Shown here: in pieces, positions 1 to 64,000 of the stretch
Layout of the letters: every line of letters starts with the position of its first letter
Numbering within the stretch: position 1 is the first letter of the stretch
NCBI RefSeq assembly: GCF_001187435.1
Contig: NZ_LFXA01000004.1
Coordinates: forward strand, 5,001-69,000
Reading direction: 5' to 3'
From: Streptomyces caatingaensis
GTDB taxonomy: Bacteria > Actinomycetota > Actinomycetes > Streptomycetales > Streptomycetaceae
Length of the DNA: 64,000 nt
Notes under the pieces: generated by a model
The model's database searches: none
What the model was told of the DNA's origin: nothing
Seen by the model: the letters and a program-made list of their open reading frames with translations, nothing else
Program-made: the position numbers and the translations under genes

Positions 1-486
1 TTCGAAGGTCTTGTAGTGGTCGCCGGTGTAGTAGCGCTCGGAGTGACTGCCGGTCACGATGCGGCGGGCGCCGCGGTTGCGGGCCTCCGGGGTCGGGACC
101 GTGTACTCGTGGTAGTAGCCGCGGGGCTGCTTGGGCAGGCGGTTCTCGTAGTTGCCGAAGACGGTGCCGTCCTTCGGGTAGGGGAACGGGCCGCCCTTGT
201 CGATGAGTTCCAGGGTGCGGCGGGCCTCGGGCGGGAGGCGGTCCGGGGTGACGGTCCGCATGCCCTTGGCCCAGGACGGGGTGGATCCGGCGGGCCCGGA
301 GCCGGAGGTTCTGCCGGACTGGGCCGGGGCCGTGGTGGAGGTCTTCCCGGTCTTGCCGTGGCCACCGGAGGAGCAGGCGGGGAGGAGGAACAGGGGCAGG
401 GCGGCGAGCAGCACGGTCAGGGAGCGCAGGGCGCGCCCGGCCGGCCGTCGTCCGTCTCGTCGGAACACACGTCGAAGCACGTCCAT
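1..486 (-). CDS. Guanyl-specific ribonuclease (RNase Sa family), predicted lipoprotein, 3' end cut by window edge
   Basis: The reading frame starts at ATG 486 and runs off the left edge, giving 162 residues without a stop. Residues 22-38 form a signal segment ending in a lipobox-like LLPAC, so Cys38 is the likely lipid anchor. A Gly/Ser/Pro linker follows to about residue 75. From residue 84 on, the protein matches microbial RNase Sa: LPPEA, GPFPYPKDG, YYHEYTV (catalytic Glu127), RRIVTG (Arg142) and GDHY (His157). These enzymes cut RNA after guanosine outside the cell. Most of the catalytic domain is present; only the last residues, including a usual C-terminal Cys, are missing. It diverges from the gene at 562. 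Lipid anchoring is an inference from the motif. Confidence 0.9.
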   Translation of the reverse strand, partial: MDVLRRVFRRDGRRPAGRALRSLTVLLAALPLFLLPACSSGGHGKTGKTSTTAPAQSGRTSGSGPAGSTPSWAKGMRTVTPDRLPPEARRTLELIDKGGPFPYPKDGTVFGNYENRLPKQPRGYYHEYTVPTPEARNRGARRIVTGSHSERYYTGDHYKTFE

Positions 487-561
487 ATGGTCGCAGCCCG
501 CGCCGTCGGCGCCTCGCTAGGCTGAGCGTTCACGTGTCCATCGCGTACTGGAGGTGTCTCC

Positions 562-1104
562 GTGTCAGCTGCTCAGGGCCGTCCGCCGCTCCCTCACGAC
601 TTCCTTCCGCCGGTTCCCTCGTTCACGGTGGTGAGCGAGGATGTCGAGCCCGGGGCCCGGCTCGGTGACGGCCAGGTCCTCGACGGGGGCAACACCTCTC
701 CCCATCTGCGCTGGGAGGGCTTCCCGGAGGGGACGAAGAGCTTCGCCGTGACGTGTTTCGACCCTGACGCGCCGACGGGCAGCGGGTTCTGGCACTGGGT
801 CCTCTTCGACCTCCCCGTCACGGTGACGGAGCTGCCTGCGGGGGCCGGGAGCGGGGACATGAAGGGGCTGCCGGCGGGGGCGGTGCACGTCCGCAACGAC
901 TACGGGACGCGGGACTTCGGGGGTGCGGCGCCGCCGGCCGGGGACGGGCCGCACCGGTACGTCTTCACCGTGTACGCCGTGGACCGGGAGAAGTTGGGTC
1001 CGGACGCGGAGGCGTCGCCGGCGGTCGTGGGGTTCCATCTGCGCTTCCACGCGTTGGCGCGGGCGCAATTGATCGGTGAGTACGAGGTGCCGGCCGGGGG
1101 CTGA
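562..1104 (+). CDS. YbhB/YbcL family (PEBP/RKIP-like) protein
   Basis: A GTG start lies about 8 bases after a GGAGG ribosome site, giving 180 residues, the usual family length. The protein shows the phosphatidylethanolamine-binding fold signature: [13 protein letters not shown] around residues 69-81 (the DPDxP ligand-pocket loop) and [11 protein letters not shown] near residue 130. There is no signal peptide, so it is cytosolic. The molecular role of bacterial members is not settled; a ligand-binding or kinase-inhibitor role is only inferred from eukaryotic RKIP. It is transcribed alone, divergent from the RNase gene. Confidence 0.85.
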
Positions 1105-1278
1105 CGGCGCGTCCGGGCGCGGGGCCGGCGGCCGGAAATTCCGTTGCGCGGGCGGTTGGTGTCCTGCACAGTGGTTTCTGCCGACGGTTTCGCATGCGGC
1201 CGTCGGGCGGCGGATACCGCGATGGCGGGGGCGGGTTGGCGCCGTTCTGGTGCGCCGGCCGTCTGCCGGAGCTCCGGG

Positions 1279-1326
1279 CGTGGGCCCGGGGTGGCCTCGT
1301 CCGTCGCAGTGCGCTCCGGGCCCACG
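1279..1326. terminator. Long-loop hairpin followed by TTTT
   Basis: CGTGGGCCCGG at 1279-1289 is an exact reverse complement of CCGGGCCCACG at 1316-1326, and TTTT follows at 1327-1330. The loop is 26 bases. On the plus strand it could end transcription of the YbhB gene, about 175 bases upstream. It may instead be part of the repeat island. Confidence 0.5.
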
Positions 1327-1538
1327 TTTTGTACGGGGGAAGGGCCCGGAGCGTTTCCGTTTCCCGGGGGAGGGTGCCCCAGTCCCACCCCAACCCTCTT
1401 CCACAGGGGCTGCGCCCCTGTGCCCCCCCGCCGGCGCGGGTGGGGCGGGGCTTCGCCCCTGCACCCCACCGGGGGCTGCGCCCCCTGGCCCCCGCTTCGG
1501 GGCTCCGCCCCGGACCCCGCAACCGCGCTCCGCGCGGT

Positions 1539-1615
1539 GTCCTCAAGCGCCGGACAGGCTTCATCGCGGCTTCGCCGCCCGTCCTCAAGCGCCGGACGGG
1601 CTGATTCAGCCCGCC
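1539..1615. repeat. Paired CCTCAAGCGCCGGAC repeat with GACGGGCTGATTCAGCCC palindrome
   Basis: The sequence GTCCTCAAGCGCCGGAC followed by A or G and GGCT occurs twice, at 1539-1560 and 1579-1601. The second copy runs into a dyad, GACGGGCTGA/TCAGCCCGCC (1595-1615, one mismatch). The same palindrome occurs at 38199-38221 and, with a paired base change, at 50860-50881, so this is a dispersed intergenic family. Confidence 0.75.
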
Positions 1616-2201
1616 CGTACCCCCTTCACGGAAGCTCGACGACGAGCAGCGAAGCCGCGACCCGGGGGGTGCAGGGGGTGCAGGCGGCGAAGCCCCCGCC
1701 ACCGCGCGGAGCGCGGACCCGCCCCCGGGGCACAGCACCGCCTACCCGCGCGCAACGCGATGCCGAATCCCAGGGGGCAGCCCCGCAAGGGGGCCCAGGG
1801 GTGTAGCCCCCGGTGGGGCGCAGGGGCGAAGCCCCGCCCCACCCGCGCCGAGCGCGCGGCCCCGCCTCGCCCGCACGGCAGTGCAGCCCGGACGGGGCGC
1901 ACGCAAAAGGGGTCCAGGGGGCGCAGAGGCGAAGCCCCGCCCACCGCGCAGCAGCGCAGGCCCGATGGGGCACAGCCCGAAGGAGGCCCAGGGGCGCAGC
2001 CCCCGGTGGGGCGCAGGGGCGAAGCCCCGCCCCACCCGCGCCGAAGGCGCGGCCCCGACCCACCCGCGCGGCAGCGCACAGCCCCGCCCCACCGCGCGCA
2101 GCGTGGTCCCACCCCAGGGCCCGCGCAGCGTGGTCCCACCCCAGGGCGGGCGCCGCCCCGAAGAAACGGTGAAAGGGCGGGTCCGGGGCTCTCAACTCGC
2201 C

Positions 2202-2969
2202 TCAGCGCAGCAGCAGTTGCGCGATGGCGACGGCGCCCACCGCGACGATCACCCCGCGCAGCACAGCCGGTTTCAGGCGGCGGGCCAGTTTCGCGCCGAG
2301 TTGGCCGCCCAGGGTGGAGCCGGTGGCTATGAGGAGGACGGCCGGCCAGGCGATGGGGGCGGCGAAGAGGAAGAAGAGGGCGGCGACGCCGTTGACGACG
2401 ACGGCCAGGACGTTCTTGAGGGCGTTGATGCGCTGGAGGTCGTCGGCGAGCAGCAGGCCCATCAGGGAGAGGTACAGCACGCCCTGGGCGGCGCCGAAGT
2501 AGCCGCCGTAGGCGCTGGCCACGAGGAGGCCGAGGAGCAGGGCGGCACCGCCGTGCGCGTGCGGGGCGGTGCCGTTGCGTTCGCGGCGGCGGGCGAGGGC
2601 CCGGGCGAGGCGGGGCTGGAGGACGACCAGGACGAGCGCGAGGGCAATGAGCGCGGGGACGATCGCGTCGAAGGCCCGGGAGGGCAGGGCGAGCAGCAGG
2701 GCCGCCCCGGCAAGGCCGCCCGCCAGGGCGACGAGGCCGAGGCGGACGATCCGGTCGCGCTGGCCGCGCAGTTCGCGCCGGTAGCCGACGACTCCGCTGA
2801 GGTTGCCGGTGATCAGCCCGAGGGTGTTGGAGACGTTGGCGGTGACGGGCGGCAGCCCGGTGGCGAGCAGCACCGGGAAGGTGAAGAGCGTACCGGAGCC
2901 GACGACGACGTTGAGGGTGCCGGCTCCGACGCCGGCGGCGAAGACCGCGAGTGCTTCCCAGATGGTCAA
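2202..2969 (-). CDS. TauE/SafE family sulfite/organic anion exporter
   Basis: The 255-residue integral membrane protein starts at ATG 2969. It shows the hallmark first repeat of the TauE/SafE family: MTIWEALAVFAAGVGAGTLN, then VGSGTLFTFPVLL and PPVTANVSNTLGL. About seven to eight hydrophobic helices are interrupted by a basic loop near residues 125-135 (RRRERNG). Family members export sulfite, sulfoacetate or related anions; the substrate here cannot be read from sequence. It stands alone, with 95 bases to the next gene upstream and the repeat island downstream. Confidence 0.88.
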   Translation of the reverse strand: MTIWEALAVFAAGVGAGTLNVVVGSGTLFTFPVLLATGLPPVTANVSNTLGLITGNLSGVVGYRRELRGQRDRIVRLGLVALAGGLAGAALLLALPSRAFDAIVPALIALALVLVVLQPRLARALARRRERNGTAPHAHGGAALLLGLLVASAYGGYFGAAQGVLYLSLMGLLLADDLQRINALKNVLAVVVNGVAALFFLFAAPIAWPAVLLIATGSTLGGQLGAKLARRLKPAVLRGVIVAVGAVAIAQLLLR

Positions 2970-3064
2970 GGCCGTCTCCTTCTGGTCAGTTGACGCCTCC
3001 CCGCCATGGCAGGTCGGGGGGCGTCACTGATCATGCATGAGAACGGCCGGGAAGCATACGGCTG

Positions 3065-3994
3065 TTAGTCGATCGGCGGCTCTTCGCGGCGCGGGCTCTC
3101 CTTCGTCGTCCGCGGGCCGGTCCGGGGTCCGAGGTTGCCGACGGCGCCGCTGAGGCCCTTGAGGGCGTCGCCGATCTCGCTGGGCACGATCCAGAGCTTG
3201 TTGGCGTCGCCCTCGGCGATCTTCGGGAGCATCTGGAGGTACTGGTAGGAGAGCAGCTTCTCGTCGGGGTCGCCGGCGTGGATGGACTCGAAGACGGTGC
3301 GGATCGCCTGGGCCTCGCCCTCGGCGCGCAGGGCCGCGGCCCTGGCCTCGCCCTCGGCGCGCAGGATCGCGGACTGCTTCTCGCCCTCGGCGGTGAGGAT
3401 CTGGGACTGGCGGATGCCCTCGGCGGTGAGGATCGCGGCGCGCTTGTCCCGGTCGGCGCGCATCTGCTTCTCCATCGAGTCCTGGATGGAGGTGGGCGGT
3501 TCGATGGCCTTGAGCTCGACGCGGTTGACGCGGATGCCCCACTTGCCCGTCGCCTCGTCGAGGACGCCGCGCAGGGCGGCGTTGATCTCCTCGCGGGAGG
3601 TGAGGGTCCGTTCGAGGTCCATGCCGCCGATGATGTTCCGCAGGGTGGTGACGGTGAGCTGCTCGATGGCCTGGATGAAGCTGGACACCTCGTAGGTCGC
3701 GGCACGCGCGTCGGTCACCTGGTAGTAGATGACGGTGTCGATGTTGACGACGAGGTTGTCCTGGGTGATGACGGGCTGCGGGGGGAACGGCACGACCTGC
3801 TCGCGGAGGTCGATGCGGTTGCGGATGGAGTCGATGAACGGGACGACGATGTTGAGGCCGGCGTTGAGCGTCCGGGTGTAGCGGCCGAAGCGCTCGACGA
3901 TGGCGGCGCTGGCCTGCGGGATGACCTGCACCGTCTTCATGAGGGCGATGAAGACGAGCACCACCAGGATGATCAGGACGATGATGATCGCCAT
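3065..3994 (-). CDS. SPFH/Band 7 (stomatin-like) membrane protein
   Basis: This 309-residue protein begins with a single hydrophobic anchor (MAIIIVLIILVVLVFIALM). It continues with the prohibitin/stomatin core: VIPQASAAIVERFGRY, LNAGLNIVVPFIDSI and the DLREQV segment. An Ala/Glu-rich coiled coil at about residues 185-240 holds repeated ILTAEGxxQS and RAEGEARA units, typical of oligomerising stomatins. A disordered charged tail follows. Such proteins form membrane scaffolds and act with NfeD partners; the gene just upstream on the same strand (4116-4538) is NfeD-like, so the two are probably one operon. Confidence 0.92.
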   Translation of the reverse strand: MAIIIVLIILVVLVFIALMKTVQVIPQASAAIVERFGRYTRTLNAGLNIVVPFIDSIRNRIDLREQVVPFPPQPVITQDNLVVNIDTVIYYQVTDARAATYEVSSFIQAIEQLTVTTLRNIIGGMDLERTLTSREEINAALRGVLDEATGKWGIRVNRVELKAIEPPTSIQDSMEKQMRADRDKRAAILTAEGIRQSQILTAEGEKQSAILRAEGEARAAALRAEGEAQAIRTVFESIHAGDPDEKLLSYQYLQMLPKIAEGDANKLWIVPSEIGDALKGLSGAVGNLGPRTGPRTTKESPRREEPPID

Positions 3995-4115
3995 CGTGGC
4001 TCCTCGTGCCTTTGTCTCGGGTCGACCGTGGGGTCGGTCGTGCGGTCGTCGGTGATGGGCGAGTCTTCCAGAACCGGCGGGAGTGCGCAGGCCGGGCCGG
4101 TCCGTAACGGCCGTC

Positions 4116-4538
4116 TCACATCACCACCGCCGTGGCGCCGTCGATGTCGACGACGTCGACCTGCTGCCCCACTTCGAAGGCCCGGTCGCCGTCGAGGGAG
4201 CGGGCGGACCAGATCTCGCCGGCGAGCTTGATGCGCCCGCCGTGGCCGTCGACCCGCTCCAGGACGACGGCCTGCCGGCCCTTGAGCGCCTCGATCCCGG
4301 ACTGCAGCGCGGGCCGGCCGCGGCGCTGCCGGTTGGCGATCGGCCGGACGACGGCGATCAGGGCCACGGAGACGACGGCGAAGACGACGAACTGGGCCAC
4401 CGTGCCTCCGCCCAGCGCGTCCGTGACGGCCGCCGCGACGGCGCCGACCGCGAGCATGCCGAACTCCGGCATCGCGGTCACGACCAGGGGGATGCCGAGC
4501 CCGACGGCGGCCACGAGCCACCACGCCCATGTGTTCAC
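4116..4538 (-). CDS. NfeD-like membrane protein
   Basis: The 140-residue protein has three to four hydrophobic segments in the first 75 residues (WWLVAAVGLGIPLVVTAMPE; FVVFAVVSVALIAVV). A C-terminal OB-fold-type domain follows (about residues 85-140), with GRIKLAGEIWSARSLDGD and GQQVDVVDIDGATAVV. This is the short NfeD1b layout without a protease domain. NfeD proteins pair with stomatin-like SPFH proteins in membrane domains, and here the SPFH gene follows after 121 bases on the same strand. Confidence 0.9.
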   Translation of the reverse strand: MNTWAWWLVAAVGLGIPLVVTAMPEFGMLAVGAVAAAVTDALGGGTVAQFVVFAVVSVALIAVVRPIANRQRRGRPALQSGIEALKGRQAVVLERVDGHGGRIKLAGEIWSARSLDGDRAFEVGQQVDVVDIDGATAVVM

Positions 4539-4607
4539 ATGGTCATGGTAGGCGCGTGGGCGGGGTCGCCGACAGGGCTCCTCGGCCCGCCGGGGGCGTC
4601 CGGCCGG

Positions 4608-5399
<792 letters not shown>

Positions 5400-5507
5400 G
5401 AGCGCGTTGTCTCCCATTGCAGTTCGTCGTCGCTGGCGCCTGTCGGCGCAGCCCCCAGGGAAAACCTACGCCACCGGCCGTGGTCGCCAGTCCCTAGGCT
5501 GGGGCAC

Positions 5508-6314
5508 ATGCTCGATGAACATCGCTCAGGGCGGCTGACAGCCTGGGGAAATGCCCTTCTTGCCGGATTTGCCGCACCGGATGACGTGGCGCTCCACGTC
5601 ACCGGCGAGGACGCCGTCCACCGGGTCGTCGGCCTGCCGGGTGAATCCGGTCCCGTGGGCCTGACCCTGGCGCTCGGGCGGCTGCGCGCGCTCGGTGCGA
5701 CGGGCCTGCGGCTGGCGCTGCCCGCGCCCGGACACCCGCTGGGGCTGAGCGGGCCGCCGGAGTTCAACGCCCTCGCCCTGGAGGCCGGTGAGGCGGTCGT
5801 CGCCGTGGGGGCGGCCCTGGGGCTGGTGCCCGAGGTGCACGCGGCGGGGCCCGAGGGCGACCAGCACGTGGAGGTCCTGTGGCAGTGCCTGCCGGTGCGC
5901 GAGGCGCCGCCGGCGGACGTGCCGTCGCTGGGCGAGGCGGAGCGCGAGCTCGCGGAGGCGCTGCGGGAGGCGACCGCGGTGCTCACCCGGCTCGACGTCG
6001 CGGGCTCGGGGCCGGCGGCGGACGCGGCACTGGAGGCGTACCGGGCGCGCGCGACGGGCGGACGGGAGATCCTCGCGCCGGGTTATCCGCCGCGCGCGGC
6101 GCGCGTGCTGGAGCTGGCGCAGCGGGTGGGCGCGCTGGTCGCCATCGCGAGCGGATCCGGGGACGGCGGCGGGCGGGAGCACGGGGCCGCGGTGAGCGCG
6201 GCGGAGATCACGGCGCGGGCGGCGGCGCTGCGTCCGGTGGAGCGCACGGCCCGGCGGGCCCAGGTGGCCGCGTACAACGCGCCGTTGGAGGAGCGGGAGC
6301 GCGGCAGGCCGTGA
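5508..6314 (+). CDS. Conserved hypothetical protein, no recognised domain
   Basis: ATG 5508 begins MLDEHRSGRLTAWGNALLAG and gives 268 residues. I do not recognise a catalytic motif. The N-terminal half is a mixed alpha/beta region rich in Gly and Leu. The C-terminal half (about 145-268) is Ala/Glu/Arg-rich and probably helical. No signal peptide or membrane segment is visible, so a soluble cytosolic protein is likely. It ends in a strong bidirectional terminator shared with the chaplin genes that converge on it. Confidence 0.7.
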   Translation: MLDEHRSGRLTAWGNALLAGFAAPDDVALHVTGEDAVHRVVGLPGESGPVGLTLALGRLRALGATGLRLALPAPGHPLGLSGPPEFNALALEAGEAVVAVGAALGLVPEVHAAGPEGDQHVEVLWQCLPVREAPPADVPSLGEAERELAEALREATAVLTRLDVAGSGPAADAALEAYRARATGGREILAPGYPPRAARVLELAQRVGALVAIASGSGDGGGREHGAAVSAAEITARAAALRPVERTARRAQVAAYNAPLEERERGRP

Positions 6315-6323
6315 GACGGCGCG

Positions 6324-6355
6324 AGGCCCCGCGGACCGACGGGTCCGCGGGGCCT
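6324..6355. terminator. Bidirectional intrinsic terminator hairpin
   Basis: A perfect 14-bp stem (AGGCCCCGCGGACC at 6324-6337, paired with 6342-6355) closes on the four-base loop GACG. It sits between the convergent ends of the hypothetical gene (stop 6314) and the first chaplin (stop 6363), so it can serve both. Confidence 0.85.
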
Positions 6356-6362
6356 TCGGGCG

Positions 6363-6614
6363 TCACTTGTTGATGCAGACGTTTCCGAACGTCGGGTTCA
6401 GGAGCCCGATCAGGATGTCGATCGTGTTGCCGCACGCGTTGATCGGCACGTCCAGGGGGATCTGGATGACGTTGCCGGAGATGACGCCGGGCGAGCCCTT
6501 CGCGACTCCGTGGGCGACGGCGCCGTCGTCGTGCGCGGCTGCGGTGCCGACGGAGGCGCCGACGGCGACGCCCGCGGCGGCCAGAACGAGAGCGGCCTTT
6601 TTGGCTCGGTTCAT
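6363..6614 (-). CDS. Short chaplin (aerial hypha surface protein)
   Basis: The 83-residue precursor starts at ATG 6614 (MNRAKKAALVLAAAGVAVG). It has a Sec signal peptide ending about AAAH near residue 28, then one chaplin domain with GVAKGSPGVISGNVIQIP, ACGNTIDI and NPTFGNVCINK. The two Cys residues are the usual intramolecular pair. There is no sortase signal, so this is a short chaplin, secreted and assembled into amyloid-like surface film on spores and aerial hyphae. It lies 187 bases downstream of a second chaplin in the same direction, with a terminator between them, so the two are probably transcribed separately. Confidence 0.93.
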   Translation of the reverse strand: MNRAKKAALVLAAAGVAVGASVGTAAAHDDGAVAHGVAKGSPGVISGNVIQIPLDVPINACGNTIDILIGLLNPTFGNVCINK

Positions 6615-6746
6615 GGGTGTCTTCCTTTGCTGGTGACCTCGCGGCCCCGGTGACGGAGTCGCGCCCTGATGAACGCCACCACACCACCGACGGCACGGCC
6701 GTCCGCGGCGTTTGCCCTCGTTCGGGCGAGTTATCACCCTCGGACG

Positions 6747-6770
6747 TCGGCCCCGCCGCTGCGGGGCCGA
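6747..6770 (-). terminator. Intrinsic terminator downstream of second chaplin
   Basis: TCGGCCCCGC at 6747-6756 pairs exactly with GCGGGGCCGA at 6761-6770 around the loop CGCT. It lies about 30 bases beyond the stop of the chaplin at 6802-7038, in the direction of transcription. Confidence 0.75.
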
Positions 6771-6801
6771 CCGGCCGGGCGAGTGATCGCCGGTGGGGTT
6801 G

Positions 6802-7038
6802 TTACTCGTTGACGCAGACGTTGCCGTGCGCCGGGTTCAGCAGGCCCACGATGCTGACGGTGTTGCCGCACACGTTGGCGTCGACCTCGACGGGCGCCTG
6901 GATGACGTTGCCGGAGACCACGCCGGGCGAGTTCTTCGCGATGCCGTCCGCGCCGTGCGAGGTGGTGGCGGAGGCGACACCCGCACCGGCGAGGGCGAGA
7001 CCGCCGACCGCGAGCGTGACGGCAGCGGCCTTCTTCAT
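6802..7038 (-). CDS. Short chaplin (second tandem copy)
   Basis: ATG 7038 follows a GAGGAAGAG ribosome site and gives 78 residues. The signal peptide (MKKAAAVTLAVGGLALAG...ASA) is followed by one chaplin domain with GIAKNSPGVVSGNVIQAP, VCGNTVSIVGLLNP and GNVCVNE, including both Cys. It shares the domain pattern with the gene at 6363-6614 but differs at many positions, so the duplication is old or the two came separately. Secreted, hydrophobic coat protein. Confidence 0.94.
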   Translation of the reverse strand: MKKAAAVTLAVGGLALAGAGVASATTSHGADGIAKNSPGVVSGNVIQAPVEVDANVCGNTVSIVGLLNPAHGNVCVNE

Positions 7039-7218
7039 GTTCTTCACTCTTCCTCTGACCTTCCTGGAACGTCCCACGGCCAGCCGCCGCGGTTACGTCA
7101 TGGAGAACGGGCCACCGCCATCCGGGTTATCGGCTCGGGCCGACAATCACACGACCGCATGACCCGGTCGTCGGAATGAGACGCTCCGAGGCGACGGGGA
7201 ACCCCTCCGACCAGGCCG

Positions 7219-7866
7219 TCAGTCGCCGACCCCGTGCCGGACCGCCCAGAGGGCCGCCTGGGTGCGGTCGGCGAGGTCGAGCTTCATCAGGATGTTGGAG
7301 ACATGGGTCTTGACCGTCTTCTCCGACAGCACCAGCGCGCGGGCGATCTCCCGGTTGGACCGGCCGTCGGCGATCAGGGCGAGCACCTCCCGCTCGCGCT
7401 CGGTCAGGGCGTTCCCCCGGCCCTGGCCGCCGCCCGTGTCGTCCTGGGTCAGCAGCGCGCCCGCCACCTCGGGCTGGAGCAGGACGTGCCCCGCGTGCAC
7501 CGAGCGGATGGCGCCGGCCAGCGCGTCGGGGTCCACGTCCTTGTAGACGTAGCCCGCCGCCCCGGCCTTGAGCGCGGGGATCACCGTGCGCTGCTCGGTG
7601 AAGCTGGTGACGACCAGCACCCGGGCCGGGCTGTCCAGGGAGCGGAGCCGGCGCAGCGCCTCGATGCCGTCCATGCCGGGCATCTTCACGTCCAGCAGGA
7701 TCACGTCGGGCCGCAGCTCCTCGGCGCGGGCGACGCCCTCGGCGCCGTCGGCCGCCTCGCCCACCACCTCGATGTCGTCCTGGATCTCCAGAAAGGTGCG
7801 CAGGCCCTTGCGGACCACCTGGTGATCGTCCACCAGCAGAACCTTGATCGTGTGGTCCTCAGCCAC
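7219..7866 (-). CDS. NarL/LuxR-family response regulator
   Basis: The 215-residue regulator has a receiver domain: acidic pair VDDH near residue 11, phospho-acceptor Asp in VILLDVKMPG, Thr in VVTSF, and Lys in GYVYKDV. It ends in a LuxR-type helix-turn-helix (LTEREREVLALIADGRSNRE...KTVKTHVSNIL). Start chosen at GTG 7866; it overlaps the stop of the kinase gene by 8 bases, so the two are translationally coupled and form one two-component system. Target genes are unknown; the adjacent chaplins are an obvious but unproven candidate. Confidence 0.92.
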   Translation of the reverse strand: MAEDHTIKVLLVDDHQVVRKGLRTFLEIQDDIEVVGEAADGAEGVARAEELRPDVILLDVKMPGMDGIEALRRLRSLDSPARVLVVTSFTEQRTVIPALKAGAAGYVYKDVDPDALAGAIRSVHAGHVLLQPEVAGALLTQDDTGGGQGRGNALTEREREVLALIADGRSNREIARALVLSEKTVKTHVSNILMKLDLADRTQAALWAVRHGVGD

Positions 7867-9004
7867 CGGGCACCTCCATCTCGATCGCGGTGCCCTTCCC
7901 GGGCTCCGAGACAACCTTCAGCCTGCCGCCGACCCCGTTGGCCCGGTCCCGCATGGAGACCAGGCCCAGGTGGCGGCCCGCCTGCCGGACGGCGGACGGG
8001 TCGAATCCGATGCCGTCGTCGGCCACCCGCAGGGCGGCGCCCTGGCCCCGCCGGGCGAGGGTGACCTCGACGTGCTCCGCGCCGGAGTGGCGCAGGGCGT
8101 TGTGCAGGGCCTCCTGGGCGACGCGCAGCAGCGCCTCCTCCTGGGAGGCCGGCAGGGCGCGCATGCCGTGGGCCGCGAAGGTGACGCGGGCGGCGTGGGC
8201 CCGGTCGAGCACCTTGACCTGGGTGCGCAGGGTGGCGACCAGGCCGTCCTCGTCGAGGCCGGCCGGGCGCAGTTCGACGACCGCGGCGCGCAGTTCGTCG
8301 GTGGCCTCGGCGGCCAGGTGGGCGACCTGGTGGAGCTGCTCCTTGGCGCGGGCCGGGTCGCGGTCCACCAGGGCGGTGGCGGCCTGGGCCGTCAGGCGCA
8401 GGGAGAAGAGCTTCTGCGCGACGGCGTCGTGCAGCTCGTGGGCGAGGCGGGCGCGCTCGTCGGCGATGGTCAGCTCGCGGCTGCGCTCGTAGAGGCGGGC
8501 GTTGGTCAGCGCGATGGCGGCGTGCTGGGCGAGGACGGCGAGCACTTCCTCGTCCTCGTCGGTGAAGCCGCAGCCGGTGCCGCCGCGCTGGTACGCCTTG
8601 TTGGCGAGGAAGAGGACGGCGAGGTTCTCGTCGCCGTCGGCGACGGGCATGCCGAGGAAGTCGGCCATCTCGGGGTGGGCGTCGGGCCAGCCGCCGAAGC
8701 GGGGGTCCTCGCGGACGTCGGCGAGCCGCTGGGGGTTCTTGTCCTCCAGCATGGCGGCGAGGATGCCGTGCTGGCGGGGCAGGGGTCCGATGGCCTTCCA
8801 CGTCTCGTCGCTGACGCCGTCGACGACGAACTGGGAGAAGCCGCCGTGGTCGTCGGGGACGCCGAGGGCGGCGTACTGGGCGCCGAGCAGTTCGCGGGCG
8901 GAGACGACGATCGTCTTGAGGACGTCCCGCACCTCCAGGTGTCTGCTCATGGCGAGGATCGCGGAGCTCACGGCGGGGAGGCCGGAGCGTGGGCCATGGG
9001 TCAT
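7859..9004 (-). CDS. Sensor histidine kinase with GAF domain (NarL partner)
   Basis: This 381-residue kinase has no membrane segment and is therefore cytosolic. A GAF domain covers about residues 15-165. A HisKA_3 dimerisation domain follows (DERARLAHELHDAVAQKLFSL, phospho-His in ARLAHELHD), then a HATPase with N box and G boxes (VAQEALHNALRHSGA, DDGIGFDP, GRHLGLVSMRDRA). It belongs to the DevS/NreB-like soluble kinases that read redox, gas or small-molecule signals through GAF. Haem binding cannot be judged from sequence. Its stop overlaps the start of the response regulator. Confidence 0.92.
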   Translation of the reverse strand: MTHGPRSGLPAVSSAILAMSRHLEVRDVLKTIVVSARELLGAQYAALGVPDDHGGFSQFVVDGVSDETWKAIGPLPRQHGILAAMLEDKNPQRLADVREDPRFGGWPDAHPEMADFLGMPVADGDENLAVLFLANKAYQRGGTGCGFTDEDEEVLAVLAQHAAIALTNARLYERSRELTIADERARLAHELHDAVAQKLFSLRLTAQAATALVDRDPARAKEQLHQVAHLAAEATDELRAAVVELRPAGLDEDGLVATLRTQVKVLDRAHAARVTFAAHGMRALPASQEEALLRVAQEALHNALRHSGAEHVEVTLARRGQGAALRVADDGIGFDPSAVRQAGRHLGLVSMRDRANGVGGRLKVVSEPGKGTAIEMEVPGG

Positions 9005-9112
9005 GGGTTCACCGTAGTGCGGTGGGCGATCTCCGGGGATCGGACCGGTGGCGGGCGGGCGCTTACACCGCGCGCCCTAGGCCGAAGGGCCCTGGGGCGC
9101 CAGACTCGTGTC

Positions 9113-9811
9113 ATGTCTATACCAACGCAGTGGACACCCACCCATGGCGATCCCTACCGTCCGGTCCCCTACCGGCCGGACCGGATGCCCGTGGCCGAGT
9201 CGCTGGCCCGGGCCGCGGAGCTGCGCGCGCGGATGGCGGAGCGGCGGACGGTGCGGCAGTTCGCACCCGACCCGGTGCCGGAGCAGGTGGTGCGGGACGC
9301 GATCGCCTGCGCGGCCACGGCGCCGTCCGGGGCGCACCAGCAGCCGTGGACGTTCGTCCTGGTCAAGGACGCGGAGGTGCGGGCGCGGATCCGGGCGGCG
9401 GCGGAAGAGGAGGAGCGCGTCTCGTACGCCGGGCGGCTCGGCGAGGAGTGGCTGGCGGCGCTGCGGCCGCTGGGCACGGACGAGGTGAAGCCGCACCTGA
9501 CGGAGGCGCCGGCGCTGATCGTGGTCTTCCAGCAGCGGTACTGGCTGGGGCCGGACGGGGCGCGGCGCAAGCACTACTACGTGGACGAGTCGGTGGGCAT
9601 CGCGGTCGGGATGCTGCTCTCGGCGCTGCACCTGTCGGGGCTGGCGGCCCTGGTGCACACGCCGAGTCCGATGCGGTTCCTGTCCGAGGTGCTGGGGCGG
9701 CCGGTGAACGAGAAGGCGTTCGCCGTGGTGCCGGTCGGGTATCCGGCGGCGGACTGCCGGGTGCCGGACCTGGTGCGCAAGAGCCTGGACCAGGTGCTGG
9801 TCGAGGTCTGA
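9113..9811 (+). CDS. Nitroreductase-family flavoprotein (iodotyrosine deiodinase-like)
   Basis: The 232-residue protein starts at ATG 9113. It has the FMN-binding nitroreductase pattern: RRTVRQFAPDPVPEQ, AATAPSGAHQQPWTFV, VDESVGIAVGMLLSALH and VPVGYPA. The YYVDESVGIA helix and TPSPMRFLSEVLGRP segment resemble the BluB/iodotyrosine deiodinase branch rather than the NfsB branch. A dehalogenase or other FMN-dependent reduction is therefore possible; the substrate is unknown. It is transcribed alone, divergent from the two-component system. Confidence 0.87.
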   Translation: MSIPTQWTPTHGDPYRPVPYRPDRMPVAESLARAAELRARMAERRTVRQFAPDPVPEQVVRDAIACAATAPSGAHQQPWTFVLVKDAEVRARIRAAAEEEERVSYAGRLGEEWLAALRPLGTDEVKPHLTEAPALIVVFQQRYWLGPDGARRKHYYVDESVGIAVGMLLSALHLSGLAALVHTPSPMRFLSEVLGRPVNEKAFAVVPVGYPAADCRVPDLVRKSLDQVLVEV

Positions 9812-9873
9812 GCCGCTGCCCCGCCCGCCTGCCCGGCGGGCCGGGGAGCGGGCCGTACGGAAGGTGCGGACGC

Positions 9874-9912
9874 GGTCACACCGAGTGTGAGCGAGCGCTG
9901 CTCGGTGTGACC
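9874..9912. terminator. Perfect 12-bp inverted repeat after the nitroreductase gene
   Basis: GGTCACACCGAG at 9874-9885 pairs exactly with CTCGGTGTGACC at 9901-9912 around a 15-base loop. It lies about 60 bases beyond the nitroreductase stop and about 270 bases before the transglycosylase gene. It may be a terminator or an operator; no T-run follows. Confidence 0.5.
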
Positions 9913-9939
9913 CCGCGCATAGGACGCACATCACCTACG

Positions 9940-10182
9940 ACGGTGCATAGTGGACGGATAAACCGCCCGTAAAGAGGGGTGTGAGCGGGAGTCCCCCGGT
10001 TTTCGGGGCGGCCTCGCCGGGGGTTCCACAACGAAGCCGGATAGTACGTCACACCTTTGCCAGGGCTTTTTGCAGCCGCTAACAATTGCCCCGTCGCAGG
10101 GCGCCGTAGATCGATACGGCGCTTCTTTTCGCGCCGATCCGGGCCCGCGACCCCACGCGATTGGAAGAGGTTCAGCTCAGTC
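9940..10182 (+). promoter_or_regulatory. Long structured 5' leader of the transglycosylase gene, with alternative hairpins
   Basis: The 371 bases before the transglycosylase start hold no gene. Near the 3' end, GCGCCGTA (10101-10108) pairs with TACGGCGC (10115-10122) and is followed by TTCTTTT. The same central segment can instead pair with GCGCCGA (10131-10137). The first hairpin plus T-run looks like an intrinsic terminator; the second would exclude it. This is an attenuator-like layout. A c-di-AMP riboswitch controls several Streptomyces wall hydrolases, but I could not fit that consensus here. Confidence 0.5.
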
Positions 10183-10908
10183 ATGCGCTCCATCTCCGGC
10201 TATAGCCGTCTCACCAAGGTCCACAAGTTCTCCGCGGCGGGCATCGCCGCGGCCGGTGTCGCCGCTCTGGCCCTCGCGGTCGTCCCCGCCTCCGCCGAGG
10301 ACGGCGAGCAGGCGATCGCCGTGAAGCCGGTGGCCTGGAACGCCAAGACCTTCGGCACCGACGACCTGGGCGCGGAGCTGTCGCGGCAGTCGGACGACGC
10401 GGCCCGGCAGGCCCGTCACGAGGCCGAGGCCAAGAAGAAGGCCGCGGCCGAGGCGAAGGCCAAGGCGGACAAGGAGCGCGCCGCGAAGGAGGCCGCAAGC
10501 CGTTCCGCCGAGCGCAAGCCGGTCGAGGCCGCGCCCGCCGCCCCGAAGGCGTCCGCCGCCCCGGCGGCCCCGGCCCCCAAGGTGTACGCGAACAACCTGG
10601 ACGGCTGGATCCGCGAGGCCCTGGACATCATGGCCGCCAAGGGCATCCCGGGCACCTACGACGGCATCTACCGCAACGTCATGCGGGAGTCGACGGGCAA
10701 CCCGAACGCCATCAACAACTGGGACTCGAACGCCGCCGCCGGCATCCCCTCCAAGGGCCTGCTCCAGGTGATCGACCCGACCTTCCAGGCGTACCACGTC
10801 GAGGGCACCTCCTGGAACATCTACGACCCGGTCGCCAACATCACCGCCGCGTGCAACTACGCGTGGAAGACCTACGGCTCGATGGACAACGTCAACTCGG
10901 CCTACTGA
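10183..10908 (+). CDS. Secreted transglycosylase SLT-domain protein
   Basis: ATG 10183 lies after GGAAGAGG and gives 241 residues. The signal peptide spans residues 1-42 (AAGVAALALAVVPASA). A long Ala/Lys/Glu-rich coiled segment (about 75-130, with KKKAAAEAKAKADKE) spaces out the C-terminal SLT lytic transglycosylase-like domain. That domain holds IYRNVMRESTGNPNAINNWD (catalytic Glu in MRES), GIPSKGLLQVIDPTF and ACNYAWKTYG. It should cut peptidoglycan glycan strands outside the membrane, during growth, germination or sporulation. A strong terminator follows at once. Confidence 0.92.
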   Translation: MRSISGYSRLTKVHKFSAAGIAAAGVAALALAVVPASAEDGEQAIAVKPVAWNAKTFGTDDLGAELSRQSDDAARQARHEAEAKKKAAAEAKAKADKERAAKEAASRSAERKPVEAAPAAPKASAAPAAPAPKVYANNLDGWIREALDIMAAKGIPGTYDGIYRNVMRESTGNPNAINNWDSNAAAGIPSKGLLQVIDPTFQAYHVEGTSWNIYDPVANITAACNYAWKTYGSMDNVNSAY

Positions 10909-10921
10909 GCCGGGCGGCAGA

Positions 10922-10967
10922 GCGAAAAGGGCGGGCATCCGGTTTCCCGGGTGCCCGCCCTTTTCGC
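10922..10967. terminator. Bidirectional intrinsic terminator with A- and T-runs
   Basis: A 19-base arm, GCGAAAAGGGCGGGCATCC (10922-10940), pairs with 10949-10967 with at most one wobble, around an 8-base loop. AAAA and TTTT flank it on the two sides. It separates the convergent transglycosylase and ABC genes. Confidence 0.9.
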
Positions 10968-10981
10968 AGTGGCAATGCGGA

Positions 10982-13585
10982 CTACTTCCGCATGACCTCC
11001 GGCTCGTGCCGGCGCAGCAGCCGCGCGACGGCGAATCCGCAGATGACGCCGAGGGTGACGAGGACGGCCATGTCGATGCCCCACTGGCCGACGGTGTGGG
11101 CCCACAGCGGGTCGAGGTTGGTCAGGTCGTCCTTGTCCATCGGGGCCATGACGTGGGAGAGGTCCAGCGTGGCGCCGGCGGCGGCGATGGCCCAGCGGGA
11201 GGGCATCAGCCAGGCGACCTGCTCGACGCCGGGCGCGTCGTAGACCTTGAACATGATGCCGGTGAAGACGACCTGGACGATCGCGAACATCACCAGCAGC
11301 GGCATGGTCTTCTCCGCGGTCTTCACCAGGGAGGAGATCACCAGGCCGATCATCATGGACGTGAAGCCCAGCGCGATGATCACCAGACAGAGCTCGACGG
11401 CCGGCAGCGCCTTGAGGACCAGGCCCTCCGCGGGCAGCTCGCGGATCGAGAAGCCGATGGCGGAGATGATCACGCCCTGGACGGCGGTGATCACGCCCAG
11501 GACGACGACCTTGGACATCAGGTACGCCGACCGGGACAGGCCCACGGCCCGCTCCCGTTCGTAGATCACCCGTTCCTTGATGAGCTCACGGACGGAGTTG
11601 GCCGCACCGGAGAAGCACATGCCCACCGCGAGGATCAGCATGATCGTGCCCGCGTCCTGGTTGTGGCCCTTGGGGGGCGCGGCGAGCCCGTGCTCGGCGG
11701 GGATCACGCAGCTCACGCCGCCGAGCACGGCGGGCAGGATCAGCATCAGCCCCATGAAGCCCCGGTCGGAGGCGATCACCGACAGGTAGCGGCGCATCAG
11801 CGTCCACAGCTGGGAGCCCCAGCTCTGCGGCACCGGCGGCTTGACCACCTGCGGCTGGACGTGGACGGACTGGGGCGCCACCGCGTCGATGTCCGCGGCG
11901 TACATCTGGTAGTGCTGCGAGCCCTTCCAACGTCCGGCCCAGTCGTAGTCGCGGTAGTTCTCGAAGGCGGAGAAGACGTCCGCCCAGGTCTCGTAGCCGA
12001 AGAAGTTGAGCGCCTCCTCGGGCGGGCCGAAGTAGGCGACCGAGCCGCCGGGCGCCATGACCAGCAGCTTGTCGCAGAGCGCCAGTTCGGCGACGGAGTG
12101 CGTGACCACCAGGACGGTGCGGCCGTCGTCGGCGAGGCCGCGCAGCAGCTGCATCACGTCGCGGTCCATGCCCGGGTCGAGGCCCGAGGTGGGCTCGTCC
12201 AGGAAGATCAGCGAGGGCTTGGTCAGCAGCTCCAGGGCGACGGAGACGCGCTTGCGCTGACCGCCGGAGAGCGAGGTGACCTTCTTGTCCTTGTGGACGT
12301 CGAGCTTGAGCTCGCGCAGCACCTCGTCGATGCGGGCCTCGCGCTCGGCGGGCGCGGTGTCGCCGGGGAAGCGCAGCTTGGCCGCGTAGCGCAGCGCCTT
12401 CCGGACGGTGAGCTCCTTGTGGAGGATGTCGTCCTGCGGCACCAGGCCGATGCGCTGGCGCAGTTCGGCGAACTGCTTGTAGAGGTTGCGGTTGTCGTAG
12501 AGGACGTCGCCCTGGTTGGCGGGCCGGTAGCCGGTGAGCGCCTTGAGCAGGGTGGACTTGCCGGAGCCGGACGGGCCGATGACGGCGATCAGCGACTTCT
12601 CCGGGACGCCGAAGGAGACGTCCTTGAGGATCTGCTTGCCGCCGTCCACCGTGACGGTCAGGTGGCGGGCCGAGAAGGAGACGTCGCCGGTGTCGACGAA
12701 CTCCTCCAGGCGGTCGCCGACGAGCCGGAACGTGGAGTGGCCGACGCCGACGATGTCCTGGGGGCCGATGGCCTGCCGGCGGACCGGCTGACCGTTGACG
12801 TAGGTGCCGTTGTGGCTGCCGAGGTCGACGATCTCGAAGCGGCCGTCCTGGCCGGCGCGGAACTCCGCGTGGTAGCGGGAGACCTGGAGGTCGGCGACGA
12901 CCAGGTCGTTCTCCAGGGCACGGCCGATGCGCATCACGCGGCCCGCGGCGAGCTGGTGGAACGTGGTCGGGCTGCGGTCGCCGTGGGCGGGCGGGGCCCC
13001 CTCGTCGCCCGGGGAGCGGTGGCCCTGCTCCGGCGAGGACGCCTGGTGCGGGATGTGCGGCTGGGGCTGCTGCCAGGAACCGTGGGGCTGTTGCTGCTGG
13101 TACGGCTGGGCCTGCGGCTGCTGGTACTGCTGCTGCGGGTGGGCCTGCGGGGGCTGGTGGCCCCAGTCGGCGGGCGGCTGCTGGTACCCCGGCTGGGCGT
13201 GGGGCTGCTGCAGGTGCCCCTGCTGCGCGTGTCCCTGTGACGCGGCCAGCGCGGTCTGCGCGCTGAACAGGTCCGCCGCGGGTGCGGCGGCGGCCGCGGC
13301 ACCGGCGGTCAGCCGTGGGCCGTCCGTCGCGTTGCCCAGGTGCACGACGGAGCCGGGGCCGATCTCCAGCTGGTGGATCCGCTGCCCCTGTGCATAGGTG
13401 CCGTTGGTGCTTCCCTGGTCCTCGAGGACCCAACTGCGGCCGTTCCAGCGGACGATGGCGTGCCGCCACGAGACGCGGGCGTCCTCCAGCACCATGTCGC
13501 CCTGCGGATCGCGTCCGAGGGTGTACGACCTGGACGCGTCCAGCGTCCAGGTCTGTCCATTCAATTCCAGTACGAGTTCAGGCAC
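10982..13585 (-). CDS. FHA-FHA-ABC-2 exporter (ABCG/White-type half transporter)
   Basis: One 867-residue protein holds five parts. FHA domain 1 covers about residues 1-95 (YTLGRDPQGDMVL, SWRHA, GSTNGTY). A Gln/Pro-rich linker of about 70 residues follows. FHA domain 2 has RIGRALENDLVV, SRYHAEF and GSHNGTYVNG. The ABC ATPase has Walker A GPSGSGKST, signature SLSGGQRKRVSVALEL and Walker B LIFLDEPTSGLDP. An ABC-2 membrane domain has about six helices at the C-terminus. FHA domains bind phosphothreonine, so transport is probably controlled by Ser/Thr kinases. Start taken at GTG 13585 (VPELVLELNG); a GTG at 13597 with a better-placed GGGGGA is also possible. Confidence 0.9.
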   Translation of the reverse strand: MPELVLELNGQTWTLDASRSYTLGRDPQGDMVLEDARVSWRHAIVRWNGRSWVLEDQGSTNGTYAQGQRIHQLEIGPGSVVHLGNATDGPRLTAGAAAAAAPAADLFSAQTALAASQGHAQQGHLQQPHAQPGYQQPPADWGHQPPQAHPQQQYQQPQAQPYQQQQPHGSWQQPQPHIPHQASSPEQGHRSPGDEGAPPAHGDRSPTTFHQLAAGRVMRIGRALENDLVVADLQVSRYHAEFRAGQDGRFEIVDLGSHNGTYVNGQPVRRQAIGPQDIVGVGHSTFRLVGDRLEEFVDTGDVSFSARHLTVTVDGGKQILKDVSFGVPEKSLIAVIGPSGSGKSTLLKALTGYRPANQGDVLYDNRNLYKQFAELRQRIGLVPQDDILHKELTVRKALRYAAKLRFPGDTAPAEREARIDEVLRELKLDVHKDKKVTSLSGGQRKRVSVALELLTKPSLIFLDEPTSGLDPGMDRDVMQLLRGLADDGRTVLVVTHSVAELALCDKLLVMAPGGSVAYFGPPEEALNFFGYETWADVFSAFENYRDYDWAGRWKGSQHYQMYAADIDAVAPQSVHVQPQVVKPPVPQSWGSQLWTLMRRYLSVIASDRGFMGLMLILPAVLGGVSCVIPAEHGLAAPPKGHNQDAGTIMLILAVGMCFSGAANSVRELIKERVIYERERAVGLSRSAYLMSKVVVLGVITAVQGVIISAIGFSIRELPAEGLVLKALPAVELCLVIIALGFTSMMIGLVISSLVKTAEKTMPLLVMFAIVQVVFTGIMFKVYDAPGVEQVAWLMPSRWAIAAAGATLDLSHVMAPMDKDDLTNLDPLWAHTVGQWGIDMAVLVTLGVICGFAVARLLRRHEPEVMRK

Positions 13586-13891
13586 TCCATGCCCCACTAC
13601 TTGTCCCCCGATGTACCTCCCCGCACAGGGAGTCTGTACAGGGAGTCTAGGGATGGCGAACATCGGGAGGAACTATTTCAGGCACAGTCCCCCGATCGAA
13701 AGTCGGGCATTGACGGCGCTGCCTTCCCACGGCCTTCCCACGGCCTTCCCACGCGTTCCGCACCCGCTTCCGCCGCGCTTCCCGTGCGCCGTTGACGGGC
13801 GCGGAAACACCACCGGAGAGTGGTAATCGCCCACGGCCGCGCGGAAATCACACGCACCCGGCGGGCGCGGGGTACGGACCGGGGGGCCGTG
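13586..13891. other. Intergenic region with an 11-bp tandem triplication
   Basis: This 306-base divergent region must hold promoters for the ABC gene and the DUF6350 gene, though no clear -10/-35 pair stands out. GCCTTCCCACG is repeated three times head to tail at 13721-13753. I see no gene in it. Confidence 0.6.
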
Positions 13892-15835
13892 ATGACCATC
13901 ACCCAGGGCAGGGGCACGGTACGGGCGGTCCTGACCGCGGTGGCCGCAGCGGGCTGGGCCTTCCTCGCCATGGCGGCGGTGGCCGCGCTCGGGCTGCATC
14001 TGCTGGGCGCCGACCGGGCCGGGTCGCTCGGGCCGATGACCGCCGCGGTCGTCGTGCTCGCCACCGGCGGCTCGGTGGCGCCCTCGGGCGCCGTCGAGGC
14101 GTTCGGGCTCACGGGCGCGGACGCCCGGTCCTCCATCGAGGTGATGCCGCTGGGCGTGACGCTCGTCGGGGCGCTGGTGCTCGGCCTGGTCTTCACCCGC
14201 TCCCTGCGGCCGTACGGGCCCGTCCTCGCCGGGCGGCAACTGGCGCTGCGGGCCGGGCTGGTGGCCGTCGTCTTCCTGGGCCTGCTCGGCGGGCTGGCCT
14301 GGGCCGGCGCCGGCGCGGTCACCATCGACGGCACCGACCTCGTCCCCGGCGGGCCGGCGCCGGAGCTTCCCGGCGTCGGCGACCTCGGTGACCTCGGCGG
14401 CCTCCCCGACCGGCTGGCCGGGCTCGCCCGCGCCAGGGCCGCCGTCGGCTTCTCGGTGCGGACCGGGCCGTCGCTGCTCGGCGGCGCCCTCTGGGTGACC
14501 GCCGTCCTGCTGGTCGCCCTCCTCGCCTCCCGCGCCGCGCCGCTGCCGCGCGGCGCGCGGGCGCTCCACCGCTCCGTCCGGCCGGCCGCCTCCGCGCTCT
14601 GCGCGGTGCTGGTGCTGGCCGTGGCCGCCGGCTGGGCCGCGGCCGTGGGCGCGGCCACCGGCGACGACCGCCCGGGGCGGATCGCCGGCGCCGCGCTCCT
14701 CGGGGCGCCGAACGGGGTGTGGCTCGGGCTGCCGCTCGGGCTCCTCGTCCCCTGGCACGGCCGCGCGGCCGGCAGCCTGCTGGGCGTCCTGCCCGATCCG
14801 CTCGGCCGGCTGCTGAACGGCGGCGCCGAGCAGACGATCGGCCTCGGCCGGCTCGTCGCCCTCGACCACCGCGTGGCCCTCCTCCCGGCCGCCTGCGCCC
14901 TGGCCCTGCTGCTCGCCGGGGTGCTCACGGCCGTGCGGACGCCGCGGGGCACGGGCGGTACGGCGGCCTACGCGGGCCGGTGCGCCCTCGCCCTCGGCGC
15001 GGTCACGGCTCTGGCCCTGCCGCTGCTCGTCCTGGCCACCCGCGTCAGGGCTGACGCGAGCCTGTCCGTCCTCGGCTTCGACGCCGCCGGGGCCGGTCTC
15101 GACCTGCGCGGCAGCGTCCCGCTCGCGGCGGCCCTCGGCGCGGCGTGGGGCCTGGCCGCCGGCGCGGCGGGCGCCCTCCTCGCCCGGGCCGCGGGAGCGG
15201 CGGGCCGCCGCTCCACGCCCTACGCCCACGCCACGGCCCCTCCCCCGCCCCCCGCCCCCTTCGTCCCCCACCGCCCCGCCTCCCCGGACACCAACCCGTA
15301 TCTGCGCCCGCCGCAGTATCCGCACCCGGCGGACGGGACGTCCCCGGACCGGGCGGCGGGGGGCGCGGCGGCCGGGTACGGGGTGCCGCCCGCGGGCCCG
15401 CCCGGCGGCGGGCCGGCGCCCTGTCCCGGACACCCCGGACGGGGCCCGGCTTCCGGCGCTGCCCACCCCTGTCCCGGGCCACCGGCGGGCGGGCACCCGC
15501 GGCGGGCCGGCGACGGCCCGTACCGCCGCCCCCCGGCCGCCGGGCCGGCGGAAGGCGGCGGGTACCCGCCGGGGACGGCCGGTGATCCGTACGGGCGCAC
15601 GGTGTCCTCCGGGGCGGTGGCGGACGGTGGCGGACGGGCGGAGGACGGGGGTGATCCGTATCGGCGGGGGGCCTCCGAGGAGAGGCCGTCGGAGGGGCCG
15701 CCGGGCGGGGCGGGGCGGGGGTCCGGGGAGGAGGGCGGCGGACGGCGGTACGGGAGTGCGCCCCCGCCGCCGCCCGGTCCGCCGCCGCCCCCACGCGGGT
15801 GGCCGCGGTCCGGACGGCGGCCGCCGCCCCGGTGA
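13892..15835 (+). CDS. DUF6350 multi-pass membrane protein
   Basis: ATG 13892 follows a GGGGGG purine run and gives 647 residues. The first 440 or so residues form about ten to twelve hydrophobic segments, beginning RAVLTAVAAAGWAFLAMAAV and including the long GAALLGAPNGVWLGLPLGLL. The last 200 residues are Pro/Gly/Arg-rich and disordered (APPPPPAPFVPHRP). The layout fits DUF6350, an actinobacterial family related to PerM-type cell division proteins; this assignment is from recall of the family. A role in cell division is an inference. The tail has the highest GC of any coding stretch here. Confidence 0.78.
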   Translation: MTITQGRGTVRAVLTAVAAAGWAFLAMAAVAALGLHLLGADRAGSLGPMTAAVVVLATGGSVAPSGAVEAFGLTGADARSSIEVMPLGVTLVGALVLGLVFTRSLRPYGPVLAGRQLALRAGLVAVVFLGLLGGLAWAGAGAVTIDGTDLVPGGPAPELPGVGDLGDLGGLPDRLAGLARARAAVGFSVRTGPSLLGGALWVTAVLLVALLASRAAPLPRGARALHRSVRPAASALCAVLVLAVAAGWAAAVGAATGDDRPGRIAGAALLGAPNGVWLGLPLGLLVPWHGRAAGSLLGVLPDPLGRLLNGGAEQTIGLGRLVALDHRVALLPAACALALLLAGVLTAVRTPRGTGGTAAYAGRCALALGAVTALALPLLVLATRVRADASLSVLGFDAAGAGLDLRGSVPLAAALGAAWGLAAGAAGALLARAAGAAGRRSTPYAHATAPPPPPAPFVPHRPASPDTNPYLRPPQYPHPADGTSPDRAAGGAAAGYGVPPAGPPGGGPAPCPGHPGRGPASGAAHPCPGPPAGGHPRRAGDGPYRRPPAAGPAEGGGYPPGTAGDPYGRTVSSGAVADGGGRAEDGGDPYRRGASEERPSEGPPGGAGRGSGEEGGGRRYGSAPPPPPGPPPPPRGWPRSGRRPPPR

Positions 15836-15923
15836 CCCGGCGGTGAACAGTGCGGTCAGCGGTGGTTCCCGGGCCCGGCTCCCGTACGGCGGCCGGCGGG
15901 GCACCGGCTACGGTAGAGGGACC

Positions 15924-17165
15924 ATGAGCGCACCGCAGATCCCGCCTGCCACCGCTGTCGCACCGCCCGCCGGTGACGACGCCCCCACCCTCCTCGTCAA
16001 GATCTTCGGGAAGGACCGGCCGGGCATCACCGCCGGGCTCTTCGACACCCTCGCCGCCTACGCGGTCGACGTCATAGACATCGAGCAGGTCGTCACCCGG
16101 GGCCGGATCACCCTCTGCGCCCTCGTCACCGCCCCCGCCGGGGCGGGCCGTTCCGAGGGCGACCTGCGGGCCACCGTGCACAGCTGGGCCGAGTCGATGC
16201 ACCTCCAGACCGAGATCATCTCGGGCCGGGGCGACAACAGGCCGCGCGGCGTGGGCCGTTCGCACGTGACCGTGCTGGGCCACCCGCTCACCGCGGAGTC
16301 CACGGCGGCCATCGCCGCCAGCATCACCGGCACGGGCGGCAACATCGACCGTATCTTCCGGCTCGCCAAGTACCCCGTCACGGCGGTGGAGTTCGCGGTC
16401 TCGGGCGCGGAGACGGAGAAGCTGCGCACGGCGCTGGCCGTCGAGGCCGCCCGCCTCGGGGTGGACGTGGCCGTCGTGGCCGCGGGCCTCCAGCGGCGGG
16501 CGCAGCGTCTGGTGGTGATGGACGTCGACTCGACGCTGATCCAGGACGAGGTCATCGAGCTGTTCGCGGCGCACGCCGGCTGCGAGGCCGAGGTCGCGGA
16601 GGTGACGGCGCGGGCCATGCGCGGCGAGCTCGACTTCGAGGAGTCGCTGCATGCCCGGGTGGCGCTGCTGGCGGGGCTGGACGAGTCGGTGGTGGACAAG
16701 GTCCGTTCCGAGGTCCGGCTGACGCCCGGCGCCCGGACCCTGATCCGTACGCTGAAGCGGCTCGGCTTCCAGGTCGGCGTGGTCTCCGGCGGGTTCACCC
16801 AGGTCACGGACGACCTGCGGGAGCGGCTCGGGCTGGACTTCGCGTCGGCCAACACGCTGGAGATCGTGGACGGCAGACTGACGGGCCGGGTCACGGGGGA
16901 GATCGTGGACCGGGCCGGAAAGGCGCGGCTGCTGCGGCGGTTCGCCGCCGAGGCGGGGGTGCCGCTGGCCCAGACCGTGGCGGTCGGGGACGGCGCGAAC
17001 GACCTGGACATGCTGAACGCGGCGGGGCTGGGGGTGGCGTTCAACGCGAAGCCGGTCGTGCGGGAGGCCGCGCACACGGCGGTGAACGTGCCGTTCCTGG
17101 ACACGGTGCTGTATCTGCTGGGGGTCACGCGGGAGGAAGTGGAGGCGGCGAACACCCACGAGTGA
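15924..17165 (+). CDS. serB: Phosphoserine phosphatase SerB
   Basis: This 413-residue enzyme makes L-serine from O-phosphoserine, the last step of serine synthesis. Two ACT-type regulatory domains fill residues 1-180 (VKIFGKDRPGITAGLFDTLA; VTVLGHPLTAESTAAIAAS). The HAD phosphatase domain follows: nucleophile motif VVMDVDSTLIQDEVIEL, GVVSGGFTQV (motif II Ser) and AVGDGANDLDMLNAAGLGVA (motif IV). Length and layout match actinobacterial SerB2-type proteins. ATG 15924 is preceded by AGAGGGA. It stands alone, with 88 bases after the DUF6350 gene. Confidence 0.96.
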   Translation: MSAPQIPPATAVAPPAGDDAPTLLVKIFGKDRPGITAGLFDTLAAYAVDVIDIEQVVTRGRITLCALVTAPAGAGRSEGDLRATVHSWAESMHLQTEIISGRGDNRPRGVGRSHVTVLGHPLTAESTAAIAASITGTGGNIDRIFRLAKYPVTAVEFAVSGAETEKLRTALAVEAARLGVDVAVVAAGLQRRAQRLVVMDVDSTLIQDEVIELFAAHAGCEAEVAEVTARAMRGELDFEESLHARVALLAGLDESVVDKVRSEVRLTPGARTLIRTLKRLGFQVGVVSGGFTQVTDDLRERLGLDFASANTLEIVDGRLTGRVTGEIVDRAGKARLLRRFAAEAGVPLAQTVAVGDGANDLDMLNAAGLGVAFNAKPVVREAAHTAVNVPFLDTVLYLLGVTREEVEAANTHE

Positions 17166-17231
17166 GTGGGTGTCCGGACCTCGCTCCGCCGGTATCGGAC
17201 CTCGCTCCCGCCCCGTAGCGGGCTCGGGGGC

Positions 17232-17750
17232 TCAGGCCCGCGGCGTCCAGAAGGCCGCCAGGCGCCCCACCCCGTGCTCCAGCCCCTTCCACGACCCGCC
17301 GAAGGAGATCACCGCGAGGGCGGCGGTCGGGAAGCCGGTGCGGTTCAGCCGGGCGAGCAGATCGCCGTCCGCCTCCCCGGAGAGGGCGTCCGCGAGCGCG
17401 TGCATCCCGGGGTTGTGGCCGATCACGACGAGGTCGGAAACCTCGTCGGAGACCTCGTTGAGCAGGGCGATCAGTTCGCCGAGTGACGCCTCGTAGAGCC
17501 GGTCCTCGTACACCGTGCGCGGCCGCTGCGGCAGTTCGTGGGCGGCGAGCTTCCAGGTCTCGCGGGTGCGGGCGGCGGTGGAGCACAGGGCCAGCTCGGG
17601 GGTGACGCCGGATCCGGCGAGCCAGCGCCCGGCGACCGGAGCGTCCTTGCGGCCGCGCTCGGCGAGCGGGCGCTCATGGTCGTCGACGTCGGGCCAGTCG
17701 GCCTTGGCATGGCGGAAGAGGACGATCCTGCGGGTCGTGTCGGCGCTCAT
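17232..17750 (-). CDS. SixA-type phosphohistidine phosphatase
   Basis: A 172-residue histidine phosphatase of the small SixA type. The catalytic RHA signature is LFRHAKADWPD near residue 13. ALCSTAARTRETW carries a conserved Arg, and IGHNPGMHALADAL carries the second catalytic His. Such proteins strip phosphate from phosphohistidine in signalling proteins or from small phosphoesters; the substrate is not deducible. It converges on serB with 66 bases between the stops. Confidence 0.88.
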   Translation of the reverse strand: MSADTTRRIVLFRHAKADWPDVDDHERPLAERGRKDAPVAGRWLAGSGVTPELALCSTAARTRETWKLAAHELPQRPRTVYEDRLYEASLGELIALLNEVSDEVSDLVVIGHNPGMHALADALSGEADGDLLARLNRTGFPTAALAVISFGGSWKGLEHGVGRLAAFWTPRA

Positions 17751-17837
17751 GCGATCCAGCTTCGCACGAAACGGGCCGCGAGGCGCGGGGTGTTGGGAGG
17801 CTTGCCCTCCCCGGGGGGACGGGTCGCGGCGGGCACC

Positions 17838-18056
17838 TCACGCGGCCCAGTGCTCGACGAGCAGCACGACGCGGGCCAGCGGCCCGGACGGCTGCGCGGC
17901 GGGGGCGTCCTCCGCGGCGGGGGCCGGGGCCGGGGCGGCCGGCAGGGCGAAGAGGGCGGCGAAGAGGGCCACGAAGGCGAGCGCGGGCAGCGCCGCGGCC
18001 CACCACGGCAGGCGGGTCTGCGCGGTGCGCGTGCGGTCGTGCCTGCGGGCGGGCAT
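17838..18056 (-). CDS. Small single-pass membrane protein, function unknown
   Basis: The 72-residue protein begins with a basic segment (MPARRHDRTRTAQTR). One hydrophobic helix follows (LPWWAAALPALAFVALFAALFAL), then an Ala/Pro linker and a C-terminal patch, LARVVLLVEHWAA. I do not recognise a family. Coding use is plausible: the start is ATG and the layout is a clean signal-anchor. No close partner gene is evident; the SixA gene lies 87 bases downstream on the same strand. Confidence 0.55.
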   Translation of the reverse strand: MPARRHDRTRTAQTRLPWWAAALPALAFVALFAALFALPAAPAPAPAAEDAPAAQPSGPLARVVLLVEHWAA

Positions 18057-18277
18057 GGCGGGGCCTCCGTACGGTCCGGTCGGGTGCGGGCACCGCGTCG
18101 CGTACGCCGCGGTGCCCCTGCCCTACGAACCTACGGAGCGGGCGCCTGCCCTCCCATCCGGTGAACCCCCCACTCCCCCCGGAGGCCCGCCCCCTAGGGG
18201 ACGGTGGTGCCGGCACCACCATCACCGGCAGGACGGGCCGCCCGGGGGGGGACGGAGGGGGGACGGCCGGGCAGGGC

Positions 18278-18391
18278 TCAGCCGGAGGCGAAGGTGGCGA
18301 TGACGCCGATGACGACGGTGATGCCGAGCATCGCGCCGAGGATGGTCAGAAACGCCTTCTGACCTTTCTTGGGGTCGGGATTGGTGTCCAT
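18278..18391 (-). CDS. SGM_5486-type transporter-associated mini-protein, here in frame with the MFS gene
   Basis: From ATG 18391 the frame encodes 37 residues: a polar Lys-rich start (MDTNPDPKKGQK), then one membrane helix (AFLTILGAMLGITVVIGVIATFASG). In other Streptomyces, as I recall, this is a separate gene behind the CynX/NimT carrier. Here the upstream carrier frame reads straight into it. A GGGGG run 10 bases before ATG 18391 could still allow independent translation, so both a fused and a free product are possible. Confidence 0.5.
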   Translation of the reverse strand: MDTNPDPKKGQKAFLTILGAMLGITVVIGVIATFASG

Positions 18392-19690
18392 GACGGGCAT
18401 GCCCCCAGTGTCCCAGTCCGTCCGCCCGTTCCCGCACCGGGGTCGGCCCTCGTCCTCGACGCTGCGGTCGCGCCCCGCCAGCACCGCGGCCACGGCCTGC
18501 GGCACCAGCAGCGCCGCCAGCAGGGCGACGGGCAGGTCCCAGCCGCCGGTGGCCTGGTAGAGGCGGCCCACCAGCAACGGCCCGGGGACGGAGAGGAGGT
18601 AGCCGACGCTCTGCGCGAAGGCGGACAGCCGCACCACGCCCGCGCCGGTCCGCGCCCGCATGCCGATCATGGTCAGGGCCAGCGGGAAGGAGCTGTTGGC
18701 GATGCCGAGCAGCACCGCCCAGGCCCAGCAGCCGGCGGCCGGGGCGAACCGGAGCCCCGCGTACCCGGCGAGGCCGCAGGCGACCAGGGCCAGGGCGACG
18801 AAGCCCTGGTTGCGGACGCGGGCGGCGATGCCGGGCAGCAGCAGCGAGAAGGGCACGCCCACGAGCATGGTCACGGCCGCGAGCAGCCCCGCCGTCCCCG
18901 CGCCCACGCCCGCGTCGCGGAAGATCTGCGGCAGCCAGCCCATGGTGATGTAGGCGCCGGTGGCCTGGAGGCCGAAGAAGACGGCGAGGGCCCAGGCGGT
19001 GGGGCTGCGGGAGACGCGGACGTGCGGGGCGGGCGCCTCGCGCACCGGCCCGGCGGCCGGCGCGGCCCGTCCGTTCCGCCGGGCGAGCCCCCACCAGGCG
19101 CCCGCCGCCGCGAGGGCGAGCAGCGACCAGACCGCGAGCCCCGGCCGCCAGCCGCCGCCCAGCGCGTCCGCCAGCGGCACGGCACCGGCCGCGGAGACCG
19201 CCGAGCCGGCGGTGAGGGCCATCGAGTAGACGCCGGTCGCGGGTCCGACCCGGTCGGGGAACCAGCGTTTGACGACGACCGGCATCAGGACGTTGCCCAC
19301 CGCTATGCCGGCCAGGGCCAGCGCGCTCAGCAGCAGGAACCCGGCGGTGCCGCCGGCGAACGGCCGCAGGGCCAGGCCCGCCGCGACCGTCGCGAGACCG
19401 CCGCAGACGACGGCGGCCGGGCCGAAGCGCCGGGCCAGCCGCGGCGCGGCCGGGCCCAGCAGCGCGAAGCACAGCGAGGGGACGGAGGTGAGCACCCCGG
19501 CGACGGTGCCGCTCATCCCGAGGCCCTGCCGGACCTCCGCCATCAGCGGGCCCAGCGTGGTGATCGCGGGCCGTAGGTTGAGGGCGGCCAGGACGAGCCC
19601 CGCGCCGAGCCACCACCGGGCCGCGCCGGGGAGCGCCCGCCCCGCCGCCTCCGTCGTCGTCGGCGGTTCGTCCGCCACCACACCACGCAT
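18278..19690 (-). CDS. CynX/NimT-type MFS transporter with in-frame C-terminal SGM_5486-like extension
   Basis: The frame runs unbroken for 470 residues. Residues up to about 430 form a 12-helix major facilitator: LNLRPAITTLGPLMAEVR, ARRFGPAAVV and KRWFPDRVGPATGVYSMA match the CynX/NimT group (cyanate and nitroimidazole-type carriers). The last 37 residues (from MDTNPDPKKGQK) match a mini-protein usually encoded separately downstream of this carrier. No stop separates the two. Start taken at ATG 19690 (MRGVVADEPP); ATG codons at 19699 and 19702 are alternatives. It diverges from a FadR-type regulator, which probably controls it. Confidence 0.85.
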   Translation of the reverse strand: MRGVVADEPPTTTEAAGRALPGAARWWLGAGLVLAALNLRPAITTLGPLMAEVRQGLGMSGTVAGVLTSVPSLCFALLGPAAPRLARRFGPAAVVCGGLATVAAGLALRPFAGGTAGFLLLSALALAGIAVGNVLMPVVVKRWFPDRVGPATGVYSMALTAGSAVSAAGAVPLADALGGGWRPGLAVWSLLALAAAGAWWGLARRNGRAAPAAGPVREAPAPHVRVSRSPTAWALAVFFGLQATGAYITMGWLPQIFRDAGVGAGTAGLLAAVTMLVGVPFSLLLPGIAARVRNQGFVALALVACGLAGYAGLRFAPAAGCWAWAVLLGIANSSFPLALTMIGMRARTGAGVVRLSAFAQSVGYLLSVPGPLLVGRLYQATGGWDLPVALLAALLVPQAVAAVLAGRDRSVEDEGRPRCGNGRTDWDTGGMPVMDTNPDPKKGQKAFLTILGAMLGITVVIGVIATFASG

Positions 19691-19694
19691 AGCC

Positions 19695-19722
19695 CCCATC
19701 ATAGAATCATGGGATGAATGGC
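19695..19722. promoter_or_regulatory. Possible GntR/FadR operator in the MFS-regulator divergent gap
   Basis: The 37-base gap between the two divergent starts holds an unusually AT-rich patch for this genome, ATCATAGAATCATGGGATGA, with a partial dyad (CCATCAT and ATGAATGG). A self-controlled FadR-type regulator would be expected to bind here. Both genes may be leaderless or nearly so. The operator call is an inference from position. Confidence 0.35.
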
Positions 19723-19727
19723 GCGCC

Positions 19728-20426
19728 ATGTCTCTGACCTCGCCCCGCCGGGCCCCGCTCGTGGACCAGGTGATCACCGAGCTGCGCCGGCAGATCACCT
19801 CCGGCGCCTGGCCCGTCGGCACCCGCATCCCCACCGAACCGGAGCTCGTCGAGCGCCTGGGGGTCGCCCGCAACACCGTCCGCGAGGCCGTCCGCGCGCT
19901 CGCGCACAACGGGCTGCTCACCATCCGCCAGGGCTCGGGCACCTACGTCGCCGCCACCAGCGAGCTGGCCGGCGTGATGGGCCGCCGCTTCGCCGGCGCC
20001 GACCCGCTGCACGTGGCGGAGCTGCGCAGCGCCCTGGAGACCAAGGCCGCGGCCCTCGCGGCCGAGCGCCGCACCGAGGAGGACCTCGCCCGGCTGGAGG
20101 AGCTGCTGGAGCGCCGCGAGCGGGAGTGGCGCTCGGGCGATCTCGAACGGTTCGTCGAGGCCGACGCGGCGTTCCACACCGCGGTGGTGGCCGCCGCCCG
20201 CAACGAGGTGCTGGCGGCGCTCTACGCGGATCTCGGCTCGGTCGTCCGGGACTTCCTGCGCGCGGACGTGGGGGCGCAGCCGCGCCCCCGGACGCCGGCC
20301 GACCACGCGCGCCTGGTCGCGGCGATCCGCTCGGGGGACGCGGCCGCGGCGGCCGCGGAGGCGGGCGCGCACCCGTATGTGACGAGGGAGGCCCCGGGGG
20401 AGCGGCGGGATCAGTCCGGGGCGTGA
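19728..20426 (+). CDS. FadR-subfamily GntR transcriptional regulator
   Basis: The 232-residue protein has an N-terminal winged helix: PLVDQVITELRRQITSGAWP, GTRIPTEPELVERLGVARNT and VREAVRALAHNGLLTIRQG. A helical FCD ligand domain follows (about 80-225), with the metal-site-like segments AELRSALETKAAALAAERR, DAAFHTAVVAAARNEVL and PADHARLVAAIRSGD. It most likely represses itself and the divergent MFS carrier in response to a small acid or amino-acid-like ligand. Its last 16 bases overlap the end of the convergent gene. Confidence 0.9.
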   Translation: MSLTSPRRAPLVDQVITELRRQITSGAWPVGTRIPTEPELVERLGVARNTVREAVRALAHNGLLTIRQGSGTYVAATSELAGVMGRRFAGADPLHVAELRSALETKAAALAAERRTEEDLARLEELLERREREWRSGDLERFVEADAAFHTAVVAAARNEVLAALYADLGSVVRDFLRADVGAQPRPRTPADHARLVAAIRSGDAAAAAAEAGAHPYVTREAPGERRDQSGA

Positions 20427-20797
20427 CTGACCCAGGCGTCCCGTACGGTCAGCCAGCAGCGCTGGGCGAGGCTGACGTGCCGGGTGGGTCCGACGGTGAC
20501 GGGGGCCGTGTCCATGGCCGGGTCCCACCAGCGGGCGCAGCGCAGGTGCAGCTGCACCCGGTCGGGCGTGGCGTTGCCGTTGAAGCAGTCGGCCGTGGCG
20601 TGCGAGCCGCGGACGCGGGTGTGGCACTCGGCGCCGGGCGGCGGGGCGGGGCGGGGCGCCGGGCGGGCGGAGGCCGCGCGGGGGTGGGCGGCGAGGGGGC
20701 CCGGGGCGGAGGGCCCGGCGAGGGCGGCGGCGGTCAGCAGCAGCGCCGTCGCGCGGCGGAGACCGGGCGCGGATATCGCGGTTGCCGGGGAGATCAC
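20411..20797 (-). CDS. Small secreted Cys-containing protein, function unknown
   Basis: The 128-residue protein has a signal peptide (LRRATALLLTAAALAG...AA), a Pro/Ala-rich linker, and a compact C-terminal part with four Cys (AECHTR, ADCFNG, LRCARWW, QRCWLTV) that could form two disulfides. I recognise no family. It ends inside the FadR-type gene (16-base convergent overlap), which is unusual and may tie their expression through antisense transcripts. Confidence 0.7.
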   Translation of the reverse strand: MISPATAISAPGLRRATALLLTAAALAGPSAPGPLAAHPRAASARPAPRPAPPPGAECHTRVRGSHATADCFNGNATPDRVQLHLRCARWWDPAMDTAPVTVGPTRHVSLAQRCWLTVRDAWVSHAPD

Positions 20798-20953
20798 GGC
20801 CGTACCTCCTCCCCCGCGGTCCGAGGGGCTTCGCCCCTCAGTGTGCGGGCGGCCGGCCCGTTTTTCGAGTCGGGCGGGCGCGGGGGGACGGCGCGGGGCC
20901 GCGGCCCGTCCCGGGGGACGGGCGCGCGGCCCCGGGGGCGCGGGCGGCGCGCG

Positions 20954-21724
20954 TCAGGCGCCCATCATGTGCACGCCGCCGTCGACGTGCACGATCTCGC
21001 CCGTGGTGCGGGGGAAGAAGTCGGACAGCATGCCGACGACGCCGCGGCCGGCCGGCTCCGGGTCGGCGAGGTCCCAGCCGATGGGCGCGCGGTGGTTCCA
21101 CACGTCGGCCAGCTCCTCGAAGCCCGGGATGGACTTGGCGGCCATCGAGCGGATCGGGCCGGCCGAGACCAGGTTGCAGCGGATGCCCTTGGGGCCCAGG
21201 TCACGGGCGAGGTAGCGGTTGGTGCCCTCCAGGGCGGCCTTGGCCACGCCCATCCAGTCGTACTTCGGCCAGGCGAACTGGGCGTCGAAGGTGAGGCCGA
21301 CGACGGACGAGCCCTCCCGCATCACGGGCAGCAGCGCCATGGCGAGCGCCTTGTAGGAGTACGCCGAGACGTGGACGGCCGTGGAGACGTCCTCCCACGT
21401 GGCCTCCAGGAAGTTGAAGGCGCCCTGCGGGCCGAAGGCGATGGAGTGCACGACGCCGTCCAGGGCCACGCCCTCGCCGAGGTGCTCGCGCACCTTGTCG
21501 GCGATCCCGTCCAGCTGCTCCTGGTTGGTGACGTCCAGCTCGATGACCGGCGCCGGCTTCGGCAGCCGCTTGGCGATGCGCTCGACCAGGGAGAGCCGGC
21601 CGAAGCCGGTGAGGATGACCTCGGCGCCCTCGTTCTGGGCGACCTTGGCGGCCTGGAAGGCGATCGACTGCTCGGTCAGGACACCCGTGACCAGGATGCG
21701 CTTGCCTGCGAGGATTCCACTCAT
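20954..21724 (-). CDS. fabI: Enoyl-[acyl-carrier-protein] reductase (NADH), FabI/InhA type
   Basis: The 256-residue short-chain dehydrogenase of type II fatty acid synthesis reduces trans-2-enoyl-ACP. Motifs: GILAGKRILVTGVLTEQSIA (FabI-type cofactor loop), DGVVHSIAFGP, KYDWMGVAKAALE (catalytic Tyr-x6-Lys) and SAGPIRSMAAKSIPGF (substrate loop). Ile/Thr-type positions are intact, so it should be active and is the likely triclosan/isoniazid-class target. It sits 5 bases downstream of fabG, so the two are co-transcribed. Confidence 0.96.
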   Translation of the reverse strand: MSGILAGKRILVTGVLTEQSIAFQAAKVAQNEGAEVILTGFGRLSLVERIAKRLPKPAPVIELDVTNQEQLDGIADKVREHLGEGVALDGVVHSIAFGPQGAFNFLEATWEDVSTAVHVSAYSYKALAMALLPVMREGSSVVGLTFDAQFAWPKYDWMGVAKAALEGTNRYLARDLGPKGIRCNLVSAGPIRSMAAKSIPGFEELADVWNHRAPIGWDLADPEPAGRGVVGMLSDFFPRTTGEIVHVDGGVHMMGA

Positions 21725-21729
21725 GGCGA

Positions 21730-22434
21730 TCAGTGACCCATGCCCAATCCGCCGTCGACGGGAACGACGGCTCCGGTGATGTATGCGGCCTCGTCCGAGG
21801 CGAGGAAGCGGACCGAGGCGGCGATCTCCTCGGGCTGCGCGTAACGGCCCAGCGGGACGCCGGCCACGATGGCCGCGCGCTGCTCGTCGCTGAGCACGCG
21901 CGTCATGTCGGTGTCCACGAAGCCGGGCGCGACGACGTTGACGGTGATGTTGCGGGAGCCCAGCTCGCGGGCGAGGGAGCGGGCGAAGCCCACCAGGCCG
22001 GCCTTGGAGGCGGCGTAGTTCGCCTGCCCCGCCGAGCCCAGGAGGCCGACGACGGAGGAGATCAGCACGACGCGGCCCTTGCGGGCGCGGAGCATGCCCC
22101 GGGCGGCGCGCTTGACGACCCGGAAGGTGCCGGTGAGGTTCGTCTCCAGGACGGAGGTGAAGTCCTCCTCGGACATGCGCAGCAGGAGCTGGTCACGGGT
22201 GACGCCGGCGTTGGCCACCAGCACCTCGACGGCGCCCTGCTTCTCCTCGATCTCCTTGTAGGCCTGCTCGACCTGCTCCGGGTCCGTGATGTCGCACTTG
22301 ACCGCGAGGAAGCCCTCGGGCGGCTCGCCCGACCGGTAGGTGATGGCGACCTTGTCGCCCGCGTCGGCGAAGGCGCGCGCGATGGCGAGGCCGATGCCCC
22401 GGTTTCCTCCGGTGACGAGAACCGAGCGGCTCAA
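21730..22434 (-). CDS. fabG: 3-oxoacyl-[acyl-carrier-protein] reductase FabG
   Basis: The 234-residue NADPH-dependent reductase of 3-oxoacyl-ACP has the classical SDR motifs: VTGGNRGIGLAIARAFADAG (cofactor), VANAGVTRD, VLISSVVGLLGSAGQANYAAS (catalytic Ser and Tyr-x3-Lys) and NVVAPGFVDTDMT. It forms a two-gene fatty acid elongation operon with fabI. About 200 bases upstream, shared with tldD, must hold the promoter. Confidence 0.96.
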   Translation of the reverse strand: MSRSVLVTGGNRGIGLAIARAFADAGDKVAITYRSGEPPEGFLAVKCDITDPEQVEQAYKEIEEKQGAVEVLVANAGVTRDQLLLRMSEEDFTSVLETNLTGTFRVVKRAARGMLRARKGRVVLISSVVGLLGSAGQANYAASKAGLVGFARSLARELGSRNITVNVVAPGFVDTDMTRVLSDEQRAAIVAGVPLGRYAQPEEIAASVRFLASDEAAYITGAVVPVDGGLGMGH

Positions 22435-22634
22435 AGGATCACCCTTCCGTTAGTGGTCCGTTCCATGGTCAGGGACGGAGCTGGACTACACGAACGTATC
22501 GGTAGTGCTCGCCGGAGAGACAATCGGGCACTGACAGCGGACGGGTGCCGGTCACTGTGGGATCTCTACAGAATCTCCCGCCGGCCGGCGCGGCGCGCGG
22601 GCATGATGCACGGCGACGACCCTCGGGAGGTTCC

Positions 22635-24161
22635 GTGCCGCATTCCATCGACGCGTCATTCCTCGCCCTTCCCCTGCGTCCGCTGGCCGACGCCGCCCTG
22701 GCCCGCGCCCGCGCGCTGGGCGCCGACCACGCCGACTTCCGCTTCGAGCGGGTGCGCACCGCCGGCCGGCGGCTGCGCGACGCGCGCCTCGCGGGCTCCT
22801 CGGACACCACCGACCTCGGGTACGGGGTGCGGGTGGTGCACGACGGGGCCTGGGGCTTCGCCTCGGGCACCGAGCCGACCATGGACGCCGCCGCGCGCGT
22901 GGCCGGGCAGGCGGTGGCCATGGCCAGGCTGGCGGCGAAGGTGAACGCCACGGCGGGTTCGGCCGAGAGGGTGGAGCTGGCCGACGAGCCGTCCTACGGC
23001 GAGCGCACCTGGGTCTCGTCCTACGAGGTGGACCCCTTCTCCGTACCGGACGCCGAACAGACCGCGCTGCTGGCCGACTACAGCGGCCGGCTGCTGGCCG
23101 CGGACGGCGTGAGCCACGTGGACGCCTCGCTGGTGGCGGTGCACGAGAACAAGTTCTACGCGGACACCGCGGGCACGACGACCACGCAGCAGCGCGTCCG
23201 CGTCCACCCCCGCCTGACCGCGGTGGCCGTGGACGCGGCCGGCGGCGCCTTCGAGTCGATGCGCACCCTGGCCCCGCCGGCGGGCCGCGGCTGGGAGTAC
23301 CTGACGGGCACCGGCTGGGACTGGGACGCCGAACTGGCGGAGATCCCCTCGCTGTTGGCGGAGAAGCTGCGCGCGCCGGGCGTGCGGCCGGGGGCGTACG
23401 ACCTGGTCGTCGACGCGTCCAACCTGTGGCTGACGATCCACGAGTCGGTCGGCCACGCCACCGAGCTCGACCGGGCGCTGGGCTACGAGGCGGCGTACGC
23501 GGGCACCTCGTTCGCCACCCCGGACGGGCTGGGGACGCTGCGGTACGGCTCGCCGCTGATGAACGTCACCGGCGACCGGACGGCCGAGCACGGCCTGGCG
23601 ACCGTCGGCTACGACGACGAGGGCGTGGCCGCCCAGTCCTGGAGCATCGTCGAGCACGGCGTCCTGACCGGCTACCAGCTCGACCGGCGCATCGCCCGGC
23701 TGCACGGCCTGGGCCGCTCCAACGGCTGCTCGTACGCGGACTCGCCGTCGCGCATGCCGGTGCAGCGCATGGCGAACGTCTCGCTGCTGCCCGCCCCGGA
23801 CGGGCCCTCGACGGAGGAGCTGATCGCGGGCGTGGACCGGGGGATCTACGTCGTCGGCGACCGGTCGTGGTCGATCGACCAGCAGCGCTACAACTTCCAG
23901 TTCACACAGCAGAGGGCGTACGCGATCCGGAACGGCCGCCTGTGCGGGCAGCTCCGGGATGTCGTCTACCAGGGGACAACCCCTGACTTCTGGGGCTCCA
24001 TGGAAGGGGTCGGCGGACCCCGGACTTACGTCCTAGGAGGAGCTTTCAACTGCGGAAAGGCCCAGCCCGGACAGATTGCCGCCGTGTCTCACGGGTGCCC
24101 CTCGGCACTGTTTCGGAATGTGAACATCCTCAACGCTTCGGCCGAGTCGGGTCGACCTTGA
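22635..24161 (+). CDS. tldD: TldD-family metalloprotease subunit with a replaced, foreign-looking C-terminus
   Basis: GTG 22635 follows GGGAGG and gives 508 residues. The protein carries the TldD zinc site HESVGHATELD near residue 273 and the family tail YVLGGAFNCGKAQPGQIAAV. TldD/TldE heterodimers cleave modified or unfolded peptides (microcin B17 leader, CcdA) in the cytosol. The last 85 codons (from 23904) differ in style: 22 of 85 end in A or T, against 4 of 64 in the displaced original tail at 24821-25015. So the tail is foreign, but it restores a full-length TldD. The partner gene follows at 25012, after the insertion. Confidence 0.93.
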   Translation: MPHSIDASFLALPLRPLADAALARARALGADHADFRFERVRTAGRRLRDARLAGSSDTTDLGYGVRVVHDGAWGFASGTEPTMDAAARVAGQAVAMARLAAKVNATAGSAERVELADEPSYGERTWVSSYEVDPFSVPDAEQTALLADYSGRLLAADGVSHVDASLVAVHENKFYADTAGTTTTQQRVRVHPRLTAVAVDAAGGAFESMRTLAPPAGRGWEYLTGTGWDWDAELAEIPSLLAEKLRAPGVRPGAYDLVVDASNLWLTIHESVGHATELDRALGYEAAYAGTSFATPDGLGTLRYGSPLMNVTGDRTAEHGLATVGYDDEGVAAQSWSIVEHGVLTGYQLDRRIARLHGLGRSNGCSYADSPSRMPVQRMANVSLLPAPDGPSTEELIAGVDRGIYVVGDRSWSIDQQRYNFQFTQQRAYAIRNGRLCGQLRDVVYQGTTPDFWGSMEGVGGPRTYVLGGAFNCGKAQPGQIAAVSHGCPSALFRNVNILNASAESGRP

Positions 24162-24834
24162 CGGACCGCCCGCGCGGGGACCCCGATCGGGCACCGGGCC
24201 GACACGGCATCACGGCGAGCCGGCTAGGTCACGTCGTCCCGGTCACCGATGTCCTCCTCAGCAGGGGTCGGCTGAGGCGGCACGATGAGCCATGGGTGTG
24301 GGCCTTCCGTCGGGGGTGAAGTGCGCTTCCGCACGCGGTGGGTGTGGGTCGAGCGCTGGTTGTTCCCGCCTGTCCTGCGACCGGAGCCGGGCGCTATCCC
24401 TGAAGGAGGTGACCCACGGCAGGTGTGGGCGCGTACAAGGAGGGTGGGGACGTTGTCGCTTCTCGATCTTCAGTTGATGGAAGCCGAGTTCGGTGCGCGC
24501 GACCGCGAGACGGGCAAGGGTGCGGAGGCCGCTTCGGTCCTTGACCCCATGAGCGATCTCAGCCTGCTCCTGTGCCACTGACCGAGAGCGGGCGGCGGCT
24601 CGGGGGGGAGCCGACTCCTCAACGGCGAGCCGGGGGGCAGCCGTGGACGCCGGTGACACCCTCCAGCCCGCCCGCTTCCGGCGCCACGTCACCGGCTTTC
24701 GCCACGTGCCCGCCCTCTGCCACGTTCTGCGTCAGCCACAGGGAGTGAGGGCAGCCCGTGTAAGTCCTTATGACCTGCACAAACACATCTACGAGCAGTA
24801 CGCCCCCCGCTCCCCCGGTGAACTTCCGGTTCAC
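23892..24834 (+). mobile_element. About 0.93 kb insertion in the tldD 3' region, carrying a tldD tail and a lanthipeptide precursor gene
   Basis: The junction sequence AACTTCCAGTTCAC (23892-23905) recurs as AACTTCCGGTTCAC at 24821-24834, one mismatch in 14. Between them lie a recoded tldD 3' end (to 24161), about 290 bases without a recognised gene, the peptide gene at 24453-24581, and about 240 bases with no gene. Beyond the second junction the original tldD tail resumes and reaches tldE. No transposase or integrase is present, so this is a non-autonomous cassette, a decayed element, or the product of recombination with a foreign tldD locus. Exact ends are inferred from the two aligned tails. 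Confidence 0.65.
24453..24581 (+). CDS. Class III lanthipeptide (SapB/AmfS-like) precursor peptide, orphan
   Basis: TTG 24453 lies 8 bases after AAGGAGGG and encodes 42 residues, beginning MSLLDLQLMEAEFGARD. LLDLQxM is the conserved leader motif bound by class III LanKC synthetases (SapB has NLFDLQSM, AmfS ALLDLQAM). The C-terminus ends ASVLDPMSDLSLLLCH, with SDLSLLLC an exact Ser-x2-Ser-x3-Cys labionin/lanthionine ring motif. SapB-type cores usually have two such motifs; this one has a single full motif. No synthetase or exporter gene is in the window. An in-frame GTG at 24423 follows a perfect AAGGAGGTGA and would add 10 residues; the TTG start gives the canonical leader. Untranslated flanks show nothing else. 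Confidence 0.82.
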   Translation: MSLLDLQLMEAEFGARDRETGKGAEAASVLDPMSDLSLLLCH

Positions 24835-25015
24835 CGGGCAGTGTTTCTGGGGTGCGATGACGGCGGTGGGCGGCCCGGAGACCTATGTGCTGGGCGGGGC
24901 GTTCAACTGCGGCAAGGCGCAGCCGGGCCAGATCGCGGCCGTCTCGCACGGCTGCCCCACGGCCCTCTTCCGGAACGTGAACGTCCTGAACACCGCGCAG
25001 GAGGCCGGGAAATGA
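24821..25015 (+). pseudogene. tldD: Displaced original 3' end of tldD
   Basis: These 65 codons encode NFRFTGQ, then directly FWGAM, then the conserved TldD tail (YVLGGAFNCGKAQPGQIAAV ... LFRNVNVLN) and a TGA that overlaps the ATG of tldE (ATGA). Compared with the intact tail upstream, about 24 residues between FTGQ and FWG are missing. An ATG at 24770 is in frame with it but there is no reason to think the product works. It probably still provides the ribosome path leading into tldE. Confidence 0.85.
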
Positions 25016-26415
25016 CGAAGCGTCAGCAGCAGCCGCACGAGATCGTCGAGCGGGCCCTCGCCCTCTCCCGCGCCGACTCGTGCACGGTGATCGTCGGCGA
25101 GCGCTCCACGGCCGGCCTCCGCTGGGCGCGCAACGCGCCCACCACCAACGGCGTCACGCGCGGCCGCACCGTCACCGTGATCGCCGCCGTGGACGGCGGC
25201 GAGGGCACCGCCGCGGGTGTCGTCACCCGCTCCGGCGTCACCGCGGACGGGCTGGAGGAGCTGGTCCGGGCCGCCGAGGGGGCCGCCCGCGCGGCGGGGC
25301 CGGCCGAGGACGCCGTGCCACCGGTGACGGGCGTCCCGCAGTCCCCCGGTTTCACCGAGGAGCCCGACGAGACGACCGCGGCCGTCTTCGACTCCTTCGC
25401 CCCCGCCCTGGGCGAGTCCTTCGCGCGCGCCCGCTCCGCCGGCCGCGAGCTGTACGGCTTCGCCCACCACGAGAGCGTCACCAGCTACCTGGGCACCTCC
25501 GCCGGGCTGCGGCTGCGGCACGACCAGCCCACCGGCAGCGCCGAGCTGAACGCCAAGGGGGCCGACGGCACGGGCTCGGTGTGGGCGGCCGTGCCCACCC
25601 GCGACTTCTCGGACGTGGACCCCCTCGCCCTGGACGCCTCCCTCGCCGAGCGGCTGCGCTGGTCCCGCCGCCGCGTCGAGCTCCCCGCCGGGCGGCACCC
25701 GACGCTGCTGCCGCCGTCGGCCGTGGCGGACCTGATGGTCTACCAGCAGACCCGGGCCGACGCCCGGGGCGCGGCGGAGGGCCGCACCGCCTTCTCCCGG
25801 CCCGGCGGCGGCACCCGGGTCGGCGAGAAGCTGGCGGCCCTGCCGGTGACCCTGCGGACCGACCCCGCCGCGCCGGGCCTGGAGTGCGCCCCGTTCGTCC
25901 TGGCGGGCTGCTCCACCGACGGGATCTCGGTGTTCGACAACGGGCTGCCGGTGGGCACCACCGAGTGGATCCGCGACGGCGTGCTGGAACGGCTGATCAC
26001 CACCCGGCACAGCGCCGCGCTGACGGGCCTGCCGGTCGCGCCCTATCCGGACAACCTGGTCCTGGAGGCGGGCGGCACCCGCTCCCTCGACGAGATGATC
26101 GCGGCGAGCGGTCACGACGGCCCCGAGCTGCTGCTGAGCTCCCTCTGGTACATCCGCGAGGTGGACCCGGCGACGCTGCTGGTCACCGGGCTCACCCGGG
26201 ACGGGGTCTTCCTCGTGCGGGACGGCGAGGTGGTGGGCGAGGTCAACAACTTCCGCTTCAACGAGTCCCCCGTCGGCCTGCTCTCCCGGGCCGTCGAGGC
26301 GGGCCGCGCCGAACGCACCCTCGCCCGGGACATCGGCAAGTACTTCGGCCGGACGGCGATGCCGGCGCTGCGGATCCCGGACTTCAACATGAGTTCGGTG
26401 AGCAAGGGGGTCTGA
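25012..26415 (+). CDS. tldE: TldE/PmbA-family protease subunit
   Basis: ATG 25012 overlaps the stop of the displaced tldD tail. The 467-residue protein has the TldE/PmbA fold marks: ATVI-like start, GYFAHH-type strand (YGFAHHESVTSYLGTSAG), APFVLAGCSTDGISVFDNG, TNGLPV-type turn and the C-terminal NNFRFNESPVGLLSRA. It lacks the HExxxH zinc motif, as TldE should. It forms the TldD/E complex with the gene upstream. The insertion has separated its start from the functional tldD stop by about 850 bases, so coupling is now indirect or lost. Confidence 0.92.
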   Translation: MTKRQQQPHEIVERALALSRADSCTVIVGERSTAGLRWARNAPTTNGVTRGRTVTVIAAVDGGEGTAAGVVTRSGVTADGLEELVRAAEGAARAAGPAEDAVPPVTGVPQSPGFTEEPDETTAAVFDSFAPALGESFARARSAGRELYGFAHHESVTSYLGTSAGLRLRHDQPTGSAELNAKGADGTGSVWAAVPTRDFSDVDPLALDASLAERLRWSRRRVELPAGRHPTLLPPSAVADLMVYQQTRADARGAAEGRTAFSRPGGGTRVGEKLAALPVTLRTDPAAPGLECAPFVLAGCSTDGISVFDNGLPVGTTEWIRDGVLERLITTRHSAALTGLPVAPYPDNLVLEAGGTRSLDEMIAASGHDGPELLLSSLWYIREVDPATLLVTGLTRDGVFLVRDGEVVGEVNNFRFNESPVGLLSRAVEAGRAERTLARDIGKYFGRTAMPALRIPDFNMSSVSKGV

Positions 26416-26521
26416 GCCGGGCGCGGGCGTCCGGGCGGGGAGGCGTGCGGGCGGTCCGAATAGACTGGCGGGCGACGGGGCCCTCCCCGTCCCCTCGTCC
26501 GCCAACGACCCCAGGAACGCC

Positions 26522-27946
26522 ATGACACGCCTCGGCGAATCCGTCGCCCGCGCCAGCGAGCTCCTCGCGCAGGACCTCTCCACCGACTCGACCGTGGAGC
26601 AGCTGCTCACCGAGACGAAGGCGCGGCGCTATCTGGACCTGACGGACCTCTCGCCGGAGGAACAGGCCGGGCTGATCGCGGGCCGCGCCGTCGAGGTGCT
26701 GCCGGGCCGGGACAAGCTGGCCGAGCGGATCGAGGAGCGCCGGGCGGCGGGCCGGGGCCTGCGCATCAAGCTGGGCATCGACCCGACGGCGGCCGACGTC
26801 CACCTCGGCCACACCGTGCCGATGATCGTCCTCAGCCGCTTCCAGCGGATGGGCCACGAGGTCACGCTGCTGATCGGCGACTTCACGGCGAAGATCGGCG
26901 ACCCGACGGGCCGTACGGCCGAGCGGCCGCCGCTGACCGACGCCGACATCGAGAAGAACCTCGCGGGCTACCGCGAGCAGGTGCGGCCGTTCTTCGACTT
27001 CGAGGCGGTCAGCTTCCGCCAGAACAGCGAGTGGCTGTCGCCCTTCACCTTCCCGGAGCTGCTCGGCCTGCTCTCCCAGGTGCCGGTCTCGCAGCTGCTC
27101 CAGCGGGAGGACTTCCGCAACCGGCTCGCCTCGGGCTCCGGCCTGACGATGTCCGAGCTGCTCTACCCGGTCGCCCAGGGCCTGGACTCCGTGGCCCTGG
27201 AGTGCGACGTGGAGCTCGGCGGCGCCGACCAGCTCCTCAACCTGCAGATGGGCCGCAGGCTGATGGAGCTGCGCGGGCAGCGGCCGCAGCTCGTGGTCAC
27301 CATGCCGCTCATCGAGGGCACGGACGGCACGGGCGCGAAGATGTCCAAGTCCAAGGGCAACTACGTCGGTCTGACCGCCACCGCCGACGACGTCTTCGGC
27401 AAGATCATGTCCGTCCCGGACCGGCTCATGGAGCCGTACCTCAAGGCGTGGACGGAGTGGACGGACGCGGAGATCGCCCTCGTCCTGTCCCGGGTCGAGG
27501 AGCGCTCGCTCCACCCGATGGACCTCAAGAAGGTCCTCGCCGGTGAGGTCGTGGCCGCGCTCCACGGCGTCGAGGCCGCGATGGCCGCCCGGGCGGGCTT
27601 CGTCGCGCAGTTCTCGAAGAAGAGCTTCACGGACGTGGAGGCGCTGCCGGTCGTCGAGGTCGCGGAGCACGGCTCCGAGCCGGTGACGGGGGTGCTCAGC
27701 AAGGTGCTGGGCTTCCAGCCGAGCGCGTCGGCGGCGCGGCGGGTCGCGAAGCAGAACGGGCTGCGGCTGGTCGTCGAGACGGCCGGGGCCGCCGGGCAGC
27801 AGGCGATCGTGCTCGCCGAGTCGGACGCGATTCGTCCGCTCGGGGAGGTCGTGCCCGAGCTGCTGGCCGGGTCCGGCCTGGACTCCGAGGTCACCGGCGT
27901 CTACCTGAAGGCGGGCCGGAAGGTCGCGGAGCTGCGCGGCCTGTAG
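26522..27946 (+). CDS. tyrS: Tyrosyl-tRNA synthetase
   Basis: This 474-residue class I synthetase charges tRNA-Tyr. The HIGH-type motif is HLGH, within DPTAADVHLGHTVP (residues 90-103). The KMSKS motif is complete (GAKMSKSKGNYVG, near residue 274). SGSGLTMSELLYPVAQGLDS and GGADQLLNLQMGRRLMEL supply tyrosine and tRNA contacts. The C-terminal about 90 residues form the S4-like RNA-binding part (SASAARRVAKQNGLRLV, VYLKAGRKVAELRGL). The sequence is of the TyrZ-like branch. The start is ATG 26522, 106 bases after tldE. Confidence 0.95.
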   Translation: MTRLGESVARASELLAQDLSTDSTVEQLLTETKARRYLDLTDLSPEEQAGLIAGRAVEVLPGRDKLAERIEERRAAGRGLRIKLGIDPTAADVHLGHTVPMIVLSRFQRMGHEVTLLIGDFTAKIGDPTGRTAERPPLTDADIEKNLAGYREQVRPFFDFEAVSFRQNSEWLSPFTFPELLGLLSQVPVSQLLQREDFRNRLASGSGLTMSELLYPVAQGLDSVALECDVELGGADQLLNLQMGRRLMELRGQRPQLVVTMPLIEGTDGTGAKMSKSKGNYVGLTATADDVFGKIMSVPDRLMEPYLKAWTEWTDAEIALVLSRVEERSLHPMDLKKVLAGEVVAALHGVEAAMAARAGFVAQFSKKSFTDVEALPVVEVAEHGSEPVTGVLSKVLGFQPSASAARRVAKQNGLRLVVETAGAAGQQAIVLAESDAIRPLGEVVPELLAGSGLDSEVTGVYLKAGRKVAELRGL

Positions 27947-27971
27947 GGAACGGCCGCGCCGCAAGCGGTGA

Positions 27972-28006
27972 GAGCGCCCCCGCCCCGGGGAGGGGTGGGG
28001 GCGCTC
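27972..28006. terminator. Bidirectional terminator after tyrS
   Basis: GAGCGCCCCCGCCCC (27972-27986) pairs with GGGGTGGGGGCGCTC (27992-28006) with one G-T wobble. It overlaps the stop of the convergent small membrane gene and ends both transcripts. Confidence 0.75.
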
Positions 28007-28283
28007 AGACGTCGGAGCGGCGGCGCCCCCGCACGCCGGCCCACACCCGGTCGCCCAGCGCCACCACGACCACGGCCCCGATCAGCTGCAGCGCGTGCCG
28101 GATCCAGTCGATGCCGTGCGTGTGCCGCACCCCCAGCCCGGAGGCCCCCCAGTTCCCCAGGGCGGCCCCGATCATTCCGCAGATGATCGTCAACACCAGC
28201 GGGATCCGCTGTTTCCCGGGGAGGATCGCCTTGGCGATGAGCCCGAGGACGAGACCGACGACGATGGCCCAGAACCAGTTCAT
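28005..28283 (-). CDS. GlsB/YeaQ/YmgE-type small membrane protein
   Basis: The 92-residue protein begins MNWFWAIVVGLVLGLIAKAI, then LPGKQRIPLVLTIICGMIGAALGNW, the two-helix Gly-rich hairpin of the GlsB/YeaQ/YmgE (transglycosylase-associated) family. A longer third helix and a basic tail follow. Members are stress-linked inner-membrane proteins without a known activity. It is convergent with tyrS. Confidence 0.8.
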   Translation of the reverse strand: MNWFWAIVVGLVLGLIAKAILPGKQRIPLVLTIICGMIGAALGNWGASGLGVRHTHGIDWIRHALQLIGAVVVVALGDRVWAGVRGRRRSDV

Positions 28284-28396
28284 GCCGCCAGTGTCGGCCG
28301 GGCCGCACGGCGCCGCACGTCGAGCGGGCCCCGCTCTCGTCTTGCCGGGAACCGCGGCGTAACGTTGAGTACATCCCGAACAGCAGAGGCGATCAG

Positions 28397-28780
28397 GTGG
28401 TGCACGTGATACGGAAGCGCGGCCAGACGGAGACCTTCCGGATCACCGGGGCCCGGCAGGGCCTGAAGGAGGACGTGCGCGGCCGCGAGCGCCGCTACGT
28501 CATCTCGATGGGCGTCCGCACGCTCGCGGTCATCCTGACGGTGGTGCTGTGGAACGTGGAGCGGTACGTCGCCCTCGGCACCCTCGTCCTGGGCATGTTG
28601 CTCCCCTACGTCGCGGTGGTGATCGCCAACGCGGGCCGGGAGAACGTCCCTTCGCTGCCGAAGACGTTCATCCCCGGGCCCACCCGCCCGGCCCTCACCC
28701 CCGGCCCCCCGGGCCCCGGCGGAACGGCGAACTCCGCCGGTGAGAGCCCTCGCCGGCCCCAACAGGGCGACCAGAACTGA
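28397..28780 (+). CDS. DUF3099 membrane protein
   Basis: The 127-residue protein starts at GTG 28397 (the GTG at 28400 is also possible). The soluble start (FRITGARQGLKEDVRGRERRY) and two helices (RTLAVILTVVLWNVERYVAL and GTLVLGMLLPYVAVVIANAG) match DUF3099 as I recall it. A Pro-rich tail follows. Function unknown. Confidence 0.75.
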   Translation: MVHVIRKRGQTETFRITGARQGLKEDVRGRERRYVISMGVRTLAVILTVVLWNVERYVALGTLVLGMLLPYVAVVIANAGRENVPSLPKTFIPGPTRPALTPGPPGPGGTANSAGESPRRPQQGDQN

Positions 28781-28911
28781 GGCTTGGGTTCCGGAACGCA
28801 CGGTCGAAGCTCAGCAAAACCTCAAATCAATCATGTCTTTAGGTGCCCTTCACGGGGCTCTCCGTGACATACTTCGTAGGCGCTCCGCATCCCCCGTCGG
28901 AGCGAATGATC

Positions 28912-28947
28912 GACGCCGGGCGGCTCCCCCCGTGGCTGCCCGGCGTC
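28912..28947 (+). terminator. Hairpin downstream of the DUF3099 gene
   Basis: GACGCCGGGC (28912-28921) pairs exactly with GCCCGGCGTC (28938-28947) around a 16-base loop. It lies 130 bases after the stop. The stretch before it (about 28810-28850) is unusually AT-rich for this genome. Confidence 0.5.
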
Positions 28948-28981
28948 GTCGTGCCCGCTTACGGACACGTAGAGTTGACGG

Positions 28982-29215
28982 GTGACCTCCTCCGACACTC
29001 CGGACACCCCCGCCACTCCCGTCTGTTCCGCCAAGGGCTGCCGCACCCCCGCCGTCTGGGTGCTGGCGTGGAACAACCCCAAGCTGCACACCCCCGACCG
29101 CCGCAAGACCTGGCTCGCGTGCGACGAACACCGTGAGCACCTCGCGCAGTTCCTCGGCCTGCGCGGCTTCCTCAAGGACGTGGTGACGCTCGCCGAGTGG
29201 GAGGCGAGGCGCTAG
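28982..29215 (+). CDS. Small conserved actinobacterial protein with Cys/His cluster
   Basis: GTG 28982 gives 77 residues. After an acidic Thr/Pro start comes [20 protein letters not shown], then [17 protein letters not shown]. Three Cys and two His in a compact order suggest a small zinc-binding knuckle. I know it as a conserved short protein of unknown function. Its stop overlaps that of the convergent moaA gene by 4 bases. Confidence 0.75.
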
Positions 29216-30195
29216 CCGCCTATCGCGGACATCGGCCGGCGCGGCTGGAGGAACGCCGGGTCGTCGAGCCCGGAGCCCGCCTTCTTGCCCCACATGGCCC
29301 GCCGCCACCGCCGGGCGATCTCCTCGTCGTCCGCGTCCGAGCGCAGCGCCCCGCGCAGGTCCGTCTCCTCGGTGGCGAACAGACAGCTGCGCACCTGTCC
29401 GTCGGCGGTCAGCCGGGTGCGGTCGCAGGCCGAGCAGAACGGCCGGGTGACCGAGGCGATGACGCCGACGCGGGCCGGACCGCCGTCCACGAGCCAGCGC
29501 TCGGCGGGGGCGGAGCCGCGGCCCTCCTCGGGGGTGAGCGCGAAGCGGGTGCGCAGGCTCGCCAGGATGTCCCCGGCGGTGATCATCTCCTCGCGGCGCC
29601 AGCCGTGCTGGGCGTCCAGCGGCATCTGCTCGATGAAGCGCAGTTCGTAGCCGTTCTCGATCGCCCAGGCGAGCAGGTCGGGGGCCTCGTCGTCGTTGAG
29701 GCCGGGCATCAGGACGGTGTTGACCTTGACGGGTGCGAGGCCGGCGGCCCGGGCGGCGGCGAGGCCGTCGAGGACGTCCTGGTGGCGCTTGCGCCGGGTG
29801 AGCCGGCGGAAGACGTCGGGGCGCAGGGTGTCGAGGGAGACGTTGACGCGGTCCAGCCCGGCGGCCGCGAGTGCGCCGGCGGTGCGGGCGAGGCCGATGC
29901 CGTTGGTGGTGAGCGAGAGCCGGGGGCCCTCGGCGAGGGCGGCGCAGCGCTCGACGATGGAGACCAGCCCGGGGCGGAGCAGGGGTTCGCCGCCGGTGAA
30001 GCGGACCTCGGTGATGCCGAGCCGGGTGACGGCGATCCGTACGAGGCGGACGATCTCGTCGTCGGTCAGGAGGTCCTGCCGGGCGAGCCACTGGAGGCCC
30101 TCTTCGGGCATGCAGTAGGTGCAGCGGAGGTTGCAGCGGTCGGTGAGGGAGACCCTGAGGTCGGTGGCGACGCGGCCGTAAGTGTCGATGAGCAC
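29212..30195 (-). CDS. moaA: GTP 3',8-cyclase MoaA (molybdenum cofactor synthesis)
   Basis: GTG 30195 gives 327 residues. The radical-SAM cluster motif is [14 protein letters not shown] (CxxxCxxC) near residue 20. FTGGEPLLR and [10 protein letters not shown] follow. The second iron-sulfur site is in the C-terminal [19 protein letters not shown] and RSCLF. The C-terminal twin-Gly (SAIGG) is present. It converts GTP to the cyclic precursor of molybdopterin. Other moa genes are not adjacent. Confidence 0.95.
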
Positions 30196-30314
30196 GGAAT
30201 TGCCCCTCCCGCGATGGCCGGTGACCGTGGTGCCGATGGTCCGCAGCGTACGCGATCCCCCGGACGGGACGGCACCGGTCGTCGCCGTCCCGGGGCCGCG
30301 GGAGGGGCCGGGCG

Positions 30315-31940
30315 TCAGTGCGCGCCGTAGCCGGTGAGCGAACGGACCTCCAGTTCGGCGTACTTCTTCGGGTCCGCCGCCTCCTGGGGGAGCAGCGAGC
30401 CGAGCCAGCCCAGCAGGAAGCCGAGCGGGATGGAGACGATTCCGGGGTTGCCGAGGGGGAACCAGTCGAAGTCCATGCCCGGGAAGAGCGCCTTGGGGTT
30501 GCCGGAGACGACCGGCGAGAAGATCACCAGGGTGACGGAGGAGACGAGTCCGCCGTAGATCGACCAGAGGGCGCCGCGGGTGGTGAAGCGCTTCCAGAAG
30601 AGGCTGTAGAGGACCGTCGGGAGGTTGGCCGAGGCGGCGACGGCGAAGGCGAGGGCCACCAGCGCGGCCGCGTTGAGCCGGTGGGCGAAGATGCCCAGCG
30701 CGATGGAGATCCCGCCGATGACGACGGCGGCGATCTTCGCGGTGAGGACCTCCTCCCTCTCCCCGGTCGCGCCCTTGCGGATGACGTTGGCCCACAGGTC
30801 GTGGGCGAAGGACGCGGACGAGGCGAGGGTGAGCCCGGCGACCACGGCGAGGATGGTGGCGAAGGCGACCGCGGAGATCACCGCGAGCAGCACCGCGCCG
30901 CCGGTGGACCCGGCTCCCCCGCCGACCTCCTCGGCGAGCAGCGGCGCCGCGGTGTTGCCGGACTCGTTCGAGGCGACGATGGCCTTGGAGCCGACGAGGG
31001 CGGCCGCGCCGAAGCCCAGGGCGATGGTCATCAGGTAGAAGGCGCCGATGATGCCGATCGCCCAGTTCACCGACGTACGGGCCGCCTTGGCGGTGGGCAC
31101 GGTGTAGAAGCGGATGAGGATGTGCGGCAGTCCGGCGGTGCCGAGGACGAGCGCGAGGCCCAGCGAGACGAAGTTGAGCCTGGAGGTGCCGTCCTTGCCG
31201 TACTGGAGCCCGGGTTCGAGGAACGCCCGGCCCTTGCCGCTCTTGTCGGCGGCGGCGCCGAGCAGGTGGGAGAGGTTCCAGTCGAACTTGTTCAGCACCA
31301 GGACCGTGATCAGCAGGGTGCCGGCGATGAGCAGGACGGCCTTGACGATCTGCACCCACGTGGTGCCCTTCATCCCGCCGATGGTCACGTAGAGCACCAT
31401 CACCAGGCCCACCAGGACGATGATCCAGCGCCGCGCGCCCTCGCCGCTCGCGCCCAGCAGCAGGGCGACGAGCGCGCCCGCGCCCACCATCTGGGCCAGC
31501 AGGTAGAAGATCGAGACGACGACGGTGGAGGTGCCGGCGGCGGTGCGCACCGGGCGCTGCGCCAGCCGGTGGGCGAGGACGTCGGCCATGGTGAACCGGC
31601 CGGAGTTGCGCAGCGGTTCGGCGACCAGGAGCAGGGCGACCAGCCATGCGACGAGGAAGCCGATGGAGTAGAGGAAGCCGTCGTAGCCGAAGAGGGCGAT
31701 GGCGCCGGCGATGCCGAGGAAGGACGCCGCGGACATGTAGTCGCCGGAGATCGCCAGGCCGTTCTGGAAGCCGGTGAAGGACCGGCCGCCGGCGTAGAAG
31801 TCCTCGGCGCTCTTCGTCTGCCGGCCGGCCCAGACGGTGATGCCCAGGGTGATGGCGACGAAGACCGAGAACAGCGTGATGATCAGGGTGCGGTGCTCAC
31901 CGGCGCCGCCCGCGGCCAGGACCGTGAGGGAGTGGCTCAT
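30315..31940 (-). CDS. Sodium:solute symporter, acetate/cation symporter (ActP) type
   Basis: The 541-residue protein has about 13 helices and the SSS family marks: [60 protein letters not shown] and [17 protein letters not shown]. The start ATG 31940 overlaps the stop of the DUF485 gene (ATGA). A DUF485 partner next to an SSS carrier is the classic yjcH-actP arrangement for acetate or short-chain acid uptake; here substrate is inferred from that pairing. A Crp-like site lies upstream of the pair. Confidence 0.9.
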
Positions 31941-32335
31941 TCGGCCGCCTCCATACGGGCCTTGACGGCCTCGGCGCGGGGGTCGATGCGGGCCGCGGCG
32001 TGCCGGGAGTACCACCAGGCGATGAGGAAGGTGGTGAGGAACTGGGCGAGGCCGAACACGAGGGCGACGTTGATGTTGCCGACGAGGACGGTGTCCATGA
32101 AGCCGCCCGCGTAGTTGGACAGCAGCACGTAGAGCAGGTACCAGGCGACGAACGCGACGGTGAGCGGGAAGGCGAAGGAACGGTGGGCCCTGCGCAGTTC
32201 GCCGAACTCGTCGCTCGCCTGGACGGCGAGGAAGCGGTCGGGCTGGGCGGGGATGCCGGCCCGGGGCGGCCCGTCGGGCCGCTGTGCCGGCGTGGTGGTG
32301 GGGCTGGGGGTCTCCGCGACCTCTTCTGAGTCCAC
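31937..32335 (-). CDS. DUF485 membrane protein (symporter partner)
   Basis: The 132-residue protein has a disordered Pro/Thr start, then the DUF485 motif EFGELRRAHRSFAFPLTVAF and two helices (VAWYLLYVLLSNYAGG; LVFGLAQFLTTFLIAWWYSRH). It is the small partner of acetate-type symporters and is translationally coupled to the next gene. Its start is 44 bases from the Crp-like site. Confidence 0.88.
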   Translation of the reverse strand: MDSEEVAETPSPTTTPAQRPDGPPRAGIPAQPDRFLAVQASDEFGELRRAHRSFAFPLTVAFVAWYLLYVLLSNYAGGFMDTVLVGNINVALVFGLAQFLTTFLIAWWYSRHAAARIDPRAEAVKARMEAAE

Positions 32336-32378
32336 GGCCTCTCCTGACGGTGGGTGGGTGCGGGCGCGAGCCGATGCT

Positions 32379-32394
32379 TGTGATCCGGGTCACG
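32379..32394 (-). promoter_or_regulatory. Crp-type operator upstream of the DUF485-symporter operon
   Basis: TGTGATCCGGGTCACG at 32379-32394 fits both the general CRP palindrome TGTGA-N6-TCACA (one end mismatch) and the Streptomyces Crp pattern GTG-N6-GNCAC exactly. It sits 44-59 bases upstream of the DUF485 start, a position compatible with control of acetate uptake. Binding is inferred. Confidence 0.6.
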
Positions 32395-32851
32395 CATCGT
32401 AGAGCGACACCGCAGTATGCGACAGGGGGGCGGTCGTTGAATGACGGAGCATGGCCCGGAGGGGCACAACCGCGCCGCAGGGGCCTCGTTGACCTGGCGT
32501 GAGCACCGAGTTGCCGCATCGCCGGCAGTCCCCCGGTCGACGACCGTTCGGAATCGTCAGGTTGACGGCGCCCGTGCCGGCCGCGCCCGCGGCGCGGCCG
32601 GCGGCGGTCCCGCCCGCCGGGCGCTGGTACGGTCCGCGGGTGCCGCTCCCGCCGCTGAGCATCGCGGCGCTGCGGGGGTCCGGAGCCGTCCCCCGGCCGT
32701 GAGCGCCGCCCCCGGCATGTGAGGGCACATGAAGTCCGCCGCTTTCTTGGGGAATTCATTGCTCTTCGACCATGATCGGCGCTAGCTTCACTCGTCATGT
32801 ACCCGTCCGGCACGCCTGGTGCCCGGACGGCCCGGATGATGTGGAGTTCCC
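32395..32851. other. Intergenic region with a 12-bp perfect hairpin
   Basis: Between the symporter operon and the protease gene I see no convincing gene. GCCGGCCGCGCC (32576-32587) pairs exactly with GGCGCGGCCGGC (32591-32602). The last 110 bases are less GC-rich (CTTTCTTGGGGAATTCATTG) and probably hold the protease promoter. Confidence 0.5.
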
Positions 32852-34399
32852 ATGGCTCATCTGCGCACCAGACGCCGGCACGCCCTCCTCGCCGTGCCCG
32901 TCGGTCTGGCCCTCACCGCCTCCCTCGGCCTCCTGCCGGGCGTCGCCTCGGCGGCCGCCCCGGCCGCCGCCAAGGCCACGGTGAGGACGGACAGCCCCCT
33001 GCTGTCGTACGTGGTCAACACCGGTACCGAGCGCGGCACGCTCGACACCGTGAAGAAGGCCGTCCGGCAGAACGGCGGCAGCATCGTCGAGTCGTACGAC
33101 AAGATAGGCGTCATCGTCGCGCACTCGGCCAACCCCGACTTCGCCAAGACCCTGCGCGCCGTGCCGGGCGTGGCGTCCGCGGGCGCCACCCGCACCGCGC
33201 CCATCGCCCCGGCGGCCACCACGGACGTCGGCAAGCCGGAGAAGGTCAAGCTGCCCAAGGGCTACGCGGCGGCCGCGGCGAAGGCGGCCGCGGCCGCGAA
33301 GTCCGGCAAGGCCGGCAAGCCCGCCCAGGAGCCGCTGGAGAGCCTCCAGTGGGACCTCCCGGCCATCAAGGCCGACCAGGCCGCGAAGGTCGACCCGGGC
33401 AGCCGCAAGGTCACCGTCGGCGTCATCGACACCGGCGTCGACGACACCCACCCCGACCTCGCGCCGAACTTCTCCCGCGCGCAGTCGGCCAGTTGTGTCA
33501 CCGGCAAGGCCGACACGAGCTTCAGCGCCTGGCGGCCGTTCGACCCCAAGAGCGACTACCACGGCACGCACGTCGCGGGCACCATAGCCGCGGCCCGCAA
33601 CGGCGTCGGCGTCGCCGGCGTCGCCCCGAACGCGAAGATAGCCGCGCTCAAGGTGAGCACCGCCAAGGGCAGCTTCTTCTACGCGGAGAGCGTGGTCTGC
33701 GCCTTCGTCTTCGCCGCCGACCACGGCATATCGGTGACGAACAACAGCTACTACGTCGACCCGTGGATGTTCAACTGCGCGGACGACGCCGACCAGAAGG
33801 CCATCTCCGACGCCGTCAACCGCGCGGTGCAGTACGCCGACCGCAAGGGCGTCGTCAACGTCGCCTCCGCCGGCAACTCCAACTTCGACCTCGCGGCCAA
33901 GAAGATCAACGACACGTCGAGCCCCAACGACACCAAGCCCGGCCCGCGTGACATCAACCCCGCCACCTGCCTGGACGTCCCGGCCCAGCTGCCCGGTGTC
34001 ATCACCGTCTCCGCCACCGGCGTCAACTCGCTGAAGTCGTACTACTCCAACTACGGCCTCGGCGCCATCGACGTGGCGGCCCCCGGCGGCGACGCCCGCC
34101 AGATCCCCGACGCCCCCGCCAAGGACGGCCGCATCCTCTCCACCCTCCCCGGCGGCGACTACGGCTTCCTGCAGGGCACTTCGATGGCCGGCCCGCACGT
34201 CGCCGGCGTGGTGGCGCTGCTGAAGAGCACGCACCCGAAGTCCAACGCGGCGGAGATCCAGTGGATCCTCAAGGCCCAGGCCAAGAACCCGGGCTGCCCG
34301 GCCCAGGCCCCCGCCGACGCCCCCTGCGTCGGCACCAAGCACATCAACAGCCACTACGGCTACGGCATCGTGGACGCGCTGGCCGCGGTCCGCAACTGA
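32852..34399 (+). CDS. Secreted subtilisin-like serine protease (S8 family)
   Basis: The 515-residue precursor has a signal peptide (ALLAVPVGLALTASLGLLPGVASA), an inhibitor-type propeptide (about 45-120) and a Lys/Ala-rich spacer. The catalytic domain has Asp in VGVIDTGVDDTHPDL, His in DYHGTHVAGTIAA and Ser in LQGTSMAGPHVAGVVALL, with oxyanion Asn in NVASAGNSNFD. It ends soon after the core, with no anchor, so it is released. Streptomyces proteases of this type act in mycelial turnover or nutrient digestion. A clear terminator follows. Confidence 0.95.
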   Translation: MAHLRTRRRHALLAVPVGLALTASLGLLPGVASAAAPAAAKATVRTDSPLLSYVVNTGTERGTLDTVKKAVRQNGGSIVESYDKIGVIVAHSANPDFAKTLRAVPGVASAGATRTAPIAPAATTDVGKPEKVKLPKGYAAAAAKAAAAAKSGKAGKPAQEPLESLQWDLPAIKADQAAKVDPGSRKVTVGVIDTGVDDTHPDLAPNFSRAQSASCVTGKADTSFSAWRPFDPKSDYHGTHVAGTIAAARNGVGVAGVAPNAKIAALKVSTAKGSFFYAESVVCAFVFAADHGISVTNNSYYVDPWMFNCADDADQKAISDAVNRAVQYADRKGVVNVASAGNSNFDLAAKKINDTSSPNDTKPGPRDINPATCLDVPAQLPGVITVSATGVNSLKSYYSNYGLGAIDVAAPGGDARQIPDAPAKDGRILSTLPGGDYGFLQGTSMAGPHVAGVVALLKSTHPKSNAAEIQWILKAQAKNPGCPAQAPADAPCVGTKHINSHYGYGIVDALAAVRN

Positions 34400-34419
34400 C
34401 GCCCGGCGTACGGCGGGAG

Positions 34420-34445
34420 GGGCCCGGGCGCACGCGCCCGGGCCC
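34420..34445 (+). terminator. Intrinsic terminator after the S8 protease
   Basis: GGGCCCGGGCG (34420-34430) pairs exactly with CGCCCGGGCCC (34435-34445) around the loop CACG, followed by TTTCC. Confidence 0.85.
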
Positions 34446-34471
34446 TTTCCGTACGCCCGGCGCGCAGGCGG

Positions 34472-35119
34472 CTACGCGCCGGCGCCCGCCGGTCCGGCGG
34501 CGCGTGCCCGCACCACCGCGTCCGCCAGGAGGGCCTGCGCCCCGAGATAGGTCAGCATGATCCAGAACTGGGGTACGGGCGCCTGCGGCCAGTCGGCGAG
34601 CGCCGACGCGATCAGCGCGTCGGAGAGCAGGAACAGCGCACCGCCCGCCGCGCCACGGCGCCCGGTGCGCCGCGCCCCGTACGCCATCGCCGTCAGCAGC
34701 AGCCCGTAGGCCGCGACGGGAACGCGCAGCCGGCCGGGCAGCCCGGACCACAGGAGCCCGGTGGTGCCGGCCCAGGCCGCGGCGTAGCCGGCGGCCGGCA
34801 GCCGGCCGGAGCGGCCCCGCGGCCGGGTGCCGTGCCGGGCGAACAGCCCGAGGTAGCAGAGGTGTCCGGCCGCGAACGCGCCCATCCCCAGCAGGAACGC
34901 CGTCTCCCCGCCGGTCTGCAGCAGGACGTCCCCGGCGCAGCCGAGCAGCAGCGCGACCGCGAGCAGCGGTGGTCCGCCGCGTACCAGGACGTACTCCGCG
35001 AGCAGCGGCATCAGCGCCGGTTTGGTGGCCCGCGCGACGGGCGCGGCCCCGGTGAGCAGGGCCCCGAGGTGGACGCCCGCGGCGGCCACCGCGAGCCGGG
35101 GACGGCGCGGGGCCCTCAC
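34472..35119 (-). CDS. YhhN/TMEM86-family lysoplasmalogenase-like membrane protein
   Basis: The 215-residue protein has about eight hydrophobic helices. It carries family motifs: TKPALMPLLAEYVL, ALLLGCAGDVLLQ, TAFLLGMGAFAAGHLCYLGL and FLLSDALIA. The GD and SDA acidic residues in membrane helices are the proposed catalytic pair in TMEM86B-type lysoplasmalogenases. Activity on plasmalogens is a family-based inference; actinobacterial substrates are unknown. It converges on the protease gene. Confidence 0.85.
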   Translation of the reverse strand: MRAPRRPRLAVAAAGVHLGALLTGAAPVARATKPALMPLLAEYVLVRGGPPLLAVALLLGCAGDVLLQTGGETAFLLGMGAFAAGHLCYLGLFARHGTRPRGRSGRLPAAGYAAAWAGTTGLLWSGLPGRLRVPVAAYGLLLTAMAYGARRTGRRGAAGGALFLLSDALIASALADWPQAPVPQFWIMLTYLGAQALLADAVVRARAAGPAGAGA

Positions 35120-35204
35120 GGCGCCCCCCGCCCACCCGCGCCGGTCACCGGCTCCCTCCGAGGGGGCGCCCCCGAAGCCCGGCCCCGTCCGCGCCGGGCG
35201 CCCA

Positions 35205-36212
35205 TCACCGGTTCCGTTCCCGGGACTTGGGGCGGGCCGGGGCCGAAGCCACCGCCGCCTCCGGGGTGGCGGCGGTCCGGCCGTGCGCGGGGCGCGGGCC
35301 CGGGGCCGGGGCCGTCGGGCGGACCGGGACCGGCCCGGCGGGGCCGGAGGCGCGTGCCTGCCCGGGGATCCGCGGCTCGTGACCGCGCGGCTGCCAGCCG
35401 GGGCCGCGGAAGATCCGGCCCGCGCGTTCGCCCCAGGTGCGGGCGGCGCGGACGTCGCGGGCGATGGCGGCGTACTCGTGCGTGGCGACGCGGAGCGGGT
35501 TGTAGGTGTGGATGTTCTTCGTCAACCCGTAGACCGGCCGTTCCCCCTCCGCGACGAAGGAGCCGAAGAGCCGGTCCCAGACGATGAGGATCCCGCCGAA
35601 GTTGCGGTCCAGGTAACCGCCTTGGGAGGCGTGGTGGACCCGGTGGTGCGAGGGGGTGTTGAGGACGTACTCGAAGGGGCGCGGCAGCTTCTTGATGCGT
35701 TCGGTGTGGACCCAGAACTGGTAGACGAGGTTGGCGCCGGAGCAGAAGGCGACCGCCGCCGGGTGCACCCCGAGCGCCACCATCGGCACGTAGAACGGCC
35801 AGACCGTCCAGGTGGTCCACGGCTGGCGCAGCGCGGTGGTGAAGTTGAACTTCCGGCTGGAGTGGTGCACCACGTGGCAGGCCCACAGGATTCTGATCAC
35901 GTGGTGGCCGCGGTGCGACCAGTAGTAGAGGAAGTCCTGGACGAGCAGCATCAGGGGCAGCGTCCACCACAGCAGCGGCACGCGCAGCGGCGTGAGTTCG
36001 TAGATCGCGGTGTAGATCGCGACGATGGGTATCTTCCACAGCGCGTCGAAGAACACGCTGCCGACGCCCATGCCGATGCTGGTCGCCGCGTCCTTGGCCT
36101 CGTAGCCCTCGGCCTCGTCGTCGGGATGGAGGCGGTAGCTCACCGCCTCGATCGCGGTGAGCACGGTGAAGGCGGGAACCGACCACAACACGACATCCGG
36201 AAGGTGCGGCAT
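35205..36212 (-). CDS. Sterol desaturase/fatty acid hydroxylase-family membrane protein
   Basis: The 335-residue protein has four or more membrane helices and the diiron histidine boxes WSHRGHH, HVVHHSSRKFN and HRVHHASQGG, in the order of the fatty acid hydroxylase superfamily. An oxygen-dependent C-H hydroxylation or desaturation of a lipid is likely. A disordered Pro/Ala/Arg tail (about 270-335) is not part of the family fold and may be a local extension. It diverges from the exonuclease gene. Confidence 0.9.
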   Translation of the reverse strand: MPHLPDVVLWSVPAFTVLTAIEAVSYRLHPDDEAEGYEAKDAATSIGMGVGSVFFDALWKIPIVAIYTAIYELTPLRVPLLWWTLPLMLLVQDFLYYWSHRGHHVIRILWACHVVHHSSRKFNFTTALRQPWTTWTVWPFYVPMVALGVHPAAVAFCSGANLVYQFWVHTERIKKLPRPFEYVLNTPSHHRVHHASQGGYLDRNFGGILIVWDRLFGSFVAEGERPVYGLTKNIHTYNPLRVATHEYAAIARDVRAARTWGERAGRIFRGPGWQPRGHEPRIPGQARASGPAGPVPVRPTAPAPGPRPAHGRTAATPEAAVASAPARPKSRERNR

Positions 36213-36352
36213 GACGGCACCATAAACACGCCGACGGCCGTACGGCTAGGGGTTGTTACCCTCGGGTACCGATCGTGGCGGCCGGCGGTCCGGGCGGCGG
36301 GGGCGGGGAGGCGGGCAAGCGCTGTCAGTGGGGGCCCGTAAGCTCTTGGACC

Positions 36353-37372
36353 ATGCTCGAAGACCGCATCGCAGCCGCATCGCCCAGCCCGTGGCCGGCC
36401 GCGTATCCCGAGGGATACGCGGTCGTCGACGTGGAGACCACCGGGCTCGCCCGGGACGACCGGATAGTGTCGGCTGCCGTGTACCAGCTGGACGCCCGCG
36501 GCCGGGTCGAGGATTCGTGGTACACGCTGGTCAACCCCCGCCGCGACCCCGGCCCGGTGTGGATCCACGGGCTGACGGCCGAAGTCCTCGCCGAGGCCCC
36601 GGTGTTCGAGGACATCGCGGAGGAGTTCGGGCGGCGGCTGGACGGCCGGGTGCTGGTCGCGCACAACGCGGCGTTCGACTGGTCGATGATCGCCCGGGAG
36701 TACGCGCGGGCCGGCTCCGAGGCGCCGGTGCGCCGGCGGCTGTGCACGATCGCGCTCTCCAAGGAGCTCGGGCTGCCGCTGCCCAACCACAAGCTCGAAT
36801 CCCTGGCCGCCCACTACGGCGTGGAGCAGCGTCAGGCGCACCACGCGCTGGACGACGCCCGGGTGCTGGCGGAGACCTTCCGCCCGAGCCTGGCGCTGGC
36901 GGCCGAGGCGAACCTGCGGCTTCCGCTGCTGGCGTGCCAGCCGCTGACGGAGTGGTCCGACGGCCCGGCGGCCACCCGGTCCGCGTCCGTCGGCTACCAG
37001 CCGTCCTGGCAGCACCGCGGCGCGGCGAACTGGCGGCCGAACCGCAAGCGGCCCGCCTGCCCGTACCCCAACCCCGGCCGCTACGAACCGGGCAAACAGC
37101 TCGTTCAGGGCATGCGGGTGGCCTTCTCCGGCGACACCTCCATCGACCGGGAGCTCCTGGAGGACCGGGCGACCGAGGCCGGGCTCCACGTGGCGACGAG
37201 CATCTCGCGACTGACGAGCCTTCTCGTCACCAACGACCCGGGCGCCTGCACCTCCAAGGCGGTCAGGGCCCGGCAGTACGGGACGCCGGTCGTCGACGAG
37301 GCCGCCTTCGTGCAGCTGCTCTCGCACGTGCGGCCGGCGGAGGAGGCCCGGCCCGGCGCCCGCGGCCGGTGA
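36353..37372 (+). CDS. DEDDh 3'-5' exonuclease with C-terminal BRCT domain
   Basis: ATG 36353 gives 339 residues. The DnaQ-like domain (about 15-185) has all five motif residues: VVDVETTG (Asp, Glu), AHNAAFDWSM (Asp) and HHALDDAR (His, Asp). The C-terminal part (about 250-330) reads as a BRCT fold (MRVAFSGDTSIDRELLEDRA, GLHVATSISRLTSLLV). This layout resembles the exonuclease-BRCT proteins of actinobacteria thought to work in DNA repair or proofreading. An untyped spacer with PACPYPNPGRYEPG joins the two. Confidence 0.9.
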   Translation: MLEDRIAAASPSPWPAAYPEGYAVVDVETTGLARDDRIVSAAVYQLDARGRVEDSWYTLVNPRRDPGPVWIHGLTAEVLAEAPVFEDIAEEFGRRLDGRVLVAHNAAFDWSMIAREYARAGSEAPVRRRLCTIALSKELGLPLPNHKLESLAAHYGVEQRQAHHALDDARVLAETFRPSLALAAEANLRLPLLACQPLTEWSDGPAATRSASVGYQPSWQHRGAANWRPNRKRPACPYPNPGRYEPGKQLVQGMRVAFSGDTSIDRELLEDRATEAGLHVATSISRLTSLLVTNDPGACTSKAVRARQYGTPVVDEAAFVQLLSHVRPAEEARPGARGR

Positions 37373-37414
37373 CCCGGGCGAGGGGGGACGAACCGCACCA
37401 GGTACCGTCAATGC

Positions 37415-38209
37415 GTGTACCGCTTCCTGCTGACCCGGCAGTGGGTGATCCTCACGCTCGTGGGGCTCGTCCTCATCCCGGTGATGATCAAACTGGGCTT
37501 CTGGCAGCTGCATCGCCATGAGCAACGGGTGGCGCGCAACAACCAGATCGGCCGCAGCCTCGAGCACGCCCCCGTGCCCGTCACCGATCTGACGGCGCCC
37601 GGCCGCGAGGTGGCGCACGAGAACGTCTGGCGCCGGGTCACGGCCAAGGGGTCGTACGACCCCAAGGGCGAGGTCGTCGTCCGCCTGCGGACCGACAACT
37701 CCGGCAAGTCCGGCTTCATGGTCGTGACGCCGTTCGTCCTGGAGGGCGGCGAGGGCGACGGCAAGGCCGTCCTCGTCAACCGCGGCTGGATCCCGGCCGA
37801 CGCCGGCCAGCGCACCTACCCGAAGGTTCCCGCCCCGCCCTCGGGACGGATCGAGCTCACCGGGCGGCTGCGGGCCGACGAGGACGCCGGCGAGGGCATC
37901 CGCGACACCAAGGGGCTGCCGCCCCGGATGATCATGATCATCAACAGCGGGCGGCAGGCGAAGGAGTTGCACCGGCCGGTGCTCGGCGGCTATCTGGAGC
38001 TCATCTCCCCCGCGGGGAAGGGGCAGCCGCAGACGATCGACGACCCCGATCACAGCAGCATCGGCAACCACATGGCGTACACCGTGCAGTGGTGGCTCTT
38101 CTCGGCGTTCGTGCCGGTGGGATGGGTGATCCTCGTGCGCCGCGAGCGCCGGGATCGCCTGGCGGCGGCGTCGTCCCCGGCAGAGCCGGTGCCGGCGGCG
38201 ACGGGCTGA
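37415..38209 (+). CDS. SURF1-family protein (cytochrome c oxidase assembly)
   Basis: GTG 37415 gives 264 residues with two membrane helices at the ends (WVILTLVGLVLIPVMIKLGF; YTVQWWLFSAFVPVGWVILV) and a large outer loop, the SURF1 topology. Motifs: FWQLHRHEQRVARNN, WRRVTAKGSYDP and VLVNRGWIPADA. It helps haem insertion into cytochrome aa3 oxidase. The stop codon TGA lies inside a perfect palindrome (38199-38221). Confidence 0.93.
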   Translation: MYRFLLTRQWVILTLVGLVLIPVMIKLGFWQLHRHEQRVARNNQIGRSLEHAPVPVTDLTAPGREVAHENVWRRVTAKGSYDPKGEVVVRLRTDNSGKSGFMVVTPFVLEGGEGDGKAVLVNRGWIPADAGQRTYPKVPAPPSGRIELTGRLRADEDAGEGIRDTKGLPPRMIMIINSGRQAKELHRPVLGGYLELISPAGKGQPQTIDDPDHSSIGNHMAYTVQWWLFSAFVPVGWVILVRRERRDRLAAASSPAEPVPAATG

Positions 38210-38221
38210 TTCAGCCCGTCG
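38199..38221 (+). repeat. Palindrome overlapping the SURF1 stop codon (terminator/repeat family)
   Basis: CGACGGGCTGA (38199-38209) and TCAGCCCGTCG (38211-38221) are exact reverse complements separated by one T. It belongs to the same family as 1595-1615 and 50860-50881. It may end the SURF1 transcript. Confidence 0.75.
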
Positions 38222-38258
38222 TGGGGATACCCCCTCCGGGGGAGGGTCCGGGGCGGAC

Positions 38259-38873
38259 TCACCCCACGCGCTCCGCGCGATGCCGCACCCCCCGCAACCG
38301 CACCTCCGCCGGCAGCCGCCCCAGCCCCAGGGACGTACGGGCTCCCTCCAGGACCTCCACCGCGAAACGCCGCAGCACAACCTCCGGCACCGCCCCCGGT
38401 GACAGCACCAGCACCGCCCGGACCCCCGGTGCGCCCCGCCGCCCCACCAACACCACCGCCGCCCTCTCGACCCCGTCCAGGGCCTCCGCCTCCGCCGCCA
38501 CCGTCTCCTCCACGGCCCGCCCCCGCACAACCACCACGGGATCATCGACAGCGGGAAGCACCACCTCCCGCGGCCGCCGCCGGCGCACCTGCCCCAGCAG
38601 CCACCACAGGCCCGCCAGAACCAGCACGGCCAGGGCGCCGATCACGACGGGCCACCACCACTGGCGGTGCCGCCACCGCCGCCGGTCCGCGGCCGTGAGG
38701 AGCACGTCGTCCGGCCCCTGGAAGGGCCAGGCGGACGGCAGGGAGAAGTCCCAGTGCCGGGGCAGGTCCAGCGCCCCGACGAGCACCGCCGCGCCGAGCG
38801 CGAGGAGCAGCAGCCCGGCCAGCCCCAGCAGAACACGGTTGAACACCCGCAGCACCGCGCCCACCGCGCTCAC
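38259..38873 (-). CDS. amaP: Alkaline shock membrane anchor protein AmaP
   Basis: The 204-residue protein has two helices ([40 protein letters not shown]) around a short loop, and a cytosolic domain (about 125-200) of Asp23-like fold. This is the AmaP layout, which tethers Asp23 proteins to the membrane. It is the last gene of a five-gene minus-strand operon starting at 40522 and overlaps the previous gene by 4 bases. Confidence 0.85.
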   Translation of the reverse strand: MSAVGAVLRVFNRVLLGLAGLLLLALGAAVLVGALDLPRHWDFSLPSAWPFQGPDDVLLTAADRRRWRHRQWWWPVVIGALAVLVLAGLWWLLGQVRRRRPREVVLPAVDDPVVVVRGRAVEETVAAEAEALDGVERAAVVLVGRRGAPGVRAVLVLSPGAVPEVVLRRFAVEVLEGARTSLGLGRLPAEVRLRGVRHRAERVG

Positions 38874-39457
38874 CGCCTCGGCGGCCGGTGGACGCGGACC
38901 GACAGGACGGGCCGCCGGGCGACCCCCAACTCCCGTACGGCGTCGGCCAGGACGCCCTCCACGTCCGTCCGCACCTCGTCCAGGTCCCGGAAGTGCGACC
39001 GGGCCCGCGCCCGGACCGCCAGCCGGCCGACGTCGACGCGTACGGACTGCACCCCGGAGACCTCCATCACCCGGTCCCGCAGCACCAGCGCCGCCGCGCG
39101 GCGGTCGAGCCCGGCGCGGACGTCGGGATCGTCGCGCCGCATCGGGAGCACCCCGCGCCGGCCCGGCGTCGCGGCCAGGACGACGAGCCAGAGCCCCGCC
39201 AGCACGGCGAGCACCGCGCCGGCGACGATCCAGCCGTTGTGCAGGGGCCGGTGGGCGAGTTCGTGGGCGAGCCGGCGCCGCCAGCCCAGGGCCCGGTGGC
39301 CGGCCCGGACCGCGGCGACGTCGTAGAGGAGGACCCCGGCGGCGCCCAGGACGACCACCGCGACCACCGCGGCGGGCACCCGGCGGGCCGACCAGAAGCG
39401 CCCCGCACGGCCGCCGTCACCGGCGCCGCCCTCGCCGCCCGCGCCGCGCCGCCTCAC
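38870..39457 (-). CDS. DUF6286 membrane protein of the Asp23 cluster
   Basis: The 195-residue protein has a Gly/Arg-rich start, two helices (RVPAAVVAVVVLGAAGVLLY; NGWIVAGAVLAVLAGLWLVV) and a soluble C-terminal domain with VSGVQSVRVDVGRLAVRARA, similar in layout to AmaP. It overlaps its neighbours on both sides by 4 bases, so translation is coupled. I assign DUF6286 from recall of the same cluster in other Streptomyces. Confidence 0.78.
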   Translation of the reverse strand: MRRRGAGGEGGAGDGGRAGRFWSARRVPAAVVAVVVLGAAGVLLYDVAAVRAGHRALGWRRRLAHELAHRPLHNGWIVAGAVLAVLAGLWLVVLAATPGRRGVLPMRRDDPDVRAGLDRRAAALVLRDRVMEVSGVQSVRVDVGRLAVRARARSHFRDLDEVRTDVEGVLADAVRELGVARRPVLSVRVHRPPRR

Positions 39458-39831
39458 CGCACCCGCTCCGTCCCGCCGTGCCGCAGGTGCGGCGAGTGCA
39501 GCCGCTCCACGGTGACCACGACCTCCGGCACCTCCATGCCCGCCAGGGTCCGCACGCGCTCGGTGATCCGCCGCCGGACGGCGCGGCAGCGGCCGGCGAC
39601 GTCCACGGGGTAGCCGAGTTCGACGGAGACGCGCACCCGCGCCGCCTCCTCGTGGACGGTCACGGTCGCAAACGGCGGTTCCCCCGGCCTTCCGGCGCCG
39701 GCGGCCTCGGCGGCCTCGGCCAGCGCCTCGTGCGCGGCCCGCGAAGCGATCTTCGCGACGACGCGGTCGGCGATCCGGGTCGCCCCGCGTGCGGCCGGCT
39801 CCACGGCCCGCCCTCCCCGTGCGACGCTCAT
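39454..39831 (-). CDS. Asp23/Gls24 family envelope stress protein (short copy)
   Basis: The 125-residue protein carries the Asp23 domain: GATRIADRVVAKIASRAAHEAL, then RVRVSVELGYPVDV, RITERVRTLAGMEVPEVVVTVERL. Asp23 proteins form membrane-bound layers that respond to cell wall or alkaline stress. A second, longer Asp23 gene lies upstream in the operon. Confidence 0.87.
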   Translation of the reverse strand: MSVARGGRAVEPAARGATRIADRVVAKIASRAAHEALAEAAEAAGAGRPGEPPFATVTVHEEAARVRVSVELGYPVDVAGRCRAVRRRITERVRTLAGMEVPEVVVTVERLHSPHLRHGGTERVR

Positions 39832-39834
39832 CGC

Positions 39835-40038
39835 CTACCGCCGCCGGTCGTCGCGGTCGCGGTCCCGGTCGCGCGGGCGGAAGAAGTCGCCCGCCTCCAG
39901 GTCGCCGTCCAGGAACCGGCCGACGACGAAGCCGACGGCGCCCAGCGCCGCCACCAGCAGGAAGGCGCCGAACCCGCCGAAGTACCCGGCGAATCCCAAC
40001 GCCATGCCGACGATCAAGCCGACGACGGCCATGCTCAT
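39835..40038 (-). CDS. Small membrane protein of the Asp23 operon (DUF2273-like)
   Basis: The 67-residue protein has two Gly-rich helices (VVGLIVGMALGFAGYFGGFG; FLLVAALGAVGFVVGRFLDG) and a repetitive charged tail of alternating Arg and Asp. Position between two Asp23 genes is typical of DUF2273 partners. It lies 3 bases from the next gene. Confidence 0.78.
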   Translation of the reverse strand: MSMAVVGLIVGMALGFAGYFGGFGAFLLVAALGAVGFVVGRFLDGDLEAGDFFRPRDRDRDRDDRRR

Positions 40039-40069
40039 CGTGCGCTCCTCGTCACTCGGCCGTTCCGGG

Positions 40070-40522
40070 TCACTGGATCCTCGGCGGAGTCTCTTCCTCC
40101 TCCTCGTCGGGCAGCTTCACATCGCTGACGGCGATGTTGACCTCGACGACCTCGAGACCGGTCATGCGCTCCACCGCGGCGATGACGTTCTCCCGGACGG
40201 CGCGGGCCACGTCGGCGATCGCGACGCCGTACTCGACGACGATCTCCAGGTCCAGAGCCGTCTGGACCTCACCGACCTCCGCCTTCACCCCGCGCGTCGC
40301 GGACTTGCCGCCACCGGGCACCCGGTCGCGCACCGCGCCGAACGTCCGTGCGAAACCGCTGCCCATGGCGTGGACGCCGACCACGTCACGGGCCGCCAGA
40401 CCGGCGATCTTCTCCACGACGCCGTCCGCGATGGTGGTGCGCCCGCGCTCGGCCGGGGCCACGTACTCCTTGGCCTCCTTCGCCGCCTCGGGTCCGTCCG
40501 GGCCGCCCGGCGTGTCGGTCAT
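40070..40522 (-). CDS. Asp23/Gls24 family envelope stress protein (first gene of operon)
   Basis: The 150-residue protein starts at ATG 40522. The Asp23 domain covers about residues 28-135: GRTTIADGVVEKIAGLAARD, VVGVHAMGSG, LEIVVEYGVAIADVARAVRE and VIAAVERMTGLEVVEVNIAV. An acidic tail (PDEEEEETPP) follows. It is the lead gene of the cluster that ends with amaP; the promoter must lie in the 126-base divergent gap to 40649. Confidence 0.9.
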   Translation of the reverse strand: MTDTPGGPDGPEAAKEAKEYVAPAERGRTTIADGVVEKIAGLAARDVVGVHAMGSGFARTFGAVRDRVPGGGKSATRGVKAEVGEVQTALDLEIVVEYGVAIADVARAVRENVIAAVERMTGLEVVEVNIAVSDVKLPDEEEEETPPRIQ

Positions 40523-40648
40523 GGTCGTTCGCCTCGCTTCCTGGGGAATGGGGAAGGTTCCACGGGAGGGACAGTGACGCCACCGATCTGTTGACACGAT
40601 AGGCCCTGTCGCCGGGAACTTCGCGGCGTGCGGGGCAGGAGGACGGAC

Positions 40649-41221
40649 ATGGACGGAATCCGGGCGGTCCGCCGGCAACTCGCCCTCGGGCGGCTTCTGC
40701 CGCTCGGCGGAGCGCGGGACGGGACGTGGATCACCGAGGCGGCGGCGGGCGCGGTCCTGCGGCACACGCCCCTGCCCCGGGGCGTGCGCCTGGGCGCCCT
40801 GCGTGTGGACCGCGCGCCGGGCGCCCCCGTCTCCCCCGCCCCGGTCGCGCCCCCGCCGAGCGCCCTGCCGGCCGGGCCGTTGCGGATCTCGGTCGAGATG
40901 GCGACGGGCCTCGGGGACGACCCGCTGCCGGTGGTGGTGGGGCGGGTGCGGGAAGCGCTGGTCGGAGTGGCGGAGGGACGGGTGGGGCTGGTGGTGGAGG
41001 GCGTGGACGTGCGGGTGGTGGAGTCGGTGACGGAGGCGCGGGGCGGGCACGCTCCGGAGTTGTCCGGCTCGTTGCCCGTACCGGGCGTGCGCGCCGCGTC
41101 CGCGGAGGGCGCGGTGACGTGGATCGCGGTCGCGGCGGGGGCGCGGGTGCTGGACGTGGCCCGGGCGGCGCGCGAGGCGACGGGCGGGGCCGTGGTCGTC
41201 GCGGCCGTGGACCGCGACTAG
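40649..41221 (+). CDS. Conserved Streptomyces protein beside the Asp23 cluster, function unknown
   Basis: ATG 40649 follows GGAGG and gives 190 residues. The C-terminal half (GPLRISVEMATGLGDDPLPV, VGLVVEGVDVRVVESV, AAREATGGAVVVAAV) has strand-helix periodicity close to the Asp23-like domains across the gap. Similar proteins carry the label nucleopolyhedrovirus P10 family, which is probably only low-complexity matching. A role with the envelope stress cluster is inferred from position. Confidence 0.7.
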   Translation: MDGIRAVRRQLALGRLLPLGGARDGTWITEAAAGAVLRHTPLPRGVRLGALRVDRAPGAPVSPAPVAPPPSALPAGPLRISVEMATGLGDDPLPVVVGRVREALVGVAEGRVGLVVEGVDVRVVESVTEARGGHAPELSGSLPVPGVRAASAEGAVTWIAVAAGARVLDVARAAREATGGAVVVAAVDRD

Positions 41222-41331
41222 AGAAGCCCCGCACCCGCCCCGGAAGGACTCCCCAAAAGGACTGCCCCCAGAGGAACCGCCCGGACGGACCGTCCCCGGA
41301 GGGGCCGCTTCCGGAAGGACCGACTGGACCC

Positions 41332-42123
41332 CTACTCCCCCAGCCCCGCCAGGTCCCGCAGGCGGCGCCCCTGCGCGGCCCGCTCCTCCGCCCGCTGCTC
41401 GTCGTAGCCGCGCGTCACCGCACCGCGCAGCAGCGCCTTCGTCTCGACGACCGCGTCGCGCGGGGCGGCGAGCACGGCGGCGGCCAAGTCCTCGGCGGCG
41501 GCGGCGAGTTCGTCGACGGGCACGACGAGGTTGGCGAGCCCCACCCGCTCGGCCTCCGCCGCGTGCACGAAGCGCCCAGTGGCGCAGATCTCCAACGCCC
41601 GCGCGTAGCCGACGAGTCCGACCAGCGGCTGGGTGCCGCCCAGGTCGGGCACCAGGCCGAGACTGGTCTCGCGCATGGCGAACTGCACGTCGTCCGCGCA
41701 GACTCGCAGGTCGCACGCGAGAGCGAGCTGGAAGCCCGCGCCGATCGCATGCCCCTGCACGGCGGCTATGGAGACGATGTCGTTGCGCCGCCACCAGGTG
41801 AACGCCCGCTGGTATCCGGCGATTTCGGCGTCGAGGTCGGCCTCGGAGCCGCGCGCCAGGTCCAGGAACGACGGCTCGCCGTCGAAGCCCTCGGGCGTGA
41901 ACGCCTGCCGGTCGAGGCCCGCGGAGAAGGACTTGCCCTCACCCCGGAGCACCACGACCCGCACGCTGCCCGGCAGCAGCCGCCCGGCCTCGGTGAGCGC
42001 CCGCCACATGGCGGGCGACTGGGCGTTGCGCTTGGCGGGACGGTTCAGCGTGACGGTGGCCACCGCGTCTTGCACGGTGAGCCGCACGCCGTCCTGGTCG
42101 AGCAGGGCCTGCGGGGCGGTCAT
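41332..42123 (-). CDS. Enoyl-CoA hydratase/isomerase family protein
   Basis: The 263-residue crotonase-fold protein has the oxyanion-hole and CoA-binding segments: GEGKSFSAGLDRQ, IAAVQGHAIGAGFQLALACD, FAMRETSLGLVPDLGGTQ and ERVGLANLVVP. At the first acid position of classical enoyl-CoA hydratases (GGGCEL type) it has Gln (GAGFQL). The second (RETSLGL) is Glu. It may therefore be an isomerase or another crotonase rather than a textbook hydratase. It stands alone, upstream of nothing co-directional within 130 bases. Confidence 0.87.
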   Translation of the reverse strand: MTAPQALLDQDGVRLTVQDAVATVTLNRPAKRNAQSPAMWRALTEAGRLLPGSVRVVVLRGEGKSFSAGLDRQAFTPEGFDGEPSFLDLARGSEADLDAEIAGYQRAFTWWRRNDIVSIAAVQGHAIGAGFQLALACDLRVCADDVQFAMRETSLGLVPDLGGTQPLVGLVGYARALEICATGRFVHAAEAERVGLANLVVPVDELAAAAEDLAAAVLAAPRDAVVETKALLRGAVTRGYDEQRAEERAAQGRRLRDLAGLGE

Positions 42124-42262
42124 GGAAGCCTCCGGAGTCGGAACTGCAGTCAGCTACAAGTGACTGCACAGTAACCACCCGGCCGGTAGTACGGCCGACC
42201 GGGTGGCACCGTCCATGCCTGAGGGCCCCGGAGGGCCTTCGTCGCCCGACAGGTGCGCGGTG

Positions 42263-42523
42263 TCAGGCCGAGGCGGCCTTCTTGCCACGCGTCGCCCCGC
42301 CGCGACCCCGGAGGATCACGCCGGATTCGCTCAGCATCCGGTGGACGAAGCCGTAGGAGCGGCCGGTCTCTTCGGCCAGCGCCCTGATGCTCGCACCGGA
42401 GTCGTACTTCTTCTTCAGGTCTGCCGCGAGCTTCTCGCGCGCGGCGCCGGTCACCCGGCTGCCCTTCTTCAGAGTCTCGGCCACCCGTGCCTCCTCATGG
42501 GAGATGCGCCTCTTGTCTCTCAT
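42263..42523 (-). CDS. gbn: Small helix-turn-helix nucleoid-associated protein Gbn (GATC-binding)
   Basis: ATG 42523 gives 86 residues. Basic ends flank a helix-turn-helix: REKLAADLKKKYDSGASIRA, LAEETGRSYGFVHRMLSESG. Size, position (next to enoyl-CoA hydratase and ABC-F genes) and sequence match SCO1839, described as the abundant nucleoid protein Gbn that binds GATC; this identification is from memory. Its own upstream region carries six GATC sites in 298 bases. Confidence 0.8.
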   Translation of the reverse strand: MRDKRRISHEEARVAETLKKGSRVTGAAREKLAADLKKKYDSGASIRALAEETGRSYGFVHRMLSESGVILRGRGGATRGKKAASA

Positions 42524-42821
42524 GATCACCCCTTGCCGGGATCCTGGCCACCCATTCGGCAAGGTCGATGACAGAAGGTTTCCGCGATCCGGGCCGCCGA
42601 CCGGCCCCGGAGCAGGCGATTCCGTCCCTGCTCGGCCGTACGGCCGTACGGGTGGCCCGGTGAAGCGGCAGGTCAGGGACGGAGCGGGGAGTGCGGGAGC
42701 GGAAGGCGGCCGGCGGCCGGTGCCCTGCGTGCGCCGGAGCGTTCCACCACACCGGGGTACGAGCCGTCCTCACTCATATGAAGGATCACGCATCGGCCGA
42801 ATGATCGGGAGGGGACCGATC
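42524..42821 (-). promoter_or_regulatory. Upstream region of gbn with a cluster of six GATC sites
   Basis: GATC occurs at 42524, 42540, 42586, 42784, 42803 and 42818. In DNA this GC-rich fewer than one would be expected in 300 bases. The three at 42784-42821 lie within 38 bases. If the protein next door binds GATC, the cluster fits self-regulation. No gene lies in this 318-base gap before the ABC-F stop. Confidence 0.55.
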
Positions 42822-42841
42822 AAGCGAGGCCCGGGACGGCC

Positions 42842-44440
<1,599 letters not shown>

Positions 44441-44515
44441 GGGTACTGCTCCTGGGCAGGGTGGACGGCGGTCGGGGGGTGGGCGAGCACGGCCGCGCGG
44501 GCGGCGCGGCGCCGT

Positions 44516-44539
44516 CTAATGCACGAGGAGAGAAGCCAT
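44516..44539 (-). CDS. Possible seven-residue leader peptide (MASLLVH) upstream of the ABC-F gene
   Basis: ATG 44539 to the TAG at 44516-44518 encodes MASLLVH, ending 75 bases before the ABC-F start. A TAGACT hexamer resembling a -10 element ends 7 bases before the ATG, so transcription may begin at the ATG itself (leaderless). No -35 or ribosome site is evident. Several ABC-F resistance genes are controlled by stalling on short leader peptides; the same is only suggested here. The rest of the 320-base gap shows no gene. Confidence 0.4.
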   Translation of the reverse strand: MASLLVH

Positions 44540-44760
44540 GGGGAAGAGTCTAACGGGGGCGGGCAAGCGGATTTCCCGGCCGGGCGGAGGGTGGCGGGGC
44601 GCACGGTGCGTGTTCGCACGCCGGGCGTGCACCGTTCGGCTGTCGCCTGGTTCGCCGTCGTACGCCCGGATTCACTACCGTTCCGGACGGCCCGGCCGGG
44701 CACGGAACGGTCGGTGAACGGATACTCGGGGTGACGGCCCCGGGGGAAAGGCGGTGGTGC

Positions 44761-45660
44761 ATGCAGTTCGACGACGACGCGGACCTCGACACCTCACAGG
44801 TGCAGGACGAGCGGGGCGGCCGCATCCCCGGGGGCGGGCTGACCGTGGGCGGCGGCGTCGTGGGGCTGCTGGCCCTGCTCGCCGGGCTGTTCTTCGGCAT
44901 CGGCCCGGAGGAGCTGGGCCTGTCGTCCGGGTCCGGGCCGTCGGGCACGTCCTCCGGGAGCCCCCGGACCGACAGCCAGGTGGCGCAGAGCTGCAAGAAG
45001 GGGCGGGACGCGAACACGCGCGAGGACTGCCGGATCGTCGGCGTCGTCAACAGCGTCCAGTCCTTCTGGAAGCAGGAGTACGCGCGGGGCGGGCGCGCGT
45101 ACGACCCGGCCCCGACCAAGCTCTTCACCGACCGGACGAACACGGCCTGCGGGACGGCGTCCTCGGCCGTCGGGCCGTTCTACTGCCCCGGTGACCACAA
45201 GGTCTACCTGGACCTGGGCTTCTTCAAGGAGCTGACCGACAAGTTCGGGGCGCGCGGCGGGCCGTTCGCCCAGGCGTACGTGGTCGCCCACGAGTACGGG
45301 CACCACATCCAGAACCTGACCGGGACGCTGGCCCGCACCCAGGACCGGCGGACGGGCGAGTCCAGCAACTCCGTCAAGGTCGAGCTGCAGGCGGACTGCT
45401 ACGCGGGCGTCTGGGCGCACCACGCGACGACGACGCCGGACCCGGCGACGGGCCGCCCGCTGCTCAAGCAGCTGACGCAGCAGGACATCGCCGACGGCCT
45501 CTCCGCCGCGGCGGCGGTCGGGGACGACCGCATCCAGGAGAAGTTCCAGGGGCAGGTGACGCCGGAGAGCTGGACGCACGGCTCTGCGGCGCAGCGGCAG
45601 CAGTGGTTCACGACGGGGTATCGGACGGGGAGTGTTGTGGCCTGCAACACGTTCGGCTGA
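44761..45660 (+). CDS. Neutral zinc metallopeptidase (YpfJ/KPN_02809 family)
   Basis: ATG 44761 follows GGGGGAAAGG and gives 299 residues. One N-terminal membrane helix ([20 protein letters not shown]) anchors an outer domain with two Cys pairs (QSCKK/EDCRI; TACGT/FYCPG). The zinc site is [13 protein letters not shown], with the third ligand Glu in [17 protein letters not shown]. Family members are predicted extracellular peptidases of unknown substrate. A very long inverted repeat lies just beyond the stop. Confidence 0.92.
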
Positions 45661-45681
45661 CGCGGGCCCGGGGGGTGCCCT

Positions 45682-45835
45682 CCCCGGCCCGCCCTTTCTC
45701 CCCGGGAGGGGGTGCCCCCCGTTTCTGCGCGCTGCCGCGCGGTTTCGGGGCGCAGGGGGCGAAGCCCCCGCCCACCCGCGCGGCAGCGCGGCAAGAAACC
45801 GGGGGCACCCCCTCCGGGGGAAGGGCGGGCCGGGG
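45682..45835. repeat. About 60-bp-arm imperfect inverted repeat between convergent genes
   Basis: The 61 bases at 45682-45742 (CCCCGGCCCGCCCTTTCTCC ... CTGCCGCGCGG) match the reverse complement of 45776-45835 with only a few indels and mismatches. The centre contains a second dyad (GGGGGC-GAA-GCCCCC). It fills most of the gap between the metallopeptidase stop (45660) and the next stop (45850), and would fold as a very strong bidirectional terminator or cruciform. Confidence 0.85.
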
Positions 45836-45849
45836 GCGGACTCACCCGC

Positions 45850-47247
45850 TCATGTACCGCCGCGGTGGACCTGGAAGGCCGCGCGGCGGACGGCCTTGGC
45901 GAGCGCCGGGTCGGGGTGGGCGGCCGCCAGCGCCACCAGCACCTGGACGGTGCGGGGGTGGCCCACGGCGCGCACCTCCTCCAGAAGCCCCGGCACCGTC
46001 CCCTGCACGGCCGAGTCGAGATGGCGGACGAGGAGCCGGCTCTCTCCGTGGTCGGCCACGGCCGCCGCCGTGTCGACCCACAGCCACGTGGCCTCCTCAC
46101 GGGTGAGCACCTCCGCCGCCTCCTCGGGGTCGTACCCCTCCTGCTCGGCGAGCCACAGCAGCGCGTACGGGCGGACGGCCGGCTCGTCGACGGCCGCGCG
46201 CACCGCGGGCTCGGCGGGCGCGCCCACCACGCGCAGCGCCTCGAAGGCCAGCCCGCGCACGAGCGCGTCGTCCCCCCGGGCCGCGTCGAGGAGTTCCTCG
46301 ACCGCGCTGCGCACCGGCCGGGCGGCGATCCAGGCGCGGTACTCGGCGCGGGCGGGGCCGGGGCTGAGGTCGGCGCAGCCGCGGAGCATGGCCTCGGCGG
46401 CGAGCTCGATGTTGCCGGCGGGGCTCTGGGCGGCGACGCAGATCTGTTCGAGCTTGACCCAGACCGCCCAGTTGCCCAGCGGCGTCAGCACGGCCTCGGC
46501 CGTCGGGCCGGTGCCGCGGACGACGAGGGCGCCGACGGAGGCGAGCCCGTCCAGGGCCCAGTCCAGCAGGCCGGCGAGGGGTCCGGTCTCCTCGGGGCAG
46601 CGGGCGGACCGGTCGGGCACGGGCCGGCCCTGGTCACGGACCTCGTACCGGACCTCGCAGCGCTCGGCGCGGATCTCGGCCACGCGCTGGGTGAGCAGGT
46701 CGAGGAGCTCGGCGACGGGCACCGGGCCGCCGGACAGGTGCATGACGGACAGCAGTTGGGGCGCGGCCTCGACGACCTCGGCGGCGACGGTCGGGTCGGC
46801 GCCGTCCGGCTCGGGGCGGGCGATCGACCAGGCGTCGAAGAGCGCGACCCAGCCGCGCAGCACGGCGCTGTCGTCGCGGTCCCAGGCGGTCAGGCGCCAG
46901 CCGGGGCGGGCGGTGCCGCCGTGCAGCTCCAGGAGGCCGGCGAGCCGGGCCCGGTCCCAGTCGGCGCGGATCCGGGCGGCCGGCACGCCGAGGGCGGCCG
47001 CCGCCCGGTCGGCGGCCCGGTCGAGCTCCTCGGGGCGGGCCTCCTGGTCGGCCGCCCAGCGGGCGAGGCGGACGGCACCGGTGAGCCCGGCTCTGGCCTG
47101 CCGGGCGAGTTCGGCCCGGGCCGGGATGCCTGCGGGCGGGCGGGGGGCCGGACGGGAGCCTCGGTCGGCCACCGCCTTGCGGGCGGCGGCGATCGGCTGC
47201 CGGGGTACGAGTCTGAGCCGGGAGTCGCGCGGAGTACGGGACGTCAC
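45850..47247 (-). CDS. Helical-repeat protein of unknown function
   Basis: About 465 residues from GTG 47247; GTG 47268 and TTG 47283 are other in-frame starts and no ribosome site decides. The C-terminal half has regular helical pairs resembling HEAT repeats (DALVRGLAFEALRVVGAPAE, RPYALLWLAEQEGYDPEEAA, PRTVQVLVALAAAHPDPALA). The N-terminal half contains RAGLTGAVRLARWAADQE and WRLTAWDRDDSAVLRGWVAL. No catalytic motif or membrane segment is visible. I do not recognise a named family. Confidence 0.75.
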   Translation of the reverse strand: MTSRTPRDSRLRLVPRQPIAAARKAVADRGSRPAPRPPAGIPARAELARQARAGLTGAVRLARWAADQEARPEELDRAADRAAAALGVPAARIRADWDRARLAGLLELHGGTARPGWRLTAWDRDDSAVLRGWVALFDAWSIARPEPDGADPTVAAEVVEAAPQLLSVMHLSGGPVPVAELLDLLTQRVAEIRAERCEVRYEVRDQGRPVPDRSARCPEETGPLAGLLDWALDGLASVGALVVRGTGPTAEAVLTPLGNWAVWVKLEQICVAAQSPAGNIELAAEAMLRGCADLSPGPARAEYRAWIAARPVRSAVEELLDAARGDDALVRGLAFEALRVVGAPAEPAVRAAVDEPAVRPYALLWLAEQEGYDPEEAAEVLTREEATWLWVDTAAAVADHGESRLLVRHLDSAVQGTVPGLLEEVRAVGHPRTVQVLVALAAAHPDPALAKAVRRAAFQVHRGGT

Positions 47248-47347
47248 AGGAGCAGTCTTGCCGTTCACGCTCCGAAAACCCAATCGGAATCAACCATGCA
47301 GCCACCCATGACCCCTGGTGGCGACCGGTTCCGGTCTCCGTCGCGGG

Positions 47348-48472
47348 CTACACGAGGGGCGTCAGGAAGCGCCGCAGGGCCTCCTCGTAACCGGCCGGGT
47401 CGGCGTTCCACAGGGCGGCGTGCCCGGCGTCGCGGACGGTCCGCAGGGTGACGAGGCCGGGGCGGCGCCCGGCGAGGTCGCGGGAGAGGTGCCAGGGGGC
47501 CACGGGGTCGTCCGGGGTGTGCAGCAGCAGGGTCGGCACGGTCAGCCGCGCCGGGTCGGCGGCGGCCGCGAGTTCACCCTGGTCGAGGCCGGCGCGGGCG
47601 CGGGCGGAGTGCACCGCGAGCGCGCGCAGGCCGGCGGGCGGCCGGCGGCCGGCGAGCGCGCGCAGCGCGGCGTCCCAGTCGAGCACCGGGGAGTCGAGGA
47701 CGAGCCCGCCGACGCGCGGGGCGACCCGCGGGTCGGCGGCGGCGAGCAGCGCCGCGGTGGCGCCGGTGGACCAGCCGAGCAGCACCACGTGCCGGGCGCC
47801 GCGCCGTACCGCCTCCGCGACGGCGGCGACGACGTCGTGCCGCGCGTCGGCGCCGAGCCGGTCGACGCCGCCCGGGGTCCGGGGCGCGCCGGGGTCCCCG
47901 CGCAGGGCGGGGACGAGCACGGGCAGCCGCGAGCGGTGCAGGAACGGCAGGACGACCAGGGGGTGTTCGCGGGTGGTGCCCAGGCCGTGCACGGCGATGA
48001 CGAAGGTGTCGCGGGCGCCCGGCAGGAACCAGGCGGGCAGGGTGCCGTCCTCGGCGGGCACGTCGATGTCGCGGTGGGCGATGCCCAGGGCGGTGTACGG
48101 GTCGCCGAGGTGGACCTGCGGGGTGAAGTGGACGCGGGCGCCGGCGTGGAGATGGCCGTGGACGACGCGGACGAGGTGGCGGACGACGAGGTCGTGGGGG
48201 TGCGAGACGTCCGCGACGGGCGGCCCGACGATCGCGTGCAGGCCGGGCCCGGCGAGTCCGTGGGTGCCGGGGCGCAGGGTGGCGGGGGTGCGGGCGAGGG
48301 TGACCGTGCCGGCGTCGGCGGAGTGGACGGTGAGGGGGTGTTCGCCGGGCAGCGGGGTGTCCGGCCCGGTCCGCAGGGCGGCGGTGCCCGCGTACCGCCC
48401 GGCGGCCAGCGCGGCCGCCCCGGCCGCGGCCGCGGTCACCGCCGCCCGGACCGTCGTCCTGACCAGATGCAT
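47348..48472 (-). CDS. Alpha/beta hydrolase with N-terminal signal anchor
   Basis: The 374-residue protein starts with a hydrophobic Ala-rich segment (RAAVTAAAAGAAALAAGRYA), probably a signal anchor. The hydrolase core (about 150-370) has FVIAVHGLGTTREHP (oxyanion HG), nucleophile elbow VLLGWSTGATAALL, acid in LLLHTPDDPVAPW and His in DAGHAALWNADP. All three catalytic residues are present. The substrate is unknown. The class II aldolase gene lies 97 bases upstream on the same strand. Confidence 0.85.
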   Translation of the reverse strand: MHLVRTTVRAAVTAAAAGAAALAAGRYAGTAALRTGPDTPLPGEHPLTVHSADAGTVTLARTPATLRPGTHGLAGPGLHAIVGPPVADVSHPHDLVVRHLVRVVHGHLHAGARVHFTPQVHLGDPYTALGIAHRDIDVPAEDGTLPAWFLPGARDTFVIAVHGLGTTREHPLVVLPFLHRSRLPVLVPALRGDPGAPRTPGGVDRLGADARHDVVAAVAEAVRRGARHVVLLGWSTGATAALLAAADPRVAPRVGGLVLDSPVLDWDAALRALAGRRPPAGLRALAVHSARARAGLDQGELAAAADPARLTVPTLLLHTPDDPVAPWHLSRDLAGRRPGLVTLRTVRDAGHAALWNADPAGYEEALRRFLTPLV

Positions 48473-48569
48473 CCTCCAAGTGTCGGGGGGCGCGCGGGGC
48501 GCGGCCAGTCGGCGTGCGGGGGCGGGCCGCTGTTTCCGGCCGGACGGCGGCCGGAGGATGGCTTGATCG

Positions 48570-49232
48570 TTACGGTGCCTGCCCGTACCCGCCGAGCTTC
48601 CCGGCCGCTTCGGCGAGCTGCTCCGGGCCCAGCAGGGTGGGCGTGCGGCCGGGCACGCCCGAGGCGGCCAGCCAGACGCGGCACATCCACTCCAGCTGGG
48701 CGGTGCGGTCGTACGCCCGGTCGAGGCTCGTGGCGTGGGCGATCGTGCCGTGGTTGCGCAGCAGACAGGCGGTGCGGCCGTCGAGCGCGGCCAGGGCGTG
48801 CCGGGCGAGCGCGTCGCTGCCGTAGAGGGCGTACGGGGCGACGCGCACGGGACCGCCCAGGGCGGCGGTCATGTAGTGGATCGCCGGCAGTTCGTCGACG
48901 AGCGTGGAGACGGCGGTGGCGTGGACGGCGTGGGTGTGCACGATCGCCGTGGCGTCGGTGGCCCGGTAGACGGCGAGGTGGAGGGGGAGTTCGCTGGTGG
49001 GCGCGAGCCCGTCGCGCAGCGGGCGGCCGTCCGGGTCCACGGCGACGAGGTCGTCCGGGGCGAGCCGGTCGTAGGGGACGCCGCTGGGCGTGACGAGGAT
49101 CATGTCGCCCAGCCGGGCCGAGACGTTGCCCGAGGTGCCCACCACGAGCCCCTCGGCGACCGTCCGACGGGCCGTGGCCAGCACTTCCGTCCGGATCCGG
49201 GCCTCGGCCGCGGGGTCCTTCGATTCCTTCAC
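48570..49232 (-). CDS. Class II aldolase/adducin family protein
   Basis: The 220-residue protein matches fuculose-1-phosphate aldolase-type enzymes: GTSGNVSARLGDMILVTPSG, TSELPLHLAVYR (catalytic Glu), AIVHTHAVHATAVS (zinc His pair) and LLRNHGTIAHA (third zinc His). It would cleave or epimerise a sugar phosphate using zinc, or act as a methylthioribulose-type dehydratase; substrate not deducible. It lies divergent from the phosphate transporter. Confidence 0.88.
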   Translation of the reverse strand: MKESKDPAAEARIRTEVLATARRTVAEGLVVGTSGNVSARLGDMILVTPSGVPYDRLAPDDLVAVDPDGRPLRDGLAPTSELPLHLAVYRATDATAIVHTHAVHATAVSTLVDELPAIHYMTAALGGPVRVAPYALYGSDALARHALAALDGRTACLLRNHGTIAHATSLDRAYDRTAQLEWMCRVWLAASGVPGRTPTLLGPEQLAEAAGKLGGYGQAP

Positions 49233-49274
49233 GCGTCACCGCCTCCGGTGGGTGACACCACGGCTCCCGTCCCC

Positions 49275-49292
49275 GTTCACCTTCCGTTCACC
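49275..49292 (+). promoter_or_regulatory. PHO box (PhoP-binding direct repeats)
   Basis: Two GTTCACC units at 49275-49281 and 49286-49292 are spaced exactly 11 bases, the PHO box pattern of Streptomyces PhoP. They end 79 bases upstream of the Pit phosphate transporter start, the expected target. Binding was not tested. Confidence 0.75.
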
Positions 49293-49371
49293 CGGAGTCC
49301 CTACGGTCGCCGCGTACTGACGTACGGACCGTCGTACGGACAATTGACCACCTGACTGATTGCCTGGGTGA

Positions 49372-50586
49372 ATGGAACACATCACGCTTCTCATCGGGAT
49401 CGTGATCGTCACGGCCTTGGTGTTCGACTTTACGAACGGCTTCCACGACACGGCCAACGCGATGGCCACCACCATTTCCACCGGGGCTCTCAGACCCAAG
49501 GTCGCGGTGGCCATGTCGGCGGTGCTCAACCTCGTCGGCGCGTTCCTCTCGGTGGAGGTCGCCAAGACGATCTCCGGAGGCATCATCGACGAAAGCGCCG
49601 GCATCCGGCCAGAGGTGATTTTCGCCGGTCTGGTCGGCGCGATCGTCTGGAACCTGCTGACCTGGCTGGCGGGCCTGCCCTCCAGCTCCTCGCACGCCCT
49701 CTTCGGCGGACTCATCGGCGCGACGCTCGTCTCCGTCGGCACGCACGGCGTCCACGGCGAGGCCGTCGTCATGAAGGTCCTCATCCCGGCCGTGGCCGCG
49801 CCCGTCGTGGCGGGCATCGCCGCGACCGCCGCGACCCGGCTCACCTACCGGCTGGCCCGCGGCCGCGACGAGGCCGACACCGCGCGCGGCTACCGCGCCG
49901 GCCAGATCGCCTCGGCCGCGCTCGTCTCGCTGGCCCACGGCACCAACGACGCGCAGAAGACCATGGGCGTGATCACCCTCGCCCTCGTCACCGGCGGCGT
50001 CGTCGCCCCGCACTCCGACCCGCCGCTGTGGGTCGTCGTCTCGGCCGGCCTCGCGATCGCCCTCGGTACGTACCTGGGCGGCTGGCGCATCATCCAGACC
50101 CTCGGCAAGGGCCTCACCGACATCCGCCCCGCGCAGGGCTTCGCCGCCCAGACCGGTGCCGCCACGGTGATCCTCGCCTCCTCGCACATCGGCTTCGCGC
50201 TCTCCACCACCCAGGTCTGCTCCGGCTCGATCATGGGCGCGGGGCTCGGCCGCAAGGGCGGCGTGGTCCGCTGGTCCACCGCCGGCCGCATGGTCGTCGC
50301 CTGGTGCCTGACGCTCCCCGCCGCCGGCCTCGTCGCCGGTGGCGCGGCCTTCCTGGCCGAGCAGGGCGACTGGGGCGTCACGGCGGTCGCCGTCCTCGGC
50401 CTCGCGGTCAGCGGCGCGATCTGGCTCGTGTCGCGGCGCAAGCCGGTCGTGCCGGACGACGCGGCGCCCGCGTCCGAGCCGGAGCCGGCCGGCGTCGTCA
50501 CCCAGGCCCTCCAGGCCGTGGCCCCGCCCCCGCCGGCGGGCCCCTCCGTCACCGCTCCCGAGCCCGCCGTGGCCGCCACCAGCTGA
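49372..50586 (+). CDS. pitH2: Low-affinity inorganic phosphate transporter, PiT family
   Basis: ATG 49372 gives 404 residues with about ten helices and both PiT signature repeats: ALVFDFTNGFHDTANAMATT and VSLAHGTNDAQKTMGVITLA. SSSSHALFGGLIGA and SSHIGFALSTTQVCSGSIMG complete the phosphate path. A Pro/Ala tail is cytosolic. A PHO box upstream and a small membrane gene downstream match the pitH2 locus of S. coelicolor as I recall it. Confidence 0.92.
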   Translation: MEHITLLIGIVIVTALVFDFTNGFHDTANAMATTISTGALRPKVAVAMSAVLNLVGAFLSVEVAKTISGGIIDESAGIRPEVIFAGLVGAIVWNLLTWLAGLPSSSSHALFGGLIGATLVSVGTHGVHGEAVVMKVLIPAVAAPVVAGIAATAATRLTYRLARGRDEADTARGYRAGQIASAALVSLAHGTNDAQKTMGVITLALVTGGVVAPHSDPPLWVVVSAGLAIALGTYLGGWRIIQTLGKGLTDIRPAQGFAAQTGAATVILASSHIGFALSTTQVCSGSIMGAGLGRKGGVVRWSTAGRMVVAWCLTLPAAGLVAGGAAFLAEQGDWGVTAVAVLGLAVSGAIWLVSRRKPVVPDDAAPASEPEPAGVVTQALQAVAPPPPAGPSVTAPEPAVAATS

Positions 50587-50600
50587 GGATCCCTTCCACG

Positions 50601-50816
50601 ATGAACATCAACTGGGCCGCTCTCGGCCAGGTCTTCGGGGTCAGCGTCGTCACGACGGTGGCGCTGGTCGGCGTCTTCACGCTCGGCATCGTCGGGACGG
50701 CGCCGCGCAAGGGCGGGAGTGGCGGTGCGTCCGCTCTGGTCCGTAGCGGGGCGTACGCGTGCTACGCGGCGTGTGCGGCGGCGGTCGGCTACGGGATCTA
50801 CCTGATCGTTGCGTGA
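50601..50816 (+). CDS. Small two-helix membrane protein linked to the phosphate transporter
   Basis: ATG 50601, 14 bases after the transporter stop, gives 71 residues: VFGVSVVTTVALVGVFTLGIV and SGAYACYAACAAAVGYGIYL are the two helices, joined by a Gly/Lys loop. The same small partner follows Pit genes in other Streptomyces. Accessory role inferred from pairing. Confidence 0.82.
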   Translation: MNINWAALGQVFGVSVVTTVALVGVFTLGIVGTAPRKGGSGGASALVRSGAYACYAACAAAVGYGIYLIVA

Positions 50817-50844
50817 GGCGGCGGCGTCGCCTGCGGGTGAGGGG

Positions 50845-50899
50845 GAGGGGGCACCCCCCAGGACGGGCCGATTCGGCCCGTCCTGGGGGGTGCCCCCTC
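50845..50899. terminator. Perfect 26-bp-stem hairpin after the Pit operon
   Basis: The arm at 50845-50870 and the arm at 50874-50899 are exact reverse complements over 26 bases with a 3-base loop ATT. The inner part, GACGGGCCGATTCGGCCCGTC, is a variant of the palindromes at 38199 and 1595, with a compensating pair change. Confidence 0.88.
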
Positions 50900-50999
50900 C
50901 GGGGGCCGCGCGCAGCGCCGTGGTACGCGCCGCGGCGCGCAGCCGGCCGTGGGCGGGCCCGCGAGGAGACACCCTCGCACCCCGAACCCCGAGTTGACG

Positions 51000-51215
51000 C
51001 CCGCTCAAGGGCCGTGGTGGACTGCCGGGGCCAACCGAACGGCGACAGCAGAGGAAGCCGGTGAGAATCCGGCGCGGTCCCGCCACTGTCACCGGGGAGC
51101 GCACCCCCGCGCACGAGCAGCACGCAACGCCACGGCCCGCGAAAGCCGGAAGGCAAGGGGGCCCGCGCCGATCCGGGAGCCAGGAGACTCTGGTCGCCGG
51201 CAGACGTCGAACCAG
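51000..51215 (+). promoter_or_regulatory. Cobalamin (B12) riboswitch
   Basis: The core GAAGCCGGTGAGAATCCGGC followed by GCGGTCCCGCCACTGTCACC (51053-51092) is the conserved cobalamin riboswitch signature. A B12-box-like GAGCCAGGAGACTCTGGT follows at 51177-51194. It ends about 100 bases before cobD, so high adenosylcobalamin should shut down the cob operon. The exact 5' edge is estimated. Confidence 0.95.
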
Positions 51216-51318
51216 GGCGCGGACCCTGAGTGAGGACACGAACGCCATGCCCGGCCGTCGCCGCCGCCGACCACCGTCCGGACCGCGCTCCTTCCGAGGT
51301 GCCGCGGCGGTCTGAGCC

Positions 51319-52311
51319 ATGCCCGCCGCCGACCCCCTCGGCTTCGCCTGCGGCGCCGCCCTCGGTTTCGCCTGCGACCTCGTCCTCGCCGACCCCCGCC
51401 GGGGCCACCCCGTCGCCGCTTTCGGCCGCGCCGCGCAGTCCGTCGAGCGCCTGCTGTGGCGCGACCACCGCGGCCGCGGCGCCCTGCACAGCCTGGTGTG
51501 CGCGGGGGGCGCGACCGCCGGTGCCGCGCTGCTCGCACGCGCCGTCCGCGCCACATCCGCGTCCCGACGCGGCCGCGCCGCCGACGCGGCCCTCACCGCC
51601 GCCGCCACCTGGGCCGTCCTCGGCGGCACCTCCCTCGGCCGGGAGGCCCGCGCGATCGGCTGGGCCCTGGCGGCCGGAGACCTCGACGTCGCCCGCGAAC
51701 GCCTGCCGCACCTCTGCGGACGCGACCCGCAGTCCCTGGACGGGCAGCAGATCGCCCGCGCCGTCGTGGAGTCCGTCGCCGAGAACACCTCGGACGCCGT
51801 CGTCGGCGCCCTCGTCTGGGGCGCGCTCGCCGGCGTCCCCGGCCTGATCGGCTTCCGCGCGGTCAACACGCTGGACGCGATGGTGGGCCACAAGTCCCCC
51901 CGCTACCACCGCTTCGGCTGGGCCTCCGCCCGGCTGGACGACGTCGTCGGCTGGCCCGGCGCCCGCCTCACCGCCGCGCTGACCGTCCTGGCCGCCCCCG
52001 ACCGGCGCGGCGCCCTGCGCGTCGCGCGCCGCGACGCGGGCCGTCACCCCAGCCCCAACGCGGGCCCGGTGGAAGCCGCGTTCGCCGGCGCCCTCGGCGT
52101 ACGGCTCGGCGGCACCCTCGCCTACGCCGGCCGCGTCGAGCACCGTCCCGTCCTCGGCTCCGGCAACCGCCCGGTGGCCGTGGCCGACATCGAACGCGCC
52201 GTCCGGCTCTCGCGGCGGGTCTCCCTCCTGGCCCTGGGCGCGGCTGTCGGCGCCCGCGCGCTGGGCAGTGTCATAGGCAGGACCGTCAAGAGGAGCGGCT
52301 CGGGTGGGTAA
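51319..52311 (+). CDS. cobD: Adenosylcobinamide-phosphate synthase CobD/CbiB
   Basis: The 330-residue membrane enzyme attaches aminopropanol (phosphate) to adenosylcobyric acid. Motifs: [78 protein letters not shown] and [19 protein letters not shown]. These are the strongly conserved CbiB stretches. First gene behind the cobalamin riboswitch; its stop overlaps cobQ by 8 bases. Confidence 0.95.
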
Positions 52312-53818
52312 TCGGGGCGGGGGCCTGCTGATCGCGGGGACGACCTCCGACGCGGGCAAGAGCGTGGTCACCGCCGGCGTCTGCCGGTGGCTGGTGCGCA
52401 AGGGCGTCAAGGTGGCGCCGTTCAAGGCACAGAACATGTCGCTGAACTCCTTCGTGACCCGGGAGGGCGCCGAGATAGGCCGCGCGCAGGCCATGCAGGC
52501 CGCGGCCGCGCGCGTCGAGCCCAGCGCGCTGATGAACCCGGTGCTGCTCAAGCCCGGCGGCGACCGCAGCAGCCAGGTCGTCCTGATGGGCAAACCGGTC
52601 GGCGAACTGAGCGCGCGCGGCTACCACTCCGGGCGTCAGGAGCAGCTCTTCGGCACCGTGACCGGCTGCCTGGAGGAGCTGCGCGCCACCCACGACGCGG
52701 TGATCTGCGAGGGCGCCGGCAGCCCCGCCGAGATCAACCTGCGCCGCACCGACATCGTCAACATGGGCATCGCGCGTGCCGCGCGCCTGCCCGTCGTCGT
52801 GGTCGGCGACATCGACCGCGGCGGCGTCTTCGCGTCCTTCTTCGGCACCACCGCGCTGCTCTCCCCCGAGGACCAGGAGCTCATAGCGGGTTACCTGGTC
52901 AACAAGTTCCGCGGTGACGTATCGCTGCTGGAGCCGGGGCTGGAGATGCTGCGCGGGCTCACCGGCCGCCGGACGTTCGGCGTCCTGCCGTTCGCGCACG
53001 GACTCGGCATCGACGAGGAGGACGGGCTCCGCGTCTCGCTGCGCGGCGCGGTCCGCGAGTCGGTCGTCGCCCCGCCGCTGGGCGAGGACGTGCTGCGGGT
53101 CGCGGTCTGCGCCGTCCCCCTGATGTCCAACTTCACGGACGTGGACGCGCTCGCCGCCGAACCCGGCGTGATCGTCCGCTTCGTCGACCGACCCGAGGAA
53201 CTGGCCGACGCGGACCTCGTTGTGGTCCCCGGCACCCGCGGCACCGTCCGTGCCCTGACCTGGCTGCGCGAGCGCGGCCTCGCCGACGCGCTGCGGCGGC
53301 GGGCCGCCGAGGGCCGCCCGGTGCTGGGCGTCTGCGGCGGCTTCCAGGTGCTGGGCGAACGCATCGAGGACGAGGTCGAGTCGCGGGCCGGGGTCGTGGA
53401 GGGGCTGGGCCTGCTGCCCGTACGGGTGCGGTTCGCGCCGGAGAAGACCCTGGCCCGGCCGGTGGGCGAGGCGCTCGGCGAGCGGGTGGAGGGCTACGAG
53501 ATCCACCACGGCGTCGCCGAAGTGCTGGGCGGGGAGGCGTTCCTGGACGGCTGCCGGGTGGGTTCGGTGTGGGGTACGCACTGGCACGGCTCGCTGGAGA
53601 GCGACGCGTTCCGCCGGGCGTTCCTGCGGCGGGTGGCGGAGGCGGCGGGCCGCCGCTTCGTCCCCGCGCCGGACACGTCGTTCGGAGCCCTGCGCGAGGA
53701 ACAGCTGGACCGCCTGGGCGACTTGATCGAGGAGCACGCGGACACGGACGCGCTGATGCGCCTGATCGAGGACGGGGTGCCGGAAGGCGCCCCCTTCATC
53801 CCGCCGGGGGCGCCGTGA
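52304..53818 (+). CDS. cobQ: Cobyric acid synthase CobQ/CbiP
   Basis: GTG 52304 gives 504 residues. The N-terminal ATP-using domain has [20 protein letters not shown] and [13 protein letters not shown]. The C-terminal class I glutamine amidotransferase has the nucleophile Cys in [12 protein letters not shown] and His in EIHHGVAE and GTHWHGSLE. It amidates four side chains of adenosylcobyrinic acid a,c-diamide. Overlaps cobD by 8 bases. Confidence 0.96.
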
Positions 53819-53830
53819 GCACCACATCCG

Positions 53831-53920
53831 CGCTAACCCCGCATGCGCGGGGACCAAACAAGCACGCCACCTACGGCAGGGGAAACCGCAGGATCACCCC
53901 CGCATGCGCGGGGACGCGGG
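53831..53920. CRISPR. Possible two-repeat type I-E CRISPR relic
   Basis: The 17-mer CCCCGCATGCGCGGGGA occurs at 53837-53853 and again at 53898-53914. The start-to-start spacing is exactly 61 bases, the 29+32 period of type I-E arrays. The hairpin CCCCGC-ATGC-GCGGGG matches the central stem of actinobacterial I-E repeats. Flanking bases that should belong to a 29-base repeat differ between the copies, and no cas gene is in the window. It may instead be a pair of unrelated hairpins. Confidence 0.45.
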
Positions 53921-53992
53921 CAGCAGCCTGGCCCGAAAGGCGCAAACGCACCGCTGAAGCTGCACGGAACCACCCGAAGGAGTGATCAACGC

Positions 53993-56092
53993 GTGACGAC
54001 CACCCCCTACCCGCTCACCGCGATTGTCGGTATGGCGGACCTGCGCCTGGCGTTGCTCCTCAACGCAGTGAGCCCCGCGGTGGGCGGAGTACTGATCCGC
54101 GGCGAGAAAGGCACGGCCAAGTCGACAGCGGTACGCGGCGTGGCCACCTTGATGCCTCACCTCGCGGTCGTCAACAACTGCCGCTTCTCCTGCGACCCGG
54201 CCGCCCCGGATCCGACGTGCCCCGACGGTCCACACGAAGCGGAGGCCGGAGACGTACGGCCGACCCGCATGGTCGAACTGCCCGTCGGTGCCTCCGAGGA
54301 CCGGCTCGTCGGCGCCCTCGACATCGAGCGCGCCCTGTCGGACGGCGTGAAGTCCTTCGAGCCCGGCCTGCTGGCCGACGCGCACCGGGGCGTGCTCTAC
54401 GTCGACGAAGTCAACCTGCTGCACGACCACTTGGTCGACCTGTTGCTGGACGCCGCCGCGATGGGCGCGACGTATATCGAACGCGAAGGCGTCTCCGTCC
54501 GCCACGCCAGCCGCTTCCTCCTCGTCGGCACCATGAACCCCGAGGAGGGCGAGCTCCGGCCCCAGCTCCTCGACCGCTTCGGGCTGACCGTCGAGGTCGC
54601 CGCCTCCCGCGAGCCCGACGAGCGCGTCGAGGTCGTCCGCCGGCGCCTCGCCTTCGACGAGGACCCGGCCGCGTTCGCGGCCAAGTGGGCCGCCGAGGAG
54701 GACGCGTTGCGCGAGCGCATCGCCGCCGCGCGCGCCCTGCTGCCGTCCGTACGGCTCGGCGACGGGGCCCTGCGCCGGATCGCCGCGGTCTGCGCCGGGT
54801 TCGAGGTGGACGGCATGCGCGCCGACATCGTCACCGCGCGCACGGCGACCGCGCTCGCGGCGTGGGCGGGCCGTACGGACGTCGTCACCGAGGACGTACG
54901 GCAGGCGGCCCTGCTCGCCCTCCCCCACCGTCGACGCCGCAACCCCTTCGACGCGCCCGGCCTGGACGAGGCCAAACTGGACGAGATCCTGCGGCAGTTC
55001 GAGGACGAGGACGACGACCCGGAGCCGGAGCCGGAGGGGCCGGACGACGGCCCGCAGGGCCCCGACGACAACGGCCCGGACGACAGCGGTCCGGACGGCG
55101 GCCCGGACGGCGGCGGCGAGCCCCCGCAGTCCTCCGAGGGCGAACTCCCCGCGCCGCGCGAGGAGCGGCAGCCCGCCCCCGAGCCGGCCGAGGGCGAAGC
55201 CGCCCCCCAGGAGGCTCCGGCCCCCGGGGCCGCCGCCCAGGACGCCGCACCCGTGGCCGCCGCCGACCCCTTCCGCACCCGCAAGTTCGACGTCCCCGGC
55301 CTGGGCGAGGGCGCGGCCGGCCGCCGCTCGCGGTCGCGGACGCCGCACGGCCGGACGACCGGCGCGCGCCGCCCGCGCGGCGCGCTGTCCCGGCTGCACC
55401 TGGCGGCGACCGTGCAGGCCGCGGCGCCGCACCAGCGGGCGCGCGGGCGGACGGGCCGCGGTCTGGTCGTCCGCCGGGACGACCTGCGGGAGGCGGTGCG
55501 CGAGGGCCGCGAGGGCAACCTCGTCCTGTTCGTCGTGGACGCCTCCGGCTCGATGGCGGCGCGCAAGCGGATGAGCGCCGTCAAGGGCGCGGTCCTCTCC
55601 CTCCTCCTCGACGCCTACCAACGCCGCGACAAAATCGGGATGATCACCTTCCGGGGCTCCGGCGCGGAGGTGGCGCTGCCGCCGACCTCGTCGGTGGACG
55701 CGGGCGCGGCCCGGCTGGAGAAGCTGCCGACCGGCGGCCGCACCCCGCTCGCCGCGGGCCTGCTCCAGGCGCACGAGGTGCTGCGGGTGGAGCGGCTGCG
55801 CGACCCGTCCCGCCGCCCGCTGCTGGTCGTCGTGACGGACGGCCGGGCCACCGGCGGCCCGGAGCCGCTGGCCCGCGCGGCGCGCGCGGCCGGCCTGCTG
55901 GCCGCCGGGGGCACCGCCTCCGTCGTCGTCGACTGCGAGGCGGGGCCCGTGCGCCTGGGCCTGGCCGCCGAGTTGGGCCGCTCGCTGCTCGCCCCCGTCG
56001 TCACCCTCGACGACCTGCGCGCGGACAGCGTCTCCGCGCTCGTCCGCACCGTACGCAACAGCAACGGCAACACCTCCAGGAGGGCCGCGTAA
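53993..56092 (+). CDS. Putative cobaltochelatase: fused ChlI-type AAA+ and ChlD-type VWA protein
   Basis: GTG 53993 follows GAAGGAG and gives 699 residues. The AAA+ part has Walker A RGEKGTAKSTAVRG near residue 38, FEPGLLADAHRGVLYVDEVN (Walker B region) and GTMNPEEGELRPQLLDRFGL. A long acidic Pro/Asp linker (about 340-440) follows. The VWA domain has MIDAS motif FVVDASGSMAARKR and VVTDGRATGG. This matches the magnesium-chelatase-like protein of actinobacterial B12 operons that inserts cobalt with CobN. CobN is not in the window. Confidence 0.92.
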   Translation: MTTTPYPLTAIVGMADLRLALLLNAVSPAVGGVLIRGEKGTAKSTAVRGVATLMPHLAVVNNCRFSCDPAAPDPTCPDGPHEAEAGDVRPTRMVELPVGASEDRLVGALDIERALSDGVKSFEPGLLADAHRGVLYVDEVNLLHDHLVDLLLDAAAMGATYIEREGVSVRHASRFLLVGTMNPEEGELRPQLLDRFGLTVEVAASREPDERVEVVRRRLAFDEDPAAFAAKWAAEEDALRERIAAARALLPSVRLGDGALRRIAAVCAGFEVDGMRADIVTARTATALAAWAGRTDVVTEDVRQAALLALPHRRRRNPFDAPGLDEAKLDEILRQFEDEDDDPEPEPEGPDDGPQGPDDNGPDDSGPDGGPDGGGEPPQSSEGELPAPREERQPAPEPAEGEAAPQEAPAPGAAAQDAAPVAAADPFRTRKFDVPGLGEGAAGRRSRSRTPHGRTTGARRPRGALSRLHLAATVQAAAPHQRARGRTGRGLVVRRDDLREAVREGREGNLVLFVVDASGSMAARKRMSAVKGAVLSLLLDAYQRRDKIGMITFRGSGAEVALPPTSSVDAGAARLEKLPTGGRTPLAAGLLQAHEVLRVERLRDPSRRPLLVVVTDGRATGGPEPLARAARAAGLLAAGGTASVVVDCEAGPVRLGLAAELGRSLLAPVVTLDDLRADSVSALVRTVRNSNGNTSRRAA

Positions 56093-56688
56093 TGCCCAAG
56101 GGACAGCCGACCGTCGTCCCGGACGACGGTCTCACCACGCGCCAGCGCCGCAACCGGCCGCTGGTCTTCGTCCACACGGGGATGGGCAAGGGGAAGTCGA
56201 CGGCGGCGTTCGGGCTGGCGCTGCGGGCCTGGAACCAGGGCTGGCCGGTCGGGGTGTTCCAGTTCGTGAAGTCCGCGAAGTGGCGCGTCGGCGAGGAGCG
56301 GGCGCTGAAGGTGCTCGGCGAGACCGGCGAGGGCGGGACGGTCGCCTGGCACAAGATGGGCGAGGGCTGGTCCTGGGTGCAGCGCGACATCTCCTCCAGC
56401 GAGGAGGCGGCGCGCGAGGGCTGGGAGCAGGTCAAGCGCGACCTGGCCGCCGAGTCGTACCGGCTGTACGTGCTGGACGAGTTCGCGTACCCGCTGCACT
56501 GGGGCTGGATCGACACGCAGGAGGTCATCTCCGTCCTCCGCGACCGTCCGGGCACCCAGCACGTCGTCGTCACGGGCCGCAACGCCCCCCAGGAACTGGT
56601 GGACTTCGCGGACCTCGTCACCGACATGTCGAAGGTCAAGCACCCCATGGACACGGGCCAGAAGGGCCAGCGGGGCATCGAGTGGTGA
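56092..56688 (+). CDS. cobO: Cob(I)yrinic acid a,c-diamide adenosyltransferase CobO
   Basis: ATG 56092 overlaps the chelatase stop (TAATG). The 198-residue CobO/BtuR-type enzyme has the P-loop VFVHTGMGKGKSTAAFGLAL, YRLYVLDEFAYPLHWGW and VVVTGRNAPQELVDFADLVT. It transfers adenosine from ATP to cobalt(I) of the corrin. Ends in GTGA overlap with cobB. Confidence 0.96.
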   Translation: MPKGQPTVVPDDGLTTRQRRNRPLVFVHTGMGKGKSTAAFGLALRAWNQGWPVGVFQFVKSAKWRVGEERALKVLGETGEGGTVAWHKMGEGWSWVQRDISSSEEAAREGWEQVKRDLAAESYRLYVLDEFAYPLHWGWIDTQEVISVLRDRPGTQHVVVTGRNAPQELVDFADLVTDMSKVKHPMDTGQKGQRGIEW

Positions 56689-58043
56689 GTGCGCACGTCC
56701 CCCGCCTCGTCATCGCCGCGCCGTCCTCCGGCAGCGGCAAGACGACCGTCGCGACCGGCCTGATGCGGGCGTTCGCGGACGCGGGCCTCGCCGTGTCCGC
56801 GCACAAGGTCGGCCCCGACTACATCGACCCGGGCTACCACGCCCTCGCGACGGGCCGCCCGGGCCGCAACCTGGACGCGTACCTCTGCGGCCCGGAGCGC
56901 GTCGCCCCCCTCTTCCTGCACGGCGCGGCGGGCGCCGAACTGGCCCTGGTCGAGGGCGTCATGGGCCTCTTCGACGGCGCGAGCGGCCAGGGCGAGCTGG
57001 CCTCCACGGCCCACGTCGCGAAGCTCCTGCGCGCCCCCGTGGTCCTCGTCGTCGACGCGTCGTCGCAGTCGCGCTCGGTGGCGGCGCTGGTGCACGGCTT
57101 CGCGTCCTGGGACCCGGAGGTGCGGGTCGCCGGCGTGATCCTCAACAAGGTCGGCTCCGACCGTCACGAGGCGCTGCTGCGCGAGGCGTTGGGCGGCTCC
57201 GGCGTCCCGGTCCTCGGCGCCCTGCGCCGCGCCTCCGACATGGACACCCCCAGCCGCCACCTCGGCCTGATCCCCGTCGCGGAACGCCGCGCGGAGGCGC
57301 TGGACGCGGTGGCGTCCCAGGCACGGCGGGTCCGCGAGGGCTGCGACCTGGAGGCCCTCCTGGCCCTGGCCCGCAGCGCACCCCCGCTCCCGGACGTCCC
57401 CTGGTCACCGCCCGCCTCCGTCGCACCGGCCGCCCGCCCGGTGATCGCCGTGGCGGGCGGCCCGGCCTTCACCTTCTCCTACGCCGAACACACGGAACTC
57501 CTCACGGCGGCGGGCGCGGACGTGGCCGTCTTCGACCCGCTCCGCGACGAGGAGCTGCCCGCCGGCACGTCCGGCCTGGTCATCGGCGGCGGCTTCCCGG
57601 AGGTGTACGCCCCGGAGCTCTCCGCCAACGAGCCGCTCCGCGCGGCCGTGGCCGCCCTGGCGGCCTCCGGCGCCCCGGTGGTGGCGGAGTGCGCGGGCCT
57701 GCTGTACCTCTCCCGCTCCCTGGACGACCGCCCGATGTGCGGCCTCCTGCCCACCGACGCGCGCATGTCCCCCCGCCTGACCCTGGGTTACCGCGAGGCC
57801 GTCGCCCTCACGGACTCCCCCCTGGCCACGGCGGGCACCCGCGTCCGCGGCCACGAGTTCCACCGCACCGTGACCTCCCCCGCCGCGGGCCCCTCCCCCG
57901 CCTGGGGCTTCACCCACCCCGAACGCCGCCTGGAGGGCTTTGCCTCGGCCCACGTCCACGCGTCGTACCTGCACGTCCACTGGGCCGGCGCCCCGGGCAC
58001 GGCGGAACGACTGGTCGCGGCCTCGGCGGCCGTCCGTGCGTGA
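56685..58043 (+). CDS. cobB: Cobyrinic acid a,c-diamide synthase CobB/CbiA
   Basis: GTG 56685 gives 452 residues. The ATP domain has LVIAAPSSGSGKTTVATGLM and VGPDYIDPGYH, then VEGVMGLFDGA. The amidotransferase domain has GGGFPEVYAPELSANE, nucleophile VVAECAGLLYLSRSL, and His in ASAHVHASYLHVHW. It amidates the a and c side chains of the corrin. Both neighbours overlap it, so translation is coupled along the operon. Confidence 0.96.
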   Translation: MSAHVPRLVIAAPSSGSGKTTVATGLMRAFADAGLAVSAHKVGPDYIDPGYHALATGRPGRNLDAYLCGPERVAPLFLHGAAGAELALVEGVMGLFDGASGQGELASTAHVAKLLRAPVVLVVDASSQSRSVAALVHGFASWDPEVRVAGVILNKVGSDRHEALLREALGGSGVPVLGALRRASDMDTPSRHLGLIPVAERRAEALDAVASQARRVREGCDLEALLALARSAPPLPDVPWSPPASVAPAARPVIAVAGGPAFTFSYAEHTELLTAAGADVAVFDPLRDEELPAGTSGLVIGGGFPEVYAPELSANEPLRAAVAALAASGAPVVAECAGLLYLSRSLDDRPMCGLLPTDARMSPRLTLGYREAVALTDSPLATAGTRVRGHEFHRTVTSPAAGPSPAWGFTHPERRLEGFASAHVHASYLHVHWAGAPGTAERLVAASAAVRA

Positions 58044-58410
58044 GTACGTGGCCGGGGTCGGGGCCCGGCCCGGGGTTCCCGCGGACGAGGTCCTGGCCCT
58101 GGTCTCCCGGGCGATCCCCCCGGACGGCCGTCTCGTGGTCCTGGCAACACTCGACTCCCGCGCGGCCGAGCCGGGCCTGATCACGGCCGCCCGCTCCCTG
58201 CGCGTGCCGCTGCTGGCGTACTCCGCCGCCGAGTTGTCGTCGGTCCCGGTGCCGTCCCCGTCGGCGAGGGTCCACGCGGCGACGGGCACGGCCGGCGTGG
58301 CGGAGGCTGCGGCGGTGCGCGGGGCGGGAGTCGGCGCGGTGCTGGTGGTCCCGAAGACGGTGGGGGACGGGCGCCGGGTGACGTGCGCGGTGGCGGCGCG
58401 GAGGCCGTGA
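58036..58410 (+). CDS. CobE/CbiG C-terminal-domain cobalamin biosynthesis protein
   Basis: GTG 58036 overlaps the cobB stop by 8 bases and gives 124 residues. GVGARPGVPADEVLALVSRA at the start and ATGTAGVAEAAAVRGAGVGA are the CobE/CbiG-C fold marks, and LVVPKTVGDGRRVTCAVAAR is the usual end. It probably acts in ring contraction chemistry or as an accessory; the exact step is unclear. Confidence 0.88.
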   Translation: MREYVAGVGARPGVPADEVLALVSRAIPPDGRLVVLATLDSRAAEPGLITAARSLRVPLLAYSAAELSSVPVPSPSARVHAATGTAGVAEAAAVRGAGVGAVLVVPKTVGDGRRVTCAVAARRP

Positions 58411-58486
58411 CCCGGCTGGGCACGGGGCGCACCGGCCGTCGGGTGACGGCCTGCGGCGTTCGAGCACGCCGGCTGCGAGCGGGGCG

Positions 58487-59548
58487 TCAGCGGCCCTTCC
58501 GGAGCGCCCCCGAGCCGACGATCGCCGCGTCGCGGTAGAGGCAGAAGGCCACCGCCTCCTTGGTCGGGTAGTACGTCCACGGCACCGCCGCCACATGGCC
58601 GTCCACCCGCCGGAACTGCTCCACGGCCTCCGCGTAGCGCTCCTGCTTGGTCAGGATGTACGCCAGCAGGTGCCGTGCGGCCGGCAGCCGGGGGTGGTCC
58701 GGACGGCAGGCCGCCACGTCCATCAGCGCGGCGTCGACCATGGCCGTGAGGTGCACGGAGCGGAAGGCGACGTCCGGGGCGTCCGCGTCGAGGTGGTCGT
58801 GCCAGTGCTGGAGCGGGAGCATGGTCATCAGGTTGCCGGGCGGTGCCGTGCGCGCGGCCCCCCACGCGAACTCGCCCACCAGCTCCTCGGAGCCGCACCA
58901 TCTCGGGTACCAGTACGAAAGAGCCGAAAGGTGGGCGTCGAAGTGGTACGGCGCGCGGGAGGTGATCTCGGCCCACAGCTCCCGCATCATGTCGTGCGAG
59001 GCGCCCGTGGCCTTGTACAGCGGGATCCTGGCGATGTAGGGAGTGGGGTCCTCCGGCGCGGCCAGTGCCAGGGCCCGGTCGAGGTCGTCCCGGGCCTCCT
59101 CCAGCACCCGGTGGAAGCCCATGAACTGTTCGGCCGTGGTGTCCTTGGCCCAGGCCGTGCCACGGACCTCCCACGCCACGATGATCCTCGCCTCGGCCTT
59201 GACGATGGCCGCGCCCGGGTCGCCGGGGCGCGCGGTCTCCCAGTCCCTGAGCCAGGCGTCGTCCTGCGCCGCCGCGTGGGCGATGATCCCGACGAGCGCG
59301 GAGCGCCGCTCCCAGTCATGGCCGGTGACGTCGAGCGCCCGCGCGGCGGGCTCCCAGTCGCCCCGGACGAGGGCCGCCTCGATGGCGTCGGCCTCGGGGT
59401 CCGCGAAGGCCCGCGCCGTGTTCTGCCGCTCCGGCGGCAGCCAGCCAGCGGCGGCGAGCCGGGCGGCGGACGGCTCTGCGCCCGCGCGCCGCTTCCTCCG
59501 GATCCAGAGGGCGACGGACACCGCGATGATGATGAGGGACAGCAGCAT
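58487..59548 (-). CDS. Membrane-anchored TPR-like protein (DUF4034-like)
   Basis: ATG 59548 gives 353 residues. A single N-terminal anchor (MLLSLIIIAVSVALWIRRKR) is followed by a helical-repeat domain: EADAIEAALVRGDWEPAARA, DWERRSALVGIIAHA and a C-terminal LLAYILTKQERYAEAVEQFR tetratricopeptide-like unit. HFDAHLSALSYWYPRWCGSE is a conserved-looking core. I would place it near DUF4034 from recall. Function unknown. It is followed upstream, 52 bases away, by the broken M48 peptidase gene on the same strand. Confidence 0.72.
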   Translation of the reverse strand: MLLSLIIIAVSVALWIRRKRRAGAEPSAARLAAAGWLPPERQNTARAFADPEADAIEAALVRGDWEPAARALDVTGHDWERRSALVGIIAHAAAQDDAWLRDWETARPGDPGAAIVKAEARIIVAWEVRGTAWAKDTTAEQFMGFHRVLEEARDDLDRALALAAPEDPTPYIARIPLYKATGASHDMMRELWAEITSRAPYHFDAHLSALSYWYPRWCGSEELVGEFAWGAARTAPPGNLMTMLPLQHWHDHLDADAPDVAFRSVHLTAMVDAALMDVAACRPDHPRLPAARHLLAYILTKQERYAEAVEQFRRVDGHVAAVPWTYYPTKEAVAFCLYRDAAIVGSGALRKGR

Positions 59549-59600
59549 GTCTGAAGGGAATCCGATCGAGAGAAATCGAGAGAAGGGAACAGGGGGACGT

Positions 59601-61206
59601 TCAGACGGCGGACGAGCGCAGCAGTTCACGCAGCGGTGCCGTGTCGGGGACGTCCGCGACGGCCGGCCGTACCGCGGCCGCCACCGCATCGGTGACCTCC
59701 CGGCCGCCCGGCAGCAGCAGTCGCGCCGGCTGCGCCCAGGACGGCTCCCAGCGGGCTGCCGCCCTTTCGGCCAGGGCCAGTTCGGTCATGTCGTGCAGCC
59801 CGGAGGACAGCTTGGGGCGCAGGAACTCCCGGGCCGCCCTGCCCCGGGCCCGCGCGGCCTCCGGTGAGGCGGGCAGGTGGCCGGCGATCCGCCACAGCGC
59901 ACCCGCGTCGACGGCGTCGAGGAACACCGCGAGGTCCGCCGCCGCGCTCGCCGGGGACGCCGGGAGGCCCGCCTCCGCCAGCGCCTCCCGCAACGGGCGC
60001 GCCCCCTCCGTCGTCAGCGCGTGCAGGGCCCGGTGCGTCAACTCCCGCCAGTCCGCGGTCCGTTCCAGGGCCAGGGCCTCCGGGGCGAGAACGGCCGCCT
60101 CCAGCTCCGCCAGGACCCGCCCGGTGTCGCGCAGCAGCGCGAGCGCGGGCCCGGCCGGGGCGGCCGCCCGGCCGTCGTCGGGCAGCGCCTCGATCCGGCG
60201 GATGCGGTCGGCCGGCGCCGGGTGGGTGTCGTACGGGGAGGGCACCGGCCGGTGGTTCGTCCCGCAGCGCCGCCAGCTCCTCCCGGCGCCCCGGGGCCGT
60301 GAGCAGCCTGTGCAGGCCGCCGAAGACCTCGCCGCGCGGCGGGAGGAGGCCCGCGGGGACGCCCATCGTCGCGTAGCGGCTCATGTAGAAGTCGTGTGCC
60401 GCGACGAGCACGGCCGTCTCCCGGAGCGCCGACGCGGTGGCGTCCCGCCCGGCGATCCGCGCGGCCGTCCGGTCGGCGGCGAGCTCCTGCGCCCGGCCGA
60501 CGCCATGGGTGGCCCGCAGGCAGAACCGGGCGTACGCGAGAAAGGGCCTGGCCGCCGTCCGGTGGGCGAACCCGGCCCCGCGTCCCTTGGTGCTCCCTCC
60601 GGCAACGGCCTTCTCCCGGCGGGAGCGCTCCTTGTCGATCCGCTTCCGCTCCTGCGCCCGGAACGCCTCCACGGTGCGCAGCACGCTGTCCCGGCCGCGG
60701 TGGGCGAGGCCGGCGAGCCGGGTGTCGGTGTTGCCGTAGTGGGCGAGTTCGTGGGCGAGCACGGCGCGCACCTGCGCTTCCGTGAGCCCGATCAGCAGCG
60801 GAACGCCGATGTAGAGCCGGCGCGGACCGGTCGGCAGGCCGAGCAGCCGGGTGTCCTCGGAGACGCCCGCGTTCGCGTCCCCGGTGAGGAGGATCGCGTC
60901 AGGCGCCCGCGTGCCGACCCGCTCGGCCAACGAGCGGACCGTCCGCCACAGTTCGGGCTGCTCGCTCTCGCCGAGCGGCAGCCCGGCGACGCCGGCGTCG
61001 CCCGGCCTGTCGAGCAGCAGGGTCCCCCGGACGACCGGCACCCCGAGCAGCACCGTCAGGACGGTCACCGCGACCGCGACGGCCGTCGGCGCCCAGACCC
61101 ACGCCGCGACGCCGGCACCGAGCAGAGTCCCGAGCACGGCCAGGGTCAGCAGGTGGAACCCGGCCGGCAGGGCGAAGGCCCGGAGGGCGCGCAGCGAGGT
61201 GCCCAC
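59601..61206 (-). pseudogene. M48-family metallopeptidase, frameshifted
   Basis: From GTG 61206 the protein has N-terminal helices (LPAGFHLLTLAVLGTLLGAG), the zinc site VLAHELAHYGNTDTR, and a likely third ligand in GRAQELAADRTAARIAGRD. At about 60245-60270 the frame changes: upstream it reads LAALRDEPPAG, and the expected continuation PSPYDTHPAPADRIRRIEAL lies in the next frame and runs intact to a stop at 59601. One extra base near CCGGCCGGTG explains it. Joined, the protein would be about 535 residues. It is either a recent mutation, a sequencing error, or a programmed shift; the intact second part favours a recent or technical cause. Confidence 0.8.
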
Positions 61207-61528
61207 AGGACGAGGTCCCCCAGATGAAGAGTCGGCGAGGCAACGACCAGGGGATCATACGTACGATTCGGGTACGAGCGGGCGGAATTTCGCCCGACGC
61301 CGAACAGTGCCGGTCACGCCCGGTATCGCCCCTCCGAGGGGGAGCCCGGCCGAGGCACCGACGACGGCGACGAGGCACCATCGCGGGAACGCACCGCCGT
61401 ACGCCTCCTCGCAGCACCGGGCCAGCCAAGCACCTCCGGCGTCAATCCGCCGCCCGGCAAGGCTCGTTCGCACTGATCGCACGGCGTACGCTGGGCGAGA
61501 GGGAGCGACTTCGTACCTGGGGGCGGAG
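61207..61528. other. Divergent intergenic region before the XRE/TPR regulator
   Basis: This 322-base gap holds no gene I can support. It contains the near-palindrome CATACGTACG (61257-61266) in a slightly AT-rich patch close to the peptidase start, and GGGGGCGGAG as a likely ribosome site before ATG 61529. No confident promoter pair. Confidence 0.5.
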
Positions 61529-62755
61529 ATGACCAACCCGGCCGGGATGACCTTTGGGGAGCGCATCCGGTTCCACCGGGAGCGACGCGGAATGACGCGG
61601 CCCGTGCTGGCGGGGCTGGTCGGCCGGGGCCCCGACTGGCTGAAGAAGATCGAACGCGGCGAGCGGGAGCTCCGGGACTACACACTGCTGGTACGGCTCG
61701 CCAACGCACTGCGTCTGTCGGATCTTTCGGAGCTGACGGGGGACCCGGTCCCGCGACCTGTGGTCCCTGCGGCCCGGCTGGTGCTGCCGAACCTCGACGA
61801 GGTGCGGGAGGCCATCCGGGGGCCGCTGTTCCCGGTCGAGCCGCCGGAGCCGCCGTCCGTGGACGCGCTCCGGGGGCGCGTGGCCGAGGCGTGGAGGCTC
61901 TGGCATGTCAGCCGGTTCAACCGGACGGAGGTGGGGGCACTGCTTCCGGGTCTCATCCGGGACGCCTCGTGCCTTCCGCGGCGCCTGGAGGGCTCGGACC
62001 GCCGGAAGGCGTACAAGGTGCAGGCCGACGTCTGGCACCTCGCCCAACAGGCCACGGCCTACGCCGTCGAGGCCGAGTTGTACTGGCTGATCGCCGACAG
62101 GGGCAGGCAGGCCGCCGTGGAGGCCGACGATCCGCTGTGCCTCGCGGGTGCCTCGTGGACCTGGGGGAACGGCCTGCGGGAGACCGGCTACGCCGACGAG
62201 GCGATCCGGGTGGTGGAGCAGGCGGCCGAGGCGATCAAGCCCCGGCTCGAGGAGGGCTCCGACGACCTTCGGGCGATGTACGGGGCACTGCGCCTGCACG
62301 CGGCGATCACATACGCCCGCGAGGGCCAGGAGGGCGACGCGTGGCGGAGCTGGGACGACGCGGACCGGACCGCGCGCAGGCTGCCGAACGGATACGCGCA
62401 CTCCTGGACCGTCTTCGGGTCCGCCAACGTGGCCGTGCACGGCGTCAGCGTCGGCGTGGACCTGCGGACTCCCGGAGCGGCTCTGAGCCGTGCCGAGGAC
62501 ATCGAGCTCGGTTCCGTGCCGAGCGTCGAGCGGCGGTCCCGGGTGCTGATCGAGCTGGGGCGCGCCCAGCGGCAACGGAAGGACATTGCTGGGGCCGTCC
62601 ACTGGATGCGGAAGGCCGTGGACGTCTCACCGGAGGCCGTGCGCTTCACGCCCATGGCCCGTGACCTGACGGCCGCGCTCGTCAAGGAAGCCCGCGGCCC
62701 GCTCAGCCGTGACGCGCACGAACTCGCCGAAGAAGTGGGCGTACTGGCCGCGTAG
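61529..62755 (+). CDS. XRE-family regulator with C-terminal TPR-like domain
   Basis: ATG 61529 gives 408 residues. The N-terminal helix-turn-helix (about 5-62) reads FGERIRFHRERRGMTRPVLA, LVGRGPDWLKKIERGERE. The remainder is helical repeats, including ALRLHAAITYAREGQEGDAW and GRAQRQRKDIAGAVHWMRKA, like regulators that sense a peptide or small ligand through TPRs. In Streptomyces such genes are often followed by short partner genes; two small genes do follow here in the same direction. Confidence 0.87.
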   Translation: MTNPAGMTFGERIRFHRERRGMTRPVLAGLVGRGPDWLKKIERGERELRDYTLLVRLANALRLSDLSELTGDPVPRPVVPAARLVLPNLDEVREAIRGPLFPVEPPEPPSVDALRGRVAEAWRLWHVSRFNRTEVGALLPGLIRDASCLPRRLEGSDRRKAYKVQADVWHLAQQATAYAVEAELYWLIADRGRQAAVEADDPLCLAGASWTWGNGLRETGYADEAIRVVEQAAEAIKPRLEEGSDDLRAMYGALRLHAAITYAREGQEGDAWRSWDDADRTARRLPNGYAHSWTVFGSANVAVHGVSVGVDLRTPGAALSRAEDIELGSVPSVERRSRVLIELGRAQRQRKDIAGAVHWMRKAVDVSPEAVRFTPMARDLTAALVKEARGPLSRDAHELAEEVGVLAA

Positions 62756-62844
62756 CGGCTTCTGCGTGACCGCGAGGGGGACGCCGGGTCGATGGCCCCT
62801 GGCTGTCCCTGTCGCTCGTGCTTGGTCTGCGTAGATTCGCGGCC

Positions 62845-63039
62845 ATGCAGATGGCGGAGAGACAGTTCGCGACATGGCGTCGCGGCGACGAGCCGACGCC
62901 GGTCGACGGCTGCGATGTATGCGCGGCCCTGCAGAAGCAGCGAGAGGAAGCCCGCAAGCGCGGCGACCATTCCAAGGTCACCGACGCCCATGTGGAGATT
63001 GCCCGGCATCCCCATGGGACGACGGCCCGGGCCAAGTGA
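62845..63039 (+). CDS. Small hypothetical protein following the XRE regulator
   Basis: ATG 62845 gives 64 residues (start MQMAERQFATWRRGDEPTP). A CxxC pair (GCDVCAALQ) sits in the middle, and the rest is charged and helical (KQREEARKRGDHSKVTDAH). A metal knuckle or redox pair is possible. No family recognised. Its stop overlaps the next start (TGATG), so the two are coupled. Confidence 0.65.
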   Translation: MQMAERQFATWRRGDEPTPVDGCDVCAALQKQREEARKRGDHSKVTDAHVEIARHPHGTTARAK

Positions 63040-63269
63040 TGCCCGGTTCCGGATGCGCGGAGCACGCGTTCGCACGGGCCCCGGACGCCGGCCCGCTCTA
63101 CCGGGCATTGTGCGTGTCGCGCCCGACGGCGTGCATGGCGTACTCGGGTCCGCAGCCGACCGTTGCGGCTCTGCACGAGTGGATCGCGGAGCACTTCCGG
63201 GACACCGCCCGAAGCACGGGCGAGGCCCATGAGGAATATGAACGCACCATGGGCGACCGGGTCCAGTGA
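63039..63269 (+). CDS. Small hypothetical protein, coupled to the previous one
   Basis: ATG 63039 overlaps the upstream stop. The 76-residue protein holds three Cys (GCAEHAF, ALCVSRPTACMAY) and an acidic helical end (LHEWIAEHFRDTARSTGEAH). I recognise no family. With the XRE regulator it forms a likely three-gene unit of unknown role. Confidence 0.65.
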   Translation: MPGSGCAEHAFARAPDAGPLYRALCVSRPTACMAYSGPQPTVAALHEWIAEHFRDTARSTGEAHEEYERTMGDRVQ

Positions 63270-63323
63270 GCGCAGCCGTCGCTAGGCAGGCGAGCTCGAT
63301 CCGGCCCCGTCGGCGTGCTCCCC

Positions 63324-63343
63324 CCGGCGCCGACCGGCGCCGG
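63324..63343 (+). terminator. Short GC-only hairpin after the XRE unit
   Basis: CCGGCGCC (63324-63331) pairs exactly with GGCGCCGG (63336-63343) around the loop GACC, 55 bases beyond the stop at 63269. No T-run follows. Confidence 0.5.
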
Positions 63344-63464
63344 CCGCCTGCGGGCACGCGCCAGCCGTCACCCCCACGCTCCGGGAGAGCGGCGGCGCGC
63401 GGCCCCCCGTCGGCCAGGTAACGTCTCCCCCCGAGGACCACGCGCACCAGAAAGCCCCGCTCCC

Positions 63465-64000
63465 ATGCAGCAGCACATATCCCCCGAGCCCGACCTCCGC
63501 CACCACGGGGACGCGGAAGTGCGCGGAATGGGGGCGGAGTTGACCGATATGGCGGTCAACGTGCGGGCGGGGACGCCGCCGCGGTGGCTGCGGGAGCGGA
63601 TCGCCGCCTCGATCGGGGGGCTGGCCGCGTATCCGGACGGGCGGGCGGCGCGGCGGGCGGTCGCGGCGCGGCACGGGCTGCCGGAGGAACGCGTGCTGCT
63701 GACGGCCGGGGCCGCCGAGGCGTTCGTGCTGCTGGCGCGGACGCTGGAGGCGAAGCGGCCGGTGGTGGTGCACCCGCAGTTCACCGAGCCGGAGGCGGCC
63801 CTGCGGGACGCGGGGCATGAGGTGGAGCGGGTGGTGCTCGGGGCGGAGGACGGGTTCCGGCTGGACCCGCGTGCGGTCCCCGGCGACGCCGACCTCGTCG
63901 TCGTCGGCAATCCGACCAACCCGACCTCGGTCCTGCACCCGGCGACCGCCCTGGCCCGGCTCGCCCGCCCGGGGCGCACCCTCGTCGTGGACGAGGCGTT
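63465..64000 (+). CDS. cobC: PLP-dependent aminotransferase-fold protein, CobC (Rv2231c)-like, 3' end cut by window edge
   Basis: ATG 63465 gives 178 residues before the edge. The aminotransferase class I/II start is clear: DLRHHGDAEVRG, DMAVNVRAGTPPRWLRERIA, LAAYPDGRAARRAVAARHGL, TAGAAEAFVLLARTLE, VVVGNPTNPTSVLHP and VVDEAF-type end. This is the pattern of threonine-phosphate decarboxylase/histidinol-phosphate aminotransferase relatives that supply aminopropanol phosphate for B12, which fits the cob genes 5 kb away. The catalytic Lys lies beyond the window. Confidence 0.85.
   Translation, partial: MQQHISPEPDLRHHGDAEVRGMGAELTDMAVNVRAGTPPRWLRERIAASIGGLAAYPDGRAARRAVAARHGLPEERVLLTAGAAEAFVLLARTLEAKRPVVVHPQFTEPEAALRDAGHEVERVVLGAEDGFRLDPRAVPGDADLVVVGNPTNPTSVLHPATALARLARPGRTLVVDEA

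What the first reader, a model, noticed from the sequence alone, without database searches (positions are those of the whole stretch)
24453..24581. Orphan class III lanthipeptide precursor embedded between tldD and tldE
The 42-codon gene has the SapB/AmfS-type leader motif LLDLQxM at its start and an exact Ser-x2-Ser-x3-Cys ring motif (SDLSLLLC) at its end. A good ribosome site lies 8 bases before its TTG. Annotation pipelines would easily miss it because of the TTG start and small size. No LanKC synthetase, protease or exporter is in 64 kb, so it would need enzymes encoded elsewhere, or it is a decoy or remnant. The core seems to hold one ring rather than two.
Basis: partly seen in the sequence, partly recalled or inferred. 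Interest (0 to 1): 0.9.

Follow-up and report, generated by a model that had tools for sequence, protein, structure and literature searches.

The report
Orphan one-ring SapB-type peptide gene
A tiny Streptomyces gene encodes a likely precursor of a ring-shaped peptide related to the hormone-like SapB; it lies far from the genome's only matching ring-making enzyme, inside the remains of an integrated mobile element, and belongs to a small family of similarly stranded genes that enzyme-centred genome mining would miss.

Summary
The TTG-start ORF 24453-24581 passes the curated cut-offs for RamS (Pfam, 30.7 vs 24.3 bits) and SapB/AmfS (NCBIfam, 27.9 vs 25) and has one exact S-x2-S-x3-C motif. It has company: nine further precursors in other genomes (eight one-ring, one with two motifs), none with a LanKC within the 16-17 kb fetched. 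Leader L-L-D-Q-M, both ring Ser and the Cys are invariant in the nine aligned. All eight carrier genomes tested, this one included, hold a related LanKC; this genome has one match, on another contig beside a two-ring amfS. Modification in trans is likely but unproven. The site has a separate cause: tldD and tldE normally abut, and here a decayed integrative element of phage Success type splits them, leaving its replacement tldD tail, probable last codons of its integrase, and the displaced native tail. At least nine other genomes have that integrase beside tldD; none of the eight spans I fetched has the peptide. Relatives carry the gene in other places, several near msrA; this genome's syntenic msrA region lacks it. 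New variant of a known kind: conserved, unclustered, mostly one-ring class III precursors.

The parts
24453..24581 (+). Orphan class III (RamS/SapB/AmfS-type) lanthipeptide precursor, 42 codons, TTG start; leader LLDLQLME, core with one S-x2-S-x3-C motif (SDLSLLLC)
24437..24444 (+). Shine-Dalgarno-like AAGGAGGG, 8 bases before the TTG
   Evidence: read; relatives have purine-rich stretches at the same place
22635..24161 (+). tldD (TldD/PmbA metalloprotease); body host-like, 3' end element-supplied
   Evidence: Pfam PF19289/PF01523/PF19290; best match in the sampled genomes 82%
23960..24161 (+). Replacement tldD 3' end brought by the element (boundary approximate): third-position GC 0.70 against 0.98 in the tldD body; 82% aa identity over 89 aa (from 23892) to phage Success gp10
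24224..24334 (-). Probable remnant of the C-terminus of a phage Success-type tyrosine integrase (aligned 24230-24301); its stop lies 62 bases after the tldD stop
   Evidence: 50% over 24 aa, E 0.08-0.18; 0 of 2000 shuffles reach the score for 7 of 8 C-termini tried, 971 of 2000 for G053; no Pfam match
24770..24835 (+). Element arm at the far border: lead-in TCTNTSTSSTPPAPPVNFRFT resembling the N-terminus of gp10 and of the displaced-tail ORFs in other elements
24818..25015 (+). Displaced native tldD 3' end (GC3 0.94), overlapping the tldE start
25012..26415 (+). tldE (PmbA/TldE), normally abutting tldD

Best explanation
The ORF is a genuine, unclustered precursor of a one-ring class III lanthipeptide. 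SHOWN by sequence: family membership by curated profile, conserved leader and ring residues, a family of such precursors without a nearby LanKC, a single LanKC match with transporter genes elsewhere in this genome, and a location inside the remnant of a tldD-targeting integrative element. INFERRED: the leader LLDLQxME is recognised in trans by the AmfT on contig C2, which dehydrates Ser34 and Ser37 (perhaps Ser28 too) and closes one lanthionine or labionin ring on Cys41; the amf ABC pair exports it and an unclustered protease trims the leader; the product acts at the cell surface as a SapB/AmfS-like developmental peptide, or modulates the output of the canonical amfS. The link to tldD is only an insertion site: a phage Success-type element entered the tldD 3' end, replaced it with its own copy, then decayed to about 0.9 kb, leaving the peptide gene as the only recognisable intact gene between the borders.
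For: RamS and SapB/AmfS profiles over curated cut-offs. Ten unclustered precursors in all: nine of the 38 distinct loci examined, plus L078. Invariant L3 L4 D5 Q7 M9 S34 S37 L39 C41 in nine. Leader and ring columns pooled over all pairs pS 0.47, pN 0.13; against G051 pS 0.60, pN 0.24. LanKC in 8 of 8 carrier genomes tested, each at E<=1e-200, against 86 of 199 sampled genomes, five of them carriers; Fisher on 8/8 vs 81/194 p=0.0012. One LanKC match in this genome, 1145 bits to NF038151, beside a two-ring amfS and two ABC transporter genes. Element: GC3, phage Success, other genomes, integrase C-terminus.
Against: No transcript, mass or enzyme data. The score is near the cut-off. The LanKC association is not corrected for kinship: the LanKCs closest to this genome's are those of carriers G051, G060, G018 and G035, so shared ancestry may explain it. 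pN/pS of the 14 pairs printed is 0.39-0.87, only moderate constraint on a very short gene. None of the eight other tldD spans fetched carries such a peptide and no phage record or viral contig matched it, so the element may not have brought the gene. No flank homology with the G051 copy was found. In a decaying element the gene could be on its way out.
Confidence: 0.7

Rival explanations
1. Decaying cargo or pseudogene: a once functional precursor stranded in a dying element, no longer expressed or modified.
For: The surrounding element is reduced to about 0.9 kb with a truncated integrase; TTG start, where the eight aligned relatives have ATG or GTG; the lower-scoring of the two RamS matches of the genome; no copy at this genome's msrA region.
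Against: ORF, ribosome site, leader and ring are intact; changes relative to G051 favour silent sites (pS 0.60, pN 0.24); relatives at other sites are also unclustered.
Confidence: 0.2
2. Regulatory decoy: the one-ring peptide competes with AmfS for AmfT, transporter or receptor and so tunes or delays aerial growth, rather than being a morphogen itself.
For: Similar leader to the genome's AmfS but a single ring motif; the synthetase was found in all eight carrier genomes tested.
Against: No direct evidence; processed one-ring class III peptides are known in Firmicutes (passages of PMC8960859).
Confidence: 0.15
3. Substrate of the neighbouring TldD/TldE protease, i.e. a functional tldD-peptide-tldE unit.
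For: Adjacency only; TldD/E matures other RiPPs such as microcin B17 (recalled, no call).
Against: tldD-tldE lie within about 0.1 kb of each other in 27 of 28 other genomes; tblastn found no tldD at 1e-3 or better identity range near the G051, G035 and G060 copies, and the neighbourhoods of the others read are different genes; the adjacency is explained by the element insertion.
Confidence: 0.03
4. Chance ORF that happens to resemble RamS.
For: Short and near the curated score cut-off.
Against: E=1.7e-5 in a six-frame search of the whole genome; 62% identity to the G051 peptide at another site, with the ring conserved.
Confidence: 0.02

Closest known systems
SapB (RamS) / AmfS class III lanthipeptides of Streptomyces
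   Same: LLDLQ-type leader followed by Met; S-x2-S-x3-C motif; over both curated profile cut-offs; AmfT-type LanKC in the genome
   Different: Not beside LanKC or transporter; one ring motif instead of two; Ala-Ser before the ring in 7 of the 9 aligned
Pre_24 peptides (bacinapeptins, paenithopeptins; PMC8960859, passages seen)
   Same: Only one S-x2-S-x2-5-C motif; maturation proteases mostly encoded outside the cluster
   Different: Firmicutes; the precursors sit in LanKC clusters, it is the proteases that are unclustered
Prochlorosins (start of the abstract of PMC10783134, listing)
   Same: One promiscuous synthetase serving several precursors
   Different: Class II (ProcM) synthetase and Nif11-family precursors; their wide scattering in the genome is recalled, not read here
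Streptomyces phage Success and related elements at tldD
   Same: tldD 3' end carried next to a convergent tyrosine integrase; same order in the window remnant
   Different: No match to the peptide in Success or any other phage record, nor in the eight tldD spans fetched

Membership tests
SapB/AmfS (RamS) class III precursor | Score over the curated profile cut-off | tested here: met
   PF19402 30.7 vs 24.3 bits; NF033212 27.9 vs 25
SapB/AmfS (RamS) class III precursor | LLDLQ-type leader for LanKC recognition | tested here: met
   LLDLQLME; LLDLQ as predicted recognition motif in passages of PMC13380574. Binding itself not tested
SapB/AmfS (RamS) class III precursor | S-x2-S-x3-C ring motif | tested here: met
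   S34, S37, C41, invariant in the nine aligned
SapB/AmfS (RamS) class III precursor | Two rings (usual, not definitional) | tested here: not met
   One motif only
SapB/AmfS (RamS) class III precursor | Gene next to LanKC (usual cluster form) | tested here: not met
   No LanKC in the window; the only match is on contig C2
SapB/AmfS (RamS) class III precursor | A LanKC in the same genome | tested here: met
   C2:685733-688423, 1145 bits to NF038151
SapB/AmfS (RamS) class III precursor | Lanthionine or labionin ring formed by LanKC | not testable with these tools
   needs enzyme assay or mass spectrometry
Success-type integrative element at tldD | Replacement tldD 3' end and displaced native 3' end | tested here: met
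Success-type integrative element at tldD | Convergent tyrosine integrase after the replaced tldD end | tested here: inconclusive
   Only about the last 24 residues survive; position and strand fit; 0 of 2000 shuffles for 7 of 8 C-termini, 971 of 2000 for the G053 stretch
Success-type integrative element at tldD | Intact and mobile | tested here: not met
   about 0.9 kb remnant; no Success integrase match at E<=1e-30 in this genome

The most novel reading that the evidence does not exclude
A family of unclustered, mostly one-ring class III precursors forms a separate trans-acting branch of the SapB/AmfS system: freed from its synthetase, it moves between genome sites, here as cargo of an integrative element, and borrows the host's AmfT and exporter to release a second peptide that modulates or subverts colony development.
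Probability: 0.15. Interest if true: 0.85.

Novelty: new variant of a known kind. Interest (0 to 1): 0.55.

Why it matters
Large-scale lanthipeptide mining starts from LanC-like synthetase genes (passages of PMC7268733), so a precursor with no synthetase nearby would be missed. A conserved unclustered family would mean that SapB/AmfS-type synthetases have additional natural substrates and that the SapB developmental system may have a second peptide. The strain here is a clean test case: one synthetase match, one canonical precursor, one orphan.

Tried and rejected
Functional link to TldD/TldE: rejected; tldE follows tldD within about 0.1 kb in 27 of 28 other genomes and the relatives of the peptide sit among other genes.

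Phage or plasmid origin of the peptide: tblastn against 50,697 phage records gave no match, against plasmids one weak irrelevant hit; a scan of viral contigs gave 135 pattern matches but no confirmed relative; the Success integrase matched nothing in viral contigs. None of the eight other tldD spans fetched has a RamS-like ORF by my motif screen or by tblastn of the peptide.

Homologous flanks between the window copy and the G051 copy, or with this genome's own msrA region: five local alignments, none beyond shuffles (72, 227, 37, 223 and 86 of 300 shuffles reach the score).

G018's own 3.2-kb insert between tldD and tldE: no second tldD tail was found and its tail has GC3 0.92, so it does not look like the same element; Pfam gave nothing for its 126-aa ORF, and its long frame was never scanned (one search failed).

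RamR/AmfR binding site upstream: only a paper search, not tested. AplP-type protease in this genome: not tested. Structure prediction: not run.

Literature: searches. Among the titles and abstract starts listed I saw none describing unclustered SapB/AmfS precursors or tldD as a Streptomyces attachment site. The lists were capped: 15 of 34, 15 of 44 and 10 of 97 were shown, and the library is open-licence only. I saw passages of three papers (PMC7268733, PMC13380574, PMC8960859) and only listings of the rest; PMC6510168, the one paper with all tldD/attB terms, and PMC12715929, on lanthipeptide genes beside genetic exchange systems, were not opened.

Full report
WHAT IS THERE. The ORF at 24453-24581 (+) encodes LSLLDLQLMEAEFGARDRETGKGAEAASVLDPMSDLSLLLCH with a TTG start. 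An AAGGAGGG lies 8 bases upstream. It passes the curated cut-offs of Pfam RamS (E=4e-7, 30.7 bits vs 24.3) and NCBIfam SapB/AmfS (27.9 vs 25). Searching the whole genome in six frames with RamS gives two matches over the cut-off, this one (28.7 bits, E=1.7e-5) and a canonical amfS on contig C2 (59.9 bits); of 14 control genomes two give matches, none over the cut-off. The longer in-frame ORF from 24285 also matches but scores less, and eight relatives start at the homologue of the TTG.

THE ENZYME IS ELSEWHERE. The window has no LanKC. The genome has one match to a LanKC at E<=1e-20: on C2, 1145 bits to the class III synthetase model NF038151, with two ABC transporter genes and a two-ring amfS (MALLDLQNMESEEMHDGGGHGGESSASLLSCVSAISVLLCL) beside it and a response-regulator gene close by. 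Modification in trans is inferred from the shared leader; LLDLQ as a predicted recognition element is from passages of PMC13380574.

A FAMILY OF UNCLUSTERED PRECURSORS. A single-sequence search of 295 genus genomes found the peptide in 4 including its own. Profile searches of 392 genus genomes, 394 family genomes and 272 genus genomes, which overlap, and one scan of named contigs gave more. I examined only hits that the tools returned as loci: 46 loci, 38 distinct. In 29 a LanKC lies within about 1.5 kb; in 9 none does. The 9 are G000, G018, G035, G051, G060, G241, G258, G574 and G626; with L078 (titled Streptosporangium nondiastaticum) there are ten. G060 and G241 correspond to Streptomyces klenkii and S. 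roseoverticillatus by matching contig lengths (and the place names). No LanKC was found at 1e-10 in the 16-17 kb fetched around each of the nine outside this window; in G018 the gene lies 0.2 kb from a contig end, so one side is unseen. Nine of ten have a single ring motif; G258 has two. Of the 29 clustered peptides, by eye, 27 have two ring-like motifs and two (L050, L055) have one S-x2-S-x3-C motif plus another Cys. In the nine aligned (without G258), M1, L3, L4, D5, Q7, M9, S34, S37, L39 and C41 are invariant; M1 is so because I wrote start codons as M. Silent changes per site exceed amino-acid changes: pS 0.60 and pN 0.24 against G051; ratios 0.39-0.87 over the 14 pairs printed; leader and ring columns pooled over all pairs pS 0.47, pN 0.13.

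SYNTHETASE IN THE CARRIERS. 8 of 8 carriers tested (all but G258 and L078; this genome included) hold a LanKC related to this genome's AmfT, best matching stretch 74-100% identical. In 199 sampled genus genomes, 86 reach E<=1e-200, five of them carriers. Fisher's test on 8/8 vs 81/194 gives p=0.0012 but ignores kinship. Against a simple reading: the closest LanKCs belong to carriers, which may only mean that they are relatives.

WHERE RELATIVES SIT. In G051, G574 and G626 the peptide lies within about 2 kb of msrA, in G035 about 7 kb away, and the G018 locus shares genes of the same region although its contig ends before msrA. G060, G241 and L078 share another region, with a signal peptidase II gene. 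G258 shares two genes with the G035 region. This genome's msrA region on C9 is syntenic but shows no peptide, and no further copy was found in the genome. So the copy in the window has changed place or arrived separately.

WHY IT IS BETWEEN tldD AND tldE. Of 28 other genomes with a tldD match at E<=1e-30, 27 have tldE within about 0.1 kb after tldD; the exception is G018. Here 850 bases intervene, and a second tldD 3' end, 72% identical over 65 aa, lies before tldE. The end attached to tldD is unlike the rest of the gene: third-position GC 0.70 vs 0.98. It is 82% identical over 89 aa to gp10 of Streptomyces phage Success, a 110-residue 'metalloprotease' fragment that looks like a tldD 3' end and lies next to a convergent tyrosine recombinase. 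In the window, 62 bases after the tldD stop and on the minus strand, lie codons matching the last 24 residues of that integrase: weak alone (E 0.08-0.18; no Pfam match) but beyond all of 2000 shuffles for 7 of 8 integrase C-termini tried; the G053 stretch, which diverges at that end, does not match (971 of 2000). Before the displaced tail lies a lead-in like the gp10 N-terminus. Of 392 genus genomes 62 have a match to the Success integrase at E<=1e-30; I checked 12 of their loci and 9 lie beside tldD, five of these with a full-length or nearly full-length integrase. So nine is a minimum. I fetched the tldD-tldE span of eight (not G345). Seven show the displaced tail before tldE, about 3.5-7.5 kb after the first; in G053 the integrase lies directly between tldD and tldE with no displaced tail found. 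The window is therefore best read as a strongly decayed element of this kind. None of the eight spans has a RamS-like ORF by motif screen or tblastn, so I cannot say that the element brought the peptide; it only lies within the borders.

HOW IT MOST LIKELY WORKS. Ribosomal precursor; leader bound by AmfT in trans; Ser dehydrated; one ring closed on Cys41; export by the amf ABC pair; leader removal by an unclustered protease, since protease genes are absent from most characterised class III clusters (passages of PMC8960859). Function is probably at the colony surface, as for SapB and AmfS. Everything after 'precursor gene' is inference. One-ring class III peptides are known (Pre_24), so a single ring is no obstacle.

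NOVELTY. The chemistry is known; the unclustered, conserved, mostly one-ring branch is a new variant. Published mining anchored on LanC-like proteins (passages of PMC7268733) would not see it. In the listings of my paper searches (partly capped, open-licence library only) I saw no description of it.

Noticed in passing
window 23960-25015; L091-L096, L098, L100, L102; L146-L153: The tldD 3' end is an attachment site for Success-type integrative elements in Streptomyces: at least nine of 392 sampled genomes have the integrase there, four of them truncated or broken.
   Followed up: yes
L086:5880-6212 (phage Success gp10): Annotated 'metalloprotease', but it looks like a tldD 3' end carried beside the integrase, so presumably it restores tldD on integration.
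   Followed up: yes
L149:5298-6988 (G080): Two successive displaced tldD tails, in reversed-or-forward span as fetched, suggesting two insertions at the same site.
   Followed up: partly
L042:13480-16670 (G018): A different 3.2-kb insert between tldD and tldE with an 870-residue open frame that looks membrane-rich by eye; no Pfam match for its 126-aa ORF, the long frame not scanned.
   Followed up: partly
L166:7779-8024 (G258): An unclustered relative of the peptide with two SxLS...C motifs (SDLSVGTC and SNLSVLLC), as if the ring had been duplicated.
   Followed up: partly
L050, L055 (G086, G263): LanKC-adjacent precursors ending ASKYCGGTSxLSLLLC, one classical ring motif plus an extra Cys.
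   Followed up: no
G018 contigs C3, C6, C8, C12, C27: G018 gives eight LanKC-like match rows (some are parts of one gene), against a single one in this genome.
   Followed up: no
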